A stretch of 64,000 bases of DNA, from positions 1,330,001-1,394,000 of the forward strand of contig NC_022792.1 of the NCBI RefSeq assembly GCF_000504085.1. Direction: 5' to 3'. The translations under genes and the position numbers were made by a program. Positions 1 through 64,000 of the stretch are shown here, in pieces. Within the stretch, counting starts at the first letter, position 1. The number at the start of each line of letters is the position of its first letter. The notes beneath the pieces are model-generated. The model was not told the DNA's origin. It made no database searches and saw nothing but the letters and a program-made list of their open reading frames with translations. This stretch comes from Pseudothermotoga elfii DSM 9442 = NBRC 107921 (GTDB lineage: Bacteria; Thermotogota; Thermotogae; Thermotogales; DSM-5069).

Positions 1-732
1 TTCCTTAAATTCTTTTTCGAACATTTTCCAGACGGCTTCAGGACTTGCATGACAAAATCTTAAAATATAATCAGGTTGTTTCAAAATAAGGGATTCGAGA
101 TTTATTGGAACGTACGCTGAAGGAGAAGTTACAACATTTTTTGCTCCTAATTTTTTAACAAGTGAACCAACAAAAGAATGCTCAGTTGCTAACATAAAGC
201 TTCCAGGGGCACCAAAAATAATCATAACTGTCGGTTTTCGCTTTGTGGTTATCTTGCTCAATATCTTTGCTTCTCTTTTTTTAATGTCATCTAATATCTG
301 GTTTGCCTCATTTTCTTTTCCTACAAGACTACCAATTTCTAAAATTGCTGTTTTGAGATCATCCAGTGAACTCAGTTTCACAAATTTGAATTTTATTCCA
401 CTTTCCTCGAGTTTGGGTTTTATCGAATTTTCTAATGAATCGTCAGAAATATAAATATCCGGCTTCAACGACAAAATCACTTCAAAATCTGGATTCATTG
501 GACTTCCGATTCTCGGCAAATCTTTATACCCCTGCGGCAGTTCATAGCCCGTTGTTGGAATGGCAATAACTTCTGCATGTAACTGATAGAGAATTTCTGC
601 TACAGAAACTGTGCCTGCAATAATTCTCATTGGCCTATCGGATGAAGTTGTGCTTGTAAAAACAGAAACATTTATTAAGAAAATAAATGTCACGGCAAAA
701 GCTTTCACCAAGATCGATAAATTCTTTTTCAT
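1..732 (-). CDS. Heme/corrinoid-type ABC transporter substrate-binding protein, partial
   Basis: The reading frame opens at the ATG complementary to 730-732 and runs off the left edge, so only about 244 N-terminal residues are visible. A lysine-rich start and hydrophobic stretch (residues 1-22) look like a Sec signal. The body has the PF01497 (BtuF/FhuD/IsdE) pattern: an early RIIAGTVSVAEILYQL segment, then ALIPTTGYE-like and KPDIYISDD segments, a long backbone helix, and PTVMIIFGAPG in the second lobe. It should capture an iron complex, heme or corrinoid outside the inner membrane for a FecCD-type importer lying to the left of the window. The promoter at 829-857 carries an operator, which suggests metal or iron control. 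The ligand cannot be told from sequence. Confidence 0.85.
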   Translation of the reverse strand, partial: MKKNLSILVKAFAVTFIFLINVSVFTSTTSSDRPMRIIAGTVSVAEILYQLHAEVIAIPTTGYELPQGYKDLPRIGSPMNPDFEVILSLKPDIYISDDSLENSIKPKLEESGIKFKFVKLSSLDDLKTAILEIGSLVGKENEANQILDDIKKREAKILSKITTKRKPTVMIIFGAPGSFMLATEHSFVGSLVKKLGAKNVVTSPSAYVPINLESLILKQPDYILRFCHASPEAVWKMFEKEFKE

Positions 733-1040
733 TATCAACCCTCCTTCAAAACTGTTAATCAAAGTAAGCCACTGGTGAATCAATATCATCTTTACATTTA
801 TCGCCCCCTTATATATAGCTCTATCTATATAATATAGCTTAGGCTATATATTGTCAACATTGAAAGTAAAGTTACCAAAACACTTTCAACAAAGGATTTT
901 CTTCAATGTGCCCCGAGTTACTCGAGTGCTGTATTAAATTATCAAAAGCATGAAAACAGTATTTTTGATTCAGCAACATCTTAAAATAAAATACGATTAC
1001 AGAATTTTTCGGGTGCACAGTTAGATCAAGGAGGTCCTGT
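733..1040. other. Divergent intergenic region
   Basis: About 308 bases between two divergent genes. It holds the operator-bearing promoter for the leftward gene (829-857) and, next to the rightward gene, a good Shine-Dalgarno (AAGGAGG near 1029-1035). A short reverse frame at 872-1108 has no start context or recognisable content. I see no RNA gene and no clear promoter for the rightward gene. Confidence 0.5.
829..857 (-). promoter_or_regulatory. Sigma-70-like promoter with palindromic operator in the spacer
   Basis: On the minus strand TTGACA (857-852) is followed by a 17-nt spacer and TATTAT (834-829), an almost consensus promoter pointing at the binding-protein gene. An inverted repeat, ATATAGC-4 nt-GCTATAT, occupies 832-849. 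It therefore covers the spacer and the upstream edge of the -10 box. A repressor bound there would directly block RNA polymerase. The dyad resembles the operator geometry of DtxR/IdeR- or Fur-type metal regulators, but the regulator is not identified. Confidence 0.7.
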
Positions 1041-1910
1041 ATGCAGCTAAAAGTCATTTTTGCAGGCATTCTTGTGTCAATCATTTTTGGATTCTCATTT
1101 CTGTTCACGAAAAACGCTCTTGATTATGTCTCGCCGCTAACTTTTCTTTCCTACAGATTTTGTATTGCTTTCTTATTTTTTATGATATTGCTGGTATCTG
1201 GTGTGATCAAACTCGGGAAAAAACCATACTGGAAACTTTTCGCACTGATATTATTTCAACCGGTGCTTTACTTCATTTTCGAAACATACGGCGTTCAAAG
1301 AATTAATTCCTCTGAAGCCGGGATGATCATCGCACTTATTCCAGTTGTTGTAAACGTTCTGGCTGCATTTATGTTGAAAGAAAAAGGCGACCTGTTTCAC
1401 TATATACTTGTAGGGGCAGGCTTTCTGGGTGTTGTATTGATAATAGGTTTTGACCTTTCAAAAGGAACGCTTCTTGGAAAGATATTCATGTTTTTTGCCG
1501 TGTTATCAGGCGCACTGTACAGTATCTATTCAAGAAAATTCTCGAAACAATTTTCACCCGAGGAAATAACCTTTTTCATGATGATGACAGGCGCTATTTT
1601 TTTCACACTCATGAGCATTATGAAAGGTGAGTTTGAAATACAGTTCAACATCCAGACAATAAGCTCAGGGATTTATCTGGGTATATTGTCTTCGGCTGGA
1701 GCATTTTTCCTTCTGAATTACATGATCAACAAAGCTTCTCCAATTGTAACCACGCTTTTTTCAAACCTCACAACTGTTATTTCCGTTATAGCAGGTATAG
1801 CCTTTAGAAATGAGATGGTTGGACTACAACAAATTCTTGGTATGCTTTTGATAATTTCCTCACTTCTGGTTACAACTATCAGAAGACAAAAAGTTTCGCC
1901 TTCCGGTTGA
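1041..1910 (+). CDS. EamA/DMT-family transporter
   Basis: A 289-residue protein with ten predicted hydrophobic segments arranged as two five-helix halves, the layout of EamA (RhaT-like) drug/metabolite transporters in the cytoplasmic membrane. The N-terminal half carries the usual SPLTFLSYRFCIAF segment, followed by SSEAGMIIALIPVVV at the domain hinge. The second half repeats the pattern with SSAGAFFLLNYMINK and ASPIVTTLFSNLTTVI. The ATG follows an AAGGAGG at about 6 nt. It ends 5 bases before the stop of the convergent peptidase gene. Family is clear; the substrate (metabolite or amino-acid export is usual) cannot be inferred. Confidence 0.88.
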   Translation: MQLKVIFAGILVSIIFGFSFLFTKNALDYVSPLTFLSYRFCIAFLFFMILLVSGVIKLGKKPYWKLFALILFQPVLYFIFETYGVQRINSSEAGMIIALIPVVVNVLAAFMLKEKGDLFHYILVGAGFLGVVLIIGFDLSKGTLLGKIFMFFAVLSGALYSIYSRKFSKQFSPEEITFFMMMTGAIFFTLMSIMKGEFEIQFNIQTISSGIYLGILSSAGAFFLLNYMINKASPIVTTLFSNLTTVISVIAGIAFRNEMVGLQQILGMLLIISSLLVTTIRRQKVSPSG

Positions 1911-1915
1911 AAAAT

Positions 1916-3295
1916 CTAATTTTTAGCACTTTGAGTGTTTTTGACTGCTTCAAGCACAGCTCGAACGAGCTGATCTGTATCATCTGTGATGGGTATCTGT
2001 ACAGCTATATCTGGTATCACTCCTCTTTTGTCATCAAAACCACCGCACCGAACAAAATATTTGAACGATACTCCAAGCTGGAGTTTGGAATTTGGCAGAA
2101 TAAAAGATAAAACATCCCCATAAGAGGAAGCAAGCCCGCCTGTTTCTTCTCCCACTACAGTAGCTGCCTTCAAATCTTTCACCATTGCAGCAAAATCAGC
2201 GGCGGCCGAGAAAGTTCCTGGGCCGACAAGTACATAGGCATTTTTATTGAACAGAAGATCATTTCTTCTCACCTTTTTGAAATCATTTCTGTGTACAATA
2301 ATTTTTTGATTGAGTACTTTAACCCTAAAAAGTAGTAATGGGTCGAAGATTTTTAAAGTTTTAACCGTATCATCTGAATATTTAACGTGAACTTCTGCAT
2401 AAACCCTGTAAGGCTTATTGCTTATAAAAGAATAAAGATATTCACCTATTTCTGAACTTCCACCACCGTTTTTTCTCAGATCTATTATCAAATTCTGGAT
2501 ATCTTCTTTCTTTATCTGTTCAAAAGATTGCTTTATAAATTGTTTTAGATCTTTTTCATACGCTGAACTGAATGTATTAATTGTCATAACTGCTGTTTCA
2601 TCTATTATTGAAAAATCCCAGAGCTTGCCAGACATATTCATCTGCTCTCTCTTAGCCCTGTATTTTTCAAAATCCACTGATTCAAGCTCTATTTTTTGTA
2701 ATTGACCCTGCTGTGTTAGAAATTCAACAGTAAAACTTTCTTGCTCACCGAAGATTACCCAGCAATACAGATGAAATAACAAAGAAGCTCTTGCATAGCC
2801 AAAAGAAGCTCTTTCAAAGCTCACCATCTTCAAGATTTCTTCTTTTAAATCTCCGGCAGATACACCATTCAAAGAAATTAGTTTACCTGGCTGATTCAAT
2901 TTTCCTTCGACATCTGTTAGGATAGTTATCTGTTCATCATCAAAAGACACAAAAATTGGGACTACTTTACCACCATTCATAAGATATTCAGAAAATTGAT
3001 CTGTGATAGAGACGTAAGTATGCCCGTCTTTGAATCGGGCAACAAACTGCGCAAACATTCTGAAAATGTCTCGAAGTTCCCAGGTTTGTTTTGTGCTGAT
3101 AAAAGATATAAGCTTCGAAAAATCCTTTTCTGCTTCTATTTCAGAAAATGTATGAAATATATTTGGGTGAATGTCTTTCATTTTTTGATAAAGAAACCCG
3201 GCATCTTGCAAAATTTCGTTAGTAGTGATTGTTTGTGCAAATATAGCGATTGTCACTAAAATGTAGAAAAAAACTATACATCTTGTTTTAATCAA
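1916..3295 (-). CDS. S41-family serine peptidase, exported
   Basis: A protein of about 459 residues with an N-terminal hydrophobic signal followed by AQT, so probably periplasmic. The C-terminal third has the tail-specific/tricorn-type S41 fold: NLIIDLRKNGGGSSEIGEYL, then VLVGPGTFSAAADFAAMVKD with the nucleophile serine in TFSAA, and VVGEETGG. No clear PDZ domain is seen; the N-terminal region resembles that of secreted S41 hydrolases outside the CtpA group. An ATG exists at 3313, but it lacks a ribosome site. The TTG at 3295 has GGTGAT at the proper distance and starts closer to the signal peptide, so I prefer it. Substrate unknown. Confidence 0.82.
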   Translation of the reverse strand: MIKTRCIVFFYILVTIAIFAQTITTNEILQDAGFLYQKMKDIHPNIFHTFSEIEAEKDFSKLISFISTKQTWELRDIFRMFAQFVARFKDGHTYVSITDQFSEYLMNGGKVVPIFVSFDDEQITILTDVEGKLNQPGKLISLNGVSAGDLKEEILKMVSFERASFGYARASLLFHLYCWVIFGEQESFTVEFLTQQGQLQKIELESVDFEKYRAKREQMNMSGKLWDFSIIDETAVMTINTFSSAYEKDLKQFIKQSFEQIKKEDIQNLIIDLRKNGGGSSEIGEYLYSFISNKPYRVYAEVHVKYSDDTVKTLKIFDPLLLFRVKVLNQKIIVHRNDFKKVRRNDLLFNKNAYVLVGPGTFSAAADFAAMVKDLKAATVVGEETGGLASSYGDVLSFILPNSKLQLGVSFKYFVRCGGFDDKRGVIPDIAVQIPITDDTDQLVRAVLEAVKNTQSAKN

Positions 3296-3428
3296 TCCAT
3301 CACCCGCTTTCATTTATCAGGCAACAATTGTTGTATCATTTTTATATTTATAAATTCGCGAGAAAATTTTTCTGTTTTATAACATAGCAATGATAAAATA
3401 AAAACACATAAATCTGGAGGTTGTTTAA

Positions 3429-5018
3429 ATGCACTCCATAAAGAGAGATCTATTTATCAACGTCGTAATCCTGTCGGTGGTAGTAGTTTTAATATTTGGC
3501 TCTATATCGATGATTATTCTTTATTTTTCTGGTATGTCTTCAGCTCGCGAAACGATAAGGCATAAAAACAGAGCTGCCACTTATTTCATCGAAGGTTATT
3601 TCAAAAAATTCTACACGACAATAGACTTTTTAAGCCATCTTAGAGACGTTCGCCTTGCGCCTTATTTAGATGAGAAATCTCGTCAGAATGTTCTGGAGAT
3701 TTATGGACTGATCGAAAAAGCAGACAGTGATATCAATTATATTTATTCTGGCTACAGAAATGGGATGCTTTTAATCAACAATTATGAACCCCCTGAGGGA
3801 TTTGATCCAACCATTCGGCCTTGGTACACAGCTGCTATTGAATCATATCCAGAGATATCCTGGGGAGAACCTTATCAGGAGATAAAAACAAAAGAATGGT
3901 TAGTTTCGGTTAGCAAAGCTCTTGTTGATGAAGAGAATAACATAACAGAGGTGCTGGCTATCGATACATCCTTAGAGAAGTTGGAAAATATTTTATGGGA
4001 CTCAGACGAAAGGTACAGATCTTCTTACAGTTATGTAATAAAAGAAGACCAGCAGATTATTATTCATCATGATAAACAGCATTTACGCCACAATTTATCG
4101 GATGTTGTGAAAAAATCCTTGAGCTTTGAGAAAAACTACGGTAGCTTTGAGTACCGTTTGAATAATACCGAAAAGATTGCTTACTATTCGCGCATTGAAA
4201 ATCTTGGCTGGATTGTGATAACGGTAGTTAACAAAGATGAAATCACAAAACCGATTTTCTCTCAGATGGGGACGACAATTTTGCTGTTTATCATTGCCTC
4301 GTCTATCTTGGGATGGTTTATGAGCAACTCGTTCAGCAAGAAAATTGTAATACCTCTATTGATGCTGAAAGAAAGAGTGAACAGGGTAATTGAAGGAAAA
4401 CTCAACGGCCAATCAATATCTGAATTTCCCGATAACGAAATAGGAACTATAGCAGATGACATATTCAGGTTAACTGGAAAAGAACTTTACAAAAAAAATC
4501 AAGAATTGAAAGCCATCAATGAGGAACTTGAGAGAATTTCTATAACCGATAAATTAACTGGTTTATTCAACCGCTACAAAATGGATGAGGAAATGAGGAA
4601 AGCTTTTTATCTCTGGAAGCGCTATCAAAGGCCGTTTTCGCTGATTATGATAGATATAGATTGGTTCAAAAAAGTGAACGATACATATGGTCATCAGATT
4701 GGAGATAAAGTGCTTCAGGAACTGGGGGCTCTTTTGAAAAAATCACTGAGAGCATCAGACATAGTTTCAAGGTGGGGCGGGGAAGAATTTCTGGTTTTGT
4801 CCCTTGAAAGTGACGAGAAAGGTGCGATAACTCTTGCTGAGAAAATTAGATCCGAGATAGAGAATTACAGTTTTGCAGAAAATATAAAAATTACCGTAAG
4901 CATAGGAGTGTGCAGTGCGAAAAATCATGAAACAATAGATGAACTTCTTGTTAGTGTTGATGAAAAGATGTACATAGCAAAACAATCCGGAAGAAACAGA
5001 GTCGTTGGCTGTGAATAG
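3429..5018 (+). CDS. Membrane diguanylate cyclase, Cache-HAMP-GGDEF
   Basis: A 529-residue sensor enzyme making cyclic di-GMP from two GTP. Transmembrane helix 1 is at residues 10-32 and helix 2 at about 278-298; between them lies an extracytoplasmic double-Cache domain with the typical FDPTIRPWYTAA segment. A HAMP-like linker (about 300-350) and a short coiled coil lead into GGDEF (about 365-529). The active-site motif is GGEEF, preceded five residues earlier by RASD, a complete RxxD inhibitory site, so product feedback is expected. The ATG has GGAGG upstream. The gene stands alone, divergent from the S41 peptidase. The Cache ligand is unknown; such domains often bind amino acids or small organic acids. 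Confidence 0.93.
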   Translation: MHSIKRDLFINVVILSVVVVLIFGSISMIILYFSGMSSARETIRHKNRAATYFIEGYFKKFYTTIDFLSHLRDVRLAPYLDEKSRQNVLEIYGLIEKADSDINYIYSGYRNGMLLINNYEPPEGFDPTIRPWYTAAIESYPEISWGEPYQEIKTKEWLVSVSKALVDEENNITEVLAIDTSLEKLENILWDSDERYRSSYSYVIKEDQQIIIHHDKQHLRHNLSDVVKKSLSFEKNYGSFEYRLNNTEKIAYYSRIENLGWIVITVVNKDEITKPIFSQMGTTILLFIIASSILGWFMSNSFSKKIVIPLLMLKERVNRVIEGKLNGQSISEFPDNEIGTIADDIFRLTGKELYKKNQELKAINEELERISITDKLTGLFNRYKMDEEMRKAFYLWKRYQRPFSLIMIDIDWFKKVNDTYGHQIGDKVLQELGALLKKSLRASDIVSRWGGEEFLVLSLESDEKGAITLAEKIRSEIENYSFAENIKITVSIGVCSAKNHETIDELLVSVDEKMYIAKQSGRNRVVGCE

Positions 5019-5030
5019 ATCTTTTGTTGT

Positions 5031-5672
5031 TTAAGAATTTGAAATTATTTGTGTTGAGACAAAGTCAATGATTTTTTCAACCGCACGAATCTGCAAATTC
5101 AAACTCATGCTGGGCGTTCTGTATCCCGGCAAGAAAGTTTTTTCAACAACCTGCTCCGGTAAAAAAGGAAGATGTACAAATAGAGAAACAGCAGGGTTTG
5201 AATATCTTTCTGAGCAATAAAAAGAGTAGTAATTAACTGTATTGCAAACATAGAGCCCTGCATGGTAAGAGATAACATTTGGAATTTTATTCCTTGACAG
5301 ATATTCCGAAAGTTTTTTCAAGTTGATCTTTGTCCTGTAAGCAAGTGCGCCGTCTGGCATAATTGGTTCTTCGTTTGCAGTATATCCATCGTTGTCTGGA
5401 TTTTTACTGTCCATTAAATTCACACCCAGCGCTTCCAAAACGATACAGGTTCTGCTACCAGCTTGCCCAAGATGGAGAACAAAATCATAAACATTATTCT
5501 CATATTGGTTTTTCAAAACTTCTACAGACCGTTTGAAAGATACGGGCAAGAGAACAGAATTCACTGAAAATCCCGAAAAAAATTTCAACTTACCTATTTT
5601 TCGCAGAATCTTCTGACTTGGATTAATTTTTTCTCCGCCAAAAGGCTCAAATCCAGTTATAAGTATTCTCAT
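5031..5672 (-). CDS. pcp: Pyroglutamyl-peptidase I
   Basis: A cysteine peptidase (family C15) that removes N-terminal pyroglutamate from peptides in the cytoplasm. The start MRILITGFEPFGG is diagnostic. The catalytic triad is visible as the Glu in CIVLEALGVN, the Cys in YVCNTVNYYS and the His in FVHLPFLPEQ. Length from the chosen ATG (5672) is 213 residues, the normal family size. An upstream ATG at 5699 adds nine unconserved residues, and neither start has a convincing Shine-Dalgarno. Convergent with the cyclase gene with a 12-bp gap. Confidence 0.95.
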   Translation of the reverse strand: MRILITGFEPFGGEKINPSQKILRKIGKLKFFSGFSVNSVLLPVSFKRSVEVLKNQYENNVYDFVLHLGQAGSRTCIVLEALGVNLMDSKNPDNDGYTANEEPIMPDGALAYRTKINLKKLSEYLSRNKIPNVISYHAGLYVCNTVNYYSFYCSERYSNPAVSLFVHLPFLPEQVVEKTFLPGYRTPSMSLNLQIRAVEKIIDFVSTQIISNS

Positions 5673-5760
5673 ATTTATGAGTTTAACATGAACAAACAAT
5701 AACTGGCAAGTACACAGTTTTAATCAAAAATAGAATCAATTTTATTGGTTCGTAAAGCGC

Positions 5761-5790
5761 TTGAAAATATATTAAGTAGATACTTATATA
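5761..5790 (+). promoter_or_regulatory. Promoter and ArsR-type operator of the arsenic operon
   Basis: TTGAAA at 5761-5766 and TTATAT/TATATA at 5784-5790 are spaced 17-18 nt and point into the arsenic operon. Within the spacer a perfect dyad TAAGTA-GA-TACTTA occupies 5773-5786. This is the size and position expected of an ArsR/SmtB operator, which would block polymerase until arsenite releases the repressor. The Shine-Dalgarno GAGGTGG lies just downstream. Confidence 0.65.
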
Positions 5791-5803
5791 AAGAGGTGGT
5801 TAT

Positions 5804-6104
5804 ATGAAACTTCACGAATTATTTCGAATTCTTGCAAGTCAGATCAAGCTGGAAATTCTTTCTCTGCTGTTAGAAAACTCTGTGTTTGTCAAATATGTGC
5901 AATCGTCGGGACATCTCAGCCAAATATTTCTCAGCACCTGAACACGTTAAGACATCTTGGGGTTGTTGATATCAGAAAAGATGGAACTTTTATATATTAT
6001 TCGCTCAACAAACAGTTTCTGAAGCAATACGCATTTCTGAAAGCGGTTCTACAATATGCAAAAAAAGATTACCAGATGTCAGTCAAAACCTGCGGTGCTA
6101 AATG
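5804..6104 (+). pseudogene. arsR: ArsR-family repressor interrupted by a frameshift
   Basis: The first frame reads MKLHELFRILASQIKLEILS then LLLEN and continues only to a TGA at 5939-5941. The second half of an ArsR winged helix continues in another frame: LCVCQICAIVGTSQPNISQH, then LNTLRHLGVVDIRKDGTFIYY, ending at the TGA at 6102-6104. Joining the frames near 5875-5882 would restore a repressor of about 100 residues. Total length is 3n+1, which fits loss of one base or addition of two. The break lies at the start of the LCVCQIC motif, the arsenite-binding cysteine cluster of ArsR. No canonical slippery heptamer sits there, so a real mutation or a sequencing error is more likely than programmed frameshifting. 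Confidence 0.8.
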
Positions 6105-6121
6105 AAAAGGGAGAGAGAAAA

Positions 6122-7210
6122 ATGATGCAATTTTTTCTCATTGCTGCGGTTTTTCTGCTGTTTTATTTTGCACCATTCGATTCTCCAATAGTCAGCCAGA
6201 GTATTCTCAATGGCTTTTATCTGCTTCAGGAATATGCGCGAGAACATGTTTTACTATGTCTTGTTCCGGCATTTTTCATTGCTGGGACTATTACAGTAAT
6301 GTTGAAAAAAGAATCGGTGCTCAGATTGCTTGGTCCGAATGCAAGAAAAATGATTTCTTATCCTGTTGCAGCTATATCGGGTGGGATTCTGGCAGTTTGC
6401 TCGTGCACCATCCTGCCACTTTTTGGGGGCATCTATAAAAAAGGCGCGGGAATAGGCCCTGCAACGACATTTTTGTTCTCAGGGCCAGCTATAAATATCG
6501 CTGCTATATTTTTGACAGCCAGAGTCCTTGGGTGGGATTTAGGTCTGGCAAGGCTCATCTCAACAATAACAGCCGCTATACTCATAGGTCTGGTAATGGA
6601 AATCCTTTTTCAAGAAAAAGGCGAGGGAGGATTTCAGATCTCTGAAAAAGATATAGATAGCTCAAAAGGCATTATTTTCTTCATTCTGCAGTTGGGATTC
6701 TTAATAATTAATGGAGTAGCTGTTGATAATTTAGTGAAATATTTCATAATGATTGTACTGGGAATATCTATTTTATTAATGGCTATTCTGGGATTTGAGA
6801 AAGATAAAACAAAGCAATGGATCTTTGAAACATGGGATTTTGCAAAAAAGATTCTGCCGTACCTTTTCATCGGTGTATTCTTTGCAGGTGTATTGACAAA
6901 ACTTTTACCACAGCAGTTTGTCACGGCATTGCTCGGTAAAAACAATTTTCTGTCGAGTCTGACAGCTTCTGTAATAGGCATGTTCATGTATTTTGCAACA
7001 TTGACTGAAGTGCCTATAGTCCAGGCATTAATGAATCTTGGAATGGCCAAAGGTCCTACGCTTTCATTACTCATGGCAGGAAATTCTTTAAGCTTGCCGA
7101 GTATGATAGTCATTACAAAGTTGTTTGGCAGAAAAAAAGCGTTCACATACTTTGCGCTTGTGGTAATTTTTTCAACGGTATTTGGCATGGTATATGGCGT
7201 GCTGAAATAG
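6122..7210 (+). CDS. DUF318/UPF0718 permease, ArsP-like
   Basis: A 362-residue membrane protein with about eight to ten helices. The signature segment AISGGILAVCSCTILPLFGG followed by SGPAINIAAI, with its CSC cysteines, marks the UPF0718 (DUF318) permease family. The same family includes ArsP, which exports organic arsenicals, and many uncharacterised metal-associated permeases. The frame is open back to 6056, but the ATG at 6122, with GGGAGAG about 6 nt upstream, avoids overlap with the end of arsR and is preferred. Its place between arsR and an ACR3 exporter supports a role in arsenic detoxification; the exact substrate is inferred. Confidence 0.85.
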   Translation: MMQFFLIAAVFLLFYFAPFDSPIVSQSILNGFYLLQEYAREHVLLCLVPAFFIAGTITVMLKKESVLRLLGPNARKMISYPVAAISGGILAVCSCTILPLFGGIYKKGAGIGPATTFLFSGPAINIAAIFLTARVLGWDLGLARLISTITAAILIGLVMEILFQEKGEGGFQISEKDIDSSKGIIFFILQLGFLIINGVAVDNLVKYFIMIVLGISILLMAILGFEKDKTKQWIFETWDFAKKILPYLFIGVFFAGVLTKLLPQQFVTALLGKNNFLSSLTASVIGMFMYFATLTEVPIVQALMNLGMAKGPTLSLLMAGNSLSLPSMIVITKLFGRKKAFTYFALVVIFSTVFGMVYGVLK

Positions 7211-7227
7211 AAAAAAGGAGGCAATCT

Positions 7228-8298
7228 ATGCAAAAAAAGATGAATTTCTTTGAAAAATATCTGTCAATCTGGGTAGCTTTGTGTATTCTGGCAGGAGTAT
7301 TTGTTGGAAGATTCTTCCCTGCTGTTCCTGAAACTCTCAGTAAATTTGAATATGCCCATGTTTCACTGCCCATAGCCGTACTTATATGGTTGATGATTTA
7401 CCCTATGATGCTCAAAATAGATTTCACAACTATAAAAAAAGTAAAAAGAGAACCAAAAGGGCTTGTTATAACTTTAATTGTAAACTGGCTGATAAAACCA
7501 TTCAGTATGTACATAATTTCATATTTTTTCTTAAAAATAGCCTTTGCAAATTTTTTGCCTGCAAGTGTCGCTGAAGAGTATATAGCTGGTGCCGTTTTAC
7601 TGGGGGCTGCACCGTGTACAGCGATGGTTTTTGTCTGGAGTTATCTGACAGATGGCGACCCAGTTTATACACTGGTTCAAGTTGCGGTAAATGACATCGT
7701 TATCTTTTTTGCATTTGCACCAATTGTATCTTTTTTATTGAAAATTGGCAATGTCTCAGTGCCGTTTGACACACTTTTTTTCTCGGTTGTGATTTACGTT
7801 TTGCTTCCGCTTTTAGCTGCAATATTGACAAGAAAGCAAGTTATAAAATCAAAGGGAATGAACTATCTGAACAAAATCCTCATTCCAAAACTATCAAAAA
7901 TTTCTACAATCGGTTTACTGTTGACACTTATAATCTTGTTTTCTTTCCAAGGTGAAGTGATCATGAGAAATTATCTTCACATCGCCCTAATTTCTGTGCC
8001 GCTCATAACTCAAACCTTTTTGATATTTGCCATCGGCTATCTGTGGAGCTATTTTTGGAAAGTACCGCATTCAATAGCTTCACCAGCCGCCTTAATAGGT
8101 GCAAGTAACTTTTTTGAACTATCTGTGGCTGTTGCGATATCGCTATTCGGCCTTTCTTCTGGTGCAGTGTTAGCGACAGTTGTTGGCGTACTTGTTGAAG
8201 TCCCTGTTATGCTAAGCCTTGTTTCGATATCAAATGCGACAAGAGCCGTCTTTCAAAAACATAAGATTGAATTAAAACCGCAGGAAGTAGAAGATTAA
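7228..8298 (+). CDS. acr3: ACR3-type arsenite exporter
   Basis: A 356-residue membrane protein of the bile-acid/arsenite (BASS) superfamily that extrudes arsenite. Ten hydrophobic segments are present. The ACR3 hallmark is the helix segment LLGAAPCTAMVFVWSYLTDG with the essential cysteine in APCTAM, and VAVNDIVIFFAFAP follows. A second family motif is ASPAALIGASNFFELSVAVA. The ATG follows AAAGGAGGC and lies 17 bp after the permease stop, so the two are co-transcribed. Family assignment is firm. Confidence 0.94.
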   Translation: MQKKMNFFEKYLSIWVALCILAGVFVGRFFPAVPETLSKFEYAHVSLPIAVLIWLMIYPMMLKIDFTTIKKVKREPKGLVITLIVNWLIKPFSMYIISYFFLKIAFANFLPASVAEEYIAGAVLLGAAPCTAMVFVWSYLTDGDPVYTLVQVAVNDIVIFFAFAPIVSFLLKIGNVSVPFDTLFFSVVIYVLLPLLAAILTRKQVIKSKGMNYLNKILIPKLSKISTIGLLLTLIILFSFQGEVIMRNYLHIALISVPLITQTFLIFAIGYLWSYFWKVPHSIASPAALIGASNFFELSVAVAISLFGLSSGAVLATVVGVLVEVPVMLSLVSISNATRAVFQKHKIELKPQEVED

Positions 8299-8319
8299 TC
8301 TTGAGGAGGGAGCACGATC

Positions 8320-8562
8320 ATGGCGAAAAAAATTGAGATTCTGGGTAAAGGCTGTGCGAGATGTAAGCAAACAGAGAAAATTGTGAGAATGGCTCTGGAA
8401 GAGCTGAATGTTGATGCTGTAATCGAAAAAGTTGAAGATATAGCTGAAATAATTGCACGAGGCGTAGTTTCAACACCTGCAATAGCTGTAAATGGAAAAA
8501 TAGTGCTTTCTGGAAAAATTCCAACCTTAGAAGAGGCAAAAAAACTGATTCAAATAGGATAA
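8320..8562 (+). CDS. Thioredoxin-like small redox protein (CxxC)
   Basis: An 80-residue thioredoxin-fold protein: IEILGKGCARCKQTEK with the CARC active site at the N-terminus of helix 1, then VVSTPAIAVNGKIVLSGKIP with the cis-proline in TPA. It belongs to the MTH895/redox-active disulfide protein 2 group, which commonly sits beside DUF318 permeases. It may keep cysteines reduced or take part in arsenate or organoarsenical reduction; this is context inference. Shine-Dalgarno GGAGGG precedes the ATG, 21 bp after acr3. Confidence 0.88.
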   Translation: MAKKIEILGKGCARCKQTEKIVRMALEELNVDAVIEKVEDIAEIIARGVVSTPAIAVNGKIVLSGKIPTLEEAKKLIQIG

Positions 8563-8565
8563 TTC

Positions 8566-8588
8566 ATGCAGGACGCTCAGTCCTGCAT
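8566..8588. terminator. Hairpin between convergent genes
   Basis: ATGCAGGAC (8566-8574), loop GCTCA, GTCCTGCAT (8580-8588) gives a perfect 9-bp stem. It follows the last gene of the arsenic operon and overlaps the final codons and stop of the opposing HAD gene. U-runs on either side are poor, so termination efficiency is uncertain. Confidence 0.55.
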
Positions 8589-9182
8589 TATCTTTAGCTC
8601 AAATAATTTTTCTTTCAATTGCCAGTGATGCGGCAGGTGTATCGTTTTAAAACCAATCTCTTGTGCCGTTTGGATATTTTCCAGTTTATCATCTATAAAA
8701 AGACTTTCCTGTGGAACAAGGTTGTATTTATTTATCAATTTAAGGTATATTTCTCTTTCTGGCTTAACGGCTTTTACATATGAAGATATTATCATTCCAT
8801 CAAATAATTTGAAAAAATCATATTTTTCGTAAATCATTTTAAAATTATTCTCACTGAAATTGGAAAGAACATAAAGTTTGAAACCTTTTTCTTTGAGAAT
8901 ATCCAGAAGCTTTACGTTCTGTTCAATAGGAGTCAAAAGCTGGGGTGATTTTTCTTTCATATGTAAAACATACTGCGCATATTCAGCGAGTTCTTCAAGC
9001 TTTTTCTGCCAGAGTTGATCTTCTGAAATAACTCCTTTGTCCATCAGTTGCCAATCTTTGTGTTCAAATATCTCTCTGTTCAATCTATCTGCCACGTCTT
9101 TTGGAAAACGCTTCAACATGTACTCATATGGTTCCCAGTTTACAAGAACCCTGCCAAGATCAAACACGATGTTTTTGAGCAT
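8577..9182 (-). CDS. HAD-superfamily hydrolase, YihX-like subfamily IA
   Basis: A 201-residue cytoplasmic phosphatase-like enzyme. Motif I is VFDLGRVLVNW, with DLG replacing the usual DxD as is normal in the YihX-type variant 3 group. Motif II is LYVLSNFSENN, the lysine of motif III lies in VKAVKPEREIY, and motif IV is SLFIDDKLENIQTA. The cap is the small helical type. Shine-Dalgarno GGAGGG precedes the ATG. Related enzymes dephosphorylate sugar phosphates; the substrate here is not predictable. Monocistronic. Confidence 0.9.
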   Translation of the reverse strand: MLKNIVFDLGRVLVNWEPYEYMLKRFPKDVADRLNREIFEHKDWQLMDKGVISEDQLWQKKLEELAEYAQYVLHMKEKSPQLLTPIEQNVKLLDILKEKGFKLYVLSNFSENNFKMIYEKYDFFKLFDGMIISSYVKAVKPEREIYLKLINKYNLVPQESLFIDDKLENIQTAQEIGFKTIHLPHHWQLKEKLFELKIMQD

Positions 9183-9258
9183 TATCTACCCTCCAGGAAA
9201 AGATTATCAGAGTTTGAATAATGAAAGTTGAAAAGCTATGAACTGTGAAGTAACAAAC

Positions 9259-11787
9259 TCATTCCCCGTACATCACCATTGCAGATATTGGCGGAATTTC
9301 TATTGTCCCACTGAGTTTGTAGAGAAGATCTACACCAGCTCTTTCTTTATCAACGACAACATTCCATTCGCCATCGGGCAAAATCAATTCATGTTCAACG
9401 ATATCTCCATTGAAGATCACCAAGATCCCTTCCCAGGGGTCATTGTTAACATGTTCATTTATTAAAAAAGCAACGACCTTCTTCGGTGATTCCAGGAAAG
9501 TTATGTGTTTTCTTATATCATCTGCCGTCCTCAATCTAAATGCAGGGTGTGATTTTCTGAGCTTTATCAATCCTTTGTGGTATTCGAAAACATCTATGAA
9601 CTGCGCCTTCCTTTCATAGTCGAGCGCATTTATAGAAATTGGTGCATTGTACGAATTTTCATTGAACTGTTTGGTCCTGCAAAAATCCTGGCCTGCGTGA
9701 AAGAAAGGAACACCCTGTGAAGTGAGTAATATAGCTGCTGCAAGTTTTTGAGCTGACTTTAATTCTTCTTCACTCCATTCCCTTCTGTCAGATTTTGCCG
9801 CCAGAACATTTTTATCCCAGAGTGTGTGATTATCATGACATGCAACATAGTTGATAGTTTGTTCTGGACTGTAAGCAAAATCAGCAATCAACTTGTTGTC
9901 ATAGTTAATACTCCCAACCACTCCTCTTTTGATCTTGATTTCTTTCCCCACAGAGCCCATAACAAACCCTTTTGCTTTTGGATCAAAAACAGAGCCCCTT
10001 ATACCGTCTCTTATTCCATCGTTGAATACAGCTATTCTCAAATCGAGAAGTTGTGATTTTCCAAACCTTGGTTGAACCCCCCAGCCTCCCCACGGTTCGC
10101 CATATATAATCACGCTTGGATTAATCTGTCTTAAAGTCTTTTCAACCATTGCCATGGTTTTTCGGTCTATAAGTCCCATCTGATCAAACCTAAATCCATC
10201 TACATGATATTCTTTAGCCCAGTGAACGACTGTATCAAGAATATATCTTCTCATCATGAGCCTTTCGCTGTTTGTTGTATTGCCACAACTACTTTCATTC
10301 AGGTATTGCCCCATTTTTCCAAGCCTGTAATAGTAATATGGGACTGCCTGATCAAAAACAGAAAATTCTCCCACACCATAAGTGTGTGGAAAAACTACAT
10401 CCATTATCACACCTATACCATTTTTGTGAAATGTCTGAACCATTTTCTTTACTTCATAGATTCTTGTCTTTGGATTTGATGGATCTGAGCTGTAGCAGCC
10501 TTCTGGTACCATGTAATGATAAGGATCATACCCCCAGTTGTACTGATTTTCGAAGTCTCTTTTCACTTCATCACCAGTGTAAAAATCGTAGATTGGCAAA
10601 ATATGTACATGTGTTACACCAAGTTCTTTTATATGTTCAAGCCCTGTTGTAACGCCATTTGGACCGATTGTGCCTTCTTCTATCAAACCAAGATAAGACG
10701 ATTTGTTTTTCACATTACTCGTCCAGGAGCCTGTCATATCTGCTATGTGTATTTCATAGATTATTGCATCAACATAAGAATCAAGTTTTACGTAACTATC
10801 CTGTTGCCAATCTTCTGGATCTGCCTTTCTCATGTCGACGATCGCGCCGAATTTTCCCTGTAAAGACAGCGCCTTGGCATATGGGTCTACCCCTTCTCTG
10901 ATTTTGCCGTAACTTTCGTATCGATATCTGTAAAACCATCCATCTAAATCTTTATCAAGTCTTGTATACCAAACACCTTTTTCATTTCTTTGCATATCAA
11001 CAACAAATGCTGGCTGATCCTGCTCACTTGTCTGATACAATAGCAACTTGACAGATTTGCTGACCGGAGTCCATACATAAAACTCTGTGTATTGCGGTGT
11101 ATAAAAAGTTCCCAGAGGGCCATCGTAGTAAAGCTCGTCCAAAACTTCTACCGCATAAACCCTTGATTTCTTAAAACCATCTATCTGTAGAAAAATATCT
11201 CTTGAGAGGTTTTCTTCCTTCAAAGGTTGGGAAAGTTTTATTCTGAAGTAATTTGTCCTGGTTATATCTGTTGGGTCGACTTTTTCCAGACTGCTAATGG
11301 ATACTGTCTGCTCATCTATGCCGACAACTATTTTGTCAAGATAAGTATTCAGATCAATTGCATCTGTTGTGTAAACCTCTATTGTTGAAAAATCTACCAA
11401 TTTTGCAAAAAATACTCTTGGGCTTGTGTCTGGTTTGCTGGTGTATATTTCTTCAACATTCTGGAGAATCCAAACTTCTTCCTCGTTATCTTTTATATTT
11501 ATAAATCTATCTTTTGCCACATCTTTCTCCTCCCACTCTCTTAATCTAATGATTATACCAACTTTTGTCGAATTCATGGGTAGAGTAATAACAGCTTTCA
11601 GACCAAAATCATCTTTTTCGGTGAAATTATAAGCTCTGCCTTCCTGGAAAATTGGCTCAACAGGCCATATCCACAAATTCCAGCCTTCGTAGTTACCGTC
11701 AAACCTGTGGTAATGCACAATAACTGTTGTAGAAGCAAAAATTACAGCAGAAAGAATTACAATGATGAAAAATAAAGATTTCTTCAT
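9259..11787 (-). CDS. pulA: Type I pullulanase, exported
   Basis: An 842-residue secreted debranching enzyme that cleaves alpha-1,6 bonds in pullulan and branched glucans. Order: signal peptide (1-20), CBM41-like starch-binding module with [20 protein letters not shown], a second beta domain, CBM48 (about 210-310), the GH13 barrel and a C-terminal beta domain. The type I motif YNWGYDP is present. The GH13 nucleophile is in GFRFDQMG (near residue 533), the acid/base in IIYGEPWGG (near 563), and the third acidic residue in [10 protein letters not shown]. Length matches Thermotoga PulA (about 843). The ATG follows a G-rich site. It supplies maltodextrins for import; no transporter is adjacent. 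Confidence 0.96.
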
Positions 11788-12364
11788 ATCTCGATGCCCC
11801 CAGGTAATTATAATCTCATTTGATTAAAGATTCTGCAGTTCACCTCCATCTTCTTAAGGATGAATAGCAGTTGATAAATATCTGGTTCGGTATACGATAA
11901 ATAAGAGCAGGGCGGGAACAGTCCGAATTCATGTCTGTGGAGATTGGAGCTAATTGGAAACACAGCCCCGGTAGCAAACCCGGTCGATGAAGTCTTTAGG
12001 TGGGTGGTAAGTTCACTGGCAGCACCATGAAGAATATTTCCTTCGATAGCCTCGATATCAACGTTATATCTTTTGTGTCTATGTAAATGGTGTATAAGAA
12101 TTGCGGGTAGAATGAAATCTTACAATCCATTTTTGCATCACAATGGAAATATATAGCCACATCCAATCTACAATCATAAGAACCAGATACATAAAAATCA
12201 ATTATAGATTGCACGAGCTTTACTCTGGTATTGATAGCCCGATCCCTTTTTGATATCCTGTTCACCACAGCTTTGGTCTATCGGTAGTACATTTATCATA
12301 AAAATGTACTTTGAAAAACTCAGTTGTGAAATTCATGATACACTATTTGCAAGGGGGATTTATT
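11788..12364. other. Gene-poor interval around an IS remnant
   Basis: About 577 bases between pulA and the phospholipase-like gene. It contains the TnpB remnant (11864-12030). A reverse frame at 11996-12268 has no recognisable motif and a doubtful start. The last part, near 12285-12357, has repeated TACATTT/AAATGTAC elements and the ribosome site of the next gene. No tRNA or riboswitch was recognised. Confidence 0.5.
11864..12030 (+). pseudogene. Decayed 3' end of a TnpB (IS200/IS605 or IS607) gene
   Basis: One frame (11864-11953) ends RAGTVRIHVCGDWS followed by a stop. A second frame continues NTAPVANPVDEVF and stops at 12028-12030. RAGTxRxxACGDWS followed by a VxxVDEA-like tail is the kind of C-terminus seen in many TnpB proteins downstream of the RuvC-III region, so this looks like the frameshifted end of such a gene with everything upstream lost. 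The G/C-rich, self-complementary character (AGCCCCGG, CCCGGTCG) contrasts with the flanks and would fit the omega-RNA-coding end of the element. Read by eye only. Confidence 0.45.
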
Positions 12365-13330
12365 ATGAAAAAGCTGTGGCTGATTTTTCTATTAATAACT
12401 TCTATTGTTTTTTCGTGGTCTGCACATGAAGTTCTGACATATCTGATTGTGAAAGATTTCTTACCAAATTCAGATGAAAAGATTGCCATCACATCATATT
12501 CGTATCAGGAAGACCGTGTTTATAACACAGATTACCTTAAACTTGACGATTACTGTGGCCAGTTCATAAACACTTTTGTTCCAGAAGATGCCATTTTTTA
12601 TCCTCCAGATCCAAAGCCAGTTAATAAAGAGGTTTTCATCTGGCAAGTTCTCACAGTATACTCTGTTGAACCAGATCTTGGCATGGATGAAGGATTAAAC
12701 CTTTCCCCTTTGCAATCTATAATTGGAAACAGTCAGGGCGTCAGACATATGAAATATAAGTTATTGATTCTGGATTTCTTTGAAGGTAGTCAAAGTTTTT
12801 ACTATTTTGTGGATATGTCACGGAAAGCCTTTAAAAATGGTGATAGATACTGGGGATATAGATTCCTGGCGAGAGCGCTCCATTATCTGGAAGATCTTTC
12901 AATGCCATTTCACAATTCACCAGCAACCTTCTTGGACACATTGAAAGCCCTTTCAGATAAACAGATGGCTCAGTTTTTGACAAACCTTCATTATTCTTAT
13001 GATGATTATCTGGCATATTTGTTATACAACGCCGATGAAAAAACCGTTGAGGCTATCATTAGTGCCCCTGTGGAAAAATCTAGATCTTTGAGGCAGCTCA
13101 TTCAAAAGGTTCGTCTGCTTGGCTTGAACAATATAAACACTGTGAGTAACGAAATGAAGAGAAATTTTGAAGAAGAGCTCAAAGTCAGAATTTTGAATTT
13201 TGACGATTTCAAATTCAGAAAAGACGAACTCTATACTTTAAAGCAAACGACCGTTGAAATAATTTCCCGTTTTTCTTCAATTGCGAGAGGATTTCTGATT
13301 GATTTTTTGAAAGAGGTTGGAGAAATTTAA
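12365..13330 (+). CDS. Secreted zinc-dependent phospholipase C / S1-P1 nuclease-like protein
   Basis: A 321-residue protein with a cleavable signal (MKKLWLIFLLITSIVF) directly followed by SWSAHEVLT. An N-terminal Trp with a nearby His is where the zinc-phospholipase C and S1/P1 folds place zinc ligands. The second motif, RALHYLEDLSMPFHNSPAT, matches the HYLGDxxxPxH ligand segment. This predicts an extracytoplasmic trinuclear-zinc phosphoesterase acting on phospholipid or nucleic acid. The frame is open from 12311, but the ATG at 12365 has AAGGGGGAT upstream and begins the signal peptide. The remaining zinc ligands were not all located, so the substrate class is tentative. Confidence 0.7.
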   Translation: MKKLWLIFLLITSIVFSWSAHEVLTYLIVKDFLPNSDEKIAITSYSYQEDRVYNTDYLKLDDYCGQFINTFVPEDAIFYPPDPKPVNKEVFIWQVLTVYSVEPDLGMDEGLNLSPLQSIIGNSQGVRHMKYKLLILDFFEGSQSFYYFVDMSRKAFKNGDRYWGYRFLARALHYLEDLSMPFHNSPATFLDTLKALSDKQMAQFLTNLHYSYDDYLAYLLYNADEKTVEAIISAPVEKSRSLRQLIQKVRLLGLNNINTVSNEMKRNFEEELKVRILNFDDFKFRKDELYTLKQTTVEIISRFSSIARGFLIDFLKEVGEI

Positions 13331-13350
13331 ACAAATAGGAGGGGATCAAT

Positions 13351-13671
13351 TTGGTTCTTGCAACAACAGAACAAATAGCAGGTTATGAGATAATTGAGAC
13401 ATTGGGTATCGTTCTGGGTAATACAGTGCATTCCAAGCACCTTGGAAAAGATATCGCAGCTGCTTTCAAAACATTGGCAGGCGGGGAAATCAGATCTTAC
13501 ACAGAGCTTCTCACAGAGGCGAGAAATATAGCGATTCAAAGAATGATCGCTGAGGCGGAAAAACTCGGTGCTGATGCAATAGTTGGCATAAAATTTGGAA
13601 GTTCATCAGTAATGCAATCTGCAGCCGAGGTACTCGCTTATGGAACAGCAGTGAAAATCAAGAAGATTTGA
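13351..13671 (+). CDS. YbjQ/UPF0145-family protein
   Basis: A 106-residue protein of the UPF0145 family (YbjQ; DUF74), which forms pentameric rings; the cellular role is unknown. Typical segments are GYEIIETLGIVLGNTV near the N-terminus, LTEARNIAIQRMIAEAEKLG in the central helix, and GADAIVGIKFGSSSV followed by EVLAYGTAVKI at the end. The start is TTG at 13351, supported by TAGGAGGGG 7 nt upstream. It follows the phospholipase-like gene by 20 bp, so the two may share a transcript. Its last 14 bp overlap the end of lysA. Confidence 0.9.
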   Translation: MVLATTEQIAGYEIIETLGIVLGNTVHSKHLGKDIAAAFKTLAGGEIRSYTELLTEARNIAIQRMIAEAEKLGADAIVGIKFGSSSVMQSAAEVLAYGTAVKIKKI

Positions 13672-14806
13672 TGAATTTTTCTCCGTCCCAGATAACCTCT
13701 ATCGGTTTTGGGATAAGATTATATTCCGATGCCATTGCAAAACCATATGCGCCAACGTCGCATATAGTTATTAATTCGCCTTCAGCGGGTTCTGGTAATT
13801 TGTATTCTTTTCTGAGAACATCAGAACTTTCGCAAGCTGGTCCAACAATATCTGCTACAATCATTTTTCTGTCATTTGATGGATACAGAGGTATTATTTT
13901 GTGTTTTGCACCATACAAAGCTGGCCTTATCAAATGAGTCATACCTGTGTCGACAACAACAAAAATTTTATATCTGGTTTTTTTAACATATTCCACTTTT
14001 GAAATTAAATAACCAGCAGGTGCAGTGATCCATCTACCAAGTTCGAAAATAACAGTTTTCATAGTTTTTTTCAGTAAAGGTAGAATCTTATTTCTGTATT
14101 CGTTCAGGTCTAAGAATTTTCCGTCTCCGTAATCAATACCCCATCCTCCGCCGAGATTCAAAATCTCTATTTCGATGCCTGTTTTTTCTATAAAATCTAT
14201 TAATGATGTAATAGCCTCTAAATATGGTTGAATCTCCGTTATCTGAGAACCAATATGGCAGTGAAAACCTATGAGTTTTAAATATTTGTTTTTTTCAATC
14301 CTGCGTATCATTGCCGCAGCAGTGTCAAAATCCACACCAAATTTGTTTTCTTTAAGACCAGTTGAAATATGTGGGTGAGTTTTCGCATCAACATCAGGGT
14401 TTACTCTTATAGAAATATTTGTTTGTGAATCTATGATCTTTTCAAGCCTCAGTAACTCTTCGTAGCTGTCAAGGTTTATGGAAAAAACGCCGTTGTTGAC
14501 ATAAGTTTTAAGTTGATCGACTTTTTTGCAATTTCCATTCACAATAATTCTATCTGGAGCAAATCCAATCGAACGTGCATGCAAATATTCCCCATAAGAG
14601 ACAACATCGATCATTAATCCAAAATTGTTGAGAGTTTTTAAAAGATCTCTATTGAAATTCGCTTTCATTGCATAGGCAATGCGAAAATCGAGATCGAAAA
14701 AAAGATCTTTCAGAGAAGTTATTCTTTTTATGATGAAGGGTAAATCATATACATATAAGGGCGTTCCATAGATATCTGCTGCCTGTTTAAGAAGATCAGT
14801 CTGCAA
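13658..14806 (-). CDS. lysA: Diaminopimelate decarboxylase
   Basis: A 382-residue PLP enzyme (fold III) converting meso-diaminopimelate to L-lysine. Motifs: YAMKANFNRDLLK with the PLP lysine, IGFHCHIGSQI, the glycine-rich phosphate loop LNLGGGWGIDYG, and the C-terminal substrate loop GPACESSDVLRK plus CDVGAYGFAMASEYN. Length is slightly short for the family (about 400-420) but all catalytic motifs are present. The start is TTG with GAGGTGAAT upstream. No other lysine gene is near; it overlaps the convergent YbjQ-family gene by 14 bp. Confidence 0.95.
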   Translation of the reverse strand: MQTDLLKQAADIYGTPLYVYDLPFIIKRITSLKDLFFDLDFRIAYAMKANFNRDLLKTLNNFGLMIDVVSYGEYLHARSIGFAPDRIIVNGNCKKVDQLKTYVNNGVFSINLDSYEELLRLEKIIDSQTNISIRVNPDVDAKTHPHISTGLKENKFGVDFDTAAAMIRRIEKNKYLKLIGFHCHIGSQITEIQPYLEAITSLIDFIEKTGIEIEILNLGGGWGIDYGDGKFLDLNEYRNKILPLLKKTMKTVIFELGRWITAPAGYLISKVEYVKKTRYKIFVVVDTGMTHLIRPALYGAKHKIIPLYPSNDRKMIVADIVGPACESSDVLRKEYKLPEPAEGELITICDVGAYGFAMASEYNLIPKPIEVIWDGEKFIKSS

Positions 14807-14817
14807 AATTATTCACC

Positions 14818-15567
14818 TCATCCAGTAGTTGTCAACATCGTAGATCTTATCATAGCTTTCAGTTGAGATGCAATAACTTTTTGTTTCGACTTATCAATTT
14901 TTGCACATATCTTTCCTTCCTCCATGATCAAGACAGCTGTACCAAACTGCTCGGCAAGATTCATATCATGAGTAATCATAATTATTGTTGTGCCAAGCTC
15001 TCTGTTTATTCTTTCAGTTAACTCCATTATCTTTTCTGTGCTTTTTGGATCAAGTGCTGCCGTATGTTCGTCGAGAAGTAGCAACTTTGGATTCGATGAA
15101 ACAGCCATAACCATTGCCAGAGCCTGCTTCTGCCCACCAGAGAGTTTTGAAGCCTTTCTTTTCAAATCTTTTTCAAGCCCCATCTCGGTAGATGCCAGCA
15201 ATTCAAGGCTTTGCCGATCTATTTTTCCAAAACCAAATCCTCGCAAACCTTTTCTGCGGGATAGAATTAAATTTTCTTCAACAGTTAAATTTGGAAAAAC
15301 GCCCTGATTTGGATCTTGGCAAACAATGCTCGTCATCTTGAAAGTTTTTTCTGGCTTTACAAATCTGCCAGCAACTTTGCATATCCCTTTGAAAGGTTTC
15401 ACGTCGCCAACAAGTAATTTGAGTAAAGTCGATTTTCCCGCACCGTTTGATCCTACTACAACCAGGAATTCTCCTTCATACACCTTTAAAGAAATATCGT
15501 GCAGAGCCAATTTTTCATCAACAGTGCCTTTATTATAGATGACCGTAACACTATCTATTTCTATCAT
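14818..15567 (-). CDS. ABC transporter ATPase, TrpZ-like
   Basis: A 249-residue ATPase that powers the importer encoded upstream. Walker A is GSNGAGKST, signature LSGGQKQALAM, Walker B LLLLDEHTAALDP, and the H-loop lies in MITHDMN. It belongs to the group paired with PF04392 binding proteins, the same architecture as the streptococcal TrpXYZ system. Its start overlaps the permease stop by 4 bp. Because the operon leader is a tryptophan attenuator (17521-17683), uptake of tryptophan or a closely related indole compound is the best prediction. Confidence 0.85.
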   Translation of the reverse strand: MIEIDSVTVIYNKGTVDEKLALHDISLKVYEGEFLVVVGSNGAGKSTLLKLLVGDVKPFKGICKVAGRFVKPEKTFKMTSIVCQDPNQGVFPNLTVEENLILSRRKGLRGFGFGKIDRQSLELLASTEMGLEKDLKRKASKLSGGQKQALAMVMAVSSNPKLLLLDEHTAALDPKSTEKIMELTERINRELGTTIIMITHDMNLAEQFGTAVLIMEEGKICAKIDKSKQKVIASQLKAMIRSTMLTTTG

Positions 15568-16526
15568 ACCGTCACCTCACTTTTTTTGAACCTTCTCACG
15601 GCAATCACAGCTATTACAAACAATGCAGTTAATAACTTCATGTCACTTGGCTTGAACCCTATGCGGTAACCGTACTTCATCGCTAAACTCAGTAAAATCT
15701 GGTACAATAATGCCCCAATTACAGGAAACAAAATCCCATACATAAACTCGAATCTCCCGAAAATTATTTCTCCCAAGATGACAGCAGCGAGGCAAACCAC
15801 AACCGTACCTATTCCCATGTTCACGTCCGCAAATCCGCTGTACATAGAAAATAGAGCACCTGAAAGCCCCGTGAAAATGTTACCGGTTATCAGACCAACA
15901 TATGCAAACAGGTCTGGATTTACTCCCAGTACTTTAACAGCAAACCTATTTTTTCCATAACCGCGAAACATCATACCAAATTCTGTCCTTAAAAAAAGCC
16001 AGCTAACAAAAACTAAAACAAGGACAATCGCGGCTATAATAAGTAAATCGTGTCCATCGGCGGCATTTGTGAAGGGAATCTTTACTGCTTTTAACCCTGT
16101 CCCCTCGAATTTGATATCTGCACCAGCGCCAAGAATATCGTCAAGTGGTGTTTTTCCAACGACCTGCTCATAACTCATAACTTTTCCCGTATCAAATTTT
16201 GGTACCGGTAAATTAGGAGCGTTCATAACCCTTATGCTCAGAGAATACAGACCTGTCATGACCATAATAGAGGCAAGGAGCGAATTTATTTTGAATCTCG
16301 TGGTTATAAATGCAACAACAACACCTGCTGCGCCAGCGGAAAGCGCAGCAATTATTGTTGAGAAAACCCACCCATGGCCGGCATGAAGAAGGACAACCGC
16401 AACGGCTCCCCCAAGAACGTAGGAACCGTCGGGCGTCAGATCTGGAAGATCAACAAGGCGGAATGATATATATACACCCATGGCGGCCAAAGATAACAAA
16501 AGTCCCTGCTCAATTATCGGTATCAT
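15564..16526 (-). CDS. ABC transporter permease, TrpY-like
   Basis: A 320-residue inner-membrane permease of the BPD_transp_2 family (branched-chain amino acid/ribose type) with about nine hydrophobic segments. The early segment LVDLPDLTPDGSYVLGGAVA and the coupling-region stretch GYGKNRFAVKVLGVNPDLFAY, split here by VGLITGNI, are typical of permeases working with PF04392 binding proteins. ATGA-type overlap with both neighbours shows a translationally coupled operon. The substrate assignment rests on the leader attenuator. Confidence 0.86.
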   Translation of the reverse strand: MIPIIEQGLLLSLAAMGVYISFRLVDLPDLTPDGSYVLGGAVAVVLLHAGHGWVFSTIIAALSAGAAGVVVAFITTRFKINSLLASIMVMTGLYSLSIRVMNAPNLPVPKFDTGKVMSYEQVVGKTPLDDILGAGADIKFEGTGLKAVKIPFTNAADGHDLLIIAAIVLVLVFVSWLFLRTEFGMMFRGYGKNRFAVKVLGVNPDLFAYVGLITGNIFTGLSGALFSMYSGFADVNMGIGTVVVCLAAVILGEIIFGRFEFMYGILFPVIGALLYQILLSLAMKYGYRIGFKPSDMKLLTALFVIAVIAVRRFKKSEVTV

Positions 16527-17494
16527 TTCTGCACCTCTTGACCTTTTTCAACAAGAATATCTGCTCTTTCAACAAGATCTGCAGGTATCTGTACACCAAG
16601 TTTTTGAGCAAGATCGAGGTTTATATAAAGCAACAATGACTCCGGCCCGACAACATGAGATTCAAGATCTTGCGGGTTAGCCCCTTTGAGCAGTTCTACC
16701 AGAAGCCGACCTGTCTCAACACCAACCTGAAAATAGTTGAAACCAAACCCTATGACACCTCCTCCACGAGCTATATCTATGTCGGCAGCCACTATCGGCT
16801 TGCCCAGTCTTAGAGCCACATTACCAATCGCTTCGATAGAAGATGCCGCTGTATTATCTGTTCCTATGTACAGAACATCAACATCAGGACCTATGCTGTT
16901 CAATGCGCTGATCATCTCACTTGGTGATGTTCCAGGAATGTCGATTATGGTCAGTTCAAGAGATAGTGCAGAAGATTTCGCAATATTGGTAAGCGTCACT
17001 GAATTTGGTTCTCCAGGATTATAGATAACACCTATCTTTTTTGCAACCGGAAATACCTTTTTAATTAATTTTAAATGCGTACTGACTGGAACCATATCGG
17101 ATATTCCAACCACATTTGAATCATTTCTGCCAAGTTGCTTTATTAACCCTGCCCCAACAGGATCTGTCACTGCTGCAAATACAACGGGTCTATCGCTTAT
17201 AGCTTGAACACATGCCTGAGCTGAGGGAGTTGCTATCGCCACAATGAAATCCATTTTTTCAGTGGCAAATTTTCTGGCTATAGCTACAGCATTTTGCATA
17301 TTTCCTTGAGCATTCTGCCTATCTACAATAACATCCTGGCCCACCTTAAAACCTGCATCCTCAATTGCTTTGACGACACCATCAAAAACTGCATTCAAAG
17401 CTGGATGATCGACGATCTGTGTTATGCCTACTTTTACCACAGATAAACAGATGACTGAAAGGAAAACAATTATGGCGGAAACCCACTTTTTCAT
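16523..17494 (-). CDS. ABC substrate-binding protein, TrpX-like (PF04392)
   Basis: A 323-residue exported binding protein. After a signal peptide (MKKWVSAIIVFLSVICL) it begins VGITQIVDHPALNAVFDG, and continues GQDVIVDRQNAQGNMQNAVA, ATPSAQACVQAISDRPVVF and AVTDPVGAGLI, the standard PF04392 pattern. In streptococci this family includes TrpX of a tryptophan importer. The frame is open to 17536, but the ATG at 17494 starts the signal peptide and has GGAGG upstream; the longer form would run into the terminator hairpin. First gene of the operon, so directly exposed to the attenuator. Confidence 0.88.
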   Translation of the reverse strand: MKKWVSAIIVFLSVICLSVVKVGITQIVDHPALNAVFDGVVKAIEDAGFKVGQDVIVDRQNAQGNMQNAVAIARKFATEKMDFIVAIATPSAQACVQAISDRPVVFAAVTDPVGAGLIKQLGRNDSNVVGISDMVPVSTHLKLIKKVFPVAKKIGVIYNPGEPNSVTLTNIAKSSALSLELTIIDIPGTSPSEMISALNSIGPDVDVLYIGTDNTAASSIEAIGNVALRLGKPIVAADIDIARGGGVIGFGFNYFQVGVETGRLLVELLKGANPQDLESHVVGPESLLLYINLDLAQKLGVQIPADLVERADILVEKGQEVQK

Positions 17495-17520
17495 ACCCCA
17501 ACACCTCCAGAGAAAGTTTT

Positions 17521-17556
17521 TAAAAAAAGAGGGCATCCTTTCTGGATGCCCTCTTC
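17521..17556 (-). terminator. Attenuator terminator of the tryptophan leader
   Basis: On the minus strand a 12-bp stem, AAGAGGGCATCC (17555-17544), loop AGAAA, GGATGCCCTCTT (17538-17527), runs into U7. It sits between the leader peptide and the ribosome site of the binding protein. Its 5' arm is also complementary over 10 nt to ATGCCCTCTT inside the leader ORF (17620-17611), which allows an alternative antiterminator. Confidence 0.9.
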
Positions 17557-17626
17557 TTTTTATTAAGATTCCCCCTGTTTATGTAGCAAGTGGCATCAGG
17601 GGAATCTGAGAAGAGGGCATTCCCCT
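17557..17626 (-). promoter_or_regulatory. Antiterminator and protector segments of the Trp attenuator
   Basis: Reading the minus strand: AGGGGAAT (17626-17619) can pair with ATTCCCCT (17605-17598), giving a protector hairpin. AGATTCCCCTG (17607-17597) can instead pair with CAGGGGGAATCT (17577-17566, one bulge). That inner stem is nested inside ATGCCCTCTT (17620-17611) paired with the terminator 5' arm (17555-17546). The mutually exclusive set has the logic of ribosome-mediated attenuation. Confidence 0.8.
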
Positions 17627-17683
17627 AAACCACCAATAAGCGTATGCAAATGCAACTACCTTTCTACCTTTGAATCTACTCAT
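17579..17683 (-). CDS. Tryptophan leader peptide
   Basis: A 34-residue ORF: ATG at 17683, with GGAGG at 17695-17691 seven nt upstream, stop TAA at 17581-17579. The peptide starts MSRFKGRKVVAFAYAYWWFR and contains two adjacent tryptophan codons (17635-17630), preceded by AYAY. The Trp pair lies immediately before the first strand of the protector hairpin, so a ribosome stalled for lack of charged tRNA-Trp would cover that strand and release the antiterminator. When tryptophan is plentiful the ribosome reaches the stop codon, covers the antiterminator strands and lets the terminator form. Too short for routine gene calling; the codon content and position make it convincing. Confidence 0.88.
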   Translation of the reverse strand: MSRFKGRKVVAFAYAYWWFRGMPSSQIPLMPLAT

Positions 17684-17715
17684 CGGTTATCCTCCAAAAA
17701 GATTATTTTTAATGT

Positions 17716-17744
17716 ATAATATCAAAAGTACAAAAGTTTGTCAA
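17716..17744 (-). promoter_or_regulatory. Promoter of the tryptophan-attenuated transporter operon
   Basis: TTGACA (17744-17739), a 17-nt spacer and TATTAT (17721-17716) on the minus strand. Transcription would start near 17709, about 14 nt before the Shine-Dalgarno of the leader peptide. No operator-like dyad is visible, so attenuation is likely the main control. Confidence 0.82.
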
Positions 17745-17781
17745 GATACTCCAGTGGTTAATAGTCAAAATTCGGTATATT

Positions 17782-17799
17782 AACCCCCTTTCGGGGGTT
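17782..17799 (-). terminator. Terminator after the AhpD-like gene
   Basis: A short GC stem: AACCCCC (17782-17788), loop TTTC, GGGGGTT (17793-17799), about 7 bp. It lies just past the stop of the AhpD-like gene on the minus strand and before the tryptophan-operon promoter. The U-run is weak on the minus strand. Confidence 0.6.
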
Positions 17800-17805
17800 T
17801 AAATT

Positions 17806-18141
17806 TCACGCAAGAAACTCCAGAGCTGCTTGATAAGCCTTCAAGGCATACATCAACGCAGGACCTCCGCCCATGCACACTGCTACTTTGATTGTATCAA
17901 GTATATCTTGTTCGTCAGCCCCAGCTTTAACGGCAGCTTCAGCGTGCCAGACAATGCACGGCTCGCACCTTACTGCGATAGCTATACCCAAAGAAATTAA
18001 CTCCTTGGTTTTTGTATCCAGCTTTTTTGGACTTTCCGCCGTGTGAACATATTTGGTAAACTCACCTAACTCTGGAGCCTTTCCAACGAGGTTCTGAAGC
18101 TGGCTCCTAAGTTCTTCAATTTTCTTCTTCATTTCCGCCAT
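17806..18141 (-). CDS. Carboxymuconolactone decarboxylase-family (AhpD-like) protein
   Basis: A 111-residue all-helical protein of the CMD/AhpD family. The redox motif is CEPCIVWH, i.e. CxxC plus a downstream His, the arrangement of peroxidase-type AhpD proteins, followed by AEAAVKAGADEQDILDTIKV. It may reduce peroxides or a partner protein in the cytoplasm. The frame is open to 18165, but the ATG at 18141 has AAAGGAGG at the right distance. Stand-alone gene, divergent from the tRNA. Confidence 0.9.
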   Translation of the reverse strand: MAEMKKKIEELRSQLQNLVGKAPELGEFTKYVHTAESPKKLDTKTKELISLGIAIAVRCEPCIVWHAEAAVKAGADEQDILDTIKVAVCMGGGPALMYALKAYQAALEFLA

Positions 18142-18178
18142 TTTATATACCTCCTTTGTTTTCATTATACACTCTATC

Positions 18179-18207
18179 TTGCTATAAATAAAAATGTATG
18201 ATAAAAT
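18179..18207 (+). promoter_or_regulatory. Promoter of tRNA-Leu
   Basis: TTGCTA (18179-18184), 17-nt spacer, TAAAAT (18202-18207), ending 11 nt before the first tRNA base, a spacing typical of tRNA promoters with little leader. An opposing TATAAT (complement of 18164-18169) probably serves the divergent AhpD-like gene. Confidence 0.6.
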
Positions 18208-18218
18208 TTTTCATGGCT

Positions 18219-18306
18219 GCCGAGGTGGCGGAACTGGCAGACGCGACTGACTCAAAATCAGTTGAGGGATGACCTCGTGCGGGTTCAACTCCCGCCCTCG
18301 GCACCA
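18219..18306 (+). tRNA. tRNA-Leu (anticodon CAA), CCA encoded
   Basis: Acceptor stem GCCGAGG (18219-18225) pairs with CCTCGGC (18296-18302), then discriminator A and encoded CCA (18304-18306). The anticodon stem ACTGA/TCAGT encloses CTCAAAA with anticodon CAA at 18253-18255. A long variable arm (GAGGGATGACCTC) marks a class II tRNA, and the T-arm reads GCGGGTTCAACTCCCGC. It reads UUG leucine codons, which also occur as start codons in this window. Confidence 0.97.
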
Positions 18307-18446
18307 GTTTTTTCTTCTTAACTTCCTACGACTTTAATCCTGCAAAATCCAATTCTTCATTAAGATATGTTTTTTCCGTGGTATAATAAAAAAACAATCA
18401 AAATAAAATCATATAACAAAATTCAAATTAAGAAGGGAGGGGAAAA

Positions 18447-19421
18447 ATGCAAATTAAGACGCTTGGGGGGTTCTCTATAATCTCAGAACGCGAAAGAATA
18501 AATCTTTCCAAAATTAGATCTCGCAAAGCAAGGGATCTCTTGAAATATTTAGTTGCATTTCGCCGTAAACCGATCCACATAGAAATTCTATGCGATCTTT
18601 TCTGGCGGGATATGGATCAAAAATACGCGAGGATAAACTTGCAGAGTACTATTTACATGCTTAGATCTATTGTCGGCAAAAATAAAATAGTGTTCCATGA
18701 TAACACCTATTGTTTTGATCCAAAAAATGAAATAGTTGTAGATGCTGACGAATTTGAAAAATTTATTCAAATGGCATTGAATTCAAAAGATCTTTCTGAA
18801 CGAAAAACTCTGCTTGAGAAAGCTTTGGACCTCTACAAAGGGGATTTCATGGCGGAAAATTTGTACGAAGATTGGACACTCCAATTCAGAGAGCACTACA
18901 GAGATCTTTTTGTCAAAGGTTTGTTAGAGCTGGGGAAAATATATCTTGAGGAAGGACATCCACATAATGTGATAGAATTGTCTAAATCTGCTCTGATTCA
19001 AGATCCATTGAACGAAGAAGCTGTTCTTCTCTTGATAAAAGCATACATAAAAAACAACAACCTTTCTGACGCTGTGAAAGTTTATAAAGAATTCTCTGCT
19101 ATCCTCGAAAAAGAACTACAGATAAAACCTTCCAAAGAGCTTACTCAGCTTTATGGGCAAATTGTATCAGGAAACCTGGATAACAAATGGCTAATTGTTG
19201 TGGAGGGGACTGATAGCCTCATAAACAAAAACGATCTATTAAACGATCTGAAAAAGGCTGTCAGGGATACTGACGAGATTGTATTTCTTTGTGAAAACAA
19301 AGTAGGGATTTTCTTAAAAGGTATTCCAAAGGCGGCTGCAAAAAATATCTACGGAAGAATTACAAATATTCTCGATAAATGCTCTGTTCAGACAAGAATA
19401 TCATTTCGAGAAGCTCGGTGA
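18447..19421 (+). CDS. BTAD (SARP-like) transcriptional regulator
   Basis: A 324-residue regulator. The N-terminal winged helix (MQIKTLGGFSIISERERINL, with KARDLLKYLVAFRRKPIHIE) resembles the OmpR/SARP DNA-binding fold. The bacterial transcriptional activation domain (about 95-240) has TPR-like helices: FEKFIQMALN, ALDLYKGDFMAENLYEDWT, YRDLFVKGLLELGKIYLEEG, LNEEAVLLLIKAYIKNNN and ending LTQLYGQI. The last 75 residues (LKKAVRDTDEIVFLCENKVG with IFLKGIPKAAA) look like the back half of a GGDEF fold without the GGDEF residues; this is tentative. ATG follows GAAGGGAGGGG, and TATAAT at 18382-18387 is a likely -10. No obvious target beside it. Confidence 0.85.
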   Translation: MQIKTLGGFSIISERERINLSKIRSRKARDLLKYLVAFRRKPIHIEILCDLFWRDMDQKYARINLQSTIYMLRSIVGKNKIVFHDNTYCFDPKNEIVVDADEFEKFIQMALNSKDLSERKTLLEKALDLYKGDFMAENLYEDWTLQFREHYRDLFVKGLLELGKIYLEEGHPHNVIELSKSALIQDPLNEEAVLLLIKAYIKNNNLSDAVKVYKEFSAILEKELQIKPSKELTQLYGQIVSGNLDNKWLIVVEGTDSLINKNDLLNDLKKAVRDTDEIVFLCENKVGIFLKGIPKAAAKNIYGRITNILDKCSVQTRISFREAR

Positions 19422-19533
19422 GCGTTCAAATTTCACTGAATTTTTAATGTTTATTAAATGAATTTTCAGAGATGGGTGTCACAATTGTACTTGTGTTTAT
19501 ATACTCTCAATTTATCTTCAGGTGGGGATTGAT

Positions 19534-19860
19534 GTGGCTTACAAATTCAGGTGTCTCAAGTGTGGTGAAATAACTTATTCTGCAGCTTCCCTGGAGTATC
19601 AGAAAAACAAAAATTGCCATAGATGTGGAGGAAAGATTATACAGATCTATCCACCTATGAAACTTGGAGAGATCTTACTTCAACTCGATGCAATTACCCA
19701 GGAAGAGCTGGAGCAGGCGCTCGCAATTCAAAGAAGAATGCTTACAAGGGCAGCTATTGGTAAAATCCTCCTGCGTTTACAGCTTGTAGGTCAGTCAGAT
19801 CTCGAAAATGCTCTGAAAATACAGAGAGAAATGATGAGCGGCCACAGTTTACAGGGTTAA
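19534..19860 (+). CDS. Zinc-ribbon plus MshEN-like helical protein
   Basis: A small protein of 108 residues. Residues 5-35 contain CLKCG and CHRCGG, a four-cysteine zinc ribbon. The rest holds two related helical units, LGEILLQLDAITQEELEQAL and IGKILLRLQLVGQSDLENAL, resembling the N-terminal repeats of type II secretion ATPases (MshEN/GspE-N), which in some proteins bind cyclic di-GMP. The start is GTG at 19534 with GGTGGGG seven nt upstream; the frame is open four codons further. It follows the BTAD gene by 112 bp and overlaps the convergent MATE gene by 12 bp. Function unknown. Confidence 0.7.
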   Translation: MAYKFRCLKCGEITYSAASLEYQKNKNCHRCGGKIIQIYPPMKLGEILLQLDAITQEELEQALAIQRRMLTRAAIGKILLRLQLVGQSDLENALKIQREMMSGHSLQG

Positions 19861-21237
19861 TTTTTTCTCATTATGAAATGATCTTTTAATTTCTTTTACT
19901 ATAGCCCTCCCCCAGCTAAAAGTTATAATTGCAGAAGTAGCATTCCCGAGAACTATCCCCCACCATACACCGTTCAATCCTGTTTGAAGAAAGAATACAA
20001 AAAACCACGAAAAAACCAGTTGCATAACGATCGTTCTCATTACTGTCACCAGTAAGCTTTTACCTCCGTGCCCTATTCCTTGAAACATCGATGATGTGAA
20101 CATGCCAAATGGAACTCCGGGAAGAAATAGACTCATTATTCTCAAAGAAACGACAAGATCACCGTACAAAGCCGATCCATCATCAGAATATGTAAACACC
20201 AGAGCAATATACGGTGCCAATCCAGCAATAGCAAACATAACAAAAAGACCGATGAAAAATCCAAATTTTACGGCGAACAAATGCGCTATATCCAGTTTAT
20301 TTCCATCTCTTTCACCATAAGCAGCTCCTGTTACAGAAGTTACTGCCATAGCAATACCAATTAACGGGACAGTACCAAAATTTATCACACGCCATCCACT
20401 TGTGAAAACCGCCACACCGTAATCTCCACCAGCTCTAATTGCAAATACATTTAAAACAAAGACAGCAACAGACATTGATATTTGCGCAAGCGAGGCTGGT
20501 ATGCCTATTTTGAGTATATCTCTAAGTATGTGGGAATCATATGAAAAATCTCTGATCTTCAGAGAAACATAAGTACTTTTTTTAAAGAAAAGCCAGTAAG
20601 ATATCAAAACCGATGAAATAGCTATAGACAAAACCGTGGCATACGCAGCTCCTCCAACACCAAGTTTGAAAACATATATAAACAATGGATCAAGAATTAT
20701 GTTCAAAACAGAACCTATAGTTATAGCATACATCGCTCTTTTGGCATCTCCTTCTCCTCTAAGGATGCCATTCGCTACGTTGTTGAACATCATCAAAGTT
20801 GTTGAGAATAAGAGCACTTTTGCATACTCCAAGCACAGCTGCAATGTTTCGCCACTGGCTCCTATCAACCGAAGAACAGGTTCAACTACAAACAATGAAA
20901 CAACTGTTGATATAGCCCCTATAATCAAAGAAAGTATTAGAGAAATCATTGCAGCCGCATCTGCTCCAGATTTGTCTTTCTGCCCAATTTTTCTGGCTAC
21001 AACCGAGCTTGCCCCCACGCCTATCCCCGCTGCCAAGGAAAGAATAACCATAAATATGGGGAAAAATAGTCCAATCGCTGCAAGAGGTTTTGGGCCAAGC
21101 CCTGCCACCCACACACCGTCAGCAAGGTTGTAAACAGTCTGAACAAGCATCGCAAGCATCATTGGCAACGACAATTTGATTATTGCTCTCTTGGGATTAC
21201 CCCTCAAAATCCTTGTGCCTCTGGTTTCTACTTCCAC
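19849..21237 (-). CDS. MATE-family multidrug/metabolite exporter
   Basis: A 462-residue membrane protein with twelve hydrophobic segments in two bundles, the NorM/DinF-type MATE fold, normally coupled to Na+ or H+. Typical early sequence: LSLPMMLAMLVQTVYNLADG, GLGPKPLAAIGLFFPIF, GIGVGASSVVARKIGQKD; the second half repeats with IGIPASLAQISMSVAVFVLN and GIAMAVTSVTGAAYGERDG. The start is GTG with GGGAGAGG upstream. Monocistronic. Substrate unknown; dye and drug extrusion are common for the family. Confidence 0.93.
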   Translation of the reverse strand: MEVETRGTRILRGNPKRAIIKLSLPMMLAMLVQTVYNLADGVWVAGLGPKPLAAIGLFFPIFMVILSLAAGIGVGASSVVARKIGQKDKSGADAAAMISLILSLIIGAISTVVSLFVVEPVLRLIGASGETLQLCLEYAKVLLFSTTLMMFNNVANGILRGEGDAKRAMYAITIGSVLNIILDPLFIYVFKLGVGGAAYATVLSIAISSVLISYWLFFKKSTYVSLKIRDFSYDSHILRDILKIGIPASLAQISMSVAVFVLNVFAIRAGGDYGVAVFTSGWRVINFGTVPLIGIAMAVTSVTGAAYGERDGNKLDIAHLFAVKFGFFIGLFVMFAIAGLAPYIALVFTYSDDGSALYGDLVVSLRIMSLFLPGVPFGMFTSSMFQGIGHGGKSLLVTVMRTIVMQLVFSWFFVFFLQTGLNGVWWGIVLGNATSAIITFSWGRAIVKEIKRSFHNEKKLTL

Positions 21238-21315
21238 AAATCAGCCTCTCCCTGTGTGCTTTTTGTTTCGATAGATTATACCAAAAAAGTTCTTAGAGCG
21301 TACAAAATAGATATA

Positions 21316-22092
21316 TCAGTACACCACAATGAGTTTTCCTGTTTCGGGATTTTTTATTACATGAAATTTGGTATCATAAATCAATTCGAGAGTTTTTTCG
21401 GTGATAATTTTTTCGGGCGGGCCATCAAAGAGGATTTTACCACTTTTCATAAATACTATCCTGGTGCACAGTTCAGATGCTATATTCACATCATGAAAAG
21501 CGGCAATTATTGTTTTTCCTTCTTTATGAAGATGGGCCAAGACGTTTTTAATTTCTACCACATGCCCCGGGTCCAAGTGTGCTGTTGGTTCATCAAGTAA
21601 AATCACGGGTGTATTCTGCGCAAGTATTCTTGCCATCGCAACACGTTTTTGCTCTCCGGTACTGAGGCCATGGAAAGATCTTTCAATAAATCTCTCTGCA
21701 TCAACTTTTCTCAGAGCTTCCTTCACCGCCTCAAGATCTCTATCTGTCCACGTGGAGAAAAATGTTTTTGCGTATGGCAATCGGCCACTTAAAACAATTT
21801 GTTTGACTGTATAATCATAAATAGGTATGAAATCCTGTGTAACAAATCCAACGATTTTTGCAAGCTTTTTTCTTCCTATTTTCAAAGGATTCATCCCGCA
21901 TACCTTAACCTCACCATCAGAAACAGGAAACAATCCAGCTATTATTCTGAGCATTGTTGTCTTTCCAGATCCATTTGGTCCAAGTAATCCAACAAATTCT
22001 CCGTGTTCGACAAAAAGTGTTGTACCATTTAAAACAAGGCCCTGTTTTGAATTGTATCGGAAACTAACCGATTTCAATGCTACATCAACCAT
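21316..22092 (-). CDS. btuD: Vitamin B12 ABC importer ATPase
   Basis: A 258-residue FecE/BtuD-type ATPase. Walker A GPNGSGKTT, Q-loop in VTQDFIPIYDYTVKQIV, signature LSTGEQKRVAMARIL, Walker B VILLDEPTAHLDP, and H-loop AAFHDVN. LSTGEQ in place of LSGGE is common in this family. The ATG at 22092 has AAGGAG nine nt upstream; a GTG three codons earlier overlaps that site and is less likely. Overlap with btuC shows translational coupling. The cobalamin riboswitch before btuF assigns the substrate to a corrinoid. Confidence 0.93.
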   Translation of the reverse strand: MVDVALKSVSFRYNSKQGLVLNGTTLFVEHGEFVGLLGPNGSGKTTMLRIIAGLFPVSDGEVKVCGMNPLKIGRKKLAKIVGFVTQDFIPIYDYTVKQIVLSGRLPYAKTFFSTWTDRDLEAVKEALRKVDAERFIERSFHGLSTGEQKRVAMARILAQNTPVILLDEPTAHLDPGHVVEIKNVLAHLHKEGKTIIAAFHDVNIASELCTRIVFMKSGKILFDGPPEKIITEKTLELIYDTKFHVIKNPETGKLIVVY

Positions 22093-23071
22093 TTGAGCCA
22101 CTCCTTTTGAGTATAGTAAACATAACAGGTGCTCCTACAAATGCAGTTATGACACCTATTGGTAGCTCAGACGGTCTAACAATCGAACGCGCGAAGGCAT
22201 CACATACGCAAAGAAATATTCCTCCTGTTAAAGCACTGGAGATTATCAGAGTTTTGTGCTCGCTTCCAAAAATCCTTCGTGTCATATGAGGTGTTATCAA
22301 CCCAACAAAACCAATGACACCCGTTACAGAAACTATGGCTGCAGTGGTGAAGCTTCCCGCGATATAGATTAAAAATTTTACAAATTCAACATTCACCCCA
22401 GAAATCTTCGCCTGCGTTTCGCCAAGGGATATAACATTCAATTGTTCAGATAATCCCACAGACAGAAAAATAAACAGAGCTGTTGCCATCAATGGTACAG
22501 GTAAATCATCCCAGCCAGTTCCCGACAGAGTACCAAAAAGCCATACATACGCATGTGTTATATTTTTCCTTACAAGCATAAGTAACATTACAGTTGCCGA
22601 GCTAAAAAGAATACTTATCAAAACACCACTTAGAATCAAATCCGTTATCGGTGTGGTCCCATTTCTGCGAGAAAGAACTATGGTCATAATAGCAGCAAAC
22701 AAAGCGAAGACAAAACTGATCAACGGTGTTTTATAGATCAAAGAAATACTGTACGCATCGGCGAGAAAAATTGATAATACTGCTCCAAAAGAAGCGCCGG
22801 AGGAGACACCAAGGAGATATGGATCAACCAGTGGGTTTCTGAGTAATCCCTGAAACGCACCTCCAACAGCAGCCAACCCTGCCCCGGCTACTATTGAAAG
22901 CAACACTCTCGGAAACCTTATGTTCCAGATGATTTGTTTCCATTCACTATCTGCCGTGAAAAAAGATTTAATTGTTTCACGAAACGGTATATGGACTCCT
23001 CCAAACATCGTTGAAACGATTGCAACGAATAAAAGTAGAATTATTGCCGAAAATATTTTAAAAATTTTCAA
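22085..23071 (-). CDS. btuC: Vitamin B12 ABC importer permease
   Basis: A 328-residue FecCD-family permease with about ten transmembrane helices. Diagnostic segments: IRFPRVLLSIVAGAGLAAVG, GAFQGLLRNPLVDPYLLGVS, GASFGAVLSIFL, and the coupling stretch GVIGFVGLITPHMTRRIFG. The start is TTG (complement of 23069-23071) with GGAGG upstream, 2 bp after btuF. It moves corrinoid across the inner membrane with BtuD as energy source and BtuF as receptor. Confidence 0.93.
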   Translation of the reverse strand: MKIFKIFSAIILLLFVAIVSTMFGGVHIPFRETIKSFFTADSEWKQIIWNIRFPRVLLSIVAGAGLAAVGGAFQGLLRNPLVDPYLLGVSSGASFGAVLSIFLADAYSISLIYKTPLISFVFALFAAIMTIVLSRRNGTTPITDLILSGVLISILFSSATVMLLMLVRKNITHAYVWLFGTLSGTGWDDLPVPLMATALFIFLSVGLSEQLNVISLGETQAKISGVNVEFVKFLIYIAGSFTTAAIVSVTGVIGFVGLITPHMTRRIFGSEHKTLIISSALTGGIFLCVCDAFARSIVRPSELPIGVITAFVGAPVMFTILKRSGSNG

Positions 23072-23073
23072 AA

Positions 23074-23967
23074 TCAGCTACCTCCGTAAAAATCAATATA
23101 TATTTGCTCAATAAATTCTACAAGTTGAGGAACTGGCATGCTCAAAAGATTTCCATCGTAAACATAGATTCTTTCATTTTTCACCGCTTTTACAGATTTA
23201 AAAGGCGAGTAAGACATGATTTTTTCTTTCACCTGATCTTCTGCACCGGGTACATAGTTTGCAACAATAAAAACATCTGGATCCTGTGAAACTATGTACT
23301 CTATAGATATAGGCAGGAAACCATTCGGCCCTGTAAAACCAGCGGCAATATTAATTCCACCAGCAAGTGTTATCAAATCATTCAGATATGATCCCTGGCC
23401 GCAGGTCCATATTTCTCGAATTTCTGGCCCTGGAGTATCCATGAGGTAAGCAACCTTTACTCGTTTCTCAACCGGTATGCCATAAGCTTTCTTTGCCAGA
23501 GAAAGATATTTGTTTTCAAGTTCTTTTGATAGTTTTCTGGCTTTTTCCACTTCACCAAGAACATTTCCAACCAGGATCAGATCATTCAATATTTGCTGAA
23601 CAGTATTAGCATTTAAAACCACAGCTGTTATGTTCTGTTCTTCAAGCTTTGTAACTTCTGGAAGTTGAAAACCTCCAAAAATCAAAACGATATCTGGCTT
23701 TAAGCTGAGGATTTTCTCCACATTCAATGGTACAAGGTCCCCTATTCTCTCGGCTTCAAAATCATCCCAATTTGTGACACCAACTATTTTGTCAGAAAGC
23801 CCCAGATATTGCACGAATTTCGTTGCAGATGGGGCTGCGGAAATTATCCTTTCGGGTTTCGATTGAATTGTTACGATTCTCCCAGCATCATCAACAACAC
23901 TTATTGGGTAGGCTAAAACAAAAGCTACTATGAGCAAAACAAGAATCACACTTAACAGTTTTCTCAT
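23074..23967 (-). CDS. btuF: Vitamin B12-binding periplasmic protein
   Basis: A 297-residue PF01497 binding protein with a signal peptide (MRKLLSVILVLLIVAFVLA). Motifs include ISVVDDAGRIVTIQSKPERI, ISAAPSATKFVQYLGL, VGVTNWDDFEA, KPDIVLIFGG, and a second-lobe CGQGSYLNDLITLAGGINIA segment. First gene after the riboswitch; ATG follows AGGGAGGT. The riboswitch argues for cobalamin rather than iron as ligand. Confidence 0.92.
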   Translation of the reverse strand: MRKLLSVILVLLIVAFVLAYPISVVDDAGRIVTIQSKPERIISAAPSATKFVQYLGLSDKIVGVTNWDDFEAERIGDLVPLNVEKILSLKPDIVLIFGGFQLPEVTKLEEQNITAVVLNANTVQQILNDLILVGNVLGEVEKARKLSKELENKYLSLAKKAYGIPVEKRVKVAYLMDTPGPEIREIWTCGQGSYLNDLITLAGGINIAAGFTGPNGFLPISIEYIVSQDPDVFIVANYVPGAEDQVKEKIMSYSPFKSVKAVKNERIYVYDGNLLSMPVPQLVEFIEQIYIDFYGGS

Positions 23968-23998
23968 AACCTTACCTCCCTGTTTGCAAAATTTTTCA

Positions 23999-24025
23999 CC
24001 ACTTTCCCGGTTTCGGAGAAAGTGG
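23999..24025 (-). promoter_or_regulatory. Expression-platform hairpin of the cobalamin riboswitch
   Basis: CCACTTTC (24025-24018) pairs with GAAAGTGG (24006-23999) across an 11-nt loop on the minus strand, followed by TGAAAAATTTTG. It lies between the B12 box and the btuF ribosome site. The short U-run means it could be a weak terminator or part of a translation-control structure. Confidence 0.5.
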
Positions 24026-24029
24026 CGAG

Positions 24030-24190
24030 CTTAATCGAAGGGCAGGTCTCCCGACTTCCGGATCATCCTACTTCCCACACCTTCCCAGCAATGCCAGTGG
24101 TATCTGTGGGTTTCGTCCCCGGTCACGGTGGCGTCCCCGTGCCGGATTTTCACCGGCTTCCCTATTAAACCTTCTTGGTACCCTCCGACG
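24030..24190 (-). ncRNA. Cobalamin (AdoCbl) riboswitch
   Basis: On the minus strand the region reads, in order, AAGGTTTAATAGGGAAGCCG, GTGAAAATCCGGCACGGGGA, CGCCACCGTGACCGGGGACG, GTGGGAAG, then the B12-box-like CCGGAAGTCGGGAGACCTGC (complement of 24041-24060). GCCGGTGAAAATCCGGC and the B12 box are hallmarks of the class. It lies directly upstream of btuF and should lower expression when cobalamin is abundant. Confidence 0.95.
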
Positions 24191-24198
24191 CTTCTTAT

Positions 24199-25440
24199 TC
24201 AGTTTTCGTTTGTATTATACAACGAAAATATCCCATTCAACAACAGCGGGAATAGATATGCCACAACAGGCAAGAATAAACGAACTTCTCTTGTTAAAGC
24301 TACCAGTGCATTCATCGCAATGAATGGAAGTATCCAGCTCCATGTTTTTTTGTAAAACTCAATTTTTCTTATCTTCTGCACGAAAATCAATGGTAAAGCA
24401 AAAAATATCGCAGGGTAAACCCATGCCCAGGGATCAGAAAGGTTATCTTTTATCCTGATCAGTGGTGTGTAGTAAGTAGCATTTGGAAATATCACTTTCG
24501 CCAAAAGATAAGTCATCAGAATGGGGAAAATTGTTACGGAAACAATCTTGGGCACTCTGTCCTTATTCCACGGGAAGTTATAAAGACCATAAATAACAGC
24601 AATAAAAAAGGCGTGATCTGTTCTTACAAAAGATTGAATTACTACAAGTATGAAGATACTCCACCACGGTTTTCTTTTGTAAATGAGTATTACACCGAGA
24701 ATAAAAAGCAGCAATGAGACGTGAAATTCCTGCTGGAGAAAATCACCATAACTGAATGCCAAGAATATGGAATAAGCAAACATGGAAAGATAAGAAACAA
24801 GCTCATTGCATAAAGTTCTCATCCAAAAATACAATAACAGAAGTACACCAATTGTAGCAAAAAAACGCATAGTGGCATATCCATAAATGACTTTGTTCAA
24901 ATCGCTCTTATCATCGAAAACCTGAGTGAACTCATATGGTAACTGCTTAATTAATTTGCTCACAAACTCAAAAGGATCTTGAAACCAAGTTTTCCAACCC
25001 AAGTTATTTACAATGTTCAACAGAATATTTGTCGTCATTACATTATTGGTAATCTCTAACAATTTTTCTTTGATAAAGCCTCCAACATCGTTTGCAAGTT
25101 TATCGCGATCTTCCAGAGAAAGATACGAATCAAGATTCAGTTTATTGTCAAGCACGGCGCTGGGATTGTTGTCAAAACCGGCCCATCTTTTCACAGTAAG
25201 ATATGGACTGCAATACCAGCGCATTGGTATGTGTTTAAAAAATTTTTCAACGAGCAGATATGGTACAAATCTGTACTGATTTGGAGCAGGTCCTTTACCT
25301 TCTACATACATGTTATGTGAATAATAAAAGAAAAAACGCCCCCCTAAACTGAAAACATTTTCAACTAACCAAAACCCTATCGATGTTACAAAGTAGGCAA
25401 GCACTAAAGCAGTTAGTATTAAGACGATGATTTTTCTCAT
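24199..25440 (-). CDS. Polytopic membrane protein, GT-C glycosyltransferase-like
   Basis: A 413-residue protein with one N-terminal helix (8-30), a soluble stretch of about 150 residues (RWAGFDNNPSAVLDNKLNLD onward), then eight to nine helices to the C-terminus. The layout, an early extracytoplasmic region containing acidic residues followed by many helices, resembles GT-C type lipid-sugar-dependent transferases, but I recognise no specific family. The ATG at 25440 overlaps the stop of the DUF362 gene, so the two are coupled. The operon also encodes a UbiA/DPPR-synthase-like enzyme and a small DMT protein. That suggests use of a polyprenyl-phosphate-linked sugar outside the membrane; this is inference. 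Confidence 0.6.
   Translation of the reverse strand: MRKIIVLILTALVLAYFVTSIGFWLVENVFSLGGRFFFYYSHNMYVEGKGPAPNQYRFVPYLLVEKFFKHIPMRWYCSPYLTVKRWAGFDNNPSAVLDNKLNLDSYLSLEDRDKLANDVGGFIKEKLLEITNNVMTTNILLNIVNNLGWKTWFQDPFEFVSKLIKQLPYEFTQVFDDKSDLNKVIYGYATMRFFATIGVLLLLYFWMRTLCNELVSYLSMFAYSIFLAFSYGDFLQQEFHVSLLLFILGVILIYKRKPWWSIFILVVIQSFVRTDHAFFIAVIYGLYNFPWNKDRVPKIVSVTIFPILMTYLLAKVIFPNATYYTPLIRIKDNLSDPWAWVYPAIFFALPLIFVQKIRKIEFYKKTWSWILPFIAMNALVALTREVRLFLPVVAYLFPLLLNGIFSLYNTNEN
24214..24243 (-). promoter_or_regulatory. Promoter for the riboswitch-btuFCD transcript
   Basis: TATAAT (24219-24214) on the minus strand with TTGTTG about 18 nt upstream. It lies inside the last codons of the GT-C-like membrane-protein gene, which is transcribed in the same direction, so read-through from that operon could also feed btuFCD. 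Confidence 0.5.
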
Positions 25441-26519
25441 CCATAACTCTCCCACAATCTTCCCCATGGGCTTGTTTTCTTCCATTCCTCAAAGACTTTT
25501 TTGCCTTTGAAATTCCACCAGAATTTATCATGGTAAATTTCTGAAGCCAGAACAAAGATGTAAACCAAAGGTGTTCTGAAAAACAGTTTTTGCAATCTCT
25601 TCAAAGGACCAAACCACAAGAGGTCGCCAACTCTACTTGCAAGATTATCTCCTACTGCGAATTTATATTTCAAATTCGAAATATCATACCCTACAATCTC
25701 TATATTTTCGAGCTTTCCATTCCCTAAACCTTCCTCGTCGGCTATTCTTATATAATCAATTTGCATAGGATCAAATCCCATGATCTTTGCTGCAACAGCG
25801 TCTATAGCAACCTGATCAGAACTCGCCAGAATCAAATCTGTTCTGACAGGTTTCAATGTTCTTGGCCCAGGGCCATTGCCCGCTGTTGTTCCGTCCATAA
25901 CGGCAAAAATACCGCTGTGGATTTCTTTTTGAATCTTGAGCAAGTCAACAAGCGTCTCATGTATCCAGCTATGTGCATAGTGCCTTTTTGTGTTTAAAAG
26001 CCCACCAAAGGCATTTTTCATCGCACCGGTTGTTGTAGTATATATGTGGCATTTCATAGTTGGTAGATGAATTATATTTTTTCCAAAAAAATAATCGGGT
26101 AATCTGATTCCCTCTGGAAATATCTTATCAAGTGCTCTCAGTTGTGATTTTGGCTTGTAATCAATCCACTTCATATCTCTTTCCTCGAAGTTGTATAAAA
26201 CAGGGATTTTGTACTTTGAGTAAACGATATCAAATTTATTGAGTTTTTCTCCATGTTTTGGCCGGGTGACAACAGTTTTGTTCTCAACCGCCACAATCTG
26301 CTGAAAACCAAATTTCTTCAACGCCTGTATGGTTCCTTCGAGCTGCCAGGGAGTTGTATTTGCTGAAGGCATAGGAAGATGCCATGAAATATTGTCCTTC
26401 AAGATCGTCGTACATTTCTTGTCCAATGTATTTTCTATGTCGGCTATTTTGACTAATTCAATATAGTCGTTCAGTACGGTTTCGGCAGAAGTTTTTAGTA
26501 CGGCTACTTTCGACTTCAT
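25437..26519 (-). CDS. DUF362 domain protein
   Basis: A 360-residue soluble protein matching the DUF362 pattern: an early VAVLKTSAETVLNDY segment, MPSANTTPWQLEG, NIIHLPTMKCHIYTTTTGAM, KNAFGGLLNTKRHYAHSWIH, MDGTTAGNGPGPRTLKPVRT and ASSDQVAIDAVAAKIMGFDP. No ferredoxin-type cysteine clusters are visible, unlike many DUF362 proteins. Function is unknown for the family. The ATG has GAGGTGAT upstream and starts 9 bp after the small DMT gene; it overlaps the downstream membrane-protein gene. It is probably part of the same envelope pathway. Confidence 0.8.
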   Translation of the reverse strand: MKSKVAVLKTSAETVLNDYIELVKIADIENTLDKKCTTILKDNISWHLPMPSANTTPWQLEGTIQALKKFGFQQIVAVENKTVVTRPKHGEKLNKFDIVYSKYKIPVLYNFEERDMKWIDYKPKSQLRALDKIFPEGIRLPDYFFGKNIIHLPTMKCHIYTTTTGAMKNAFGGLLNTKRHYAHSWIHETLVDLLKIQKEIHSGIFAVMDGTTAGNGPGPRTLKPVRTDLILASSDQVAIDAVAAKIMGFDPMQIDYIRIADEEGLGNGKLENIEIVGYDISNLKYKFAVGDNLASRVGDLLWFGPLKRLQKLFFRTPLVYIFVLASEIYHDKFWWNFKGKKVFEEWKKTSPWGRLWESYG

Positions 26520-26528
26520 CTGATCACC

Positions 26529-26873
26529 TCACGTTACGGATACAAGCCATATGCCAGTAGCTATCAGTAAAATGCCGACAATTTTCAGGGAAGATATGTT
26601 TTCCTTGAACAGTAGAATTGAAGCAACAGTAACTATTATAAAGCCTGCGCCGGTCATAATAGGGTAAGCTGTACTGAGTTTTGTTTTCGTTAAAGACAAA
26701 CTGTAAAATACAAAAGACAGGCCAAAGAACAGTAAGCCAAGCCAGATATAAAAGTTTTTAAGACAATGAAAAAAGAATGATGAAAAACTCCCGGTTTCTC
26801 GATAAGAAGAAGCGCCAAGTTTTACAAAAATGTTGGCAAGCGAATTTGTCAGTAGAGCTATTAAGAGTTTCAT
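26529..26873 (-). CDS. Small DMT/SMR-like membrane protein
   Basis: A 114-residue protein with four transmembrane segments, the size and layout of EmrE/ArnE-type half-transporters. Typical features: N-terminal ALLTNSLANIFVKLGA, a central FVFYSLSLTKTKLSTAYPIM segment, and C-terminal LKIVGILLIATGIWLVSV. In polyprenyl-sugar pathways (ArnE/ArnF) such proteins flip lipid-linked sugars. Its position one base from a UbiA-like polyprenyl transferase makes a flippase role attractive. It might also be an ordinary SMR efflux subunit. Confidence 0.75.
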   Translation of the reverse strand: MKLLIALLTNSLANIFVKLGASSYRETGSFSSFFFHCLKNFYIWLGLLFFGLSFVFYSLSLTKTKLSTAYPIMTGAGFIIVTVASILLFKENISSLKIVGILLIATGIWLVSVT

Positions 26874-27740
26874 TTAACTACCTCCAAAATACAGAACGAT
26901 AACTACCGATACAAACCACAAAAAGATTGAAAGAATCATTCCTTTGTCTTTCAAAATTACCTCGGTTGGTTCAGCTTCACCATTTTTCAGGAGCAAGAAA
27001 ATGTATCTGAAAATCCCATAAACAACGAAAGGAATAGTGTAATAAAGTTTATCTGTGCTGAACTGCTCAACTGTTTTCGAGTCAAGTGTGTAAAGTGAGT
27101 ACAGAACCATGGCTGCAGTTCCTGTTGAAATCATTACATTACCGAGTAAATTCTCATCATAATACTTCAAAACAAATCTGTGGCCATGATTGTTATATTT
27201 TGTTATTTCCCCTCTTCTTTTCCCAAATCCAAGGAAAAGAGCAAGGAAAAACGCACTTGTTACAAGCCAGCCAGATGGCCTGGAATCTATTGAATAACTT
27301 CCAGCTATCACTCTCAGCGCAAAGCCAGTAGATATTAACAATACATCCAGTAAAGGAATGCTTTTGCCCTTGAATGTGTAAAAAGTATTCAATAAAAAAT
27401 AGCAACAAAGGCATATCAAAACATACAAATTCTGCAAAAATCCTATTGAAAGAGAAAGAATAATCAGAATAAACACCAATAATTTTGCTTTTTTTTCATC
27501 AAACAGCCCCGAAGCAATAGGCCTATTTTTCTTTGCAGGATGCAATCTGTCAAATGGTGCATCTTTAATATCGTTCATGATGTATACACCGCTTGACAGA
27601 AGGCAAAAAGCAGCGAATGTGATAAATGAGTTTGACAGAAAAACGGGGTCAAATATCTTTTTTGCAAAAACGATAGGAATAACTACAAAAAGATTTTTTA
27701 TCCAGTGTTTTGGCCTTATCAACTTTAGAAGAATTTTCAA
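26874..27740 (-). CDS. UbiA-family polyprenyl transferase, DPPR-synthase-like
   Basis: A 288-residue membrane enzyme. Starting LKILLKLIRPKHWIKNLFV, it contains the first aspartate motif YIMNDIKDAPFDRLHPAKKN followed by RPIASG, and a second region RVIAGSYSID; about nine helices. RPKHWIKN and NDIxDxxxDRxHPxKxxRPIASG are characteristic of the decaprenyl-phosphate phosphoribosyltransferase (Rv3806c/UbiA) subgroup, which transfers phosphoribose from PRPP to polyprenyl phosphate. The frame is open to 27788, but TTG at 27740 is preceded by GGGAGGT. First gene of a four-gene operon. The lipid donor substrate is inferred. Confidence 0.82.
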   Translation of the reverse strand: MKILLKLIRPKHWIKNLFVVIPIVFAKKIFDPVFLSNSFITFAAFCLLSSGVYIMNDIKDAPFDRLHPAKKNRPIASGLFDEKKAKLLVFILIILSLSIGFLQNLYVLICLCCYFLLNTFYTFKGKSIPLLDVLLISTGFALRVIAGSYSIDSRPSGWLVTSAFFLALFLGFGKRRGEITKYNNHGHRFVLKYYDENLLGNVMISTGTAAMVLYSLYTLDSKTVEQFSTDKLYYTIPFVVYGIFRYIFLLLKNGEAEPTEVILKDKGMILSIFLWFVSVVIVLYFGGS

Positions 27741-27773
27741 AAAAGGACCTCCCGTGTCGTTGGGTGACGATAT

Positions 27774-27782
27774 ATTATAGCA
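27774..27782 (-). promoter_or_regulatory. Extended -10 promoter of the UbiA operon
   Basis: TGCTATAAT on the minus strand (27782-27774) is an extended -10 element. No good -35 box is present, because that region is occupied by the terminator hairpin of the upstream UgpC gene. Confidence 0.5.
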
Positions 27783-27788
27783 AAACAA

Positions 27789-27808
27789 AGACGGGGAAAA
27801 CCCCGTCT
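27789..27808 (-). terminator. Terminator after the UgpC ATPase gene
   Basis: A perfect 8-bp stem AGACGGGG (27808-27801 on the minus strand), tetraloop TTTT, CCCCGTCT, followed by TTGTTTTG, 23 bp past the stop of the ATPase gene. Confidence 0.85.
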
Positions 27809-27831
27809 AATGAATTCAAGCCAATTTTCTT

Positions 27832-28935
27832 TCAAATTATGGCTTGCTGAGTTTCTTTGTCAAACACGTGGATCGTGTTCATATCAAAAACGAGATCTAT
27901 TTTTTCACCCTCCTGGGCCTTTGTTCTTGGATCAACTTTCGCGACCAGAGAATCTTCCCCGGCAGTAACATGCAACAAGGTTTCGCTTCCAAGAGGTTCA
28001 ACAACATCTACTGTACCTTGAATAGTATTTTCTGGCTGAGGAGCCATCGCAAAAAGTTTGTCAAATATATTCTCAGGTCTTATACCAAAAACAACTTCTT
28101 TGTCGATCCATTTTTCCAGCGTTTGTTCATGTTCTTTAACAACTTTTACTTTGAAACCGGTCGTTTTAACCCAGATCCCGCCATTTTCAGCTACCAGGGT
28201 TGCGTTTATGAAATTCATAGCAGGGCTTCCTATGAACCCGGCCACAAACATGTTCGCCGGCATGTTGTATATCTCGTTTGGAGAACCTATCTGCTGGATT
28301 ATGCCATCTTTCATAACGACTATTTTGTTTGCCATTGTCATAGCTTCAACCTGATCGTGAGTAACATAAACAATTGTTGCATTAAGCCTGTGATGCAACT
28401 TCTTCAATTCGCTTCTCATCTGTACTCTCAGTTTTGCATCAAGGTTTGACAAAGGTTCGTCAAATAAAAAGACTTTTGGATTTCTAACGATTGCCCTTCC
28501 AACGGCAACACGCTGTCTTTGACCACCGGAAAGCTGTCTTGGTTTTCTGTCAAGAAGCTGCTCTATACCAAGTATTTTGGCAGCTTCTTTAACTCTTCTT
28601 TCAATCTCATCTTTTGGAAATTTCCTGAGCTTCAAACCGAATGCCATGTTTTCATAAACTGTCATATGCGGATAAAGTGCATAATTCTGAAAAACCATAG
28701 CGATGTCTCTATCTTTTGGCTCGACATCATTGACAACTTTCCCGTCAATTTTGATAGTTCCGGAAGTGATTTCTTCAAGACCCGCAATCATTCTAAGTGT
28801 TGTTGTTTTTCCACATCCTGAAGGACCAAGAAGAACAACAAATTCCTTGTCCTGTACCGTTAAGGTTGCTTCTTTTACTGCCACTACTTTGTTGTCATAC
28901 ACCTTTGTGACTTTCTCGAGATCTACTTGAGCCAT
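27832..28935 (-). CDS. ugpC: Sugar ABC transporter ATPase, UgpC/MsmX type
   Basis: A 367-residue ATPase of the MalK/UgpC/MsmX group. Walker A GPSGCGKTT, Q-loop VFQNYALYPHMTV, signature LSGGQRQRVAVGRAI, Walker B VFLFDEPLSNLD, H-loop YVTHDQVEAMTMA, and a C-terminal MOBE regulatory domain (about 240-367). It is not beside any permease. In many Gram-positive and Thermotogota genomes one such ATPase serves several sugar importers. The sugar operon at 37361-40385 has a binding protein and two permeases but no ATPase, so it is a plausible client. ATG follows AGGAGGTG; 2 bp after the antitoxin-like gene. Confidence 0.95.
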   Translation of the reverse strand: MAQVDLEKVTKVYDNKVVAVKEATLTVQDKEFVVLLGPSGCGKTTTLRMIAGLEEITSGTIKIDGKVVNDVEPKDRDIAMVFQNYALYPHMTVYENMAFGLKLRKFPKDEIERRVKEAAKILGIEQLLDRKPRQLSGGQRQRVAVGRAIVRNPKVFLFDEPLSNLDAKLRVQMRSELKKLHHRLNATIVYVTHDQVEAMTMANKIVVMKDGIIQQIGSPNEIYNMPANMFVAGFIGSPAMNFINATLVAENGGIWVKTTGFKVKVVKEHEQTLEKWIDKEVVFGIRPENIFDKLFAMAPQPENTIQGTVDVVEPLGSETLLHVTAGEDSLVAKVDPRTKAQEGEKIDLVFDMNTIHVFDKETQQAII

Positions 28936-28937
28936 TT

Positions 28938-29207
28938 CTACACCTCCTCAAAATCTTCGTCAAGCATTTTGTCAGAACTAATCTCGGCAAATTTTGATGG
29001 ATCTCCTACTTCGAGCAGATATAAATCATAGAGATCATCCATTAATTTGGATATCTTCCTGTATCTCTCATAACCGATTAAAGCTGCATACGGCACCCCA
29101 TTTTTTGTTATAAGAACATCATCTTTTTGAGATTCTTTGACAACTTCGGATAATTTTGCCTTCGCCTGAGCTATGCTGTAAAATTTCTCACTTCTTTTAC
29201 TGCGCAA
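28938..29207 (-). CDS. Phd/YefM-family antitoxin-like protein, no adjacent toxin
   Basis: An 89-residue protein with the Phd/YefM DNA-binding fold: FYSIAQAKAKLSEVVKESQK, then DDVLITKNGVPYAALIGYER followed by YRKISKLMDDL, and an acidic C-terminal tail of the kind that wraps a RelE or Doc toxin. No toxin gene lies on either side: ftcD is divergent and ugpC follows by 2 bp. It may be an orphan antitoxin or a local repressor. The start is TTG at 29207 with AGGAGG upstream; the longer frame to 29273 would include the promoter. Confidence 0.85.
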   Translation of the reverse strand: MRSKRSEKFYSIAQAKAKLSEVVKESQKDDVLITKNGVPYAALIGYERYRKISKLMDDLYDLYLLEVGDPSKFAEISSDKMLDEDFEEV

Positions 29208-29228
29208 CTGTAAATCCTCCTGACCATA

Positions 29229-29257
29229 ATTATAGTCATTTTTACCTGCAAAATCAA
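29229..29257 (-). promoter_or_regulatory. Promoter for antitoxin-ugpC
   Basis: TTGATT (29257-29252), 17-nt spacer, TATAAT (29234-29229) on the minus strand, leading into the antitoxin-like gene and the co-transcribed ATPase. Antitoxins of this family usually bind their own promoter, so ugpC may be under its control. Confidence 0.7.
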
Positions 29258-29318
29258 GTTGCAAAAATACCACGGCTCATGATGATATAATTTTCTTGTA
29301 AAAACAGGAGGTGATCAC

Positions 29319-30245
29319 GTGAAAATCGTAGAATCTGTACCAAATTTCAGCGAAGGTAGACGCGAAGAAGTTGTCAAAGAAATAATTTCTCAGGCCGAAG
29401 GGGTTAAAGGTGTCTGGATACTTGATTGGTCTATGGATATCGATCACAACCGATCTGTTGTAACACTCGTTGGCTCACCAGAGCCATTGCTCGATGTTCT
29501 GTTCAAGATGACTAAAAAAGCTGCTGAACTGATAGATTTACGCAATCACAGGGGAGAACATCCCAGAATGGGGGCGACAGACGTGATTCCTCTGGTCCCA
29601 GTTATGGGTACAAATATGCCGGAGTGTGTTGATTTGTCTAAAAAACTGGCTAAAAGAATAGGTGAAGAACTTAAAATACCTGTCTATTTGTATGAGAAAT
29701 CTGCGACAAATCCACATAGAGAGAATCTCTCTGAAATAAGAAAGGGAGAGTTCGAAGGCTTTTTTGAAAAAATAAAAGATCCTTCCTGGAAACCAGATTT
29801 TGGTCCAGAAAATGTTCATCCAACAGCTGGAGTTGTTGCGGTTGGTGCAAGAGAGTATTTGATTGCCTTTAACGTGAATCTCGGAACCGATAAAATTGAG
29901 ATAGCTGAAAAAATTGCAAAAGCTGTCAGATACATAAGTGGCGGGTATCGATATGTAAAAGCCATAGCCGTGGACCTCAAGGAAAAAGGAATTGTCCAGG
30001 TTTCGATGAATATGACGAACTACAGAAAAAGTCCACTGTACCGGGTTTTGGAAACTATAAGAAGAGAAGCTGCAAGATATGGTGTGCCAGTTGTGGGGAC
30101 AGAGATTATAGGCATGGTTCCAATGCAAGCTTTAATTGATACAGCTCAGTTTTATCTGCAGCTTGATGATTTCAGCCCCAGCAGAGTTATAGAAGGTTGT
30201 GTCCTGGAAATTCTGGCAAAAGAAGGTGCAAAGCTCAGTGAATGA
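29319..30245 (+). CDS. ftcD: Glutamate formimidoyltransferase
   Basis: A 308-residue enzyme moving the formimino group from N-formimino-L-glutamate to tetrahydrofolate, the folate-linked last step of histidine breakdown. It starts VESVPNFSEGRREEVVKEII, continues DWSMDIDHNRSVVTLVGSPE and GEHPRMGATDVIPLVPVMG, and has the second subdomain segment LIAFNVNLGTDK. The length matches the transferase alone, with no cyclodeaminase domain. The ATG has AGGAGGTGAT upstream and an extended -10 (TGATATAAT, 29283-29291). hutI overlaps its stop by 8 bp. Confidence 0.95.
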   Translation: MKIVESVPNFSEGRREEVVKEIISQAEGVKGVWILDWSMDIDHNRSVVTLVGSPEPLLDVLFKMTKKAAELIDLRNHRGEHPRMGATDVIPLVPVMGTNMPECVDLSKKLAKRIGEELKIPVYLYEKSATNPHRENLSEIRKGEFEGFFEKIKDPSWKPDFGPENVHPTAGVVAVGAREYLIAFNVNLGTDKIEIAEKIAKAVRYISGGYRYVKAIAVDLKEKGIVQVSMNMTNYRKSPLYRVLETIRREAARYGVPVVGTEIIGMVPMQALIDTAQFYLQLDDFSPSRVIEGCVLEILAKEGAKLSE

Positions 30246-31437
30246 AGTTGTAATTCGCGCAAAGAAACTCTATACACCGCTTGGTATAAATCCAAAACGT
30301 GGCAGAGAAATGGCAAACCTTTTTGTAAAAGAAGATGTGTACATTCATATTGTAAATGACAGGATAGTCGATATTTCGCATTCAAGACCAGATTTTAATG
30401 GCATCTATTTGTATGGAGATCTTGTGATCCCGGGACTTATAGATTGTCACACGCACATACCCTTCTATGGTTACAGAGAAAGCGATTTTCTAAGAAGATC
30501 CTCCGGGTTGTCTTATCTTCAGATTCACAATTCAGGTGGAGGTATATATGAAAGTGTTTCGAAACTCAGAAGTGCTTCTTTTGATGATTTAGTTCGGTTC
30601 AACCTTAAATTAATTAACAGACTTTTCAGAAAAGGTGTCACTACTTTAGAAGGGAAAACAGGCTATGGATTGGATACAGAAAACGAACTGAAACAGCTTA
30701 AAGTGCTCGAGGTTCTGAACAAATTGAGCCCAGCTGAGATTATTCCAACGTTCATGGGAGCACATTCTGTCCCAAAGGAGAAAGATCAGGACAGTTATGT
30801 AAATGATCTGATATCTATGCTTGACTTGATAAAAAATAGATGCACTTTTGTCGATATCTTTTGTGATGAGGGGGCTTTTGATGTTGACCATGCATCGAAA
30901 TATTTGATGGCAGCAAAGGAAAGAGGATATAAGGTTCGTGTACATGCTGACGAAATAAAAAACACCCAGGCCACAAAATTAGCTGTAAAACTTGGTGCAA
31001 TCTCAGCTGAGCACCTAATTAAAATAGACGAAGATTCAATAAAATCAATTTCTCAAAGCAATACAATAGCTGTTTTGTTACCAGCAACGAGTTTTTATAT
31101 AAATGAGTCCTACGCCCCCGCCAGAAAATTAATTGATAGCAACGCAATAGTTTCACTGGCAAGTGATTTTAATCCAGGATCATCTGCGGTGATCGAACCA
31201 TCTTTCGTAATGAATATATCAGTAAAGAACTTGAAAATGACACCGCAGGAAATATTAACTGCCTTTACTCTAAATGCTGCATGCGTACTTTCGTTATCTG
31301 ATCGGCTTGGAAGTGTAGAGATTGGAAAGCAGGCAGATCTGCTAATTTACAACGATGCGGATTTGGAAACAATAACTTATCTGATAGGTATACAACCCGA
31401 TTACGTAATAAAAAGGGGAGAAATTTTTGAAAATTGA
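30238..31437 (+). CDS. hutI: Imidazolonepropionase
   Basis: A 399-residue amidohydrolase opening 4-imidazolone-5-propionate to N-formimino-L-glutamate, the substrate of the preceding enzyme. Metal motif VIPGLIDCHTHIPFYGYRES, substrate loop TTLEGKTGYGLDTENELKQL, VRVHADEIKNTQATKLAVKL, SAEHLIKI and SLASDFNPGSS (metal aspartate) are all present. The GTG at 30238 follows AAGGTG and overlaps ftcD, giving the normal length. hutH and hutU are not in the window, so a complete pathway must be encoded elsewhere or the pair handles imported intermediates. Confidence 0.94.
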   Translation: MNEVVIRAKKLYTPLGINPKRGREMANLFVKEDVYIHIVNDRIVDISHSRPDFNGIYLYGDLVIPGLIDCHTHIPFYGYRESDFLRRSSGLSYLQIHNSGGGIYESVSKLRSASFDDLVRFNLKLINRLFRKGVTTLEGKTGYGLDTENELKQLKVLEVLNKLSPAEIIPTFMGAHSVPKEKDQDSYVNDLISMLDLIKNRCTFVDIFCDEGAFDVDHASKYLMAAKERGYKVRVHADEIKNTQATKLAVKLGAISAEHLIKIDEDSIKSISQSNTIAVLLPATSFYINESYAPARKLIDSNAIVSLASDFNPGSSAVIEPSFVMNISVKNLKMTPQEILTAFTLNAACVLSLSDRLGSVEIGKQADLLIYNDADLETITYLIGIQPDYVIKRGEIFEN

Positions 31438-31885
31438 AATTGTCGTAATTGGAAAATTAAAAGAATACATTAGGCCAGCTGTCAAGGAGTATATTAAAAT
31501 GCTGAGCTCTTTTGCAGAAATTAAATTGACTCAAATCAAGCATGCGAAAGGTTACAAAGATTTTGATAAATCTCTGAAAAAAGAAGCAGAAGGTATAATT
31601 TCACAATTAAAAGAATCTGATTATGTTATCCTCTTAGATCAGTCCGGGAGAAGTTGTGATTCTATTTCTTTTGCGAATCATTTTCACCAGCTTATTCAGA
31701 TTAATTCATCGATAGTATTTGTTATAGGCGGACCTTTTGGAGTAGACGAATCTTTGAAAAAAAGGGCGAATGAACTTTTATCGCTTTCTGATTTAACCTT
31801 TACACATCAATTAGCAGTGGTAATTCTCTTGGAACAGTTATTCAGAGCTTTCAAGATCATAAACAATCAGAAGTATCATTATTAG
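31427..31885 (+). CDS. rlmH: 23S rRNA pseudouridine-1915 N3-methyltransferase
   Basis: A 152-residue SPOUT methyltransferase that modifies helix 69 of 23S rRNA using S-adenosylmethionine. The C-terminal knot is clear: IVFVIGGPFGVDESLKKRAN, then LSLSDLTFTHQLAVVILLEQ and a terminal YHY. N-terminal IVVIGKLKEYIRPAVKEYIK is typical. TTG start at 31427 overlaps the end of hutI by 11 bp, with GGGGAG upstream. Confidence 0.95.
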   Translation: MKIEIVVIGKLKEYIRPAVKEYIKMLSSFAEIKLTQIKHAKGYKDFDKSLKKEAEGIISQLKESDYVILLDQSGRSCDSISFANHFHQLIQINSSIVFVIGGPFGVDESLKKRANELLSLSDLTFTHQLAVVILLEQLFRAFKIINNQKYHY

Positions 31886-31899
31886 GAGGTGGTATTGAA

Positions 31900-33189
31900 G
31901 TGGACGACTCAGCCAGTAGCGGTTCAATCGTACTCCAGATTGTCGCAATAATCGGTCTTTTAGCTTTATCAGCAATGTTTTCAGCCTCTGAAACAGCGCT
32001 GACGTCGATGAGCAGGCTCAGACTTCTGAAAAAAGATGAGAAAGAGAGTATTCACAAAGTAAATCGTCTTTTAACAGCTTCTCTTGTGATGAACAACTTC
32101 GTAAACCTCATGTTTTCGTCTCTAATAACGATCCTTTTCATCAATCTGTTCATGAATCTGAATGAAAATCTGGTGGCTCTAATTGGCACAGTTTTTACGA
32201 CTATCCTTGTGCTAATTTTTGGAGAAATAACACCAAAGATATACGCAAGAGAGTACTCAGAAAAGGTTTACCAGAGAGCGGAAAAAATGCTCAAGGTGTG
32301 TGAAAAACTCCTGGGCCCTCTGATCAAATTACTTCTTGCCATCAGCAATAAAATAGTAAAGTTTTTTGGTGGAGAAGCTATGGAAGATGCACCTTTTATA
32401 ACATCTGAAGATATAATAACAGCCGTAAATCTGGGAGAAGAAAAAGGTACTATAGATCATCAGGAAGGGCTCATTGTGGAACGAACTTTCCAAATGAGCG
32501 AAACCACGATAAGAGAGATAATGACTCCTCGTGTAGATGTTGTTGCAATTGAAGAAAATGCTTCATTATTTGACCTTATGGAGTTAGTAGACGAAGAGGG
32601 ATACTCAAGAATACCTGTTTACAGAGAAGATATAGACAACATAATTGGCGTTTGTTATGCCAAAGATATTGTAGGTTATATTCAGCAACATGGTACAGAC
32701 GAACTCAGCAAGAAAAAGGTTAAAGAAATTATAAGAGAACCGCTATTTGTTCCAGAAACTATGAATGTGAGCACTCTGCTGAAAATTTTTAAAGAAAAGA
32801 AAATACACATTGCAATAGTAGTAGATGAATTTGGTGGTACAGCAGGTATCGTGACGTTAGAGGATATTTTAGAAGAACTCATTGGAGAAATAATGGATGA
32901 GTACGACCATGATGAAGTCAGTGGAATAAAAAAAATAAGTGAAAACACCTACTTGATAAACGCAACAACTCCTATAAATGATATAGAAAGGGAACTTGAT
33001 GTAGATTTTGAAGAGACAGAACACGAAACACTCTCCGGATATCTGCTGGAGATCTTCAGAAGAATCCCATCGGTTGGCGAAGAAGTCGATGTAGATCTTT
33101 TCCATTTCAAAATTGTTGCAGCAACGAAAAATAGAATTGAGCGAGTCCTGATGACCATAAAAAGGAGAGATGAAATTGAACAACGATGA
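31900..33189 (+). CDS. CNNM/CBS-pair/CorC transporter-family protein (hemolysin-like)
   Basis: A 429-residue protein: DUF21/CNNM membrane domain with three to four helices (about 8-190, FSASETALTSMSRLRLLKKD), two CBS domains (about 205-330, starting IMTPRVDVVAIEENASLFDL; DEFGGTAGIVTLEDILEELI), and a C-terminal CorC/HlyC FAD-like domain (about 345-425). The family includes bacterial Mg2+/Na+ exchangers such as CorB/MpfA; the older hemolysin label is misleading. Start GTG at 31900 after AGGAGGTGG. It overlaps cdd by 20 bp. The transported ion is inferred from family. Confidence 0.9.
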   Translation: MDDSASSGSIVLQIVAIIGLLALSAMFSASETALTSMSRLRLLKKDEKESIHKVNRLLTASLVMNNFVNLMFSSLITILFINLFMNLNENLVALIGTVFTTILVLIFGEITPKIYAREYSEKVYQRAEKMLKVCEKLLGPLIKLLLAISNKIVKFFGGEAMEDAPFITSEDIITAVNLGEEKGTIDHQEGLIVERTFQMSETTIREIMTPRVDVVAIEENASLFDLMELVDEEGYSRIPVYREDIDNIIGVCYAKDIVGYIQQHGTDELSKKKVKEIIREPLFVPETMNVSTLLKIFKEKKIHIAIVVDEFGGTAGIVTLEDILEELIGEIMDEYDHDEVSGIKKISENTYLINATTPINDIERELDVDFEETEHETLSGYLLEIFRRIPSVGEEVDVDLFHFKIVAATKNRIERVLMTIKRRDEIEQR

Positions 33190-33559
33190 ATTGATAGAAC
33201 TGGCCATTGATGCTATGAAAAGGGCATATGTGCCATATTCAAATTTCAGAGTAGGTGCTGTTGTTGTATCAAAGAGCGGAAAGATATTTACAGGGTGCAA
33301 TGTTGAAAATGCTTCATATGGGTTAAGCATATGCGCTGAGAGGGTTGCTATATTCAGTACCATAGCATCTGGAGAAGAAATTGAAAAGCTTGTTGTTGTT
33401 GCAGATACTCCACAACCTGTGAGCCCATGTGGCGCTTGCAGGCAGGTAATGAGTGAGTTTGGAGATTTTGAAGTTGTCCTGGCAAACACTAACGGTGATA
33501 TCATTACCACAAAGGTATCAGATTTATTGCCTCATGCTTTTAAATTTCAGAGGTGGTGA
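33170..33559 (+). CDS. cdd: Cytidine deaminase
   Basis: A 129-residue zinc enzyme of pyrimidine salvage converting cytidine and deoxycytidine to uridine forms. Zinc and catalytic motifs: [20 protein letters not shown] (CAE with catalytic Glu) and [13 protein letters not shown]-terminal [14 protein letters not shown] is the substrate loop. Homotetrameric size. ATG follows AAAGGAGAG inside the end of the CNNM gene; its stop TGA overlaps the era start ATG. Confidence 0.96.
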
Positions 33560-34452
33560 TGTTGAACTCTGGCTTCGTCACCCTCGTGGGCAGACCAAAT
33601 GCAGGTAAATCAAGCCTGATAAACAGTTTTATTGGCAGAAAGGTGCTCATTGTTTCTGAAAAACCCCAAACAACAAGAAATAAAATAAGATGTATTTACA
33701 CCGATTCAGATCACCAGATAATCTTCACAGATACGCCGGGTATACATAAACCAGTGCATAGACTTGGAGAATTTATGGTCAAAGCAGCTATTCAGGCAAT
33801 GAAAGGTGTGGACCTTGTACTATTTGTTGTAGATGCAACTAAGGGTTTTGGCGAACCAGAAAAAAGAATATGCGATCTCGTTAAACTTTCTAAAACGGAA
33901 ACTTTTCTGGTTATCAACAAAATAGATTTGGCAAAAAACTATGAATTTCTCGCAAAAACAATTGTGAGTGAATGCGACTGCTTTTCAAAGGTTTTTTTCA
34001 CCAGTGTTGTCAAAAATGAGGGTATTGAAGAACTTCTTCAGGCAATTAAAAATTGTATGCCCGAAGGTCCCATGTATTTTCCAGAAAATATGCTGATTGA
34101 TCGTCCCATTTCATTTCAAATTGCTGAGATAATAAGAGAAAAAGTGCTCCTGTTTACAAGAGAAGAAATACCACATTGTGTAGCTGTTATAGTAGATACT
34201 ATGGAAAAGCGACAAAACAATCTGTTATATGTGGCGGCAACTATTTATGTGGAAAGAAACTCTCAAAAGGGAATAATAATAGGTAAAAATGGAAACATGC
34301 TCAAACAAATAGGTACTCTTTCAAGAATAGAGATAGAGTCAATCGTTGGCTCAAAAGTTTACCTTGATCTTCACGTTAAAGTGAAAAAGAACTGGAGAGA
34401 CAAAGATTTCATAATATTAAATGAGATTGGAATGAAAGACGAGATCGAATAG
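33559..34452 (+). CDS. era: GTPase Era
   Basis: A 297-residue essential GTPase for 30S ribosome maturation. G1 [10 protein letters not shown]2 [10 protein letters not shown]3 FTDTPGIH, G4 NKIDLAK, then the KH domain (about 205-297) with [15 protein letters not shown] and [18 protein letters not shown] chose the ATG at 33559, which overlaps the cdd stop (TGATG), with GAGG five nt upstream; two GTG codons lie just before and a TTG just after. cdd followed by era is a common bacterial pairing. Confidence 0.96.
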
Positions 34453-34462
34453 GAGGCTGCTC

Positions 34463-35533
34463 ATGCCAAGATTGTACATAAATCTGAGATTACTCGAGAA
34501 AAACACAAAAGAAGTTCTTTCGCTTTGTTCAAAACACAATGTGGAACTCATAGGCGTGACGAAAGTTAGTCTCGGAGATCCGCAAGTTGCCCAATGTATA
34601 AGAAACGCTGGTGTGAATATCATAGGCGAGTCAAGGGTGGAAAATATTAAAAGGATGGTCAAATCTGGCATTAACAGGCCTTTTATGATGCTAAGAATAC
34701 CGGCTATCAGCCAACTTGAAGAAATTGTAGATCTGTGTGACTATATTCTCGTGTCTGAATTGAAAACTGTGGAAGCAATTGAGGAAATTTGCAAGAATGC
34801 CGGAAAGTCTGTCAACCTTATATACATGGTGGATGTTGGGGATCTGAGAGAAGGCGTGTGGTACAAGCAAGCAGAGGAAGAGATCTGTAAAGCCGTAAAG
34901 ATTTGCAAAACTTCCAGAATAATAGGTGTTGGGACAAATTTAGGTTGTTATGGTGGCATACTTCCAACAAATGAAAATATGGCAAAGCTTGTTTACATAA
35001 GAGATAAAATAGAACAGAGAACGAACACGCATCTGCCAATTGTTTCCGGTGGTAATACAGCGGCGCTGAGGCTACTTGAGCATAGCGATTTACCTGAAGG
35101 TGTTAATCAATACAGAGTTGGCGAGGCTATAATGCTTGGTACAGATGTGACAAACAATCGAAAAATTGACTGGCTCGAACAAAAAACAGTAGTTTTGGAA
35201 GCTGAGGTAATTGAAATGAAAACCAAACCTTCTGTCCCGGAAGGACAATCAGGTCTGGATGCATTTGGTAGACAACCTGTTTTTGTAGACAAAGGACTAA
35301 GAAAAAGGGCAATACTTGCTCTCGGTGAACAGGACACAGTGCCAAAGCATCTAAAACCCTTAGATAAAAATGCAGAAGTAATACATGCCTCAAGTGATCA
35401 CACTATAGTAGATATAACAGAAGTTCAAAGACAAATCAATGTTGGAGATACGATGAAATTCACACTGAGCTATGCAGCTTTGCTTAGAGCCATGACCTGC
35501 CCACACGTTGAAAAGATATACAGGGGGGAATAA
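34463..35533 (+). CDS. Alanine/ornithine racemase-family PLP enzyme
   Basis: A 356-residue fold III PLP enzyme. The cofactor lysine is K34 in LIGVTKVSLGDPQVAQ; other motifs are INLRLLEKNTKEVLSLCSKH, NIIGESRVENIKRM, MVDVGDLREGVWYKQAEEEI and VSGGNTAALRLLE. This places it in the ornithine racemase (YhfX/Orr) group rather than canonical Alr. Interconversion of L- and D-ornithine or lysine is likely; D-lysine occurs in Thermotoga peptidoglycan, so a cell-wall role is possible. Shine-Dalgarno AGGAGG precedes the ATG, 10 bp after era. Confidence 0.85.
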   Translation: MPRLYINLRLLEKNTKEVLSLCSKHNVELIGVTKVSLGDPQVAQCIRNAGVNIIGESRVENIKRMVKSGINRPFMMLRIPAISQLEEIVDLCDYILVSELKTVEAIEEICKNAGKSVNLIYMVDVGDLREGVWYKQAEEEICKAVKICKTSRIIGVGTNLGCYGGILPTNENMAKLVYIRDKIEQRTNTHLPIVSGGNTAALRLLEHSDLPEGVNQYRVGEAIMLGTDVTNNRKIDWLEQKTVVLEAEVIEMKTKPSVPEGQSGLDAFGRQPVFVDKGLRKRAILALGEQDTVPKHLKPLDKNAEVIHASSDHTIVDITEVQRQINVGDTMKFTLSYAALLRAMTCPHVEKIYRGE

Positions 35534-35535
35534 AA

Positions 35536-36906
35536 ATGGCATTTCTCGATGAGAGATATCTGCTTTCGAGTAAAACAGCTTTCGATCTTTATGAATCTGT
35601 CAAAAATCTGCCAATAGTTGATGCTCACAATCATGGTGATGTAAAAGAGATTGTTGAAAACAAAGGATGGAATGACATATGGGAAGTCGAAGCGGCAACG
35701 GATCATTATGTCTGGGAATTGATGAGAAGAAGGGGAGTACCTGAAGACAAGATAACGGGAAACGCTACAAATTATGAAAAATGGATAGCCCTGGCAGAAG
35801 TTTTTCCAAAATTTGCTGGCAATCCGACATACGAATGGGTTCATTTAGATCTGAAAAGGCGATTTGGAATTAACGAAACAATATCCAGGCAAACTGCTGA
35901 AACAATATGGTACAGATCAAAACAAATATTAAATGAAGATAAAATGAAGCCACAAAACATATTGAGAGAAATGAATGTAGAAATAATGTGTACAACAGAT
36001 GATCCTACTTCGGATCTGGTATACCACAAATTAGCCCGTGAAAAAATTCCCAGCATCAGAATTTTGCCAACCTGGAGGCCTGACAAAGCCTGCAAAATAG
36101 ATACAAAAGATTGGAAAAATTATGTCGAAAAGCTTTCAATGTCAACAAATACGGATATATCCAATCTTGATGATTTTTTAAACGCTCTCGAAAAAACTCA
36201 CGGATATTTCAATGATCTGGGATGCGTCTGTAGTGACCATGCTTTGCTCAATCCATTTTTGGAACCTGTCGATAAACACAAAGCAAGCCAGATATTTGAC
36301 AATTCCATGAAACAAAGTGCATCACACGAAGATCTGATGATCTTTCAATCTTATATGATGTATAAATTTGCAGAAATGAACACAAAAGAAAACTGGACGA
36401 TGCAACTCCATATAGGGTCGTACAGAGATTACAGGAAAAAACTCTTTGATTCACTTGGTCCTGACAGTGGTGGAGATATCTCGGCTGGCTTTGTAGATAT
36501 TGCAAGAGGGATGAAAGAATTTTTCAATGCTTTCGATGGTAAAGTAAAAATCATTATATATTGTATGGATATGACATATTTATCAGTTGCTGCAACCATA
36601 GCGCGCGCTTTTGAGAATATTTTTTTAGGTGCGCCATGGTGGTTTAATGACAGCCCATTTGGAATGAGATTTCAACTGCAATACATCGCATCTGTGGATC
36701 TGCTGAGTAATTTTGCAGGAATGGTAACGGATTCGCGCAAACTTATGTCGTATGGTTCACGTACCGAAATGTTCAGGAGAATTTTGTGCGATGTCGTTGG
36801 TGAAATGGTAGATAGAGGACAGATTCCATTCAAAGAAGCCTTAGAGCTTTGCAATGAGCTTTGCTATTTTAGGCCTAAGGAACTGTTTTTCTCGAGAAAG
36901 AGGTGA
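35536..36906 (+). CDS. uxaC: Uronate isomerase
   Basis: A 456-residue amidohydrolase-superfamily isomerase interconverting D-glucuronate/fructuronate and D-galacturonate/tagaturonate. Typical start FLDERYLLSSKTAFDLYESV, metal motif VDAHNHGDVKEI, WELMRRRGVPEDKITGNA, CTTDDPTSDL, MQLHIGSYRDYRKKLFDSLG, and a C-terminal LGAPWWFNDSPFGMRFQLQY and SYGSRTEMFRRILCD. Size fits the family (about 450-470). It starts 2 bp after the racemase gene with GGGGG upstream. Pectin/uronic acid genes are not adjacent. Confidence 0.95.
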   Translation: MAFLDERYLLSSKTAFDLYESVKNLPIVDAHNHGDVKEIVENKGWNDIWEVEAATDHYVWELMRRRGVPEDKITGNATNYEKWIALAEVFPKFAGNPTYEWVHLDLKRRFGINETISRQTAETIWYRSKQILNEDKMKPQNILREMNVEIMCTTDDPTSDLVYHKLAREKIPSIRILPTWRPDKACKIDTKDWKNYVEKLSMSTNTDISNLDDFLNALEKTHGYFNDLGCVCSDHALLNPFLEPVDKHKASQIFDNSMKQSASHEDLMIFQSYMMYKFAEMNTKENWTMQLHIGSYRDYRKKLFDSLGPDSGGDISAGFVDIARGMKEFFNAFDGKVKIIIYCMDMTYLSVAATIARAFENIFLGAPWWFNDSPFGMRFQLQYIASVDLLSNFAGMVTDSRKLMSYGSRTEMFRRILCDVVGEMVDRGQIPFKEALELCNELCYFRPKELFFSRKR

Positions 36907-36911
36907 ATTTC

Positions 36912-37070
36912 ATGGAATACACTGAATCAGACAAGAAAAAATTAGCCAAAAAGGTAAAAGAAGGTTATGAGCTTGTCGAAATAGTTTTCGATAAAAAAAG
37001 CAGATATGCAATTTTGCAAAAAAACGAGCAATACGTTGCTGTAAAACTCTCTAAAGCAAAAGAAAAATAA
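36912..37070 (+). CDS. Small hypothetical protein (52 aa)
   Basis: ATG at 36912 with GAGGTG 7 nt upstream, stop TAA at 37068-37070. The peptide (MEYTESDKKKLAKKVKEGYE, then LVEIVFDKKSRYAILQKNEQ and YVAVKLSKAKEK) is lysine-rich with alternating hydrophobics that could form a small beta sheet after a helix. It begins 5 bp after uxaC, so it is co-transcribed. No family recognised. Confidence 0.6.
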   Translation: MEYTESDKKKLAKKVKEGYELVEIVFDKKSRYAILQKNEQYVAVKLSKAKEK

Positions 37071-37262
37071 TATCGCTAACCCTGGTTTGCATTTTTCCAT
37101 TGAGCAGGTCTGACTGTGCACAATTTTTCAGAAACCCACGATCACTTCAAGTGAATCTTGGAAACTTTCTATTATTATTTAAATATTTCAGCAAGCGTTT
37201 TTAGCCTTTTTATGATAGGACTGAAAATACCCCCTATTTTTAATCTTAGATGAAATATGACT

Positions 37263-37291
37263 TGACTTTCACTTACTAAATGATTATACTT
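37263..37291 (+). promoter_or_regulatory. Promoter of the sugar-utilisation operon
   Basis: TTGACT (37263-37268), 17-nt spacer, TATACT (37286-37291). Predicted start near 37298, i.e. at the left edge of the triple operator. The 190 bases before it (37071-37262) hold only a short dyad near 37139-37152 and no gene. Confidence 0.78.
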
Positions 37292-37298
37292 ATTACGG

Positions 37299-37334
37299 TA
37301 ATCGTTTACTTAAACGTTTAAGTAAACGATTACT
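37299..37334. promoter_or_regulatory. Triple LacI-type operator, 36-bp perfect palindrome
   Basis: Three CG-centred 12-mers abut without spacing: GTAATCGTTTAC (37299-37310), TTAAACGTTTAA (37311-37322) and GTAAACGATTAC (37323-37334). The middle one is a perfect dyad; the outer two are mirror images of each other with one mismatch within each. The entire 36 bp is its own reverse complement. Each unit matches the general form of LacI/GalR-family operators, and the block covers the expected transcription start. The LacI-family gene at 40465 in the same operon is the obvious ligand-responsive binder. Confidence 0.85.
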
Positions 37335-37360
37335 ATATCGTAGACCGGAGGTGAGCTGCT

Positions 37361-38605
37361 GTGAGTAAAAAAGTTTTCATCGCGATTGTTTTAACTGTCG
37401 CTCTTTTCACCCAACTTCACGGCAAAACCTTTTTAAGAGCTGCTACATGGGATGAAGCAGAAGGAGCAAAGTGGGTAAAAGAAGTTTTCTCAAAGTACGA
37501 GCAAATGAACCCTCAGGTAAAAATCAATGTTCAGAGCATCACACAGGGATACGATGACAAGATCATAACAAGCCTGGCAGGCGGGACTCCTCCTGATCTG
37601 TTTATGTGGTGGGACTATCCAAGATTAGCTTCGCTGGATGTCTTAACTCCACTGGAAAATCTTGTAGATCTTAGCAATATTGATCCAATGTTGGTTAAAT
37701 GGGTTTCCTACAACGGACACGTTTGGGGTATACCGAAAGATTGGACCACGAGAGTTATATGGTTCAATAAGGAAGTTTTCGACAAGTATGGTGTTCCATA
37801 CCCCGATAACAACTGGACCTGGAAAGAATTTAGAGAAGTAGCCAAAAAACTCACCCACCCTGAAGAAAAAGTCTGGGGTTTTCTGGTAACACCTTACGTT
37901 TATGAGTGGGAAGGATATGTTCGAATGAATGGCGGAAGCTATTTATCTCCTGACACAAGTACGATGAATGGTTATCTTAATAGCAAAGAAACAATTGAAG
38001 CGATAGAATTTCTAACAAATCTTTATTTGATTGACGGCGTTTCTCCATCACCATCTTTGATTTCAGCTTCTGGTGGAAGCTACGCAATGTTTGAATCGGG
38101 AAAAGTTGCCATGATAGACGATGGAGTCTGGTTTATAGGTTACATGAGATCTAGAAATCCCAGTCTCACTATACAAGACTTAGCTAAAAAATTTGGATGT
38201 GTTTTTCCGCCTCATCCCGAAGGAAAACAACTCAAAGTTATGATTCATAATTCGGCCTGGGTCATTCCAAAAAACTCTAAAAACAAAGAAATAGCACTGG
38301 ATATAATACGATTTTTAGCAAAAGAAGGTGGTAGAACCATGGCGGAAGGTGGTTGGGCTTTTCCAATAGATATGAAGATAGCTGAGGAAATGAAATTGTA
38401 TGAAGATCCTATTTTAGGAACATTTTTGAAACTTCTTCCATATGCCGTCGAAGATCCTTCTTTTCTCAAAAGATCTGATTGGAGCGAGAAATTCGAGCAG
38501 TATATAGCAGATGCATTTGATCTAATTATGCTAAGAAAAGCTACTGTTGAAGAAGCTCTTAACAAAGCTGTCGAAGAGTCTGAAAAAGCTTTGGGTAGAA
38601 AATAA
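37361..38605 (+). CDS. Sugar ABC transporter substrate-binding protein
   Basis: A 414-residue exported protein of the MalE/UgpB type (family 1). Signal peptide at 1-21 (KVFIAIVLTVALFTQLHG), then FLRAATWDEAEGAKWVKEVF, SITQGYDDKIITSLAGGTPP, DLFMWWDYPRLASL, VWGIPKDWTTRVIWFNKEVF and WVIPKNSKNKEIALDIIRFL. GTG start at 37361 follows GGAGGTGAG. It feeds the two permeases downstream. Neighbouring beta-galactosidase and GH63-like enzymes point to an oligosaccharide, perhaps a beta-galactoside. A hairpin after its stop probably favours its expression over that of the permeases. Confidence 0.93.
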   Translation: MSKKVFIAIVLTVALFTQLHGKTFLRAATWDEAEGAKWVKEVFSKYEQMNPQVKINVQSITQGYDDKIITSLAGGTPPDLFMWWDYPRLASLDVLTPLENLVDLSNIDPMLVKWVSYNGHVWGIPKDWTTRVIWFNKEVFDKYGVPYPDNNWTWKEFREVAKKLTHPEEKVWGFLVTPYVYEWEGYVRMNGGSYLSPDTSTMNGYLNSKETIEAIEFLTNLYLIDGVSPSPSLISASGGSYAMFESGKVAMIDDGVWFIGYMRSRNPSLTIQDLAKKFGCVFPPHPEGKQLKVMIHNSAWVIPKNSKNKEIALDIIRFLAKEGGRTMAEGGWAFPIDMKIAEEMKLYEDPILGTFLKLLPYAVEDPSFLKRSDWSEKFEQYIADAFDLIMLRKATVEEALNKAVEESEKALGRK

Positions 38606-38621
38606 AAGGAGGTGTATGAGT

Positions 38622-38647
38622 CCGGTTGCTCTATTCAGGGCAACCGG
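38622..38647 (+). promoter_or_regulatory. Intercistronic hairpin after the binding-protein gene
   Basis: CCGGTTGC (38622-38629), 10-nt loop, GCAACCGG (38640-38647): perfect 8-bp stem, followed by ATTATTATT. It lies between a strong Shine-Dalgarno (AAGGAGG, 38606-38612) and the likely permease start. It may stabilise the upstream mRNA, attenuate transcription, or bring the ribosome site closer to the ATG. Confidence 0.65.
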
Positions 38648-38656
38648 ATTATTATT

Positions 38657-39565
38657 ATGGTTAATAATCTTTTTATGCGGCGCAGAAAGAAAAACATAGC
38701 CGGATATTTATTCATATTGCCATGGTTAATTGGATTTTGCCTTTTTACAGCTGGACCAATACTTTTTTCTATATTCTTGAGTTTTCATGAATGGCACATA
38801 TTTGATAAGATGAAATGGATTGGAATTGAAAACTATAAAAAACTTTTTGCAGATCCCCTTTTTTACCACTCTTTAAAGGTAACATTCTATTACGCTGCGA
38901 TAAGTGTTCCTGTTGGCTTGGTTGTGGGATTGTTTCTTGCAGTCTTGCTGTATCAAAAAGTTAAAGGTACATCTGTATTCAGGACAATTTTCTATATACC
39001 TTCAATAGTTCCTGTTGTCGCAACCGCGACACTCTGGATCTGGATATACAATCCAGAATACGGAATACTTAATTTCTTGCTCGCCAAGATAGGTGTAAGA
39101 GGACCAGATTGGCTTTATAGTACAAAGTGGGTTGTCCCTGCAATAGCTTTTATGAATGCATGGACAGCAGGGCCCAACATGATAATATATCTTGCCAGTT
39201 TAGAAGATATTCCAAAAGTATACTGGGATGCTGCAAAAGTAGATGGTGCAAATAGCTGGCAAAGGTTCTGGCACATTACAATTCCATTTCTCAGTCCTAC
39301 GACATTCTTCCTGCTTATCACAAACGTTATGGGAGCTCTCCAGACTTTTGCTCAAGCTTACATAATGGGTGGAGGGGGTAGAGGGTTTGGAGCTCCTGCA
39401 AATGCTTCTTTGTTTTATTGTCTGTATCTCTATGAACAAGGATGGTCCTGGTTCAACATGGGATACGCTTCCTCATTGTCTTGGGTATTGACACTGATTA
39501 TTTTCACTCTCACATTGATAATATTCAAAACCTCTAATAAGTGGGTTTATTACGAGAGGAGTTGA
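38657..39565 (+). CDS. Sugar ABC transporter permease, MalF type
   Basis: A protein of about 302 residues with six transmembrane helices. It begins near MRRRKKNIAGYLFILPWLIG, has the N-terminal PILFSIFLSFHEWHIFDKM segment, and the EAA-loop equivalent YWDAAKVDGANSWQRFWHIT followed by IPFL. The frame is open from a GTG at 38612 that would overlap its own Shine-Dalgarno. ATG at 38657 or 38675 gives the normal N-terminus but lacks an adjacent ribosome site. Pairs with the next permease; ATPase not encoded here. Confidence 0.9.
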   Translation: MVNNLFMRRRKKNIAGYLFILPWLIGFCLFTAGPILFSIFLSFHEWHIFDKMKWIGIENYKKLFADPLFYHSLKVTFYYAAISVPVGLVVGLFLAVLLYQKVKGTSVFRTIFYIPSIVPVVATATLWIWIYNPEYGILNFLLAKIGVRGPDWLYSTKWVVPAIAFMNAWTAGPNMIIYLASLEDIPKVYWDAAKVDGANSWQRFWHITIPFLSPTTFFLLITNVMGALQTFAQAYIMGGGGRGFGAPANASLFYCLYLYEQGWSWFNMGYASSLSWVLTLIIFTLTLIIFKTSNKWVYYERS

Positions 39566-39569
39566 AAAT

Positions 39570-40385
39570 GTGAAAAACATTTTTCTATATCTTGCACTCA
39601 TTTTATTGTCTATAATCTTTATTATGCCATTTATGTGGATGTTTAGCACTTCTCTTAAAAGTGGGGAGGATGAAATATTCTCATACCCACCGAAATTGCT
39701 TCCCGAGAATTTTAATTTTTCAAATTATAAGAAAGTTTTGGAACTTTTCCCCTGGTTAACTTTTCTAAAAAACTCGGCTGTTATAACTGGTTTGAGCACT
39801 ATAGGCATAGTCCTATCATCTTCCTTAGCAGCTTTTGCTTTTGCAACTCTTGAATTCAAAGGGAGGGATAAATTATTTATTTTAGTGATATCAACCATGA
39901 TGGTTCCATATTACACAACATTGATTCCACAATATATACTGTTCAGCAAACTGGGATGGATAGACACACTAAAACCTTTATGGGTTCCCTCATTTTTTGG
40001 ATCAGCTTATTTTATATTTCTCCTCAGGCAATTTTTCAAAAGTATCCCGAAAGAATTATTTGAAGCAGCTAAAATAGATGGTTGTAGTATTTTTCAGATA
40101 TTCTACAAAATCTATTTTCCTCTTGCAAAACCAGCTGTCATAACAGTTGTAATATTGCAATTTATGTCAGCGTGGGGAGATTTCTTTGGACCGTTGATAT
40201 ATCTCCAATCCGAAGAAAAATACACCCTCGTTCTGGGGTTGAATGCATTTAGAGGTATGTATTACACATCCTGGCATTATCTCATGGCAGCAACATGTAT
40301 GGTCACAATACCTTCGCTAATAGTCTTTGCACTTGGGCAGAAACATATAATAGGTGGAATAACAATTACTGGTATGAAATCTTAA
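39570..40385 (+). CDS. Sugar ABC transporter permease, MalG type
   Basis: A 271-residue permease with six helices; start MKNIFLYLALILLSIIFIMP, then MWMFSTSLKSGEDEIFSYPP, and the EAA loop LFEAAKIDGCSIFQIFYKIY followed by FPLAKPA. GTG start with GAGGAG upstream, 4 bp after the MalF-type gene. With its partner it forms the channel for the sugar bound by the product of the gene at 37361. Confidence 0.93.
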   Translation: MKNIFLYLALILLSIIFIMPFMWMFSTSLKSGEDEIFSYPPKLLPENFNFSNYKKVLELFPWLTFLKNSAVITGLSTIGIVLSSSLAAFAFATLEFKGRDKLFILVISTMMVPYYTTLIPQYILFSKLGWIDTLKPLWVPSFFGSAYFIFLLRQFFKSIPKELFEAAKIDGCSIFQIFYKIYFPLAKPAVITVVILQFMSAWGDFFGPLIYLQSEEKYTLVLGLNAFRGMYYTSWHYLMAATCMVTIPSLIVFALGQKHIIGGITITGMKS

Positions 40386-40464
40386 TACTTATTCTTTCTG
40401 CAGAATAAAGCAGTATCAGCGATAGAATTGAAATCAGAAATCTATATATGAGGAAGGTGCAAAC

Positions 40465-41516
40465 ATGAAAAAAAGATACGCAACTCTAAAGGATATAGCT
40501 AAAGCGCTGGGAGTTTCTGTTACTACTGTCCATAAGGCACTTAATGGGCATCCTGATGTCAGTGAAGAAACAAGAAAAAGAGTTCTTGAAGTCACTGAAA
40601 AACTTGGTTATATAAAAAATGAAACAGCTTCTAATTTGAGAACTTCCGGCTCCAATACTATCGCTTTTATAAGCTCGAATATATCTAACCCGTTTTATGA
40701 ACAAGTTATCAAAGGAATGAATCAAGCTGCCGAAGATTTCGGTTACATGTTGCTTATAACAAATCTAATTAATGATTCACGTGACGATCTGGTAAGAAGT
40801 ATAGAGATTCTCATGAAAAAAAGAATAGACGGCTTAATAATAGCAGCAAATATGTTAGCCCTGAATCACCAAGATTTGAGAAAGTACAAAATAAGAGAAT
40901 TTTGTGTGGCATTCGGAACAGTTTTTCCACCGGAAGAATTTGATGTGGTCTCTCCAAACAATTTTAAAGGAGGATATATAGCAACAAAACATCTTATAGA
41001 ATCTGGTTGCAAAAAAATAGCTATGCTTCACTCATCAAATTTCGAAATAGAAAAAAATCTCAATGAAAGATTTAAGGGTTATCTAAGGGCCCTGCAAGAT
41101 CATAATATTGAATTTTCGCAAGAATTGTTATTTATACAAAAACAATTTATGAGTAAATCATACGGTACTCAATCTGCTTATGAGATTTTGAAAGAGAAAT
41201 TGAAAACAACGCAATTTGACGGACTTTTTTGTTATAATGACGAGACTGCTTACGGTGCTATAGAAGCTATAAAAGAAAGTGGACTTAGAATCCCGGAAGA
41301 TATAGCTGTTGTTGGATACGACAATCTGGAGTTTTCCCGAATGATTTCCCCACAGCTTACATCAATAACTTTCGACAAATATAAACTCGGCTACAAAGCT
41401 GTTGAAATGCTTTTAGAGAGGATTAATCATCCAGAGCTGAATCCAAGAATAGAACTCATTGACGTAAAAATTGTCGTGAGAGAAAGTTCTAAAGGAGGTA
41501 TAAAAGGAGGTATAAG

Positions 41517-41520
<4 letters not shown>
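40465..41520 (+). CDS. LacI-family transcriptional regulator
   Basis: A 351-residue repressor. Helix-turn-helix and hinge at 1-60: ATLKDIAKALGVSVTTVHKA, LNGHPDVSEETRKRVLEVTE. The periplasmic-binding-like sensor domain follows: TIAFISSNISNPFYEQVIKG, RIDGLIIAANML, GLFCYNDETAYGAIEAIKES, GLRIPEDIAVVGYDNLEFSR. ATG follows GAGGAAGGTG. It sits inside the operon it likely controls through the triple operator at 37299. Its last codons contain a 12-bp tandem duplication (KGGIKGGIR) that is also two copies of the next gene's ribosome site. Confidence 0.93.
41491..41514 (+). repeat. 12-bp tandem duplication carrying two Shine-Dalgarno sequences
   Basis: AAAGGAGGTATA occurs at 41491-41502 and again at 41503-41514. 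It encodes KGGI twice at the end of the LacI-family protein. The second copy is at the correct distance from the next start codon at 41517; the first is a spare. The unit is divisible by three, so both genes stay in frame. Confidence 0.85.
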
Positions 41521-46252
<4,732 letters not shown>

Positions 46253-46255
46253 GAT

Positions 46256-46528
46256 TTGGCCTTGATTATAATCCTGTCCTTTGCCTTAGGCATAGTATCA
46301 GGTGCTTTTTTTAAAGTAACTTTGCCTAAAAAAATTAACGTCGTGAATATTATAGTTATTGCCCTTTTGTTTTTTATGGGTCTCAATCTCGGGTCAAACA
46401 AGGATTTACTCAAAGTTCTACCAAGTGTAGGAATAACAGGTTTATTGATAGCTTTTTTTTCAGCTGGATGCAGCATTATCTTTGCATGGTTATTTGAATA
46501 TTTTTCAAAAAGAGGTGGCAAAAAATGA
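46256..46528 (+). CDS. LysO-type exporter, N-terminal half (separate gene)
   Basis: A 90-residue membrane protein with three hydrophobic segments (about 3-20, 28-46, 55-78). ILSFALGIVSGAFFKVTLPK, LLFFMGLNLGSNKDLLKVLP match the first third of the lysine exporter LysO/YbjE (PF03956). In E. coli LysO is one polypeptide of about 300 residues; here it is two genes overlapping by 4 bp. Start TTG at 46256 with CAGGAGGG upstream, 3 bp after lacZ. Confidence 0.75.
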   Translation: MALIIILSFALGIVSGAFFKVTLPKKINVVNIIVIALLFFMGLNLGSNKDLLKVLPSVGITGLLIAFFSAGCSIIFAWLFEYFSKRGGKK

Positions 46529-47100
46529 TACAAACTCTGGCAGTTTTTTTAGCAGGTATATTTTTTGGCAAGTTTATACATTTTGAAATTCCTGAGTGGT
46601 TTTTTACAATACTACTTGTAGCTTTAGTCTTCACTGTTGGAATAAGCATAGGCAATGAAGAAAAAATACTGAGTAAAATAAAAAAGAACCTCAATACTAT
46701 CATAATCTTAAGCATTTTAACAATTACAGGAAGTTTGCTTGGTGGTTTTATAGCAAGTTTTTTCACCAAGCTCGACATAAGAGAAGCTGTAGGGGCCTCT
46801 GCTGGACTTGGCTGGTACAGTTTGTCTGCAATCATGATAAGTGAGGTTCATTCGCATTCTCTGGGCACCATATCTTTTATTGCAAACATCTTTCGCGAAC
46901 TTTTATCAATCATCGTTGTGCCTTTTCTGGCAAAAATCACAAAATACGGTGCAATATCGTGCGCTGGTGCGACATCAATGGATACCCTGCTTGGATTGAT
47001 TTCTAAATATGTGCCAAAACAAGAAGTGTTAGTTGCTTTTGGTCATGGAGTTATACTGTCAACTTTCGTGCCAGTATTAATAACATTTATATTCTCATAA
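46525..47100 (+). CDS. LysO-type exporter, C-terminal part (separate gene)
   Basis: A 191-residue membrane protein with six hydrophobic segments. VFTVGISIGNEEKILSKIKK, the core GASAGLGWYSLSAIMISEVH, SLGTISFIANIFRELLSIIV and SCAGATSMDTLLGLISKYVP are typical of LysO, which exports L-lysine and thialysine. It presumably assembles with the 90-residue partner encoded just upstream. Why it follows sugar genes is unclear; the shared lacI-type control would be unusual for an amino-acid exporter. Confidence 0.82.
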   Translation: MIQTLAVFLAGIFFGKFIHFEIPEWFFTILLVALVFTVGISIGNEEKILSKIKKNLNTIIILSILTITGSLLGGFIASFFTKLDIREAVGASAGLGWYSLSAIMISEVHSHSLGTISFIANIFRELLSIIVVPFLAKITKYGAISCAGATSMDTLLGLISKYVPKQEVLVAFGHGVILSTFVPVLITFIFS

Positions 47101-47146
47101 TTTTATAAATGGTATCTTGCCGATCAATCTACTGAAAGTCAGGTTA

Positions 47147-47175
47147 TTCACATAAATTGCTTTTTGTGATAAAAT
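47147..47175 (+). promoter_or_regulatory. Promoter of the thiamine-transport operon
   Basis: TTCACA (47147-47152), 17-nt spacer, TAAAAT (47170-47175), placing transcription start shortly before the TPP riboswitch. Confidence 0.6.
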
Positions 47176-47196
47176 GAGAATATCAAGTAAATATTT

Positions 47197-47297
47197 GTGC
47201 AGGGGAGCTTCTAACCCGAGGCTGAGAGGAGGACGGAAGTCCTCGACCCTTGAACCTGATCCGGGTAATGCCGGCGTAGGGAGCAAACCAAAAACAA
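47197..47297 (+). ncRNA. TPP riboswitch (THI element)
   Basis: Conserved parts appear in order: GGGGAGCTT, GGCTGAGAGG, a variable hairpin (GAGGACGGAAGTCCTC), GACCCTTGAACCTGATCCGG and GTAATGCCGGCGTAGGGA. Ligand binding should switch off the downstream thiamine importer, here through the hairpin at 47302-47320. Confidence 0.96.
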
Positions 47298-47301
47298 AAT
47301 T

Positions 47302-47320
47302 ACCCCGCCGCCGGCGGGGT
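47302..47320 (+). terminator. Riboswitch expression-platform terminator
   Basis: ACCCCGCC (47302-47309), loop GCC, GGCGGGGT (47313-47320), followed by TTTAAT. It is very stable but has a short U-run, and lies between the THI element and the thiB ribosome site (AGGAGGTGG). Confidence 0.7.
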
Positions 47321-47344
47321 TTAATCTTAGAGGAGGTGGTACGT

Positions 47345-48331
47345 ATGAAAAAATTTCTACTTGTTCTATCAATAATTGTTGCAGTATCTGTATTTTCTCA
47401 AGAACTGGTTATCTACACTTATAGCAGTTTTGCATCAGGAATTGCGCAGAAGGTCTTGCCAATTTTTGAAAAGCAAAATAACGTCAAAGTGAAGTTGCTA
47501 TCTTTTGGGGATGCAGGAAATGTGCTTGCAAGGTTGATTCTCGAGAAAGATCAACCAAAAGCCGATGTTGTGATTGGTCTTGATCAACCTCTGCTAAAAC
47601 GTGCAATTTCTGAAGGATTATTGATAAAATTTGTTCCTGAAAACATATCTATGATAAAAAATAAAGAACTCTTGGATATGCGAGGTTACGGTATACCATT
47701 TGATTATGGCGCAATCGCATTGGTCTACAATACCGAGAAAATCAATAACCCACCGAAATCTTTTAAAGAACTTCTCGATGAAAGATTTAAAAGAAAGCTG
47801 GTAGTTCAGGATCCTCGCACGTCAAGTACAGGACTTTCTTTTATGCTCTGGACAGTAGCTGTCTTTGGTGAAGATGGTTTTTTGGATTACTGGAAGAGCT
47901 TAAAAAACAATATTCTGACCATAACGCCGGGATGGGATGAAGCGTTTAGCATGCTTGAAACTGGCGAGGCTGACATAATGGTGAGTTATGCGACTGATGG
48001 TGCTTACAGTTATCATGAATATGGCAGTTTGAAGTATCTGCCGGTAGTTATGGAAGAAGGTGCTTTTGTACAGATCGAGTATGCGGCTATAGTAAAAGGC
48101 AGCAAGAACATCGAGCTTGCAAAAAAGTTTATCGAATTTGTTTTGAGCAAAGAATTTCAATCTCATGTTCCCTTGAATCAATGGATGTACCCGGTTGTAG
48201 AGATAGAACTTCCAAAAGCCTACAAATATGCACCAAAGATAGATAAAGTACTGCCATTTGACTATAGTATCTTTGAGCAAAAAGGCAAAGATTGGCTTGA
48301 AAAATGGGCAGAGGTAATGATAGGTAAATGA
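47345..48331 (+). CDS. thiB: Thiamine ABC transporter substrate-binding protein
   Basis: A 328-residue exported protein (signal MKKFLLVLSIIVAVSVF). ELVIYTYSSFASGIAQKVLP, KADVVIGLDQPLLKRAISEG, GYGIPFDYGAIALVYNTEKI, VQDPRTSSTGLSFMLWTVAV and SYATDGAYSYHEYGSLKYLP match ThiB/TbpA. The ATG at 47345 follows AGGAGGTGG; the frame extends upstream through the riboswitch but that part is not translated. Binds thiamine or its phosphates for ThiP. Confidence 0.95.
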   Translation: MKKFLLVLSIIVAVSVFSQELVIYTYSSFASGIAQKVLPIFEKQNNVKVKLLSFGDAGNVLARLILEKDQPKADVVIGLDQPLLKRAISEGLLIKFVPENISMIKNKELLDMRGYGIPFDYGAIALVYNTEKINNPPKSFKELLDERFKRKLVVQDPRTSSTGLSFMLWTVAVFGEDGFLDYWKSLKNNILTITPGWDEAFSMLETGEADIMVSYATDGAYSYHEYGSLKYLPVVMEEGAFVQIEYAAIVKGSKNIELAKKFIEFVLSKEFQSHVPLNQWMYPVVEIELPKAYKYAPKIDKVLPFDYSIFEQKGKDWLEKWAEVMIGK

Positions 48332-49866
48332 AAGGAAAGATAACCTTGATTCTGGTGCCGATAATCTTTATCGGCACCTTTTTGATTTACCCGCTTTTCC
48401 TGCTGTTCTCAAAATTTCCAGTCTGGAATATCTCTCAAGTACTCTCAAAAAATGCAGCTATTATCAGATTCACAGCTTTTCAAGCTCTGCTGTCAGCTTT
48501 TTTAACAATGCTTCTTGGAATACCAGGCGCTTATTTATTTGCAAGAACAAAGCTTCCAAAGGTTGCGAAGAGTTTTTTGAAATCTGCAAGCATGGTGCCT
48601 TTTGTCCTTCCTGGTATATCGATGGCTATTGGTTTTTTACTCACCTTTGGTAATAATGGAATAGTGAACTGGATATTATCTTTTTTTAATCTTAAAATCA
48701 GAATACTTTATACATTCACCGCTGTTTTGATTGGCCACGTTTTCTATAACTTTCCCCTGTTCATAAGAATCGTTGGTGATGCTTTCGAAAGGATAGACAG
48801 AAATTTTCTTGAAATGGCTAACATTGAAGGAGCTTCGAGATTCAAGAGGTTTTGGTATATAGAACTACCTTTGATAGCACCAGCAGTTGGGGCGGCTTTT
48901 TCTCTTTCTTATCTTTATTGCTTCACCAGTTTTGCTGTCGTTTTGATATTGGGGGGAATCAAATATTCGACTATTGAAGTAAGTATATATATGTACCTCA
49001 AAGTGCTTCTGGATTTCGAAAGCGCACTGGCTCTCACGTTATTCCAAATGATTTTCGTGGCATCTGTAAGTTTTGTCTTCCTAATCTTATCCAGCAAATC
49101 TCAGCAATCTTTTGGCGAAGCACTCAAAGAAGAAAAACCAAGATGGTCTTACTTTTATATCGCTGTTGTTGGATTATTTGTTTTCTTACCTCTGAGTATG
49201 GCTTCTCTGGGAGGATTTTTAAAATATGGAGGGATTTTCACACTTGAAAACTTCAGAAATTTGTTCAGTCAAAGTGCCGAATGGATAATCGGTGCGAACG
49301 CCTGGCCTGTGATTATTTACAGCGTTTTACTTAGTTCAATAGTCGGAGGATGCGTGTGCATTCTTGGATTAGTCAGCTCATATGCTTCGATCAGGTATAG
49401 AAGTTTTTTATCAATCTTGACGTATCTTCCTGTTGCAATCTCTCCTGCCACAATGGCTTTTGGAATGATTCTTTTTGAAGCACCTCAGGCGATCAAACTT
49501 GGTGGTATTTATGCATTGATATCACTACCTCTGGTTCACAGTTCACTTCAAAATGTCTGGAGGAGTTTTCCAAAAGAAATAGAAGAAGCCAGTAAAATTG
49601 ATGGGTGTGGTTCTGTAAAAAGGTTTTTTAAAATAATATTGCCTGTTTTCAAAAAAGAACTGTTAGGAACTTTTGCATTTTGTATGGCCATAGCACTTGG
49701 TGAGATCACAGCGACAATTATTCTGTCAGAAGGTCAATTGACCACTCTATCTGTTGCAACCTATAAACTTTTCAGCACACGTCATATCGGCGAAGCACAG
49801 GCTTTGAATTCTATCCTAATGTGGATTGTTTTGATTCTGTTCTTCATTTCTGAGCAAACCGAATAA
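48328..49866 (+). CDS. thiP: Thiamine ABC transporter permease
   Basis: A 512-residue permease made of two fused six-helix halves, as in ThiP and FbpB. First EAA-like loop FLEMANIEGASRFKRFWYIE, second IEEASKIDGCGSVKRFFKII; GEITATIILSEGQLTTLSVA near the end is typical. It overlaps thiB by 4 bp (ATGA). No thiQ ATPase follows; instead there is a truncated unrelated gene, so the ATPase is missing, distant or supplied by another system. Confidence 0.9.
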   Translation: MKGKITLILVPIIFIGTFLIYPLFLLFSKFPVWNISQVLSKNAAIIRFTAFQALLSAFLTMLLGIPGAYLFARTKLPKVAKSFLKSASMVPFVLPGISMAIGFLLTFGNNGIVNWILSFFNLKIRILYTFTAVLIGHVFYNFPLFIRIVGDAFERIDRNFLEMANIEGASRFKRFWYIELPLIAPAVGAAFSLSYLYCFTSFAVVLILGGIKYSTIEVSIYMYLKVLLDFESALALTLFQMIFVASVSFVFLILSSKSQQSFGEALKEEKPRWSYFYIAVVGLFVFLPLSMASLGGFLKYGGIFTLENFRNLFSQSAEWIIGANAWPVIIYSVLLSSIVGGCVCILGLVSSYASIRYRSFLSILTYLPVAISPATMAFGMILFEAPQAIKLGGIYALISLPLVHSSLQNVWRSFPKEIEEASKIDGCGSVKRFFKIILPVFKKELLGTFAFCMAIALGEITATIILSEGQLTTLSVATYKLFSTRHIGEAQALNSILMWIVLILFFISEQTE

Positions 49867-49894
49867 TTTATTTTGAAGAAAATCGAAGTTTAGC

Positions 49895-50326
49895 ATGATG
49901 AGATTTGCCACGGATGAAGAAGATGTGAAAAAGATAGGCCCATTTTCAATGATTGGCTCTGATGGCAGTGCCTTACCTGATGGTATTCTCTCGCATGGAC
50001 ATTTATATCCCAGGAACTTTGGCACTTTTCCAAGGGTAATTGCTCGCTATGTCAAAGAGCTCAAAGCAATCACATTGGAGGCTGTCTACAAAATGACATC
50101 TTTTCCGGCACGAAGAATTGGGTTGTTTGACCGAGGAATCATTCGACCAAAGATGGCTGCTGACATAGTGATCTTTGATTTTGATAAAATTCAAGATCTG
50201 GCCAGCTATGAAAATCCAAAAAGCTACCCTCAGGGTATAGTTCATGTAATAGTGAACGGTGAGCTCACTATTTTTGAGACTGAACATACCCTGGCCCGGG
50301 CTGGAAAAATTTTCAGAAAAAGATGA
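49895..50326 (+). pseudogene. 5'-truncated D-aminoacylase-type amidohydrolase
   Basis: The frame encodes only the last ~143 residues of an N-acyl-D-amino-acid deacylase: RFATDEEDVKKI, SMIGSDGSALPDG with the metal aspartate, HLYPRNFGTFPRVIARYVKE, ITLEAVYKMTSFPARRIGLF, KMAADIVIFDFDKIQDLASY, and VIVNGELTIFETEHTLARAG. Full enzymes have about 500 residues, so the metal-binding N-terminal part is gone. The in-frame stop upstream is at 49874-49876, eight bases past the thiP stop, which localises the deletion junction. Convergent with the agmatinase gene, separated by zero bases. Confidence 0.85.
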
Positions 50327-51190
50327 TCAGCTAATACACATTAAGACTTCTCTTAAAATCTTTGCTGCTAAAATGCCGGTTCTTTCTGAGATGTCTGTCA
50401 ATGGTGAAACTTCAACTAAGTCGAAGCCAACTATTTTCAGTTCCTTAAATCTCTGGATTATTTCAAAGATTTCCTTTGAAGTACATCCACCCGGTTCGGG
50501 AGTTCCAGTACCGGGTGCAAAAGCAGGATCAAATACATCTATGTCAAGGGTGATGTATATCGGAAAACCTTTCAATTCATCAAATACCTTCATGAAAGGC
50601 TCTTTCACATCGTACAAAAAAGTTCTTGTGTGATCTTTTGCAAAATCGAACTCTTCCTTTAAACCAGATCTGATACCAAACTGATACAGATGTCTGTCTT
50701 TGATATACTCACACACTCTTCTCAAAACCGTACCATGAGAGAGTCTTTCACCAAAAAGAGTGTCTCTCAAGTCTGCGTGTGCATCGAAGTGAATGATTTT
50801 CAGCTCTGGGTACTTTAACGCCACTTGCCTGACTATGGGGAAAGTTATCAAATGTTCTCCACCAATGAAAACTGGTATTTTTTCGTCTTGAACGATTTCA
50901 TTTGTTATCCTCTCGATTAACTCGAGGCTCTTTTGAAGATTTCCCAGCGGCATCTCGATATCACCGGCATCATAAAAAGATTTGTCATTCAAGGAGTCAT
51001 TCAGGTATGGGCTGTAATCCTCTAAACCATAGGAAAGTTCTCTGATTTTCTTTGGCGCCATGCGTGTCCCCGGCCTGAAACTTGTTGTCTGATCCAGTGG
51101 CGCACCTACGATAACCGCCCTGCTTGATTCATAATTATCTTTTGATCTGAGAAAAGTATGTTGATTCACCAAATTTTTGAGCATCTTCAC
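50327..51190 (-). CDS. speB: Agmatinase (ureohydrolase)
   Basis: A 287-residue manganese ureohydrolase hydrolysing agmatine to putrescine and urea. Motifs: GAPLDQTTSFRPGTRMAPKK, VFIGGEHLITFPIVRQ, IHFDAHADLRD, SHGTVLRR and TLDIDVFDPAFAPGTGTPEP followed by GGCTSKE. The SHGT variant, rather than arginase SHAN, supports agmatinase. GTG start at 51190 overlaps the Pif1 stop (GTGA), with GGGAGG upstream. Polyamines are abundant in thermophiles. Confidence 0.94.
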   Translation of the reverse strand: MKMLKNLVNQHTFLRSKDNYESSRAVIVGAPLDQTTSFRPGTRMAPKKIRELSYGLEDYSPYLNDSLNDKSFYDAGDIEMPLGNLQKSLELIERITNEIVQDEKIPVFIGGEHLITFPIVRQVALKYPELKIIHFDAHADLRDTLFGERLSHGTVLRRVCEYIKDRHLYQFGIRSGLKEEFDFAKDHTRTFLYDVKEPFMKVFDELKGFPIYITLDIDVFDPAFAPGTGTPEPGGCTSKEIFEIIQRFKELKIVGFDLVEVSPLTDISERTGILAAKILREVLMCIS

Positions 51191-52731
51191 TTTACTACCT
51201 CCCTGTCTTCGATTAGCTCGATATCAAGGATCCTGTCTATTCTGAATGTTCTCAAATCTTTTCTTTCAAAACAATAGCCCTGAAGACCTAAGAATTTTTT
51301 CCCAGAATAAGAAAACTCTCCCACTCTCCTTGGTTCAACAATTCTTCTTGATTTTTCATTATCAGATCTCACATAAACGATCAAAAGGTATTTGTTCAAT
51401 TCAATAGCCCTGTTTATGAGTTCCATTTTTTCACTCATAGATAACTTTTTTTCACTATTTTTACATTGAAAATCACTCAAAAATCTGAGAATTCTTCTAT
51501 CGAGTATTATGTCTTTTTTCGTTACAGCCATTGTGAGTGAGATGCCACTCAAGCGAGTGCATCTACTCAGAGCCACATACAACTGTCCCGGAGCAAAAAA
51601 ACGTTTTGAAAGATCGATTGTCACATTGTCAAAAGTTTTGCCCTGACTCTTGTGTATCGTGACAGCCCAGGCTAATCTCATCGGAAATTGGCTGAATGTA
51701 CCCACTATTTCTGTTTCAATCATCTTTTTTCGCCTGTTGTATTTGTAGTGAAATATGTCCCAGGTGTAACGTGTCACTTCTTCAATTCTGCCATCAGAAA
51801 AAAGAACCTTGACGATACCATCATCTTGATGAACATCAATGATTTTTCCAACAGAACCGTTCACCCACCTGCCGTCACTATCGTTATTTAGCATCATTAT
51901 CTGTGCACCTTTTTTTAGCAAAAGTACATGATCTGCAGGGAAAGAACTTTCATCAAAATCTCCCTGTATCTTGGCTTCGAATTTGTACAGTTTATCTTTG
52001 ATCTGGTTGAGCTTTTCCTGGTTTATATTTTTGGCTGTCTGGTTGTGGCTTGTCAGATAAATAGCATAGTTAATATTTTGTAGCTGAGCATTTACTCGGC
52101 TGTTTAGGATCATCAGACTTTCATCAGTTATTGTTCCAGTTCTAATTTCATTGAGAATTTTTATGAACTGATCATCATCTTGCCTGTAGATTTTTTCGAG
52201 TTCTATGAATTCCCAATCCACATCTTTGAACACGTCTGAATCAAAGAAATATTCACTTCTGTACCTTTCTTTGAAAAATTCCCTTTCTTTCTTGGTAACT
52301 ACAGGTGGCAGTTGGTACAAATCTCCCATCAGAATCATCTGAACACCACCGAAAGGTTTGCTAAAATCTCGAGCGTTCAAACGCAAAAATTTATCGATGC
52401 AATCAAGTAGATCGGCCCTAACCATAGAGATCTCATCGATGATAATTGTGTCTATTTCTCTGTAAATTTCATCATCTAATACTTCAATGTTCTCAAAAGT
52501 CACATTTGGCTTGAATTTGAAAAACGAGTGAATTGTTTCACCATTCACATTCAGCGCCGCAACACCTGTCGGAGCAAGAACCACGACTTTTTTCTTTGTT
52601 ATGTTGCAAAAATACATTAGCAATGTAGATTTACCAGTCCCGGCCCTGCCAGTTATAAAGATGTTCTTATCTGATTTTTCCATCAATTCTAATGCATTCA
52701 AAAATTGTTCATTCAGTTCTATCTCATTCAT
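51187..52731 (-). CDS. pif1: Pif1-family DNA helicase with C-terminal WYL domain
   Basis: A 514-residue 5'-to-3' helicase of the Pif1/RecD2 group. Walker A FITGRAGTGKST, motif Ia VVVLAPTGVAALNVNGETIH, Walker B IIIDEISMVRADLLD, motif III GVQMILMGDLYQLPPV, motif V/VI AWAVTIHKSQGKTFDNVTID and LYVALSRCTRLSGISL. The last 75 residues (LLIVYVRSDNEKSRRIVEPR, FRIDRILDIEL) form a WYL domain, described as an accessory single-strand DNA-binding module in the Thermotoga elfii enzyme. The native start is probably ATG 52731; a TTG at 52758 lies inside tnpB. The tnpB gene ends 3 bp upstream, so native 5' signals may be displaced. Confidence 0.92.
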   Translation of the reverse strand: MNEIELNEQFLNALELMEKSDKNIFITGRAGTGKSTLLMYFCNITKKKVVVLAPTGVAALNVNGETIHSFFKFKPNVTFENIEVLDDEIYREIDTIIIDEISMVRADLLDCIDKFLRLNARDFSKPFGGVQMILMGDLYQLPPVVTKKEREFFKERYRSEYFFDSDVFKDVDWEFIELEKIYRQDDDQFIKILNEIRTGTITDESLMILNSRVNAQLQNINYAIYLTSHNQTAKNINQEKLNQIKDKLYKFEAKIQGDFDESSFPADHVLLLKKGAQIMMLNNDSDGRWVNGSVGKIIDVHQDDGIVKVLFSDGRIEEVTRYTWDIFHYKYNRRKKMIETEIVGTFSQFPMRLAWAVTIHKSQGKTFDNVTIDLSKRFFAPGQLYVALSRCTRLSGISLTMAVTKKDIILDRRILRFLSDFQCKNSEKKLSMSEKMELINRAIELNKYLLIVYVRSDNEKSRRIVEPRRVGEFSYSGKKFLGLQGYCFERKDLRTFRIDRILDIELIEDREVVK

Positions 52732-52733
52732 AC

Positions 52734-53969
52734 TCAATTTATTATTTGACACTCCCAATCCCCTAAAGATGGAGATACGGATACTCCATGGCCACAGAGA
52801 TGTGGATTGAATCTCACACCTCTGGCGGGTGCCAATTCCACTATTACCTGGGAAGCCCCAGGATACCTTGCATAAATGCTTATCGCCCCTACCCCGTCCC
52901 TGTGATACTCAAACCCACAATTTTGGCACTTATAGTTGCGGTTGTTCGGATGATTTCTGCTGCCACATACAGGACATCGTTTACTTGTATACGCTTCTGA
53001 TATACTCACAACTTTAATTTCATGTAGCTTTGCCTTATCAGTTATCATGTTGACTATTTTTCTGTACTGCCACTGATGCAGTTTTTGATTATAATTATCA
53101 TTTCCATTTGCACCGTATCGAATGTTTGTTATATCTCCAACCACAATAGTCCCTACGCTTTTCTGTATACACAATCCAACAAAGTTGCTCGTTATCTTAT
53201 GAAGCATGTTTCTGATCTGGTTTTGTGTTCCTGTTAGCATTCTCTTTTTAGCTTTAGATAGTTTTCTGTATCTCTTTGAACCTTTTTTACAGCGATTTAA
53301 TAGCTTTTGAAATTCAGCAAGTTTCTTGTTTCTGTATCTTAGAACGCTGTTTAAAATACCTCCTCGGTAAATGATGGTTTCGGAACCATCAAAACACGTG
53401 ATCGGATGGATAATACCAAGATCAATAGACATAACTTTTGTCTTTGGTTGTCGGTTTTCTTCTTCAATCTTCACCTCTATTCCAAGGTGAAGATAATATC
53501 TTCCATTTTCGTAGACTAATTTAGCTTGCCTGATTATTGTGGCTGGCAACGATGTTTGGATAATAATAGGTTGTTGCTTTCTTCCCATTGAAAGCTTTAG
53601 CTTACCATCCGGCATCAATTTTATCGCTGTGTTTTTCCAGATGAATGGCAGGAATCTTTTCTTTTTGTACGGCGGTCTTAAATCTGGTTTTGATTTAACT
53701 GCGCTGAAGTAACTATCAAGAGCTTGAAAGTACTCTTGAAGTATAGCTTGTTTAGAATGTGTATGAATGTCTATATTATCAGCCCAACGCAGAATATATT
53801 TTCGCACCGTATTTTGAGAGAGCCAGAAACCTTTCTTGCGCTTTATCTTTTTGACAAGAGACATTGTTTTGTTATATATCCGTGCAGCAGTTTTGTTAAG
53901 TTCAGAACATAAAGGATAAAGTTCTAATGGTACAGGTACTTTATATGTTCTGACTACATATCTTGACAT
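52734..53969 (-). CDS. tnpB: TnpB (IS200/IS605-type RNA-guided nuclease)
   Basis: A 411-residue OrfB/TnpB protein. N-terminal helical part (1-120), beta-barrel region, RuvC-I in VMSIDLGIIHPITCF (Asp), zinc ribbon CPVCGSRNHPNNRNYKCQNC, and RuvC-III in FEYHRDGVGAISIYARYP (Asp). At RuvC-II the usual Glu is replaced: TIVVGDITNIRYG. A conserved Glu appears about 47 residues later in VSISEAYTSKRCP, the arrangement reported for Fanzor and some TnpBs. No tnpA nearby, so not autonomously mobile. The 3' end contains hairpins such as ATGGAG/CTCCAT, as expected for omega-RNA. ATG at 53969 lacks a strong ribosome site (CAGGAGAT at 19 nt). Confidence 0.92.
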   Translation of the reverse strand: MSRYVVRTYKVPVPLELYPLCSELNKTAARIYNKTMSLVKKIKRKKGFWLSQNTVRKYILRWADNIDIHTHSKQAILQEYFQALDSYFSAVKSKPDLRPPYKKKRFLPFIWKNTAIKLMPDGKLKLSMGRKQQPIIIQTSLPATIIRQAKLVYENGRYYLHLGIEVKIEEENRQPKTKVMSIDLGIIHPITCFDGSETIIYRGGILNSVLRYRNKKLAEFQKLLNRCKKGSKRYRKLSKAKKRMLTGTQNQIRNMLHKITSNFVGLCIQKSVGTIVVGDITNIRYGANGNDNYNQKLHQWQYRKIVNMITDKAKLHEIKVVSISEAYTSKRCPVCGSRNHPNNRNYKCQNCGFEYHRDGVGAISIYARYPGASQVIVELAPARGVRFNPHLCGHGVSVSPSLGDWECQIIN

Positions 53970-54053
53970 TCTTCAGTATATCTCCTGATAGTTTCTTCTG
54001 AAACCGTTTCTGTTGCCCTATACAATTGTAACACAGCTTTTGATAATTAATAA

Positions 54054-54078
54054 GCTCCTTACCCATTCCCCTGAAGGA
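54054..54078. repeat. Candidate left-end hairpin of the TnpB element
   Basis: CTCCTT (54054-54059) and AAGGAG (54073-54078) enclose a 13-nt loop. IS200/IS605 elements carry imperfect subterminal hairpins bound by TnpA. The position upstream of tnpB fits the left end, but it could also be a chance dyad. Confidence 0.35.
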
Positions 54079-54131
54079 GAAGGACTTGCGGAGATATTTT
54101 TTCTGTCACATTAATTGCAAGATTTTATAAA

Positions 54132-54160
54132 TTGACGATACTGGCTTTTGCACGTATAAT
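54132..54160 (+). promoter_or_regulatory. Promoter of the oligopeptide transport operon
   Basis: TTGACG (54132-54137), 17-nt spacer, TATAAT (54155-54160); close to consensus, followed by AAAGGGGG ribosome site and the start codon at 54186. No operator dyad is visible. Confidence 0.85.
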
Positions 54161-54185
54161 CATTCTAAACAAAGGGGGTATAGTG

Positions 54186-56279
54186 ATGAGAAAACTGCTC
54201 AGTTTATTTGGTATTCTGTCATTGTTCGTTCTTTGTTTCAGTCAGGTTGCTCTGCAAGAAGCCGCCCCGGCTATTCAGAAGCTTGGCATTTTAAAAACAA
54301 TCGACGATTCAGCCCTGACTTATGACGAACTTTATTCTGCTGTAGCAAAAGCTTTTCCTGGAAAAGAATCACTTGTAAAGAAGGGAACAGATCAGGTTTT
54401 GAGAAAAGACTTTATCATGATACTTGTCAAGGTACTCGGCCTTGAACAAGAGGCTGCAAAATTCACAGAGATTTGCACTCTCGCAAACGATGAAGATAAA
54501 GTTCCAAAAGAAGCTATAGGCGCTTTTACACTCGCATTTAGAAGCGACAGACAACTTTTAGATTATCGTTACGGGCATTTGCTTGAGCCGCTATCACCAA
54601 TAACAAAATCAGAAGCGGCAAGATCTTTCTACATGGCGCTTTATCCACCAAAACGTGGTGGAACGATTGTAACAGCAGTTGGGGCAGATCCCAAGGGACT
54701 CAACACCTTGTTTACCTCTTCAGGTTTAACCTGGACAATCTGCAACATCATCGGTGATGGAAATACAGGAACTGACGACAACGGCTTTTATCATCCAAGG
54801 ATGATAAAAAGAATACCCACCCTCGAAAACGGTCTTGTAAAAATCAACCAGGATGGTTCAATGAGTGTGACCTTCGAATTGAGAAGAGGTATGAAATGGC
54901 ACGATGGTCAGCCGGTCACAGCACATGATGCAAAATTTCAGTGGGAAGTTATGGTTTCTGAAGCCCCAGTTACATCGAATTACTTTGAAAAGATGGTAGA
55001 TCGAGTTGATGTAATAGATGACTACACATTCACAGTTCATTTTCCCAGTCCAGTACCCGGTGCTGAACTTGGTTCATCGGTCTACGCCTATTACTACGGC
55101 TGGTTCCAGCTTCCTGAACATCTTTACAGAAAAGACTTTGAAGAAGCAAAGAAAACAGGAAACTGGGATCAATTTGTTCAAAAAGTTACCTTCAACCCTG
55201 TTATGACAGGACCATACAAATTCAAAGAATACGTCGAAGGGCAGTACATAGTGCTGGAAGCATTTGATGAATATTACATGGGCAGGCCAAATATTGATCA
55301 AATAGTGATGAGAATAATTCCAGACAGCGATGTTATCTTTGCATCTGTTTTAAAAGGTGAAATAGACTTTGGCAGGTATACGCTGGATCTTAAACAAAGT
55401 CTGCAACTTGAAAAAGATAAAGGAGATATCTTCAATGTCTACTTCACTCCGAATGTGGCAGCGTGGACACTTGATTTGAACTTCAGAGATCCAAACGATC
55501 TTTCAAAACCACATCCGTTGTTCTCTGACGTGAGGGTCAGGCAGGCTATTTTATATGCAATTGATCGTCAGCAAATAAACAACGTTGTATTTTTTGGAAA
55601 AGGTCAGATTGTAGACACATGGATCACGGAAGTCCATATGATGAGGGATGCTTTAAAAGGAGACCATATAAAGAAATACCCGTACGATCCGAAAAAAGCA
55701 GAAGAATTACTTGCTCAAGCTGGCTGGAAAAAGAACAAGCAGGGGTTACTTGAAAAAGATGGCAGGGTTTTCGAGTTCACACTGATTGCAGGAGCAGGTA
55801 ACAGTCAAAATGAGCTGATAACCCAGTTAATACAGGGTATGCTCAAAAAAGTTGGTATATCTGTAAAGATTGAAATGAAACCTGCACTTGTCATATGGGA
55901 TGAAGCTCCCATGGGCAAATTCGATGCGTGGCTGACTGGCTGGGGCTATGGAGTCAGTGATGAAGCACTAAATTACTGGGGTAGTGATATGATACCATCC
56001 GAGGCAAATAACTGGGGTGGTACGAATTACACGGGCTGGTCCAATCCCAAAAACGATGAGATACTTGCGAAAATGGCAACAGAAGTTGATTTTGAAAAAA
56101 GAGTCGAATTGTACAAACAACACTTTGCATTATGGACCAATGACTTGCCAGTTTTGCCTTTGATTTCAGATCCAACACCTCATTTTGCAAAGAAATACAT
56201 CAAAAGTTTTAATTCTACTTACGACAGTGGCCTTGGCTGGATCATCTACAACTGGTACATAGACACAGAACAACATTAA
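54186..56279 (+). CDS. Oligopeptide ABC binding protein with SLH-like N-terminal extension
   Basis: A 697-residue exported protein: signal peptide MRKLLSLFGILSLFVLCFS, an extra region at about 20-155, then a family 5 binding protein from RGGTIVTAVGADPKGLN to the end, with LRRGMKWHDGQPVTAHDAKF, TGPYKFKEYVEGQYIVLEAF, DVRVRQAILYAIDRQQINNV and YDPKKAEELLAQAGWKKNKQ. The extension (APAIQKLGILKTIDDSALTY, LRKDFIMILVKVLGL, SPITKSEAARSFYMALYP) resembles two S-layer homology repeats, which could tether the receptor to the wall or envelope. First gene of a six-gene operon. Confidence 0.88.
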   Translation: MRKLLSLFGILSLFVLCFSQVALQEAAPAIQKLGILKTIDDSALTYDELYSAVAKAFPGKESLVKKGTDQVLRKDFIMILVKVLGLEQEAAKFTEICTLANDEDKVPKEAIGAFTLAFRSDRQLLDYRYGHLLEPLSPITKSEAARSFYMALYPPKRGGTIVTAVGADPKGLNTLFTSSGLTWTICNIIGDGNTGTDDNGFYHPRMIKRIPTLENGLVKINQDGSMSVTFELRRGMKWHDGQPVTAHDAKFQWEVMVSEAPVTSNYFEKMVDRVDVIDDYTFTVHFPSPVPGAELGSSVYAYYYGWFQLPEHLYRKDFEEAKKTGNWDQFVQKVTFNPVMTGPYKFKEYVEGQYIVLEAFDEYYMGRPNIDQIVMRIIPDSDVIFASVLKGEIDFGRYTLDLKQSLQLEKDKGDIFNVYFTPNVAAWTLDLNFRDPNDLSKPHPLFSDVRVRQAILYAIDRQQINNVVFFGKGQIVDTWITEVHMMRDALKGDHIKKYPYDPKKAEELLAQAGWKKNKQGLLEKDGRVFEFTLIAGAGNSQNELITQLIQGMLKKVGISVKIEMKPALVIWDEAPMGKFDAWLTGWGYGVSDEALNYWGSDMIPSEANNWGGTNYTGWSNPKNDEILAKMATEVDFEKRVELYKQHFALWTNDLPVLPLISDPTPHFAKKYIKSFNSTYDSGLGWIIYNWYIDTEQH

Positions 56280-56282
56280 TGG

Positions 56283-56301
56283 CTGGGGGATAACCCCCCA
56301 G
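56283..56301 (+). terminator. Intercistronic hairpin after the oligopeptide-binding protein gene
   Basis: CTGGGGG (56283-56289), loop ATAAC, CCCCCAG (56295-56301), then TTTCATTCC. It is probably a partial terminator or mRNA-stabilising end that raises binding-protein levels over downstream genes, as with the hairpin after the sugar-binding protein. Confidence 0.65.
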
Positions 56302-56325
56302 TTTCATTCCCGAGGAGGACTCAAG

Positions 56326-57684
56326 ATGAATTTTGACTACTTGGTCGATCAAATACCAGATTACAGGAGATTTTTTTACGTCGATGAATTCGACAGAAGA
56401 ACACAGGAACTTGCTGAAAAATTTCCCAGAGTAGTAAAAGTTTATGAAATTGGTAAATCGAGAAATGCTCATCCAATAAAGGTAATCAAAATAGGTAATG
56501 GCTCCAGAAATGCGCTCATGTTTGGTTGCCCACACCCTAATGAACCCATAGGGGCAATGATGCTCGATTTCCTTTGCGAAAAACTTGTGGAGGATGAACA
56601 ATTGAGATCTCATTTTGATTACACCTGGTATTTAATAAAGGTTATAGATCCAGATGGTACAAAGTTAAATGAGGGCTGGTTTTCAAATCCACAGTCTATT
56701 AAGTCCTATGCAGGCAATTTCTACAGACCACCGGGATACAGGCAGGTTGAATGGACTTTTCCTGTAGATTATAAAACCCTTCATTTTCATGAGCCATTAC
56801 CAGAAACACAAACTTTGATGAAGATCATGGAAGAGGAAAAACCAGTTTTCATGTATTCTTTGCACAATGCGGGTTTTGGCGGAGTTTATTATTATATATC
56901 TGATGATTCACCAGAATTGTATGAAGGTTTTCACACCATCCCACATAGATTTAAGGTACCGCTTGCACTTGGTGAACCGGAAGTGCCATATCTGAAAATG
57001 CTCTCAAAGGCTATATACAAACTTTCTCCAATAACTGAGGAATACGATTATCTCGAAAAACATGCGAAGGTCGATCCTGCTCAGATCATAAGAGCTGGTG
57101 CAAGTTCAGACGAATATGCCAAACGTGTTGCAGACACATATTCTCTTGTGTGCGAAGTTCCGTACTACTACGATCCAAGAATAGAAGATATATCAGAAAC
57201 TCAGATGACAAGAAAAGAAGCAAGACTCATCTCATGGGAAAGCTCGACAAAACAATACGAATTTGTCAGGGAAATCTTCGAAATATGTGAAAACTACTCA
57301 AATGAGAAATCTCCATTCTACGAAGTTCTCAAAAATTACGTTGAAATCATGCCAGAACATTTGAATGCAGAGAAGAACTGGATCGAAACCGATCCACAGC
57401 TTCAAAGAAAAGCTACCGTTGCCGAAGTTTTTGATAACACCTGTGTCACGCAGTTCTATCAATCTTTAATGCTCGGTATGCTAAAGAGATTTGTCAATGA
57501 GATTCTTGAAAATTACGAAGATGAAAAATTATCTGAAGTTAAAAAGAAAGTTGACGGTCAATTTGACAGGAAAATAGATTATCTTGAAAAAAATCTCAAT
57601 TACAGAGCAATACCAATAAAAGATCTGGTTGCCATACAATTGTTGGCAGGATTGAAAACAGCTGAATATGTACAGTCACTGTAG
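56326..57684 (+). CDS. M14-family zinc carboxypeptidase-like protein
   Basis: A 452-residue metallopeptidase without a signal peptide. Zinc motif ALMFGCPHPNEPIGAMML gives HxxE; the third ligand His is in FMYSLHNAGFGGVYYY; early YEIGKSRNAHPIKVIKIGNG is the usual substrate-side strand. The catalytic Glu near LVCEVPYYYD is a candidate. It lies between the binding protein and permeases of a peptide importer, so it may trim imported peptides in the cytoplasm. ATG follows CGAGGAGG. Specificity unknown. Confidence 0.86.
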   Translation: MNFDYLVDQIPDYRRFFYVDEFDRRTQELAEKFPRVVKVYEIGKSRNAHPIKVIKIGNGSRNALMFGCPHPNEPIGAMMLDFLCEKLVEDEQLRSHFDYTWYLIKVIDPDGTKLNEGWFSNPQSIKSYAGNFYRPPGYRQVEWTFPVDYKTLHFHEPLPETQTLMKIMEEEKPVFMYSLHNAGFGGVYYYISDDSPELYEGFHTIPHRFKVPLALGEPEVPYLKMLSKAIYKLSPITEEYDYLEKHAKVDPAQIIRAGASSDEYAKRVADTYSLVCEVPYYYDPRIEDISETQMTRKEARLISWESSTKQYEFVREIFEICENYSNEKSPFYEVLKNYVEIMPEHLNAEKNWIETDPQLQRKATVAEVFDNTCVTQFYQSLMLGMLKRFVNEILENYEDEKLSEVKKKVDGQFDRKIDYLEKNLNYRAIPIKDLVAIQLLAGLKTAEYVQSL

Positions 57685-57695
57685 GGGGTAAAAAT

Positions 57696-58682
57696 TTGAA
57701 AAGATACCTGTTTTTTAGATTGGTAGAACTAATTCCCATATTTTTTCTCATTTCGTTGATCATTTTTGTCATTCTGAACGCAATGCCGGGAGATCCGTTG
57801 CTGACAAGTCGCTTAGAAAATCCACGTGCGCTTGTGAGAGATCCAGCCAAGATTGCCGAACTAAGAAAATATTATCACCTTGATGATCCTTTGATAGTCA
57901 GATATGGTTTCTGGCTTACGAGTTTTCTCAAAGGCGATCTTGGTTTTTCTTCGATGTACAAACAACCTGTGCTGGGTATTATCGTTAAAAGGCTCCCGAA
58001 TACTCTTACCTTGACGATAACTGCATGGGTTATAGGACTTGTAGTGGCTTTCCCAATAGGGATTTATTCTGCTGTTAAGAAATATTCGTTCTTTGACTAT
58101 TTCTTCACCATTCTTGCATTCGTTGGAATTTCTCTGCCGACATTCTGGTTTGCGTTGATGGCGATAATCGTGTTTTCCGTGGTACTTGGCTGGTTTCCCA
58201 TATCCGGTGTTCAAACCTATGGTATCACGGGCTCATGGAATATCTTTGTAGATAAACTCAGGCATCTGACTTTACCAGCTCTGGTCCTCGGTTTAGTTCA
58301 GGTTGCTTATTGGGTGCGGTACATAAGAACCTCTCTGTTAGAAGTACTCGATCAAGATTACATAAGAACCGCTTATTCAAAAGGTGCAAAAGAAAAAAGA
58401 GTGATTTTGAAACATGCTTTGAGAAACGCCATGATACCAATTATTACCATAATAGCGCTCGATATACCTTACTTTTTTGGTGGTGCGCTGATCGTTGAGA
58501 CGGTCTTTTCATGGCCTGGCATGGGTAGATTGATGTACGAAGCGGTTCTGGCAAGTGATTACAATCTTGCCGTGAATTGTTTGATGTTCATCGCGGTTAT
58601 TACTTTACTGTCAAACTTGCTTGCGGATATCCTCTATGCTGTGGTTGATCCAAGAATAAGACTTGGTGAAAAGGCGGTGTGA
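57696..58682 (+). CDS. dppB: Oligopeptide ABC permease, DppB type
   Basis: A 328-residue permease with six helices. Start KRYLFFRLVELIPIFFLISL, then NAMPGDPLLTSRLENP, the coupling segment YIRTSLLEVLDQDYIRTAYS followed by KGAKEKRVILKHALRNAMIP, and FSWPGMGRLMYEAVLASDYN. TTG start at 57696 after GTAGGGGGT. Partner of the DppC-type gene. Confidence 0.94.
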   Translation: MKRYLFFRLVELIPIFFLISLIIFVILNAMPGDPLLTSRLENPRALVRDPAKIAELRKYYHLDDPLIVRYGFWLTSFLKGDLGFSSMYKQPVLGIIVKRLPNTLTLTITAWVIGLVVAFPIGIYSAVKKYSFFDYFFTILAFVGISLPTFWFALMAIIVFSVVLGWFPISGVQTYGITGSWNIFVDKLRHLTLPALVLGLVQVAYWVRYIRTSLLEVLDQDYIRTAYSKGAKEKRVILKHALRNAMIPIITIIALDIPYFFGGALIVETVFSWPGMGRLMYEAVLASDYNLAVNCLMFIAVITLLSNLLADILYAVVDPRIRLGEKAV

Positions 58683-58686
58683 TAAA

Positions 58687-59613
58687 GTGCTTTTAATGAA
58701 AAAAAAGATTGAACAACTACAAGACAGTTCTGTTATACCAATTGGTACTTACTGGCAATTGGTGAGAAAAAGATTTCTAAAACACCGCTTAGCGCTTTTT
58801 GGATTGATAATTCTCGTTTTTGTAACCATGTTCAGTCTTATTGGACCGTTATTTATGAAAATTACTTACGACGAATTTGATCTTTCTGCTATCTTTGCAC
58901 CACCGTTTTCACAAAACCATCTTTTTGGTACAGATGAACTCGGTAGAGATGTGCTTGTAAGGGTTATGTATGGTGGGAGAATATCGCTTTTTGTTGGGTT
59001 TGTATCGTCTCTGATCACAACCGCGATTGGTTTGCTGATTGGATTGATTTCTGGATATTTTGGCGGCATCGTTGACAGATTATTGATGAGATTTGTCGAT
59101 GTCATGCTTTCAATACCTCTTTTTCCAATACTTCTCATTCTCACAATGGTCTTTGGTTCAGGTCTGACAAATACAATACTTGTACTGTCTGTCTTTGGTT
59201 GGATGGGCGTATCAAGGCTTGTGAGAGGCGTTGTTTTGTCAATAAGAGAGAATGAATACATAATGGCAGCACGTGTTCTTGGCACCAGTAGATTAAAAAT
59301 TCTGTTCAAACACGTTTTGCCAAATGCAATGCCCATAACGATAGTTTCGATGACACTCAATCTTTCTTATGCGATACTTTCAGAGTCCTCCTTGAGCTAT
59401 CTTGGACTTGGTATACAACCTCCCACACCATCGTGGGGCAACATGCTTCAAAGATCCATGAACTATATTCTCTCCACAGGCCATTCAAACACTGTGCCCT
59501 GGTGGCTTGTGTTCTTTCCGGGCTTTATGATCTTCATAACAGTTCTGAGCGTTAATTTCTTAGGAGATGGACTTCGTGATGCCCTCGACCCGAAATTTGT
59601 CAGTGAAGCTTGA
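58687..59613 (+). CDS. dppC: Oligopeptide ABC permease, DppC type
   Basis: A permease of about 308 residues with six helices: WQLVRKRFLKHRLALFGLII, HLFGTDELGRDVLVRVMYGG, RISLFVGFVSSLITTAIGLL, YIMAARVLGTSRLKILFKHV followed by LPNAMPI, and SYLGLGIQPPTPSWGNML. The frame opens at 58663 inside dppB; GTG 58687 with GGCGGTG upstream or ATG 58696 are the realistic starts. Confidence 0.93.
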   Translation: MLLMKKKIEQLQDSSVIPIGTYWQLVRKRFLKHRLALFGLIILVFVTMFSLIGPLFMKITYDEFDLSAIFAPPFSQNHLFGTDELGRDVLVRVMYGGRISLFVGFVSSLITTAIGLLIGLISGYFGGIVDRLLMRFVDVMLSIPLFPILLILTMVFGSGLTNTILVLSVFGWMGVSRLVRGVVLSIRENEYIMAARVLGTSRLKILFKHVLPNAMPITIVSMTLNLSYAILSESSLSYLGLGIQPPTPSWGNMLQRSMNYILSTGHSNTVPWWLVFFPGFMIFITVLSVNFLGDGLRDALDPKFVSEA

Positions 59614-59622
59614 GGTGGTCGA

Positions 59623-60615
59623 ATGCTTTTAAAAGTAGAAAACCTGCAGATTGGATTTAAAACGAACATGGGAAAAATTGTTCCTGTGGACGATGTTTTT
59701 TTTGAGGTCAACGACGGTGAAATACTGGGTATCGTAGGGGAGTCTGGCTGTGGTAAAACTGTTACGGCATACGCGATCACAAGACTTTTGCCGAAAAATG
59801 CCTTCATTTCAAAAGATTCACATATATGGTTCAGTGGCGTTGATCTTGTGACTCTGCACAGTGATGAATTGTGCAAAATCAGGGGAAAAGAAATTTCGAT
59901 GATTTTTCAAGAACCAATGTCCTCTTTGAACCCCGTTTACACAGCAGGTTGGCAGATAGAAGAAGTTTATGAGCTTCACGAAAAGATGAGAAAGGAAGAA
60001 AGGAAAAGCAAAGCTGTACAGATGCTGGCGGATGTAAAAATACCAGAACCAAACAGCAGATATAATCATTATCCCAACCAGCTGTCTGGCGGCATGAGAC
60101 AGCGTGTAATGATAGCAATGGCTTTAGCTTGCAGTCCAAAACTCTTGATAGCTGATGAACCAACAACAGCCCTCGATGTTACAATACAAGCTCAGGTACT
60201 CAAATTAATGCTTGATCTTAAAGAAAAATTCAACACGGCAATTTTATTGATAACCCATAACCTTGCAGTTGTTGCCGAAATGTGTGACAAAGTCGCTGTC
60301 ATGTATGCAGGCCAAGTGATAGAGAAAGCAGGTGTCTACGAGATTTTTGAAAATCCTCTACACCCATATACAAAAGCACTTTTAAATTCTGTTCCCAAGA
60401 TACATGATGAATTACACAAAGAAAAACTCGCATCAATTGAAGGAGTAGTTCCACACCCAGCAAGATACCCAGCTGGCTGTAGATTTCATCCAAGATGTAT
60501 TTTCAAAAAAGATATCTGCTCGCGGCAAAAACCACAGAATCTCTTCGTTGGGTCAGATCACATGGTCAAATGCTGGCTTTACAGTGAGGGAGAGACAGAT
60601 GGAAAAAATTCTTGA
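59623..60615 (+). CDS. dppD: Oligopeptide ABC ATPase, DppD type
   Basis: A 330-residue ATPase: Walker [11 protein letters not shown]-loop [14 protein letters not shown], signature [16 protein letters not shown], Walker [15 protein letters not shown]-loop LITHNLAV. The C-terminal extension [16 protein letters not shown] and [14 protein letters not shown] holds the cysteine pattern of oligopeptide-transporter ATPases (some carry an Fe-S cluster). ATG after GAGGTGG; dppF starts within its last codons. Confidence 0.94.
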
Positions 60616-61573
60616 GCTTGAAGGTATCAGTAAATGGTTCACAATAAAAAAGCATTTTGGTAAAAGATCGTATTTGAAAGCTGTCGATGATGTTCATTTT
60701 TTCGTGGACCGTGGCGAAACCTTTGGATTGGTTGGGGAATCTGGCTGTGGTAAGACTACCCTTGGCAGGTTGGTTGTCAGACTGTATCAACCAACTTCCG
60801 GTAGAGTTGTTTATCATGAAAATAACAATCTGGTTGATCTTTCTTCGCTTGACGAAAAAAGTTTTCAAAAATATCGCGCGAAAATTCAAATGATCTTCCA
60901 AGATCCATACAGTTCTCTTAACCCCAGATTGACTGTTTTGCAAATAGTAACTGAAGGTTTGTCGTCCTCAAGCCTATCGATTTCTGACAAAAAGAGACTG
61001 GCTTCACAAGCTTTAGAAAATGTTGGCCTGAGGCCAGAGTACCTTTACAGATATCCTCATGAATTTTCTGGGGGTCAGAGGCAAAGAATTGGCATCGCTC
61101 GTGCACTTATAATGCAACCAGAACTTTTGATCTGCGATGAACCAGTCTCTGCGCTTGATGTTTCTGTCCAGGCTCAGGTGATTAATCTATTGACCGCTCT
61201 TAAAGAAAAATACAAACTCACCTACATTTTTATCGCGCATGATTTAGCTGTTGTCAAATATATCAGCGATAGAATCGCCGTGATGTACCTTGGAAAACTG
61301 GTGGAGCTTTCTAACTCAAAAGATCTATTCAACCACCCATTACACCCTTACACTCAAGCTTTAATTGCATCTGTTCCGGTTGCAGATCCAAAGATGCGGA
61401 AATTGGCAAAGATACAACCAATCCAGGGCGAAATCACATCCCCGATAGATCCACCGCAGGCATGTCTATTTGCTTCAAGATGCCCTTATGCCATGAAGAT
61501 ATGTCATCAAGGCATACCTGAACTCAAAACCGTTGAAAACTCACATCAAGTTGCCTGTTTTCTGTATCACTGA
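60599..61573 (+). CDS. dppF: Oligopeptide ABC ATPase, DppF type
   Basis: A 324-residue ATPase: Walker [17 protein letters not shown]-loop IFQDPYSSLNPRLTV, signature FSGGQRQRIGIARALI, Walker B LLICDEPVSALDVSVQ, H-loop FIAHDLAVV, and C-terminal HPYTQALIASVPVADP with CLFASRCPYAMKIC. ATG at 60599 (AGGGAGAGA upstream) overlaps dppD by 17 bp. Last gene of the operon; no strong terminator follows. Confidence 0.94.
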   Translation: MEKILELEGISKWFTIKKHFGKRSYLKAVDDVHFFVDRGETFGLVGESGCGKTTLGRLVVRLYQPTSGRVVYHENNNLVDLSSLDEKSFQKYRAKIQMIFQDPYSSLNPRLTVLQIVTEGLSSSSLSISDKKRLASQALENVGLRPEYLYRYPHEFSGGQRQRIGIARALIMQPELLICDEPVSALDVSVQAQVINLLTALKEKYKLTYIFIAHDLAVVKYISDRIAVMYLGKLVELSNSKDLFNHPLHPYTQALIASVPVADPKMRKLAKIQPIQGEITSPIDPPQACLFASRCPYAMKICHQGIPELKTVENSHQVACFLYH

Positions 61574-61844
61574 TTCTGCATCAGATCTGATCTGAAAACA
61601 TAAACCGCCGCGAAAACAACGGTATTTTGTGCCCCGATAAACACTTTTCGTGAAATTTTTTAAAATGTATTCTATTCAATAATATGTAAAGTATAATCTA
61701 TTATAAAATGGAAAATGAATTATATTATAGAAACATTTTTAGAAATGTGATTTTGATTTGTGAGTTTATATCTGTTTGACAATTACAAATATAATTTTTA
61801 GATACAGATATTAATATCAAATAAGAAATGATTTTTATTCTTAG
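61574..61844. other. AT-rich intergenic region between convergent genes
   Basis: About 270 bases, very AT-rich. A weak dyad ACCG/CGGT near 61602-61622 may end the dpp transcript. A plus-strand TTGACA at 61775 with a poor -10 and the dyad GATATTAATATC (61807-61818) are present, but no gene follows on that strand. No RNA gene recognised. Confidence 0.4.
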
Positions 61845-62396
61845 TCATGCCGAGCGGCGTGTGAATCTTCCTGTGGTGTAATACAGACCAACATATTCCA
61901 AAGCTTTTTTCAGGGCAGTGTTGATGGGATATCTGTACGAAGCAAGAAAGAAATCTATTGAGAGAAGTTTTGAAAAATAGTCCTGAGCATTTGGCAAATT
62001 AGTGATTTGGTTTATAAGACTGCTGCGGAGATATTTACAACTCAATGGTTGTATGATATTTTTTCTTATTACCAGACTCGCTGAAAATAGCCGGCAAATC
62101 AGAGGCCTAAATATATGATAGGTGCATCCACCTTTTGGATTAGCAGGATCAAAAAGTACACAGATATCCTCTTCTGTAGTTCTCTCAAGCTTATCAAGCC
62201 ACTTATCTAAAAGATTCATCTGGGAAAAATGAACTGCCAGCGGTATAAACTCAAGAATAGTTGCTTCTATATTGCACGAAGGCGTGTTGCAGCATTCTTT
62301 GCAACCATTACAGGAAGGAAAGGTTTTTTGAATCTGGTTGAGTTCTTCATATAATTTGAGTATCTGGTTTGAAAGATCAGTTATCCGATCTATCAT
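61845..62396 (-). CDS. YkgJ-family cysteine cluster protein
   Basis: A 183-residue protein with the CxxCxxCC-type motif CNGCKECCNTPSCNIEATIL near residue 30 and a second cysteine region CVLFDPANPKGGCTYHIFRP followed by LICRLFSASL. This is the PF03692 pattern (Fe-S or zinc binding); function is not established. ATG has GAGAGGATT upstream. Monocistronic and flanked by long noncoding stretches. Confidence 0.82.
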   Translation of the reverse strand: MIDRITDLSNQILKLYEELNQIQKTFPSCNGCKECCNTPSCNIEATILEFIPLAVHFSQMNLLDKWLDKLERTTEEDICVLFDPANPKGGCTYHIFRPLICRLFSASLVIRKNIIQPLSCKYLRSSLINQITNLPNAQDYFSKLLSIDFFLASYRYPINTALKKALEYVGLYYTTGRFTRRSA

Positions 62397-62921
62397 TTAA
62401 TCCTCTCAGTAATCGATCAAATCAGTTTTTCATTACACCAGATTGAGATAAATATGAAAAATCAAATTGTAATTTGTAAAAAAAATAAGACATCCCATTT
62501 TTCTTTATTAGATTAGTGCCAGTGCTTACCGATAATTATATTATTTGAGCTTCTTACTTATGAATCAACTCTGAGTTTTGTGTCATGAGCCTGCTTTTCT
62601 GTTATAAATGTCTAATTTGATTCTGTTTAAATGAGCTTTTGAAAGAGACAACGCCTATGCAATATAATGTACCTTATATTGCATCAGTGAAATTCATTCG
62701 AATGCTTTATTCAAAAGCTGCTTCACAATAGCTAACACTTAACATATTTGAGCAAATTTTCTATGCACTATATTCTGGTGTACGTACTCAACAGTAATTT
62801 ATAATCCATTGTTATTTTCCAGATTTACCAAGTCGTAATATACATGTCAACAGTGATTCATTATGCAAAGATAATCTTTTATTAGAAATCGATATTTTTT
62901 TCACGAAAGGGAGGTGCAGGT
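62397..62921. other. Long noncoding interval with one strong inverted repeat
   Basis: 525 bases between divergent genes. The only clear structure is the inverted repeat at 62657-62684. Base composition is AT-rich and no frame of convincing content is visible. It must contain the promoters for the cysteine cluster gene and the tusA-type gene, but I could not assign them with confidence. Confidence 0.45.
62657..62684. repeat. 11-bp perfect inverted repeat
   Basis: ATGCAATATAA (62657-62667), 6-nt spacer TGTACC, TTATATTGCAT (62674-62684). AT-rich with no U-run after it, so an operator is more likely than a terminator. It lies about 240 bp upstream of the sulfur-uptake pair. Confidence 0.6.
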
Positions 62922-63161
62922 ATGGCAAAGTATCAAGTGGCAAAAAGTCTGGATGTTCGTGGAGAAGTCTGTCCTGTTCCAGATGTTGAAACAAAAAGAG
63001 CCCTGAAGGAAATGAAACCAGGAGAAATTTTGGAAGTATGGATCGACTATCCCATGTCCAAAGAGAGAATCCCTGAGACAGTCAGGAAATTGGGGCATGA
63101 AGTTCTGGAAATTGAAGAAGTTGGCAATAGCGAATGGAAAATCTACATTCAGGTCAAGTAG
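62922..63161 (+). CDS. TusA-family sulfur carrier protein (TsuB-like)
   Basis: A 79-residue TusA/SirA-fold protein: LDVRGEVCPVPDVETKRALK has the CPxP sulfur-carrying cysteine at position 17-18, followed by MKPGEILEVWIDYPMSKERI. ATG after GGGAGGTG. It is 16 bp upstream of a YeeE/YedE membrane protein. In TsuAB systems the carrier receives sulfur from imported thiosulfate; that function is inferred from the pairing. Confidence 0.92.
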   Translation: MAKYQVAKSLDVRGEVCPVPDVETKRALKEMKPGEILEVWIDYPMSKERIPETVRKLGHEVLEIEEVGNSEWKIYIQVK

Positions 63162-63177
63162 AAGGAGGTGACTTTCC

Positions 63178-64000
63178 ATGGTTTGGGCAGGGCTTTTAGT
63201 AGGCTTCATATTTGGAGTGATTCTTCAGCGGGGCAGAATTTGTTTTAATTCCGCGTTCAGAGATATTTTAATCTTTAAAGACAACTATCTTATGAAACTT
63301 GCAGCACTCGCCATAGCCCTCGAATCGATCAGCCTCCTTCTGTTTGCTCAAACTGGACTTATAGCATTAAATCCTCCTGCTCTCAATTGGTTGGGAAATA
63401 TCCTGGGCGGTTACATCTTTGGACTGGGTATGGTTTTAGCAGGTGGCTGTGCTTCTGGAGTAACCTACAGAACCGGTGAAGGCATGACTACAGCTTGGTT
63501 GGCAGCTATTTTCTATGGACTAACTGCATATGCAACAAATTCTGGACTTTTCTCACCATGGAAGAAATGGATCAGCACTTTCAACGTTGTTGTACAAAAT
63601 AATCAATCAATTTATGCGCCAAAAACAGGACCAACCCTGGCAACCGTTTTGAATATTAACCCATGGATTGTTGCCCTAATCTTTGCTGCTCTGCTGATTT
63701 GGTATGCTTTTGGAACAAAAACTTCTGAAAGATCAACAAAATTGAACTGGATCGTTGCCGCAATCCTCATAGCGGTACTCGCACCGATTGCTTGGTGGAC
63801 GAGTGCAAAAGCAGGGAGAAATTACGGACTTGGCATCACAGGTGGTTGGGTTAATCTCTTCAGTGTCTACACCAATAATAAACCACTCTCCTGGGATGGC
63901 GCAGAAATAATAGGTATTATTTTGGGGGCACTTATTTCTTCTATCGCCGGCAAAGAATTCAAGCTAAGAATGCCCAAAAACCCAAAAACCTATTTGCAAG
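63178..64000 (+). CDS. YeeE/YedE-family sulfur (thiosulfate) transporter, partial
   Basis: The ATG at 63178 follows GAAGGAGGTG and the frame is open to the window end (about 274 residues). Many helices are present: VWAGLLVGFIFGVILQRGRI then CFNSAFRDILIF, and GMVLAGGCASGVTYRTGEG. The cysteines in GRICFNS and GGCASG correspond to those lining the thiosulfate path in TsuA/YeeE structures. Together with the TusA-like gene it forms a TsuBA-type uptake pair. The C-terminus lies outside the window. Confidence 0.9.
   Translation, partial: MVWAGLLVGFIFGVILQRGRICFNSAFRDILIFKDNYLMKLAALAIALESISLLLFAQTGLIALNPPALNWLGNILGGYIFGLGMVLAGGCASGVTYRTGEGMTTAWLAAIFYGLTAYATNSGLFSPWKKWISTFNVVVQNNQSIYAPKTGPTLATVLNINPWIVALIFAALLIWYAFGTKTSERSTKLNWIVAAILIAVLAPIAWWTSAKAGRNYGLGITGGWVNLFSVYTNNKPLSWDGAEIIGIILGALISSIAGKEFKLRMPKNPKTYLQ

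Follow-up and report, generated by a model that had tools for sequence, protein, structure and literature searches.

What controls the TrpX-like ABC importer of Pseudothermotoga elfii, and what does that control say about the amino acids that it carries? In the window, by which we mean the whole stretch of 64,000 nucleotides that was analysed, the importer genes lie on the minus strand behind a short leader (Table 1), which the initial annotation, made from the sequence alone, took to be a complete tryptophan attenuator that assigns tryptophan to an otherwise generic transporter. Our results favour, with a probability of roughly 0.78, a reading that keeps the mechanism and broadens the substrate, i.e. 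an ABC importer for aromatic amino acids under the control of a ribosome-mediated transcription attenuator; the best reading in detail is that of a pan-aromatic importer under Trp-weighted aromatic attenuation.

The leader and its alternative structures

Computation locates in the minus-strand sequence every element that had been described, including the near-consensus promoter, the 34-codon leader ORF with its own Shine-Dalgarno sequence and two adjacent Trp codons, the protector, both parts of a nested antiterminator, and the terminator with a U7 tract ahead of the binding-protein gene; protector, antiterminator and intrinsic terminator are mutually exclusive. The protector (17634-17619 with 17605-17589, -22.4 kcal/mol) is slightly longer than first described, with the Trp codons themselves inside it, and the outer antiterminator arm sits almost entirely within the protector loop. 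That arm, ATGCCCTCTTCT (17620-17609), pairs with AGAAGAGGGCAT, and the inner arm, AGATTCCCCTG, with the segment termed 3a (17577-17566), whereas the terminator reads GAGGGCATCC-AGAAA-GGATGCCCTC-U7 (17553-17522, minus strand). Read on the plus strand, the terminator hairpin (17527-17555) likewise has a T-rich tract behind it, CTTTTTATTA, and may work in both directions.

Table 1. Elements of the leader and genes behind it, in window coordinates
Feature	Position	Strand	Remark
Promoter, TTGACA-17-TATTAT with extended TG	17716..17744	minus	consensus match only, 11/12 positions
Shine-Dalgarno GGAGG of leader ORF	17691..17695	minus	from sequence
Leader ORF, 34 codons, MSRFKGRKVVAFAYAYWWFRGMPSSQIPLMPLAT	17579..17683	minus	from sequence; ATG 17683 to TAA 17579
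Trp17-Trp18 codons, side by side	17630..17635	minus	Tyr14 and Tyr16 just 5'; Phe19 just 3'
Protector 5' arm (region 1), GGTGGTTTAGGGGAAT	17619..17634	minus	overlaps Trp codons
Antiterminator outer 5' arm, ATGCCCTCTTCT	17609..17620	minus	third copy of terminator 3' arm
Antiterminator inner 5' arm, AGATTCCCCTG	17597..17607	minus	pairs with 3a
Protector 3' arm (region 2)	17589..17605	minus	overlaps inner antiterminator arm; equivalent stem covaries
Antiterminator inner 3' arm (3a), CAGGGGGAATCT	17566..17577	minus	
Terminator 5' arm = antiterminator outer 3' arm, AAAAGAAGAGGGCATCC	17544..17560	minus	
Terminator 3' arm, GGATGCCCTC, and U7 tract	17522..17538	minus	
Substrate-binding protein, PF04392 (ABC_sub_bind), TrpX-like	16523..17494	minus	
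Permease, PF02653	15564..16526	minus	
ABC ATPase, PF00005	14818..15567	minus	
lysA (diaminopimelate decarboxylase)	13658..14806	minus	11 nt behind ATPase gene

The 189-nt leader folds to -66 kcal/mol (z = -4.9 against 200 shuffles; RNA folding was computed at 37 °C, not at the growth temperature), and the full-length terminator conformer is computed as the more stable in 43 of 44 leaders. Equilibrium folding failed as proof of the protector, because unmasked RNA without the terminator 3' arm prefers the antiterminator even when no ribosome is present; the protector must therefore act kinetically, forming first and having to be opened, and for this reason refolding barriers were used. For the window's leader, refolding from protector to antiterminator has to overcome 21.8 kcal/mol in the absence of a ribosome and 5.8 kcal/mol with one stalled at the first Trp codon. 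Folding with and without a ribosome footprint, the check proposed in the initial annotation, bore out the switch in terms of the barrier but not of the equilibrium, which favours the antiterminator anyway.

Along the aromatic run the barrier declines from 22 kcal/mol at F-30 (Phe12) through 17 at Y-24 (Tyr14) and 10 at Y-18 (Tyr16) to 6 at each of W-15, W-12 and F-9 (Phe19), a stall at the last of which already covers half of the antiterminator arm. The Trp codons are best placed in the window, with Tyr16 and Phe19 partly effective, and a stall at the two Trp codons does, as had been proposed, best free the antiterminator; in two close relatives (G008 and G009) Trp has no advantage over the Tyr codon beside WW. 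How Tyr and Phe weigh relative to Trp is predicted from codon position and comparison. With the RNA masked as by a stalled ribosome, stalls as far as the aromatic run left the antiterminator arm free, and it was lost to stalls at the end of the run or up to a few codons beyond; the aromatic codons end where a stalled ribosome starts to cover that arm. The codons are so placed that a stall blocks the protector and frees the antiterminator, an effect that a few leaders from other genomes show weakly or in reverse: the barrier drops upon stalling in 41 of 44 leaders, as it does in the window, and is not lowered in three (two of them Phe-only) by a stall at the first Trp codon or, where there is none, at the first aromatic codon. 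Five leaders of the g36 group have a small unmasked barrier, of 5-7 kcal/mol.

We propose that RNA polymerase would start at about 17709 and that a ribosome would translate the 34-codon leader. Were charged tRNA-Trp short (or, with less effect, tRNA-Tyr or tRNA-Phe), the ribosome would stall in the YAYWWF run and cover region 1, blocking the protector hairpin; the nested antiterminator arms could then pair with 3a and the terminator 5' arm, and readthrough would allow transcription of the genes for the binding protein, permease and ATPase, and of lysA. With all aromatic tRNAs charged, the ribosome would pass over the antiterminator arm and the protector would close behind it, such that the terminator would form and transcription would end ahead of the genes. 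We infer that living cells attenuate in this way, and that both sensing and transport extend from Trp to Tyr and Phe. The aromatic attenuator may also drive lysA, a lysine gene, since it lies 11 nt behind the ATPase gene in an order kept in the four other loci of the window's family (f1) in which it was found (L020, L021, L022 and L120).

Conservation and covariation in Thermotogota

A homologous binding-protein gene is present in 40 of 103 Thermotogota genomes, at 47 loci after one fragment was put aside, and the same leader architecture lies upstream of all 47. Each leader has a short ORF with a ribosome binding site and a run of aromatic, regulatory codons, a terminator and, just behind the run, a third copy of its 3' arm; 44 were parsed by machine, two by a slightly different version of the parser and one (G083) by eye. 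The parser, which needs a terminator, the third copy, and an ORF with a Shine-Dalgarno sequence and correctly spaced aromatic codons, recognizes the authentic window leader, with ORF-bearing matches in none of 1500 dinucleotide shuffles of it. Under stricter criteria it passes 43 of 44 leaders, none of 1100 shuffles and none of 4293 windows taken elsewhere in these loci. These controls, together with the architecture conserved at 47/47 loci and a protector that covaries, argue against a fortuitous ORF ahead of a constitutive attenuator or an upstream terminator of the ordinary kind. Termination could proceed without translation, given the strength of the hairpin, but we consider this the least probable of the readings weighed.

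The arms differ by lineage (GCCCUC, ACGUCCUUUC, AGACACC, GGCAUCCAC and others) and are complementary within each leader, with an A:T1 complementarity of 25.4 within leaders versus 12.9 across lineages; third copy, terminator arms and protector vary together between lineages. In the f9 alignment, covariation of protector and terminator comprises nine pairs, with 19 cells changed on both sides (0/500 shuffles), and is weaker in the f4 paralogs (four pairs, with a score reached by 1/500 shuffles). The antiterminator helix alone, which is out of register for one genus, did not covary above shuffles in the f9 alignment. The expectation that WW and the alternative stems would be kept in related leaders held in nine of ten f1-family (Pseudothermotoga-like) loci, the other, in G006, having one W; the frame and aromatic run of the leader ORF MSRFKGRKVVAFAYAYWWFRGMPSSQIPLMPLAT are kept among orthologs, and the f1-family architecture occurs far more widely in Thermotogota. 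A covariance model of Pseudothermotoga leaders, run on the organism's own genome, returned this one element, on both strands. With the same parser as above, no such leader was found upstream of 66 non-Thermotogota homologs, and the viral contigs searched yielded no homolog.

The comparison bears also on the possibility that the signal is a free aromatic amino acid instead of tRNA charging, sensed by a TnaC-like arrest peptide or through another form of peptide-specific stalling. A short aromatic leader peptide with RG.PSS conserved after the run speaks for such a mechanism; across lineages, however, just the aromatic run and its distance to the antiterminator arm are conserved and not the peptide, RG.PSS stemming from the RNA arm GCCCTCT and being replaced wherever that arm is replaced. 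Furthermore, F, Y and W exchange according to the downstream gene, and stalling here favours readthrough, i.e. induction by shortage, which makes peptide-specific stalling very improbable. Ribosome-mediated attenuation, by comparison of the leaders, appears well supported.

Two further loci, L090 (G069) and L121 (G020), encode binding proteins 68% and 75% identical, respectively, to that of the window, whereas other members of the families of these genomes are ~50% identical or lack the gene; it is thus likely that operon and leader moved together by horizontal transfer.

Leader codons, binding pocket and substrate

A covariance model of the Pseudothermotoga leaders (R1) also matched regions adjoining trp and aromatic genes, enabling the codons of leaders to be compared with the genes behind them. 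The comparison was compiled with our own parser and, partly by eye, from the model matches and the regions upstream of trpE and DAHP synthase genes; by these means no leader was found in several genomes that have the biosynthetic genes. Many weaker R1 matches were plain terminators or unrelated hairpins (L166-L168, L175, L177 and L179) and were not counted.

The leaders of trp operons have a Trp-only control region, usually WWW, in 13 genomes (G006, G047, G060, G084, G085, G086 and G094-G100); in G086 the next gene is trpB, and the leader of G100 stands before a DAHP synthase gene, with matches to trpE and trpB 4 and 8 kb further on. Mixed leaders that include Trp precede DAHP synthase in 11 genomes, among them G006, in which the leader FFYAYWFRGMPSSG is nearly that of its own importer and the trp leader is NWWWLW; DAHP-synthase leaders are Tyr-only in G020 (which has tyrA and lacks pheA and trpB), G087, G089 and, by eye, G072. 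In G047, an FEYYYYF leader stands before aroH, followed by DAHP synthase (aroF) and tyrA genes, and in the Thermotoga-family trp operon examined (G021), trpE lies ~17 nt behind another gene and has no leader. Among the 47 importer leaders, 39 belong to the mixed class with Trp and two (G068 and G093) to the Trp-only class, three are Phe-only (G045, G057 and G093) and three have Tyr without Trp (G045, G057 and G083); in 11 genomes the importer leader is mixed although the trp leader is Trp-only. Read by this codon code of the phylum, the window's leader, F.YAYWWF, is of the mixed class, with the Trp codons best placed and Tyr and Phe flanking.

Two observations made in passing concern single loci. 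In L115 (G093, C5:128342) the binding-protein gene behind a Phe-only leader has an in-frame TAA and is possibly decayed, and in L165:400-900 (G047, C43) a Trp-only leader, SAWWWHRSLFFEG, and a terminator precede a gene for a TIGR04076 plus ferredoxin-like protein, for which a tryptophan-linked function is possible.

The window's binding protein matches PF04392 with 261 bits (gathering cut-off 25.9) and is followed by PF02653 and PF00005 proteins, in agreement with the TrpXYZ-like importer first described; it falls below the cut-off of the TrpX equivalog NF041285 (NCBIfam; 235.8 bits versus 390) in a nearly full-length match. The only solved relatives found are 3lkv, 6hni and 3lft, which hold Phe, Tyr and Trp, respectively (PMC6816091), and the sequence matches to these three ligand-bound structures settle the fold. 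The residues named as contacting the amino-acid backbone in TrpX (PMC9382623) are all present. Two further positions are said to set side-chain preference, with Tyr at the second excluding Trp (PMC6816091). At the first (Glu263) the window has Asp, the Tyr binder Glu and the other two Ala; at the second (Gln284) the window has Tyr, with Gln only in the Trp binder, such that the TrpX-type pair known from the Trp binder SP1069, Ala268 and Gln284 (PMC6816091), is replaced by Asp and Tyr. Of the 47 loci, all 42 with a Tyr-containing leader have Asp at the first position, and three of the five without leader Tyr have Phe there (the Phe-only G045 and G057 and the Trp-only G068), an association with an exact probability of ~6e-4 that may reflect no more than two independent changes. 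Behind Trp-only leaders, too, Tyr is found at the second position, and so it need not exclude Trp.

The organism's own genome is 99.96% complete, and in it, at the thresholds used, trpB, trpE, prephenate dehydratase (pheA), prephenate dehydrogenase (tyrA) and the DAHP synthase family searched were all unmatched; the organism is therefore probably auxotrophic for all three aromatic amino acids. The genome has a single importer of the PF04392/TrpX-like kind, and its position under a leader with codons for all three fits this probable auxotrophy.

A tryptophan importer whose attenuator responds to the WW codons only is, in our view, unlikely, although several results point towards it: W-15 and W-12 combine the lowest barrier with an antiterminator arm that is fully or nearly free, WW is kept in nine of ten f1-family loci, and the Trp-bound 3lft matches with E 7e-46. 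The phylum, however, writes Trp-only control as WWW, or as WW without Y or F, and the window's leader, whose run holds F, Y, Y, W, W and F, looks different from these and belongs to a class seen at DAHP synthase. Both 3lkv (Phe) and 6hni (Tyr) outscore 3lft, the pocket has Asp and Tyr in place of the Ala and Gln of the known Trp binder (PMC6816091), and the genome seems to need three aromatic amino acids with one such importer. On these grounds we prefer the pan-aromatic reading, with its emphasis on Trp, to the assignment of tryptophan as the substrate.

For the phylum as a whole, we see about even chances that these leaders form one set of attenuators for aromatic uptake and, in several lineages, synthesis, in which the codons have been re-written during paralog divergence, such that the codons of a leader would tell which amino acid the gene behind it serves, in parallel with the pocket residue at the Tyr hydroxyl.

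Relation to known attenuators and importers

The leader has no match at gathering score to Rfam Trp_leader or any other Rfam family, and the matches at low thresholds look like chance. Two other elements in the window do exceed their gathering scores, a cobalamin riboswitch (24024-24200, minus strand) and a TPP riboswitch (47191-47299, plus strand). T-boxes (RF00230) were found neither in the window nor, in a strict-filter search, in any of 103 Thermotogota genomes, and none reached Rfam's threshold at 13 Firmicutes loci. The generalization that TrpXYZ transporters of Firmicutes are typically T-box controlled holds for Streptococcus suis and S. pneumoniae, but not for S. pyogenes (PMC9382623).

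With E. coli trpL and the proteobacterial and actinobacterial leaders the window's switch shares a short translated leader with regulatory codons, a 1:2 protector, a 2:3 antiterminator that is freed by stalling and a 3:4 terminator (PMC1183508). It differs in coming from a different phylum, in having no Rfam match, in controlling an importer, in placing the antiterminator arm in the protector loop with a second, inner arm pairing inside, and in having codons for three aromatic amino acids and not for Trp alone. Single leaders with codons for several end products are known from E. coli ilvGMEDA and thr, which the window's leader resembles in its several regulatory amino acids, whereas the aromatic family, the importer and the sequence are different. 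The streptococcal TrpXYZ systems of S. suis and S. pneumoniae are alike in having a homologous binding protein and a three-part ABC importer induced by shortage of the amino acid; they differ in being controlled by a T-box (PMC9382623) where the window has a leader peptide, and the window's pocket has Tyr for the Gln and Asp for the Ala of streptococcal TrpX. The Tyr-binding CD0873 (Clostridium difficile; 6hni) and Phe-binding VC_1101 (Vibrio cholerae; 3lkv) have the residues for the amino-acid backbone in common with the window's protein (PMC6816091), and neither is known to have a leader attenuator.

The open-access literature searched contains no description of such leaders in Thermotogota, a phylum unmentioned in the main text of a broad survey of attenuators (PMC2965389), and this is apparently an undescribed family of a known attenuation mechanism. 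Classical ribosome-mediated attenuation would thereby reach into a thermophilic, deep-branching phylum without detected T-boxes, where it would act on importers besides biosynthesis. The codons of the leaders may provide a cheap and testable prediction of the substrates of otherwise generic importers, and also of how paralogs split the aromatic amino acids, for example among three tandem importers (Phe, mixed and Tyr) in two genomes. In these arrays (L116 in G045 and L117 in G057), with Phe-only, mixed and Tyr-only leaders, the position that contacts the Tyr hydroxyl is Phe, Asp and Asp, respectively.
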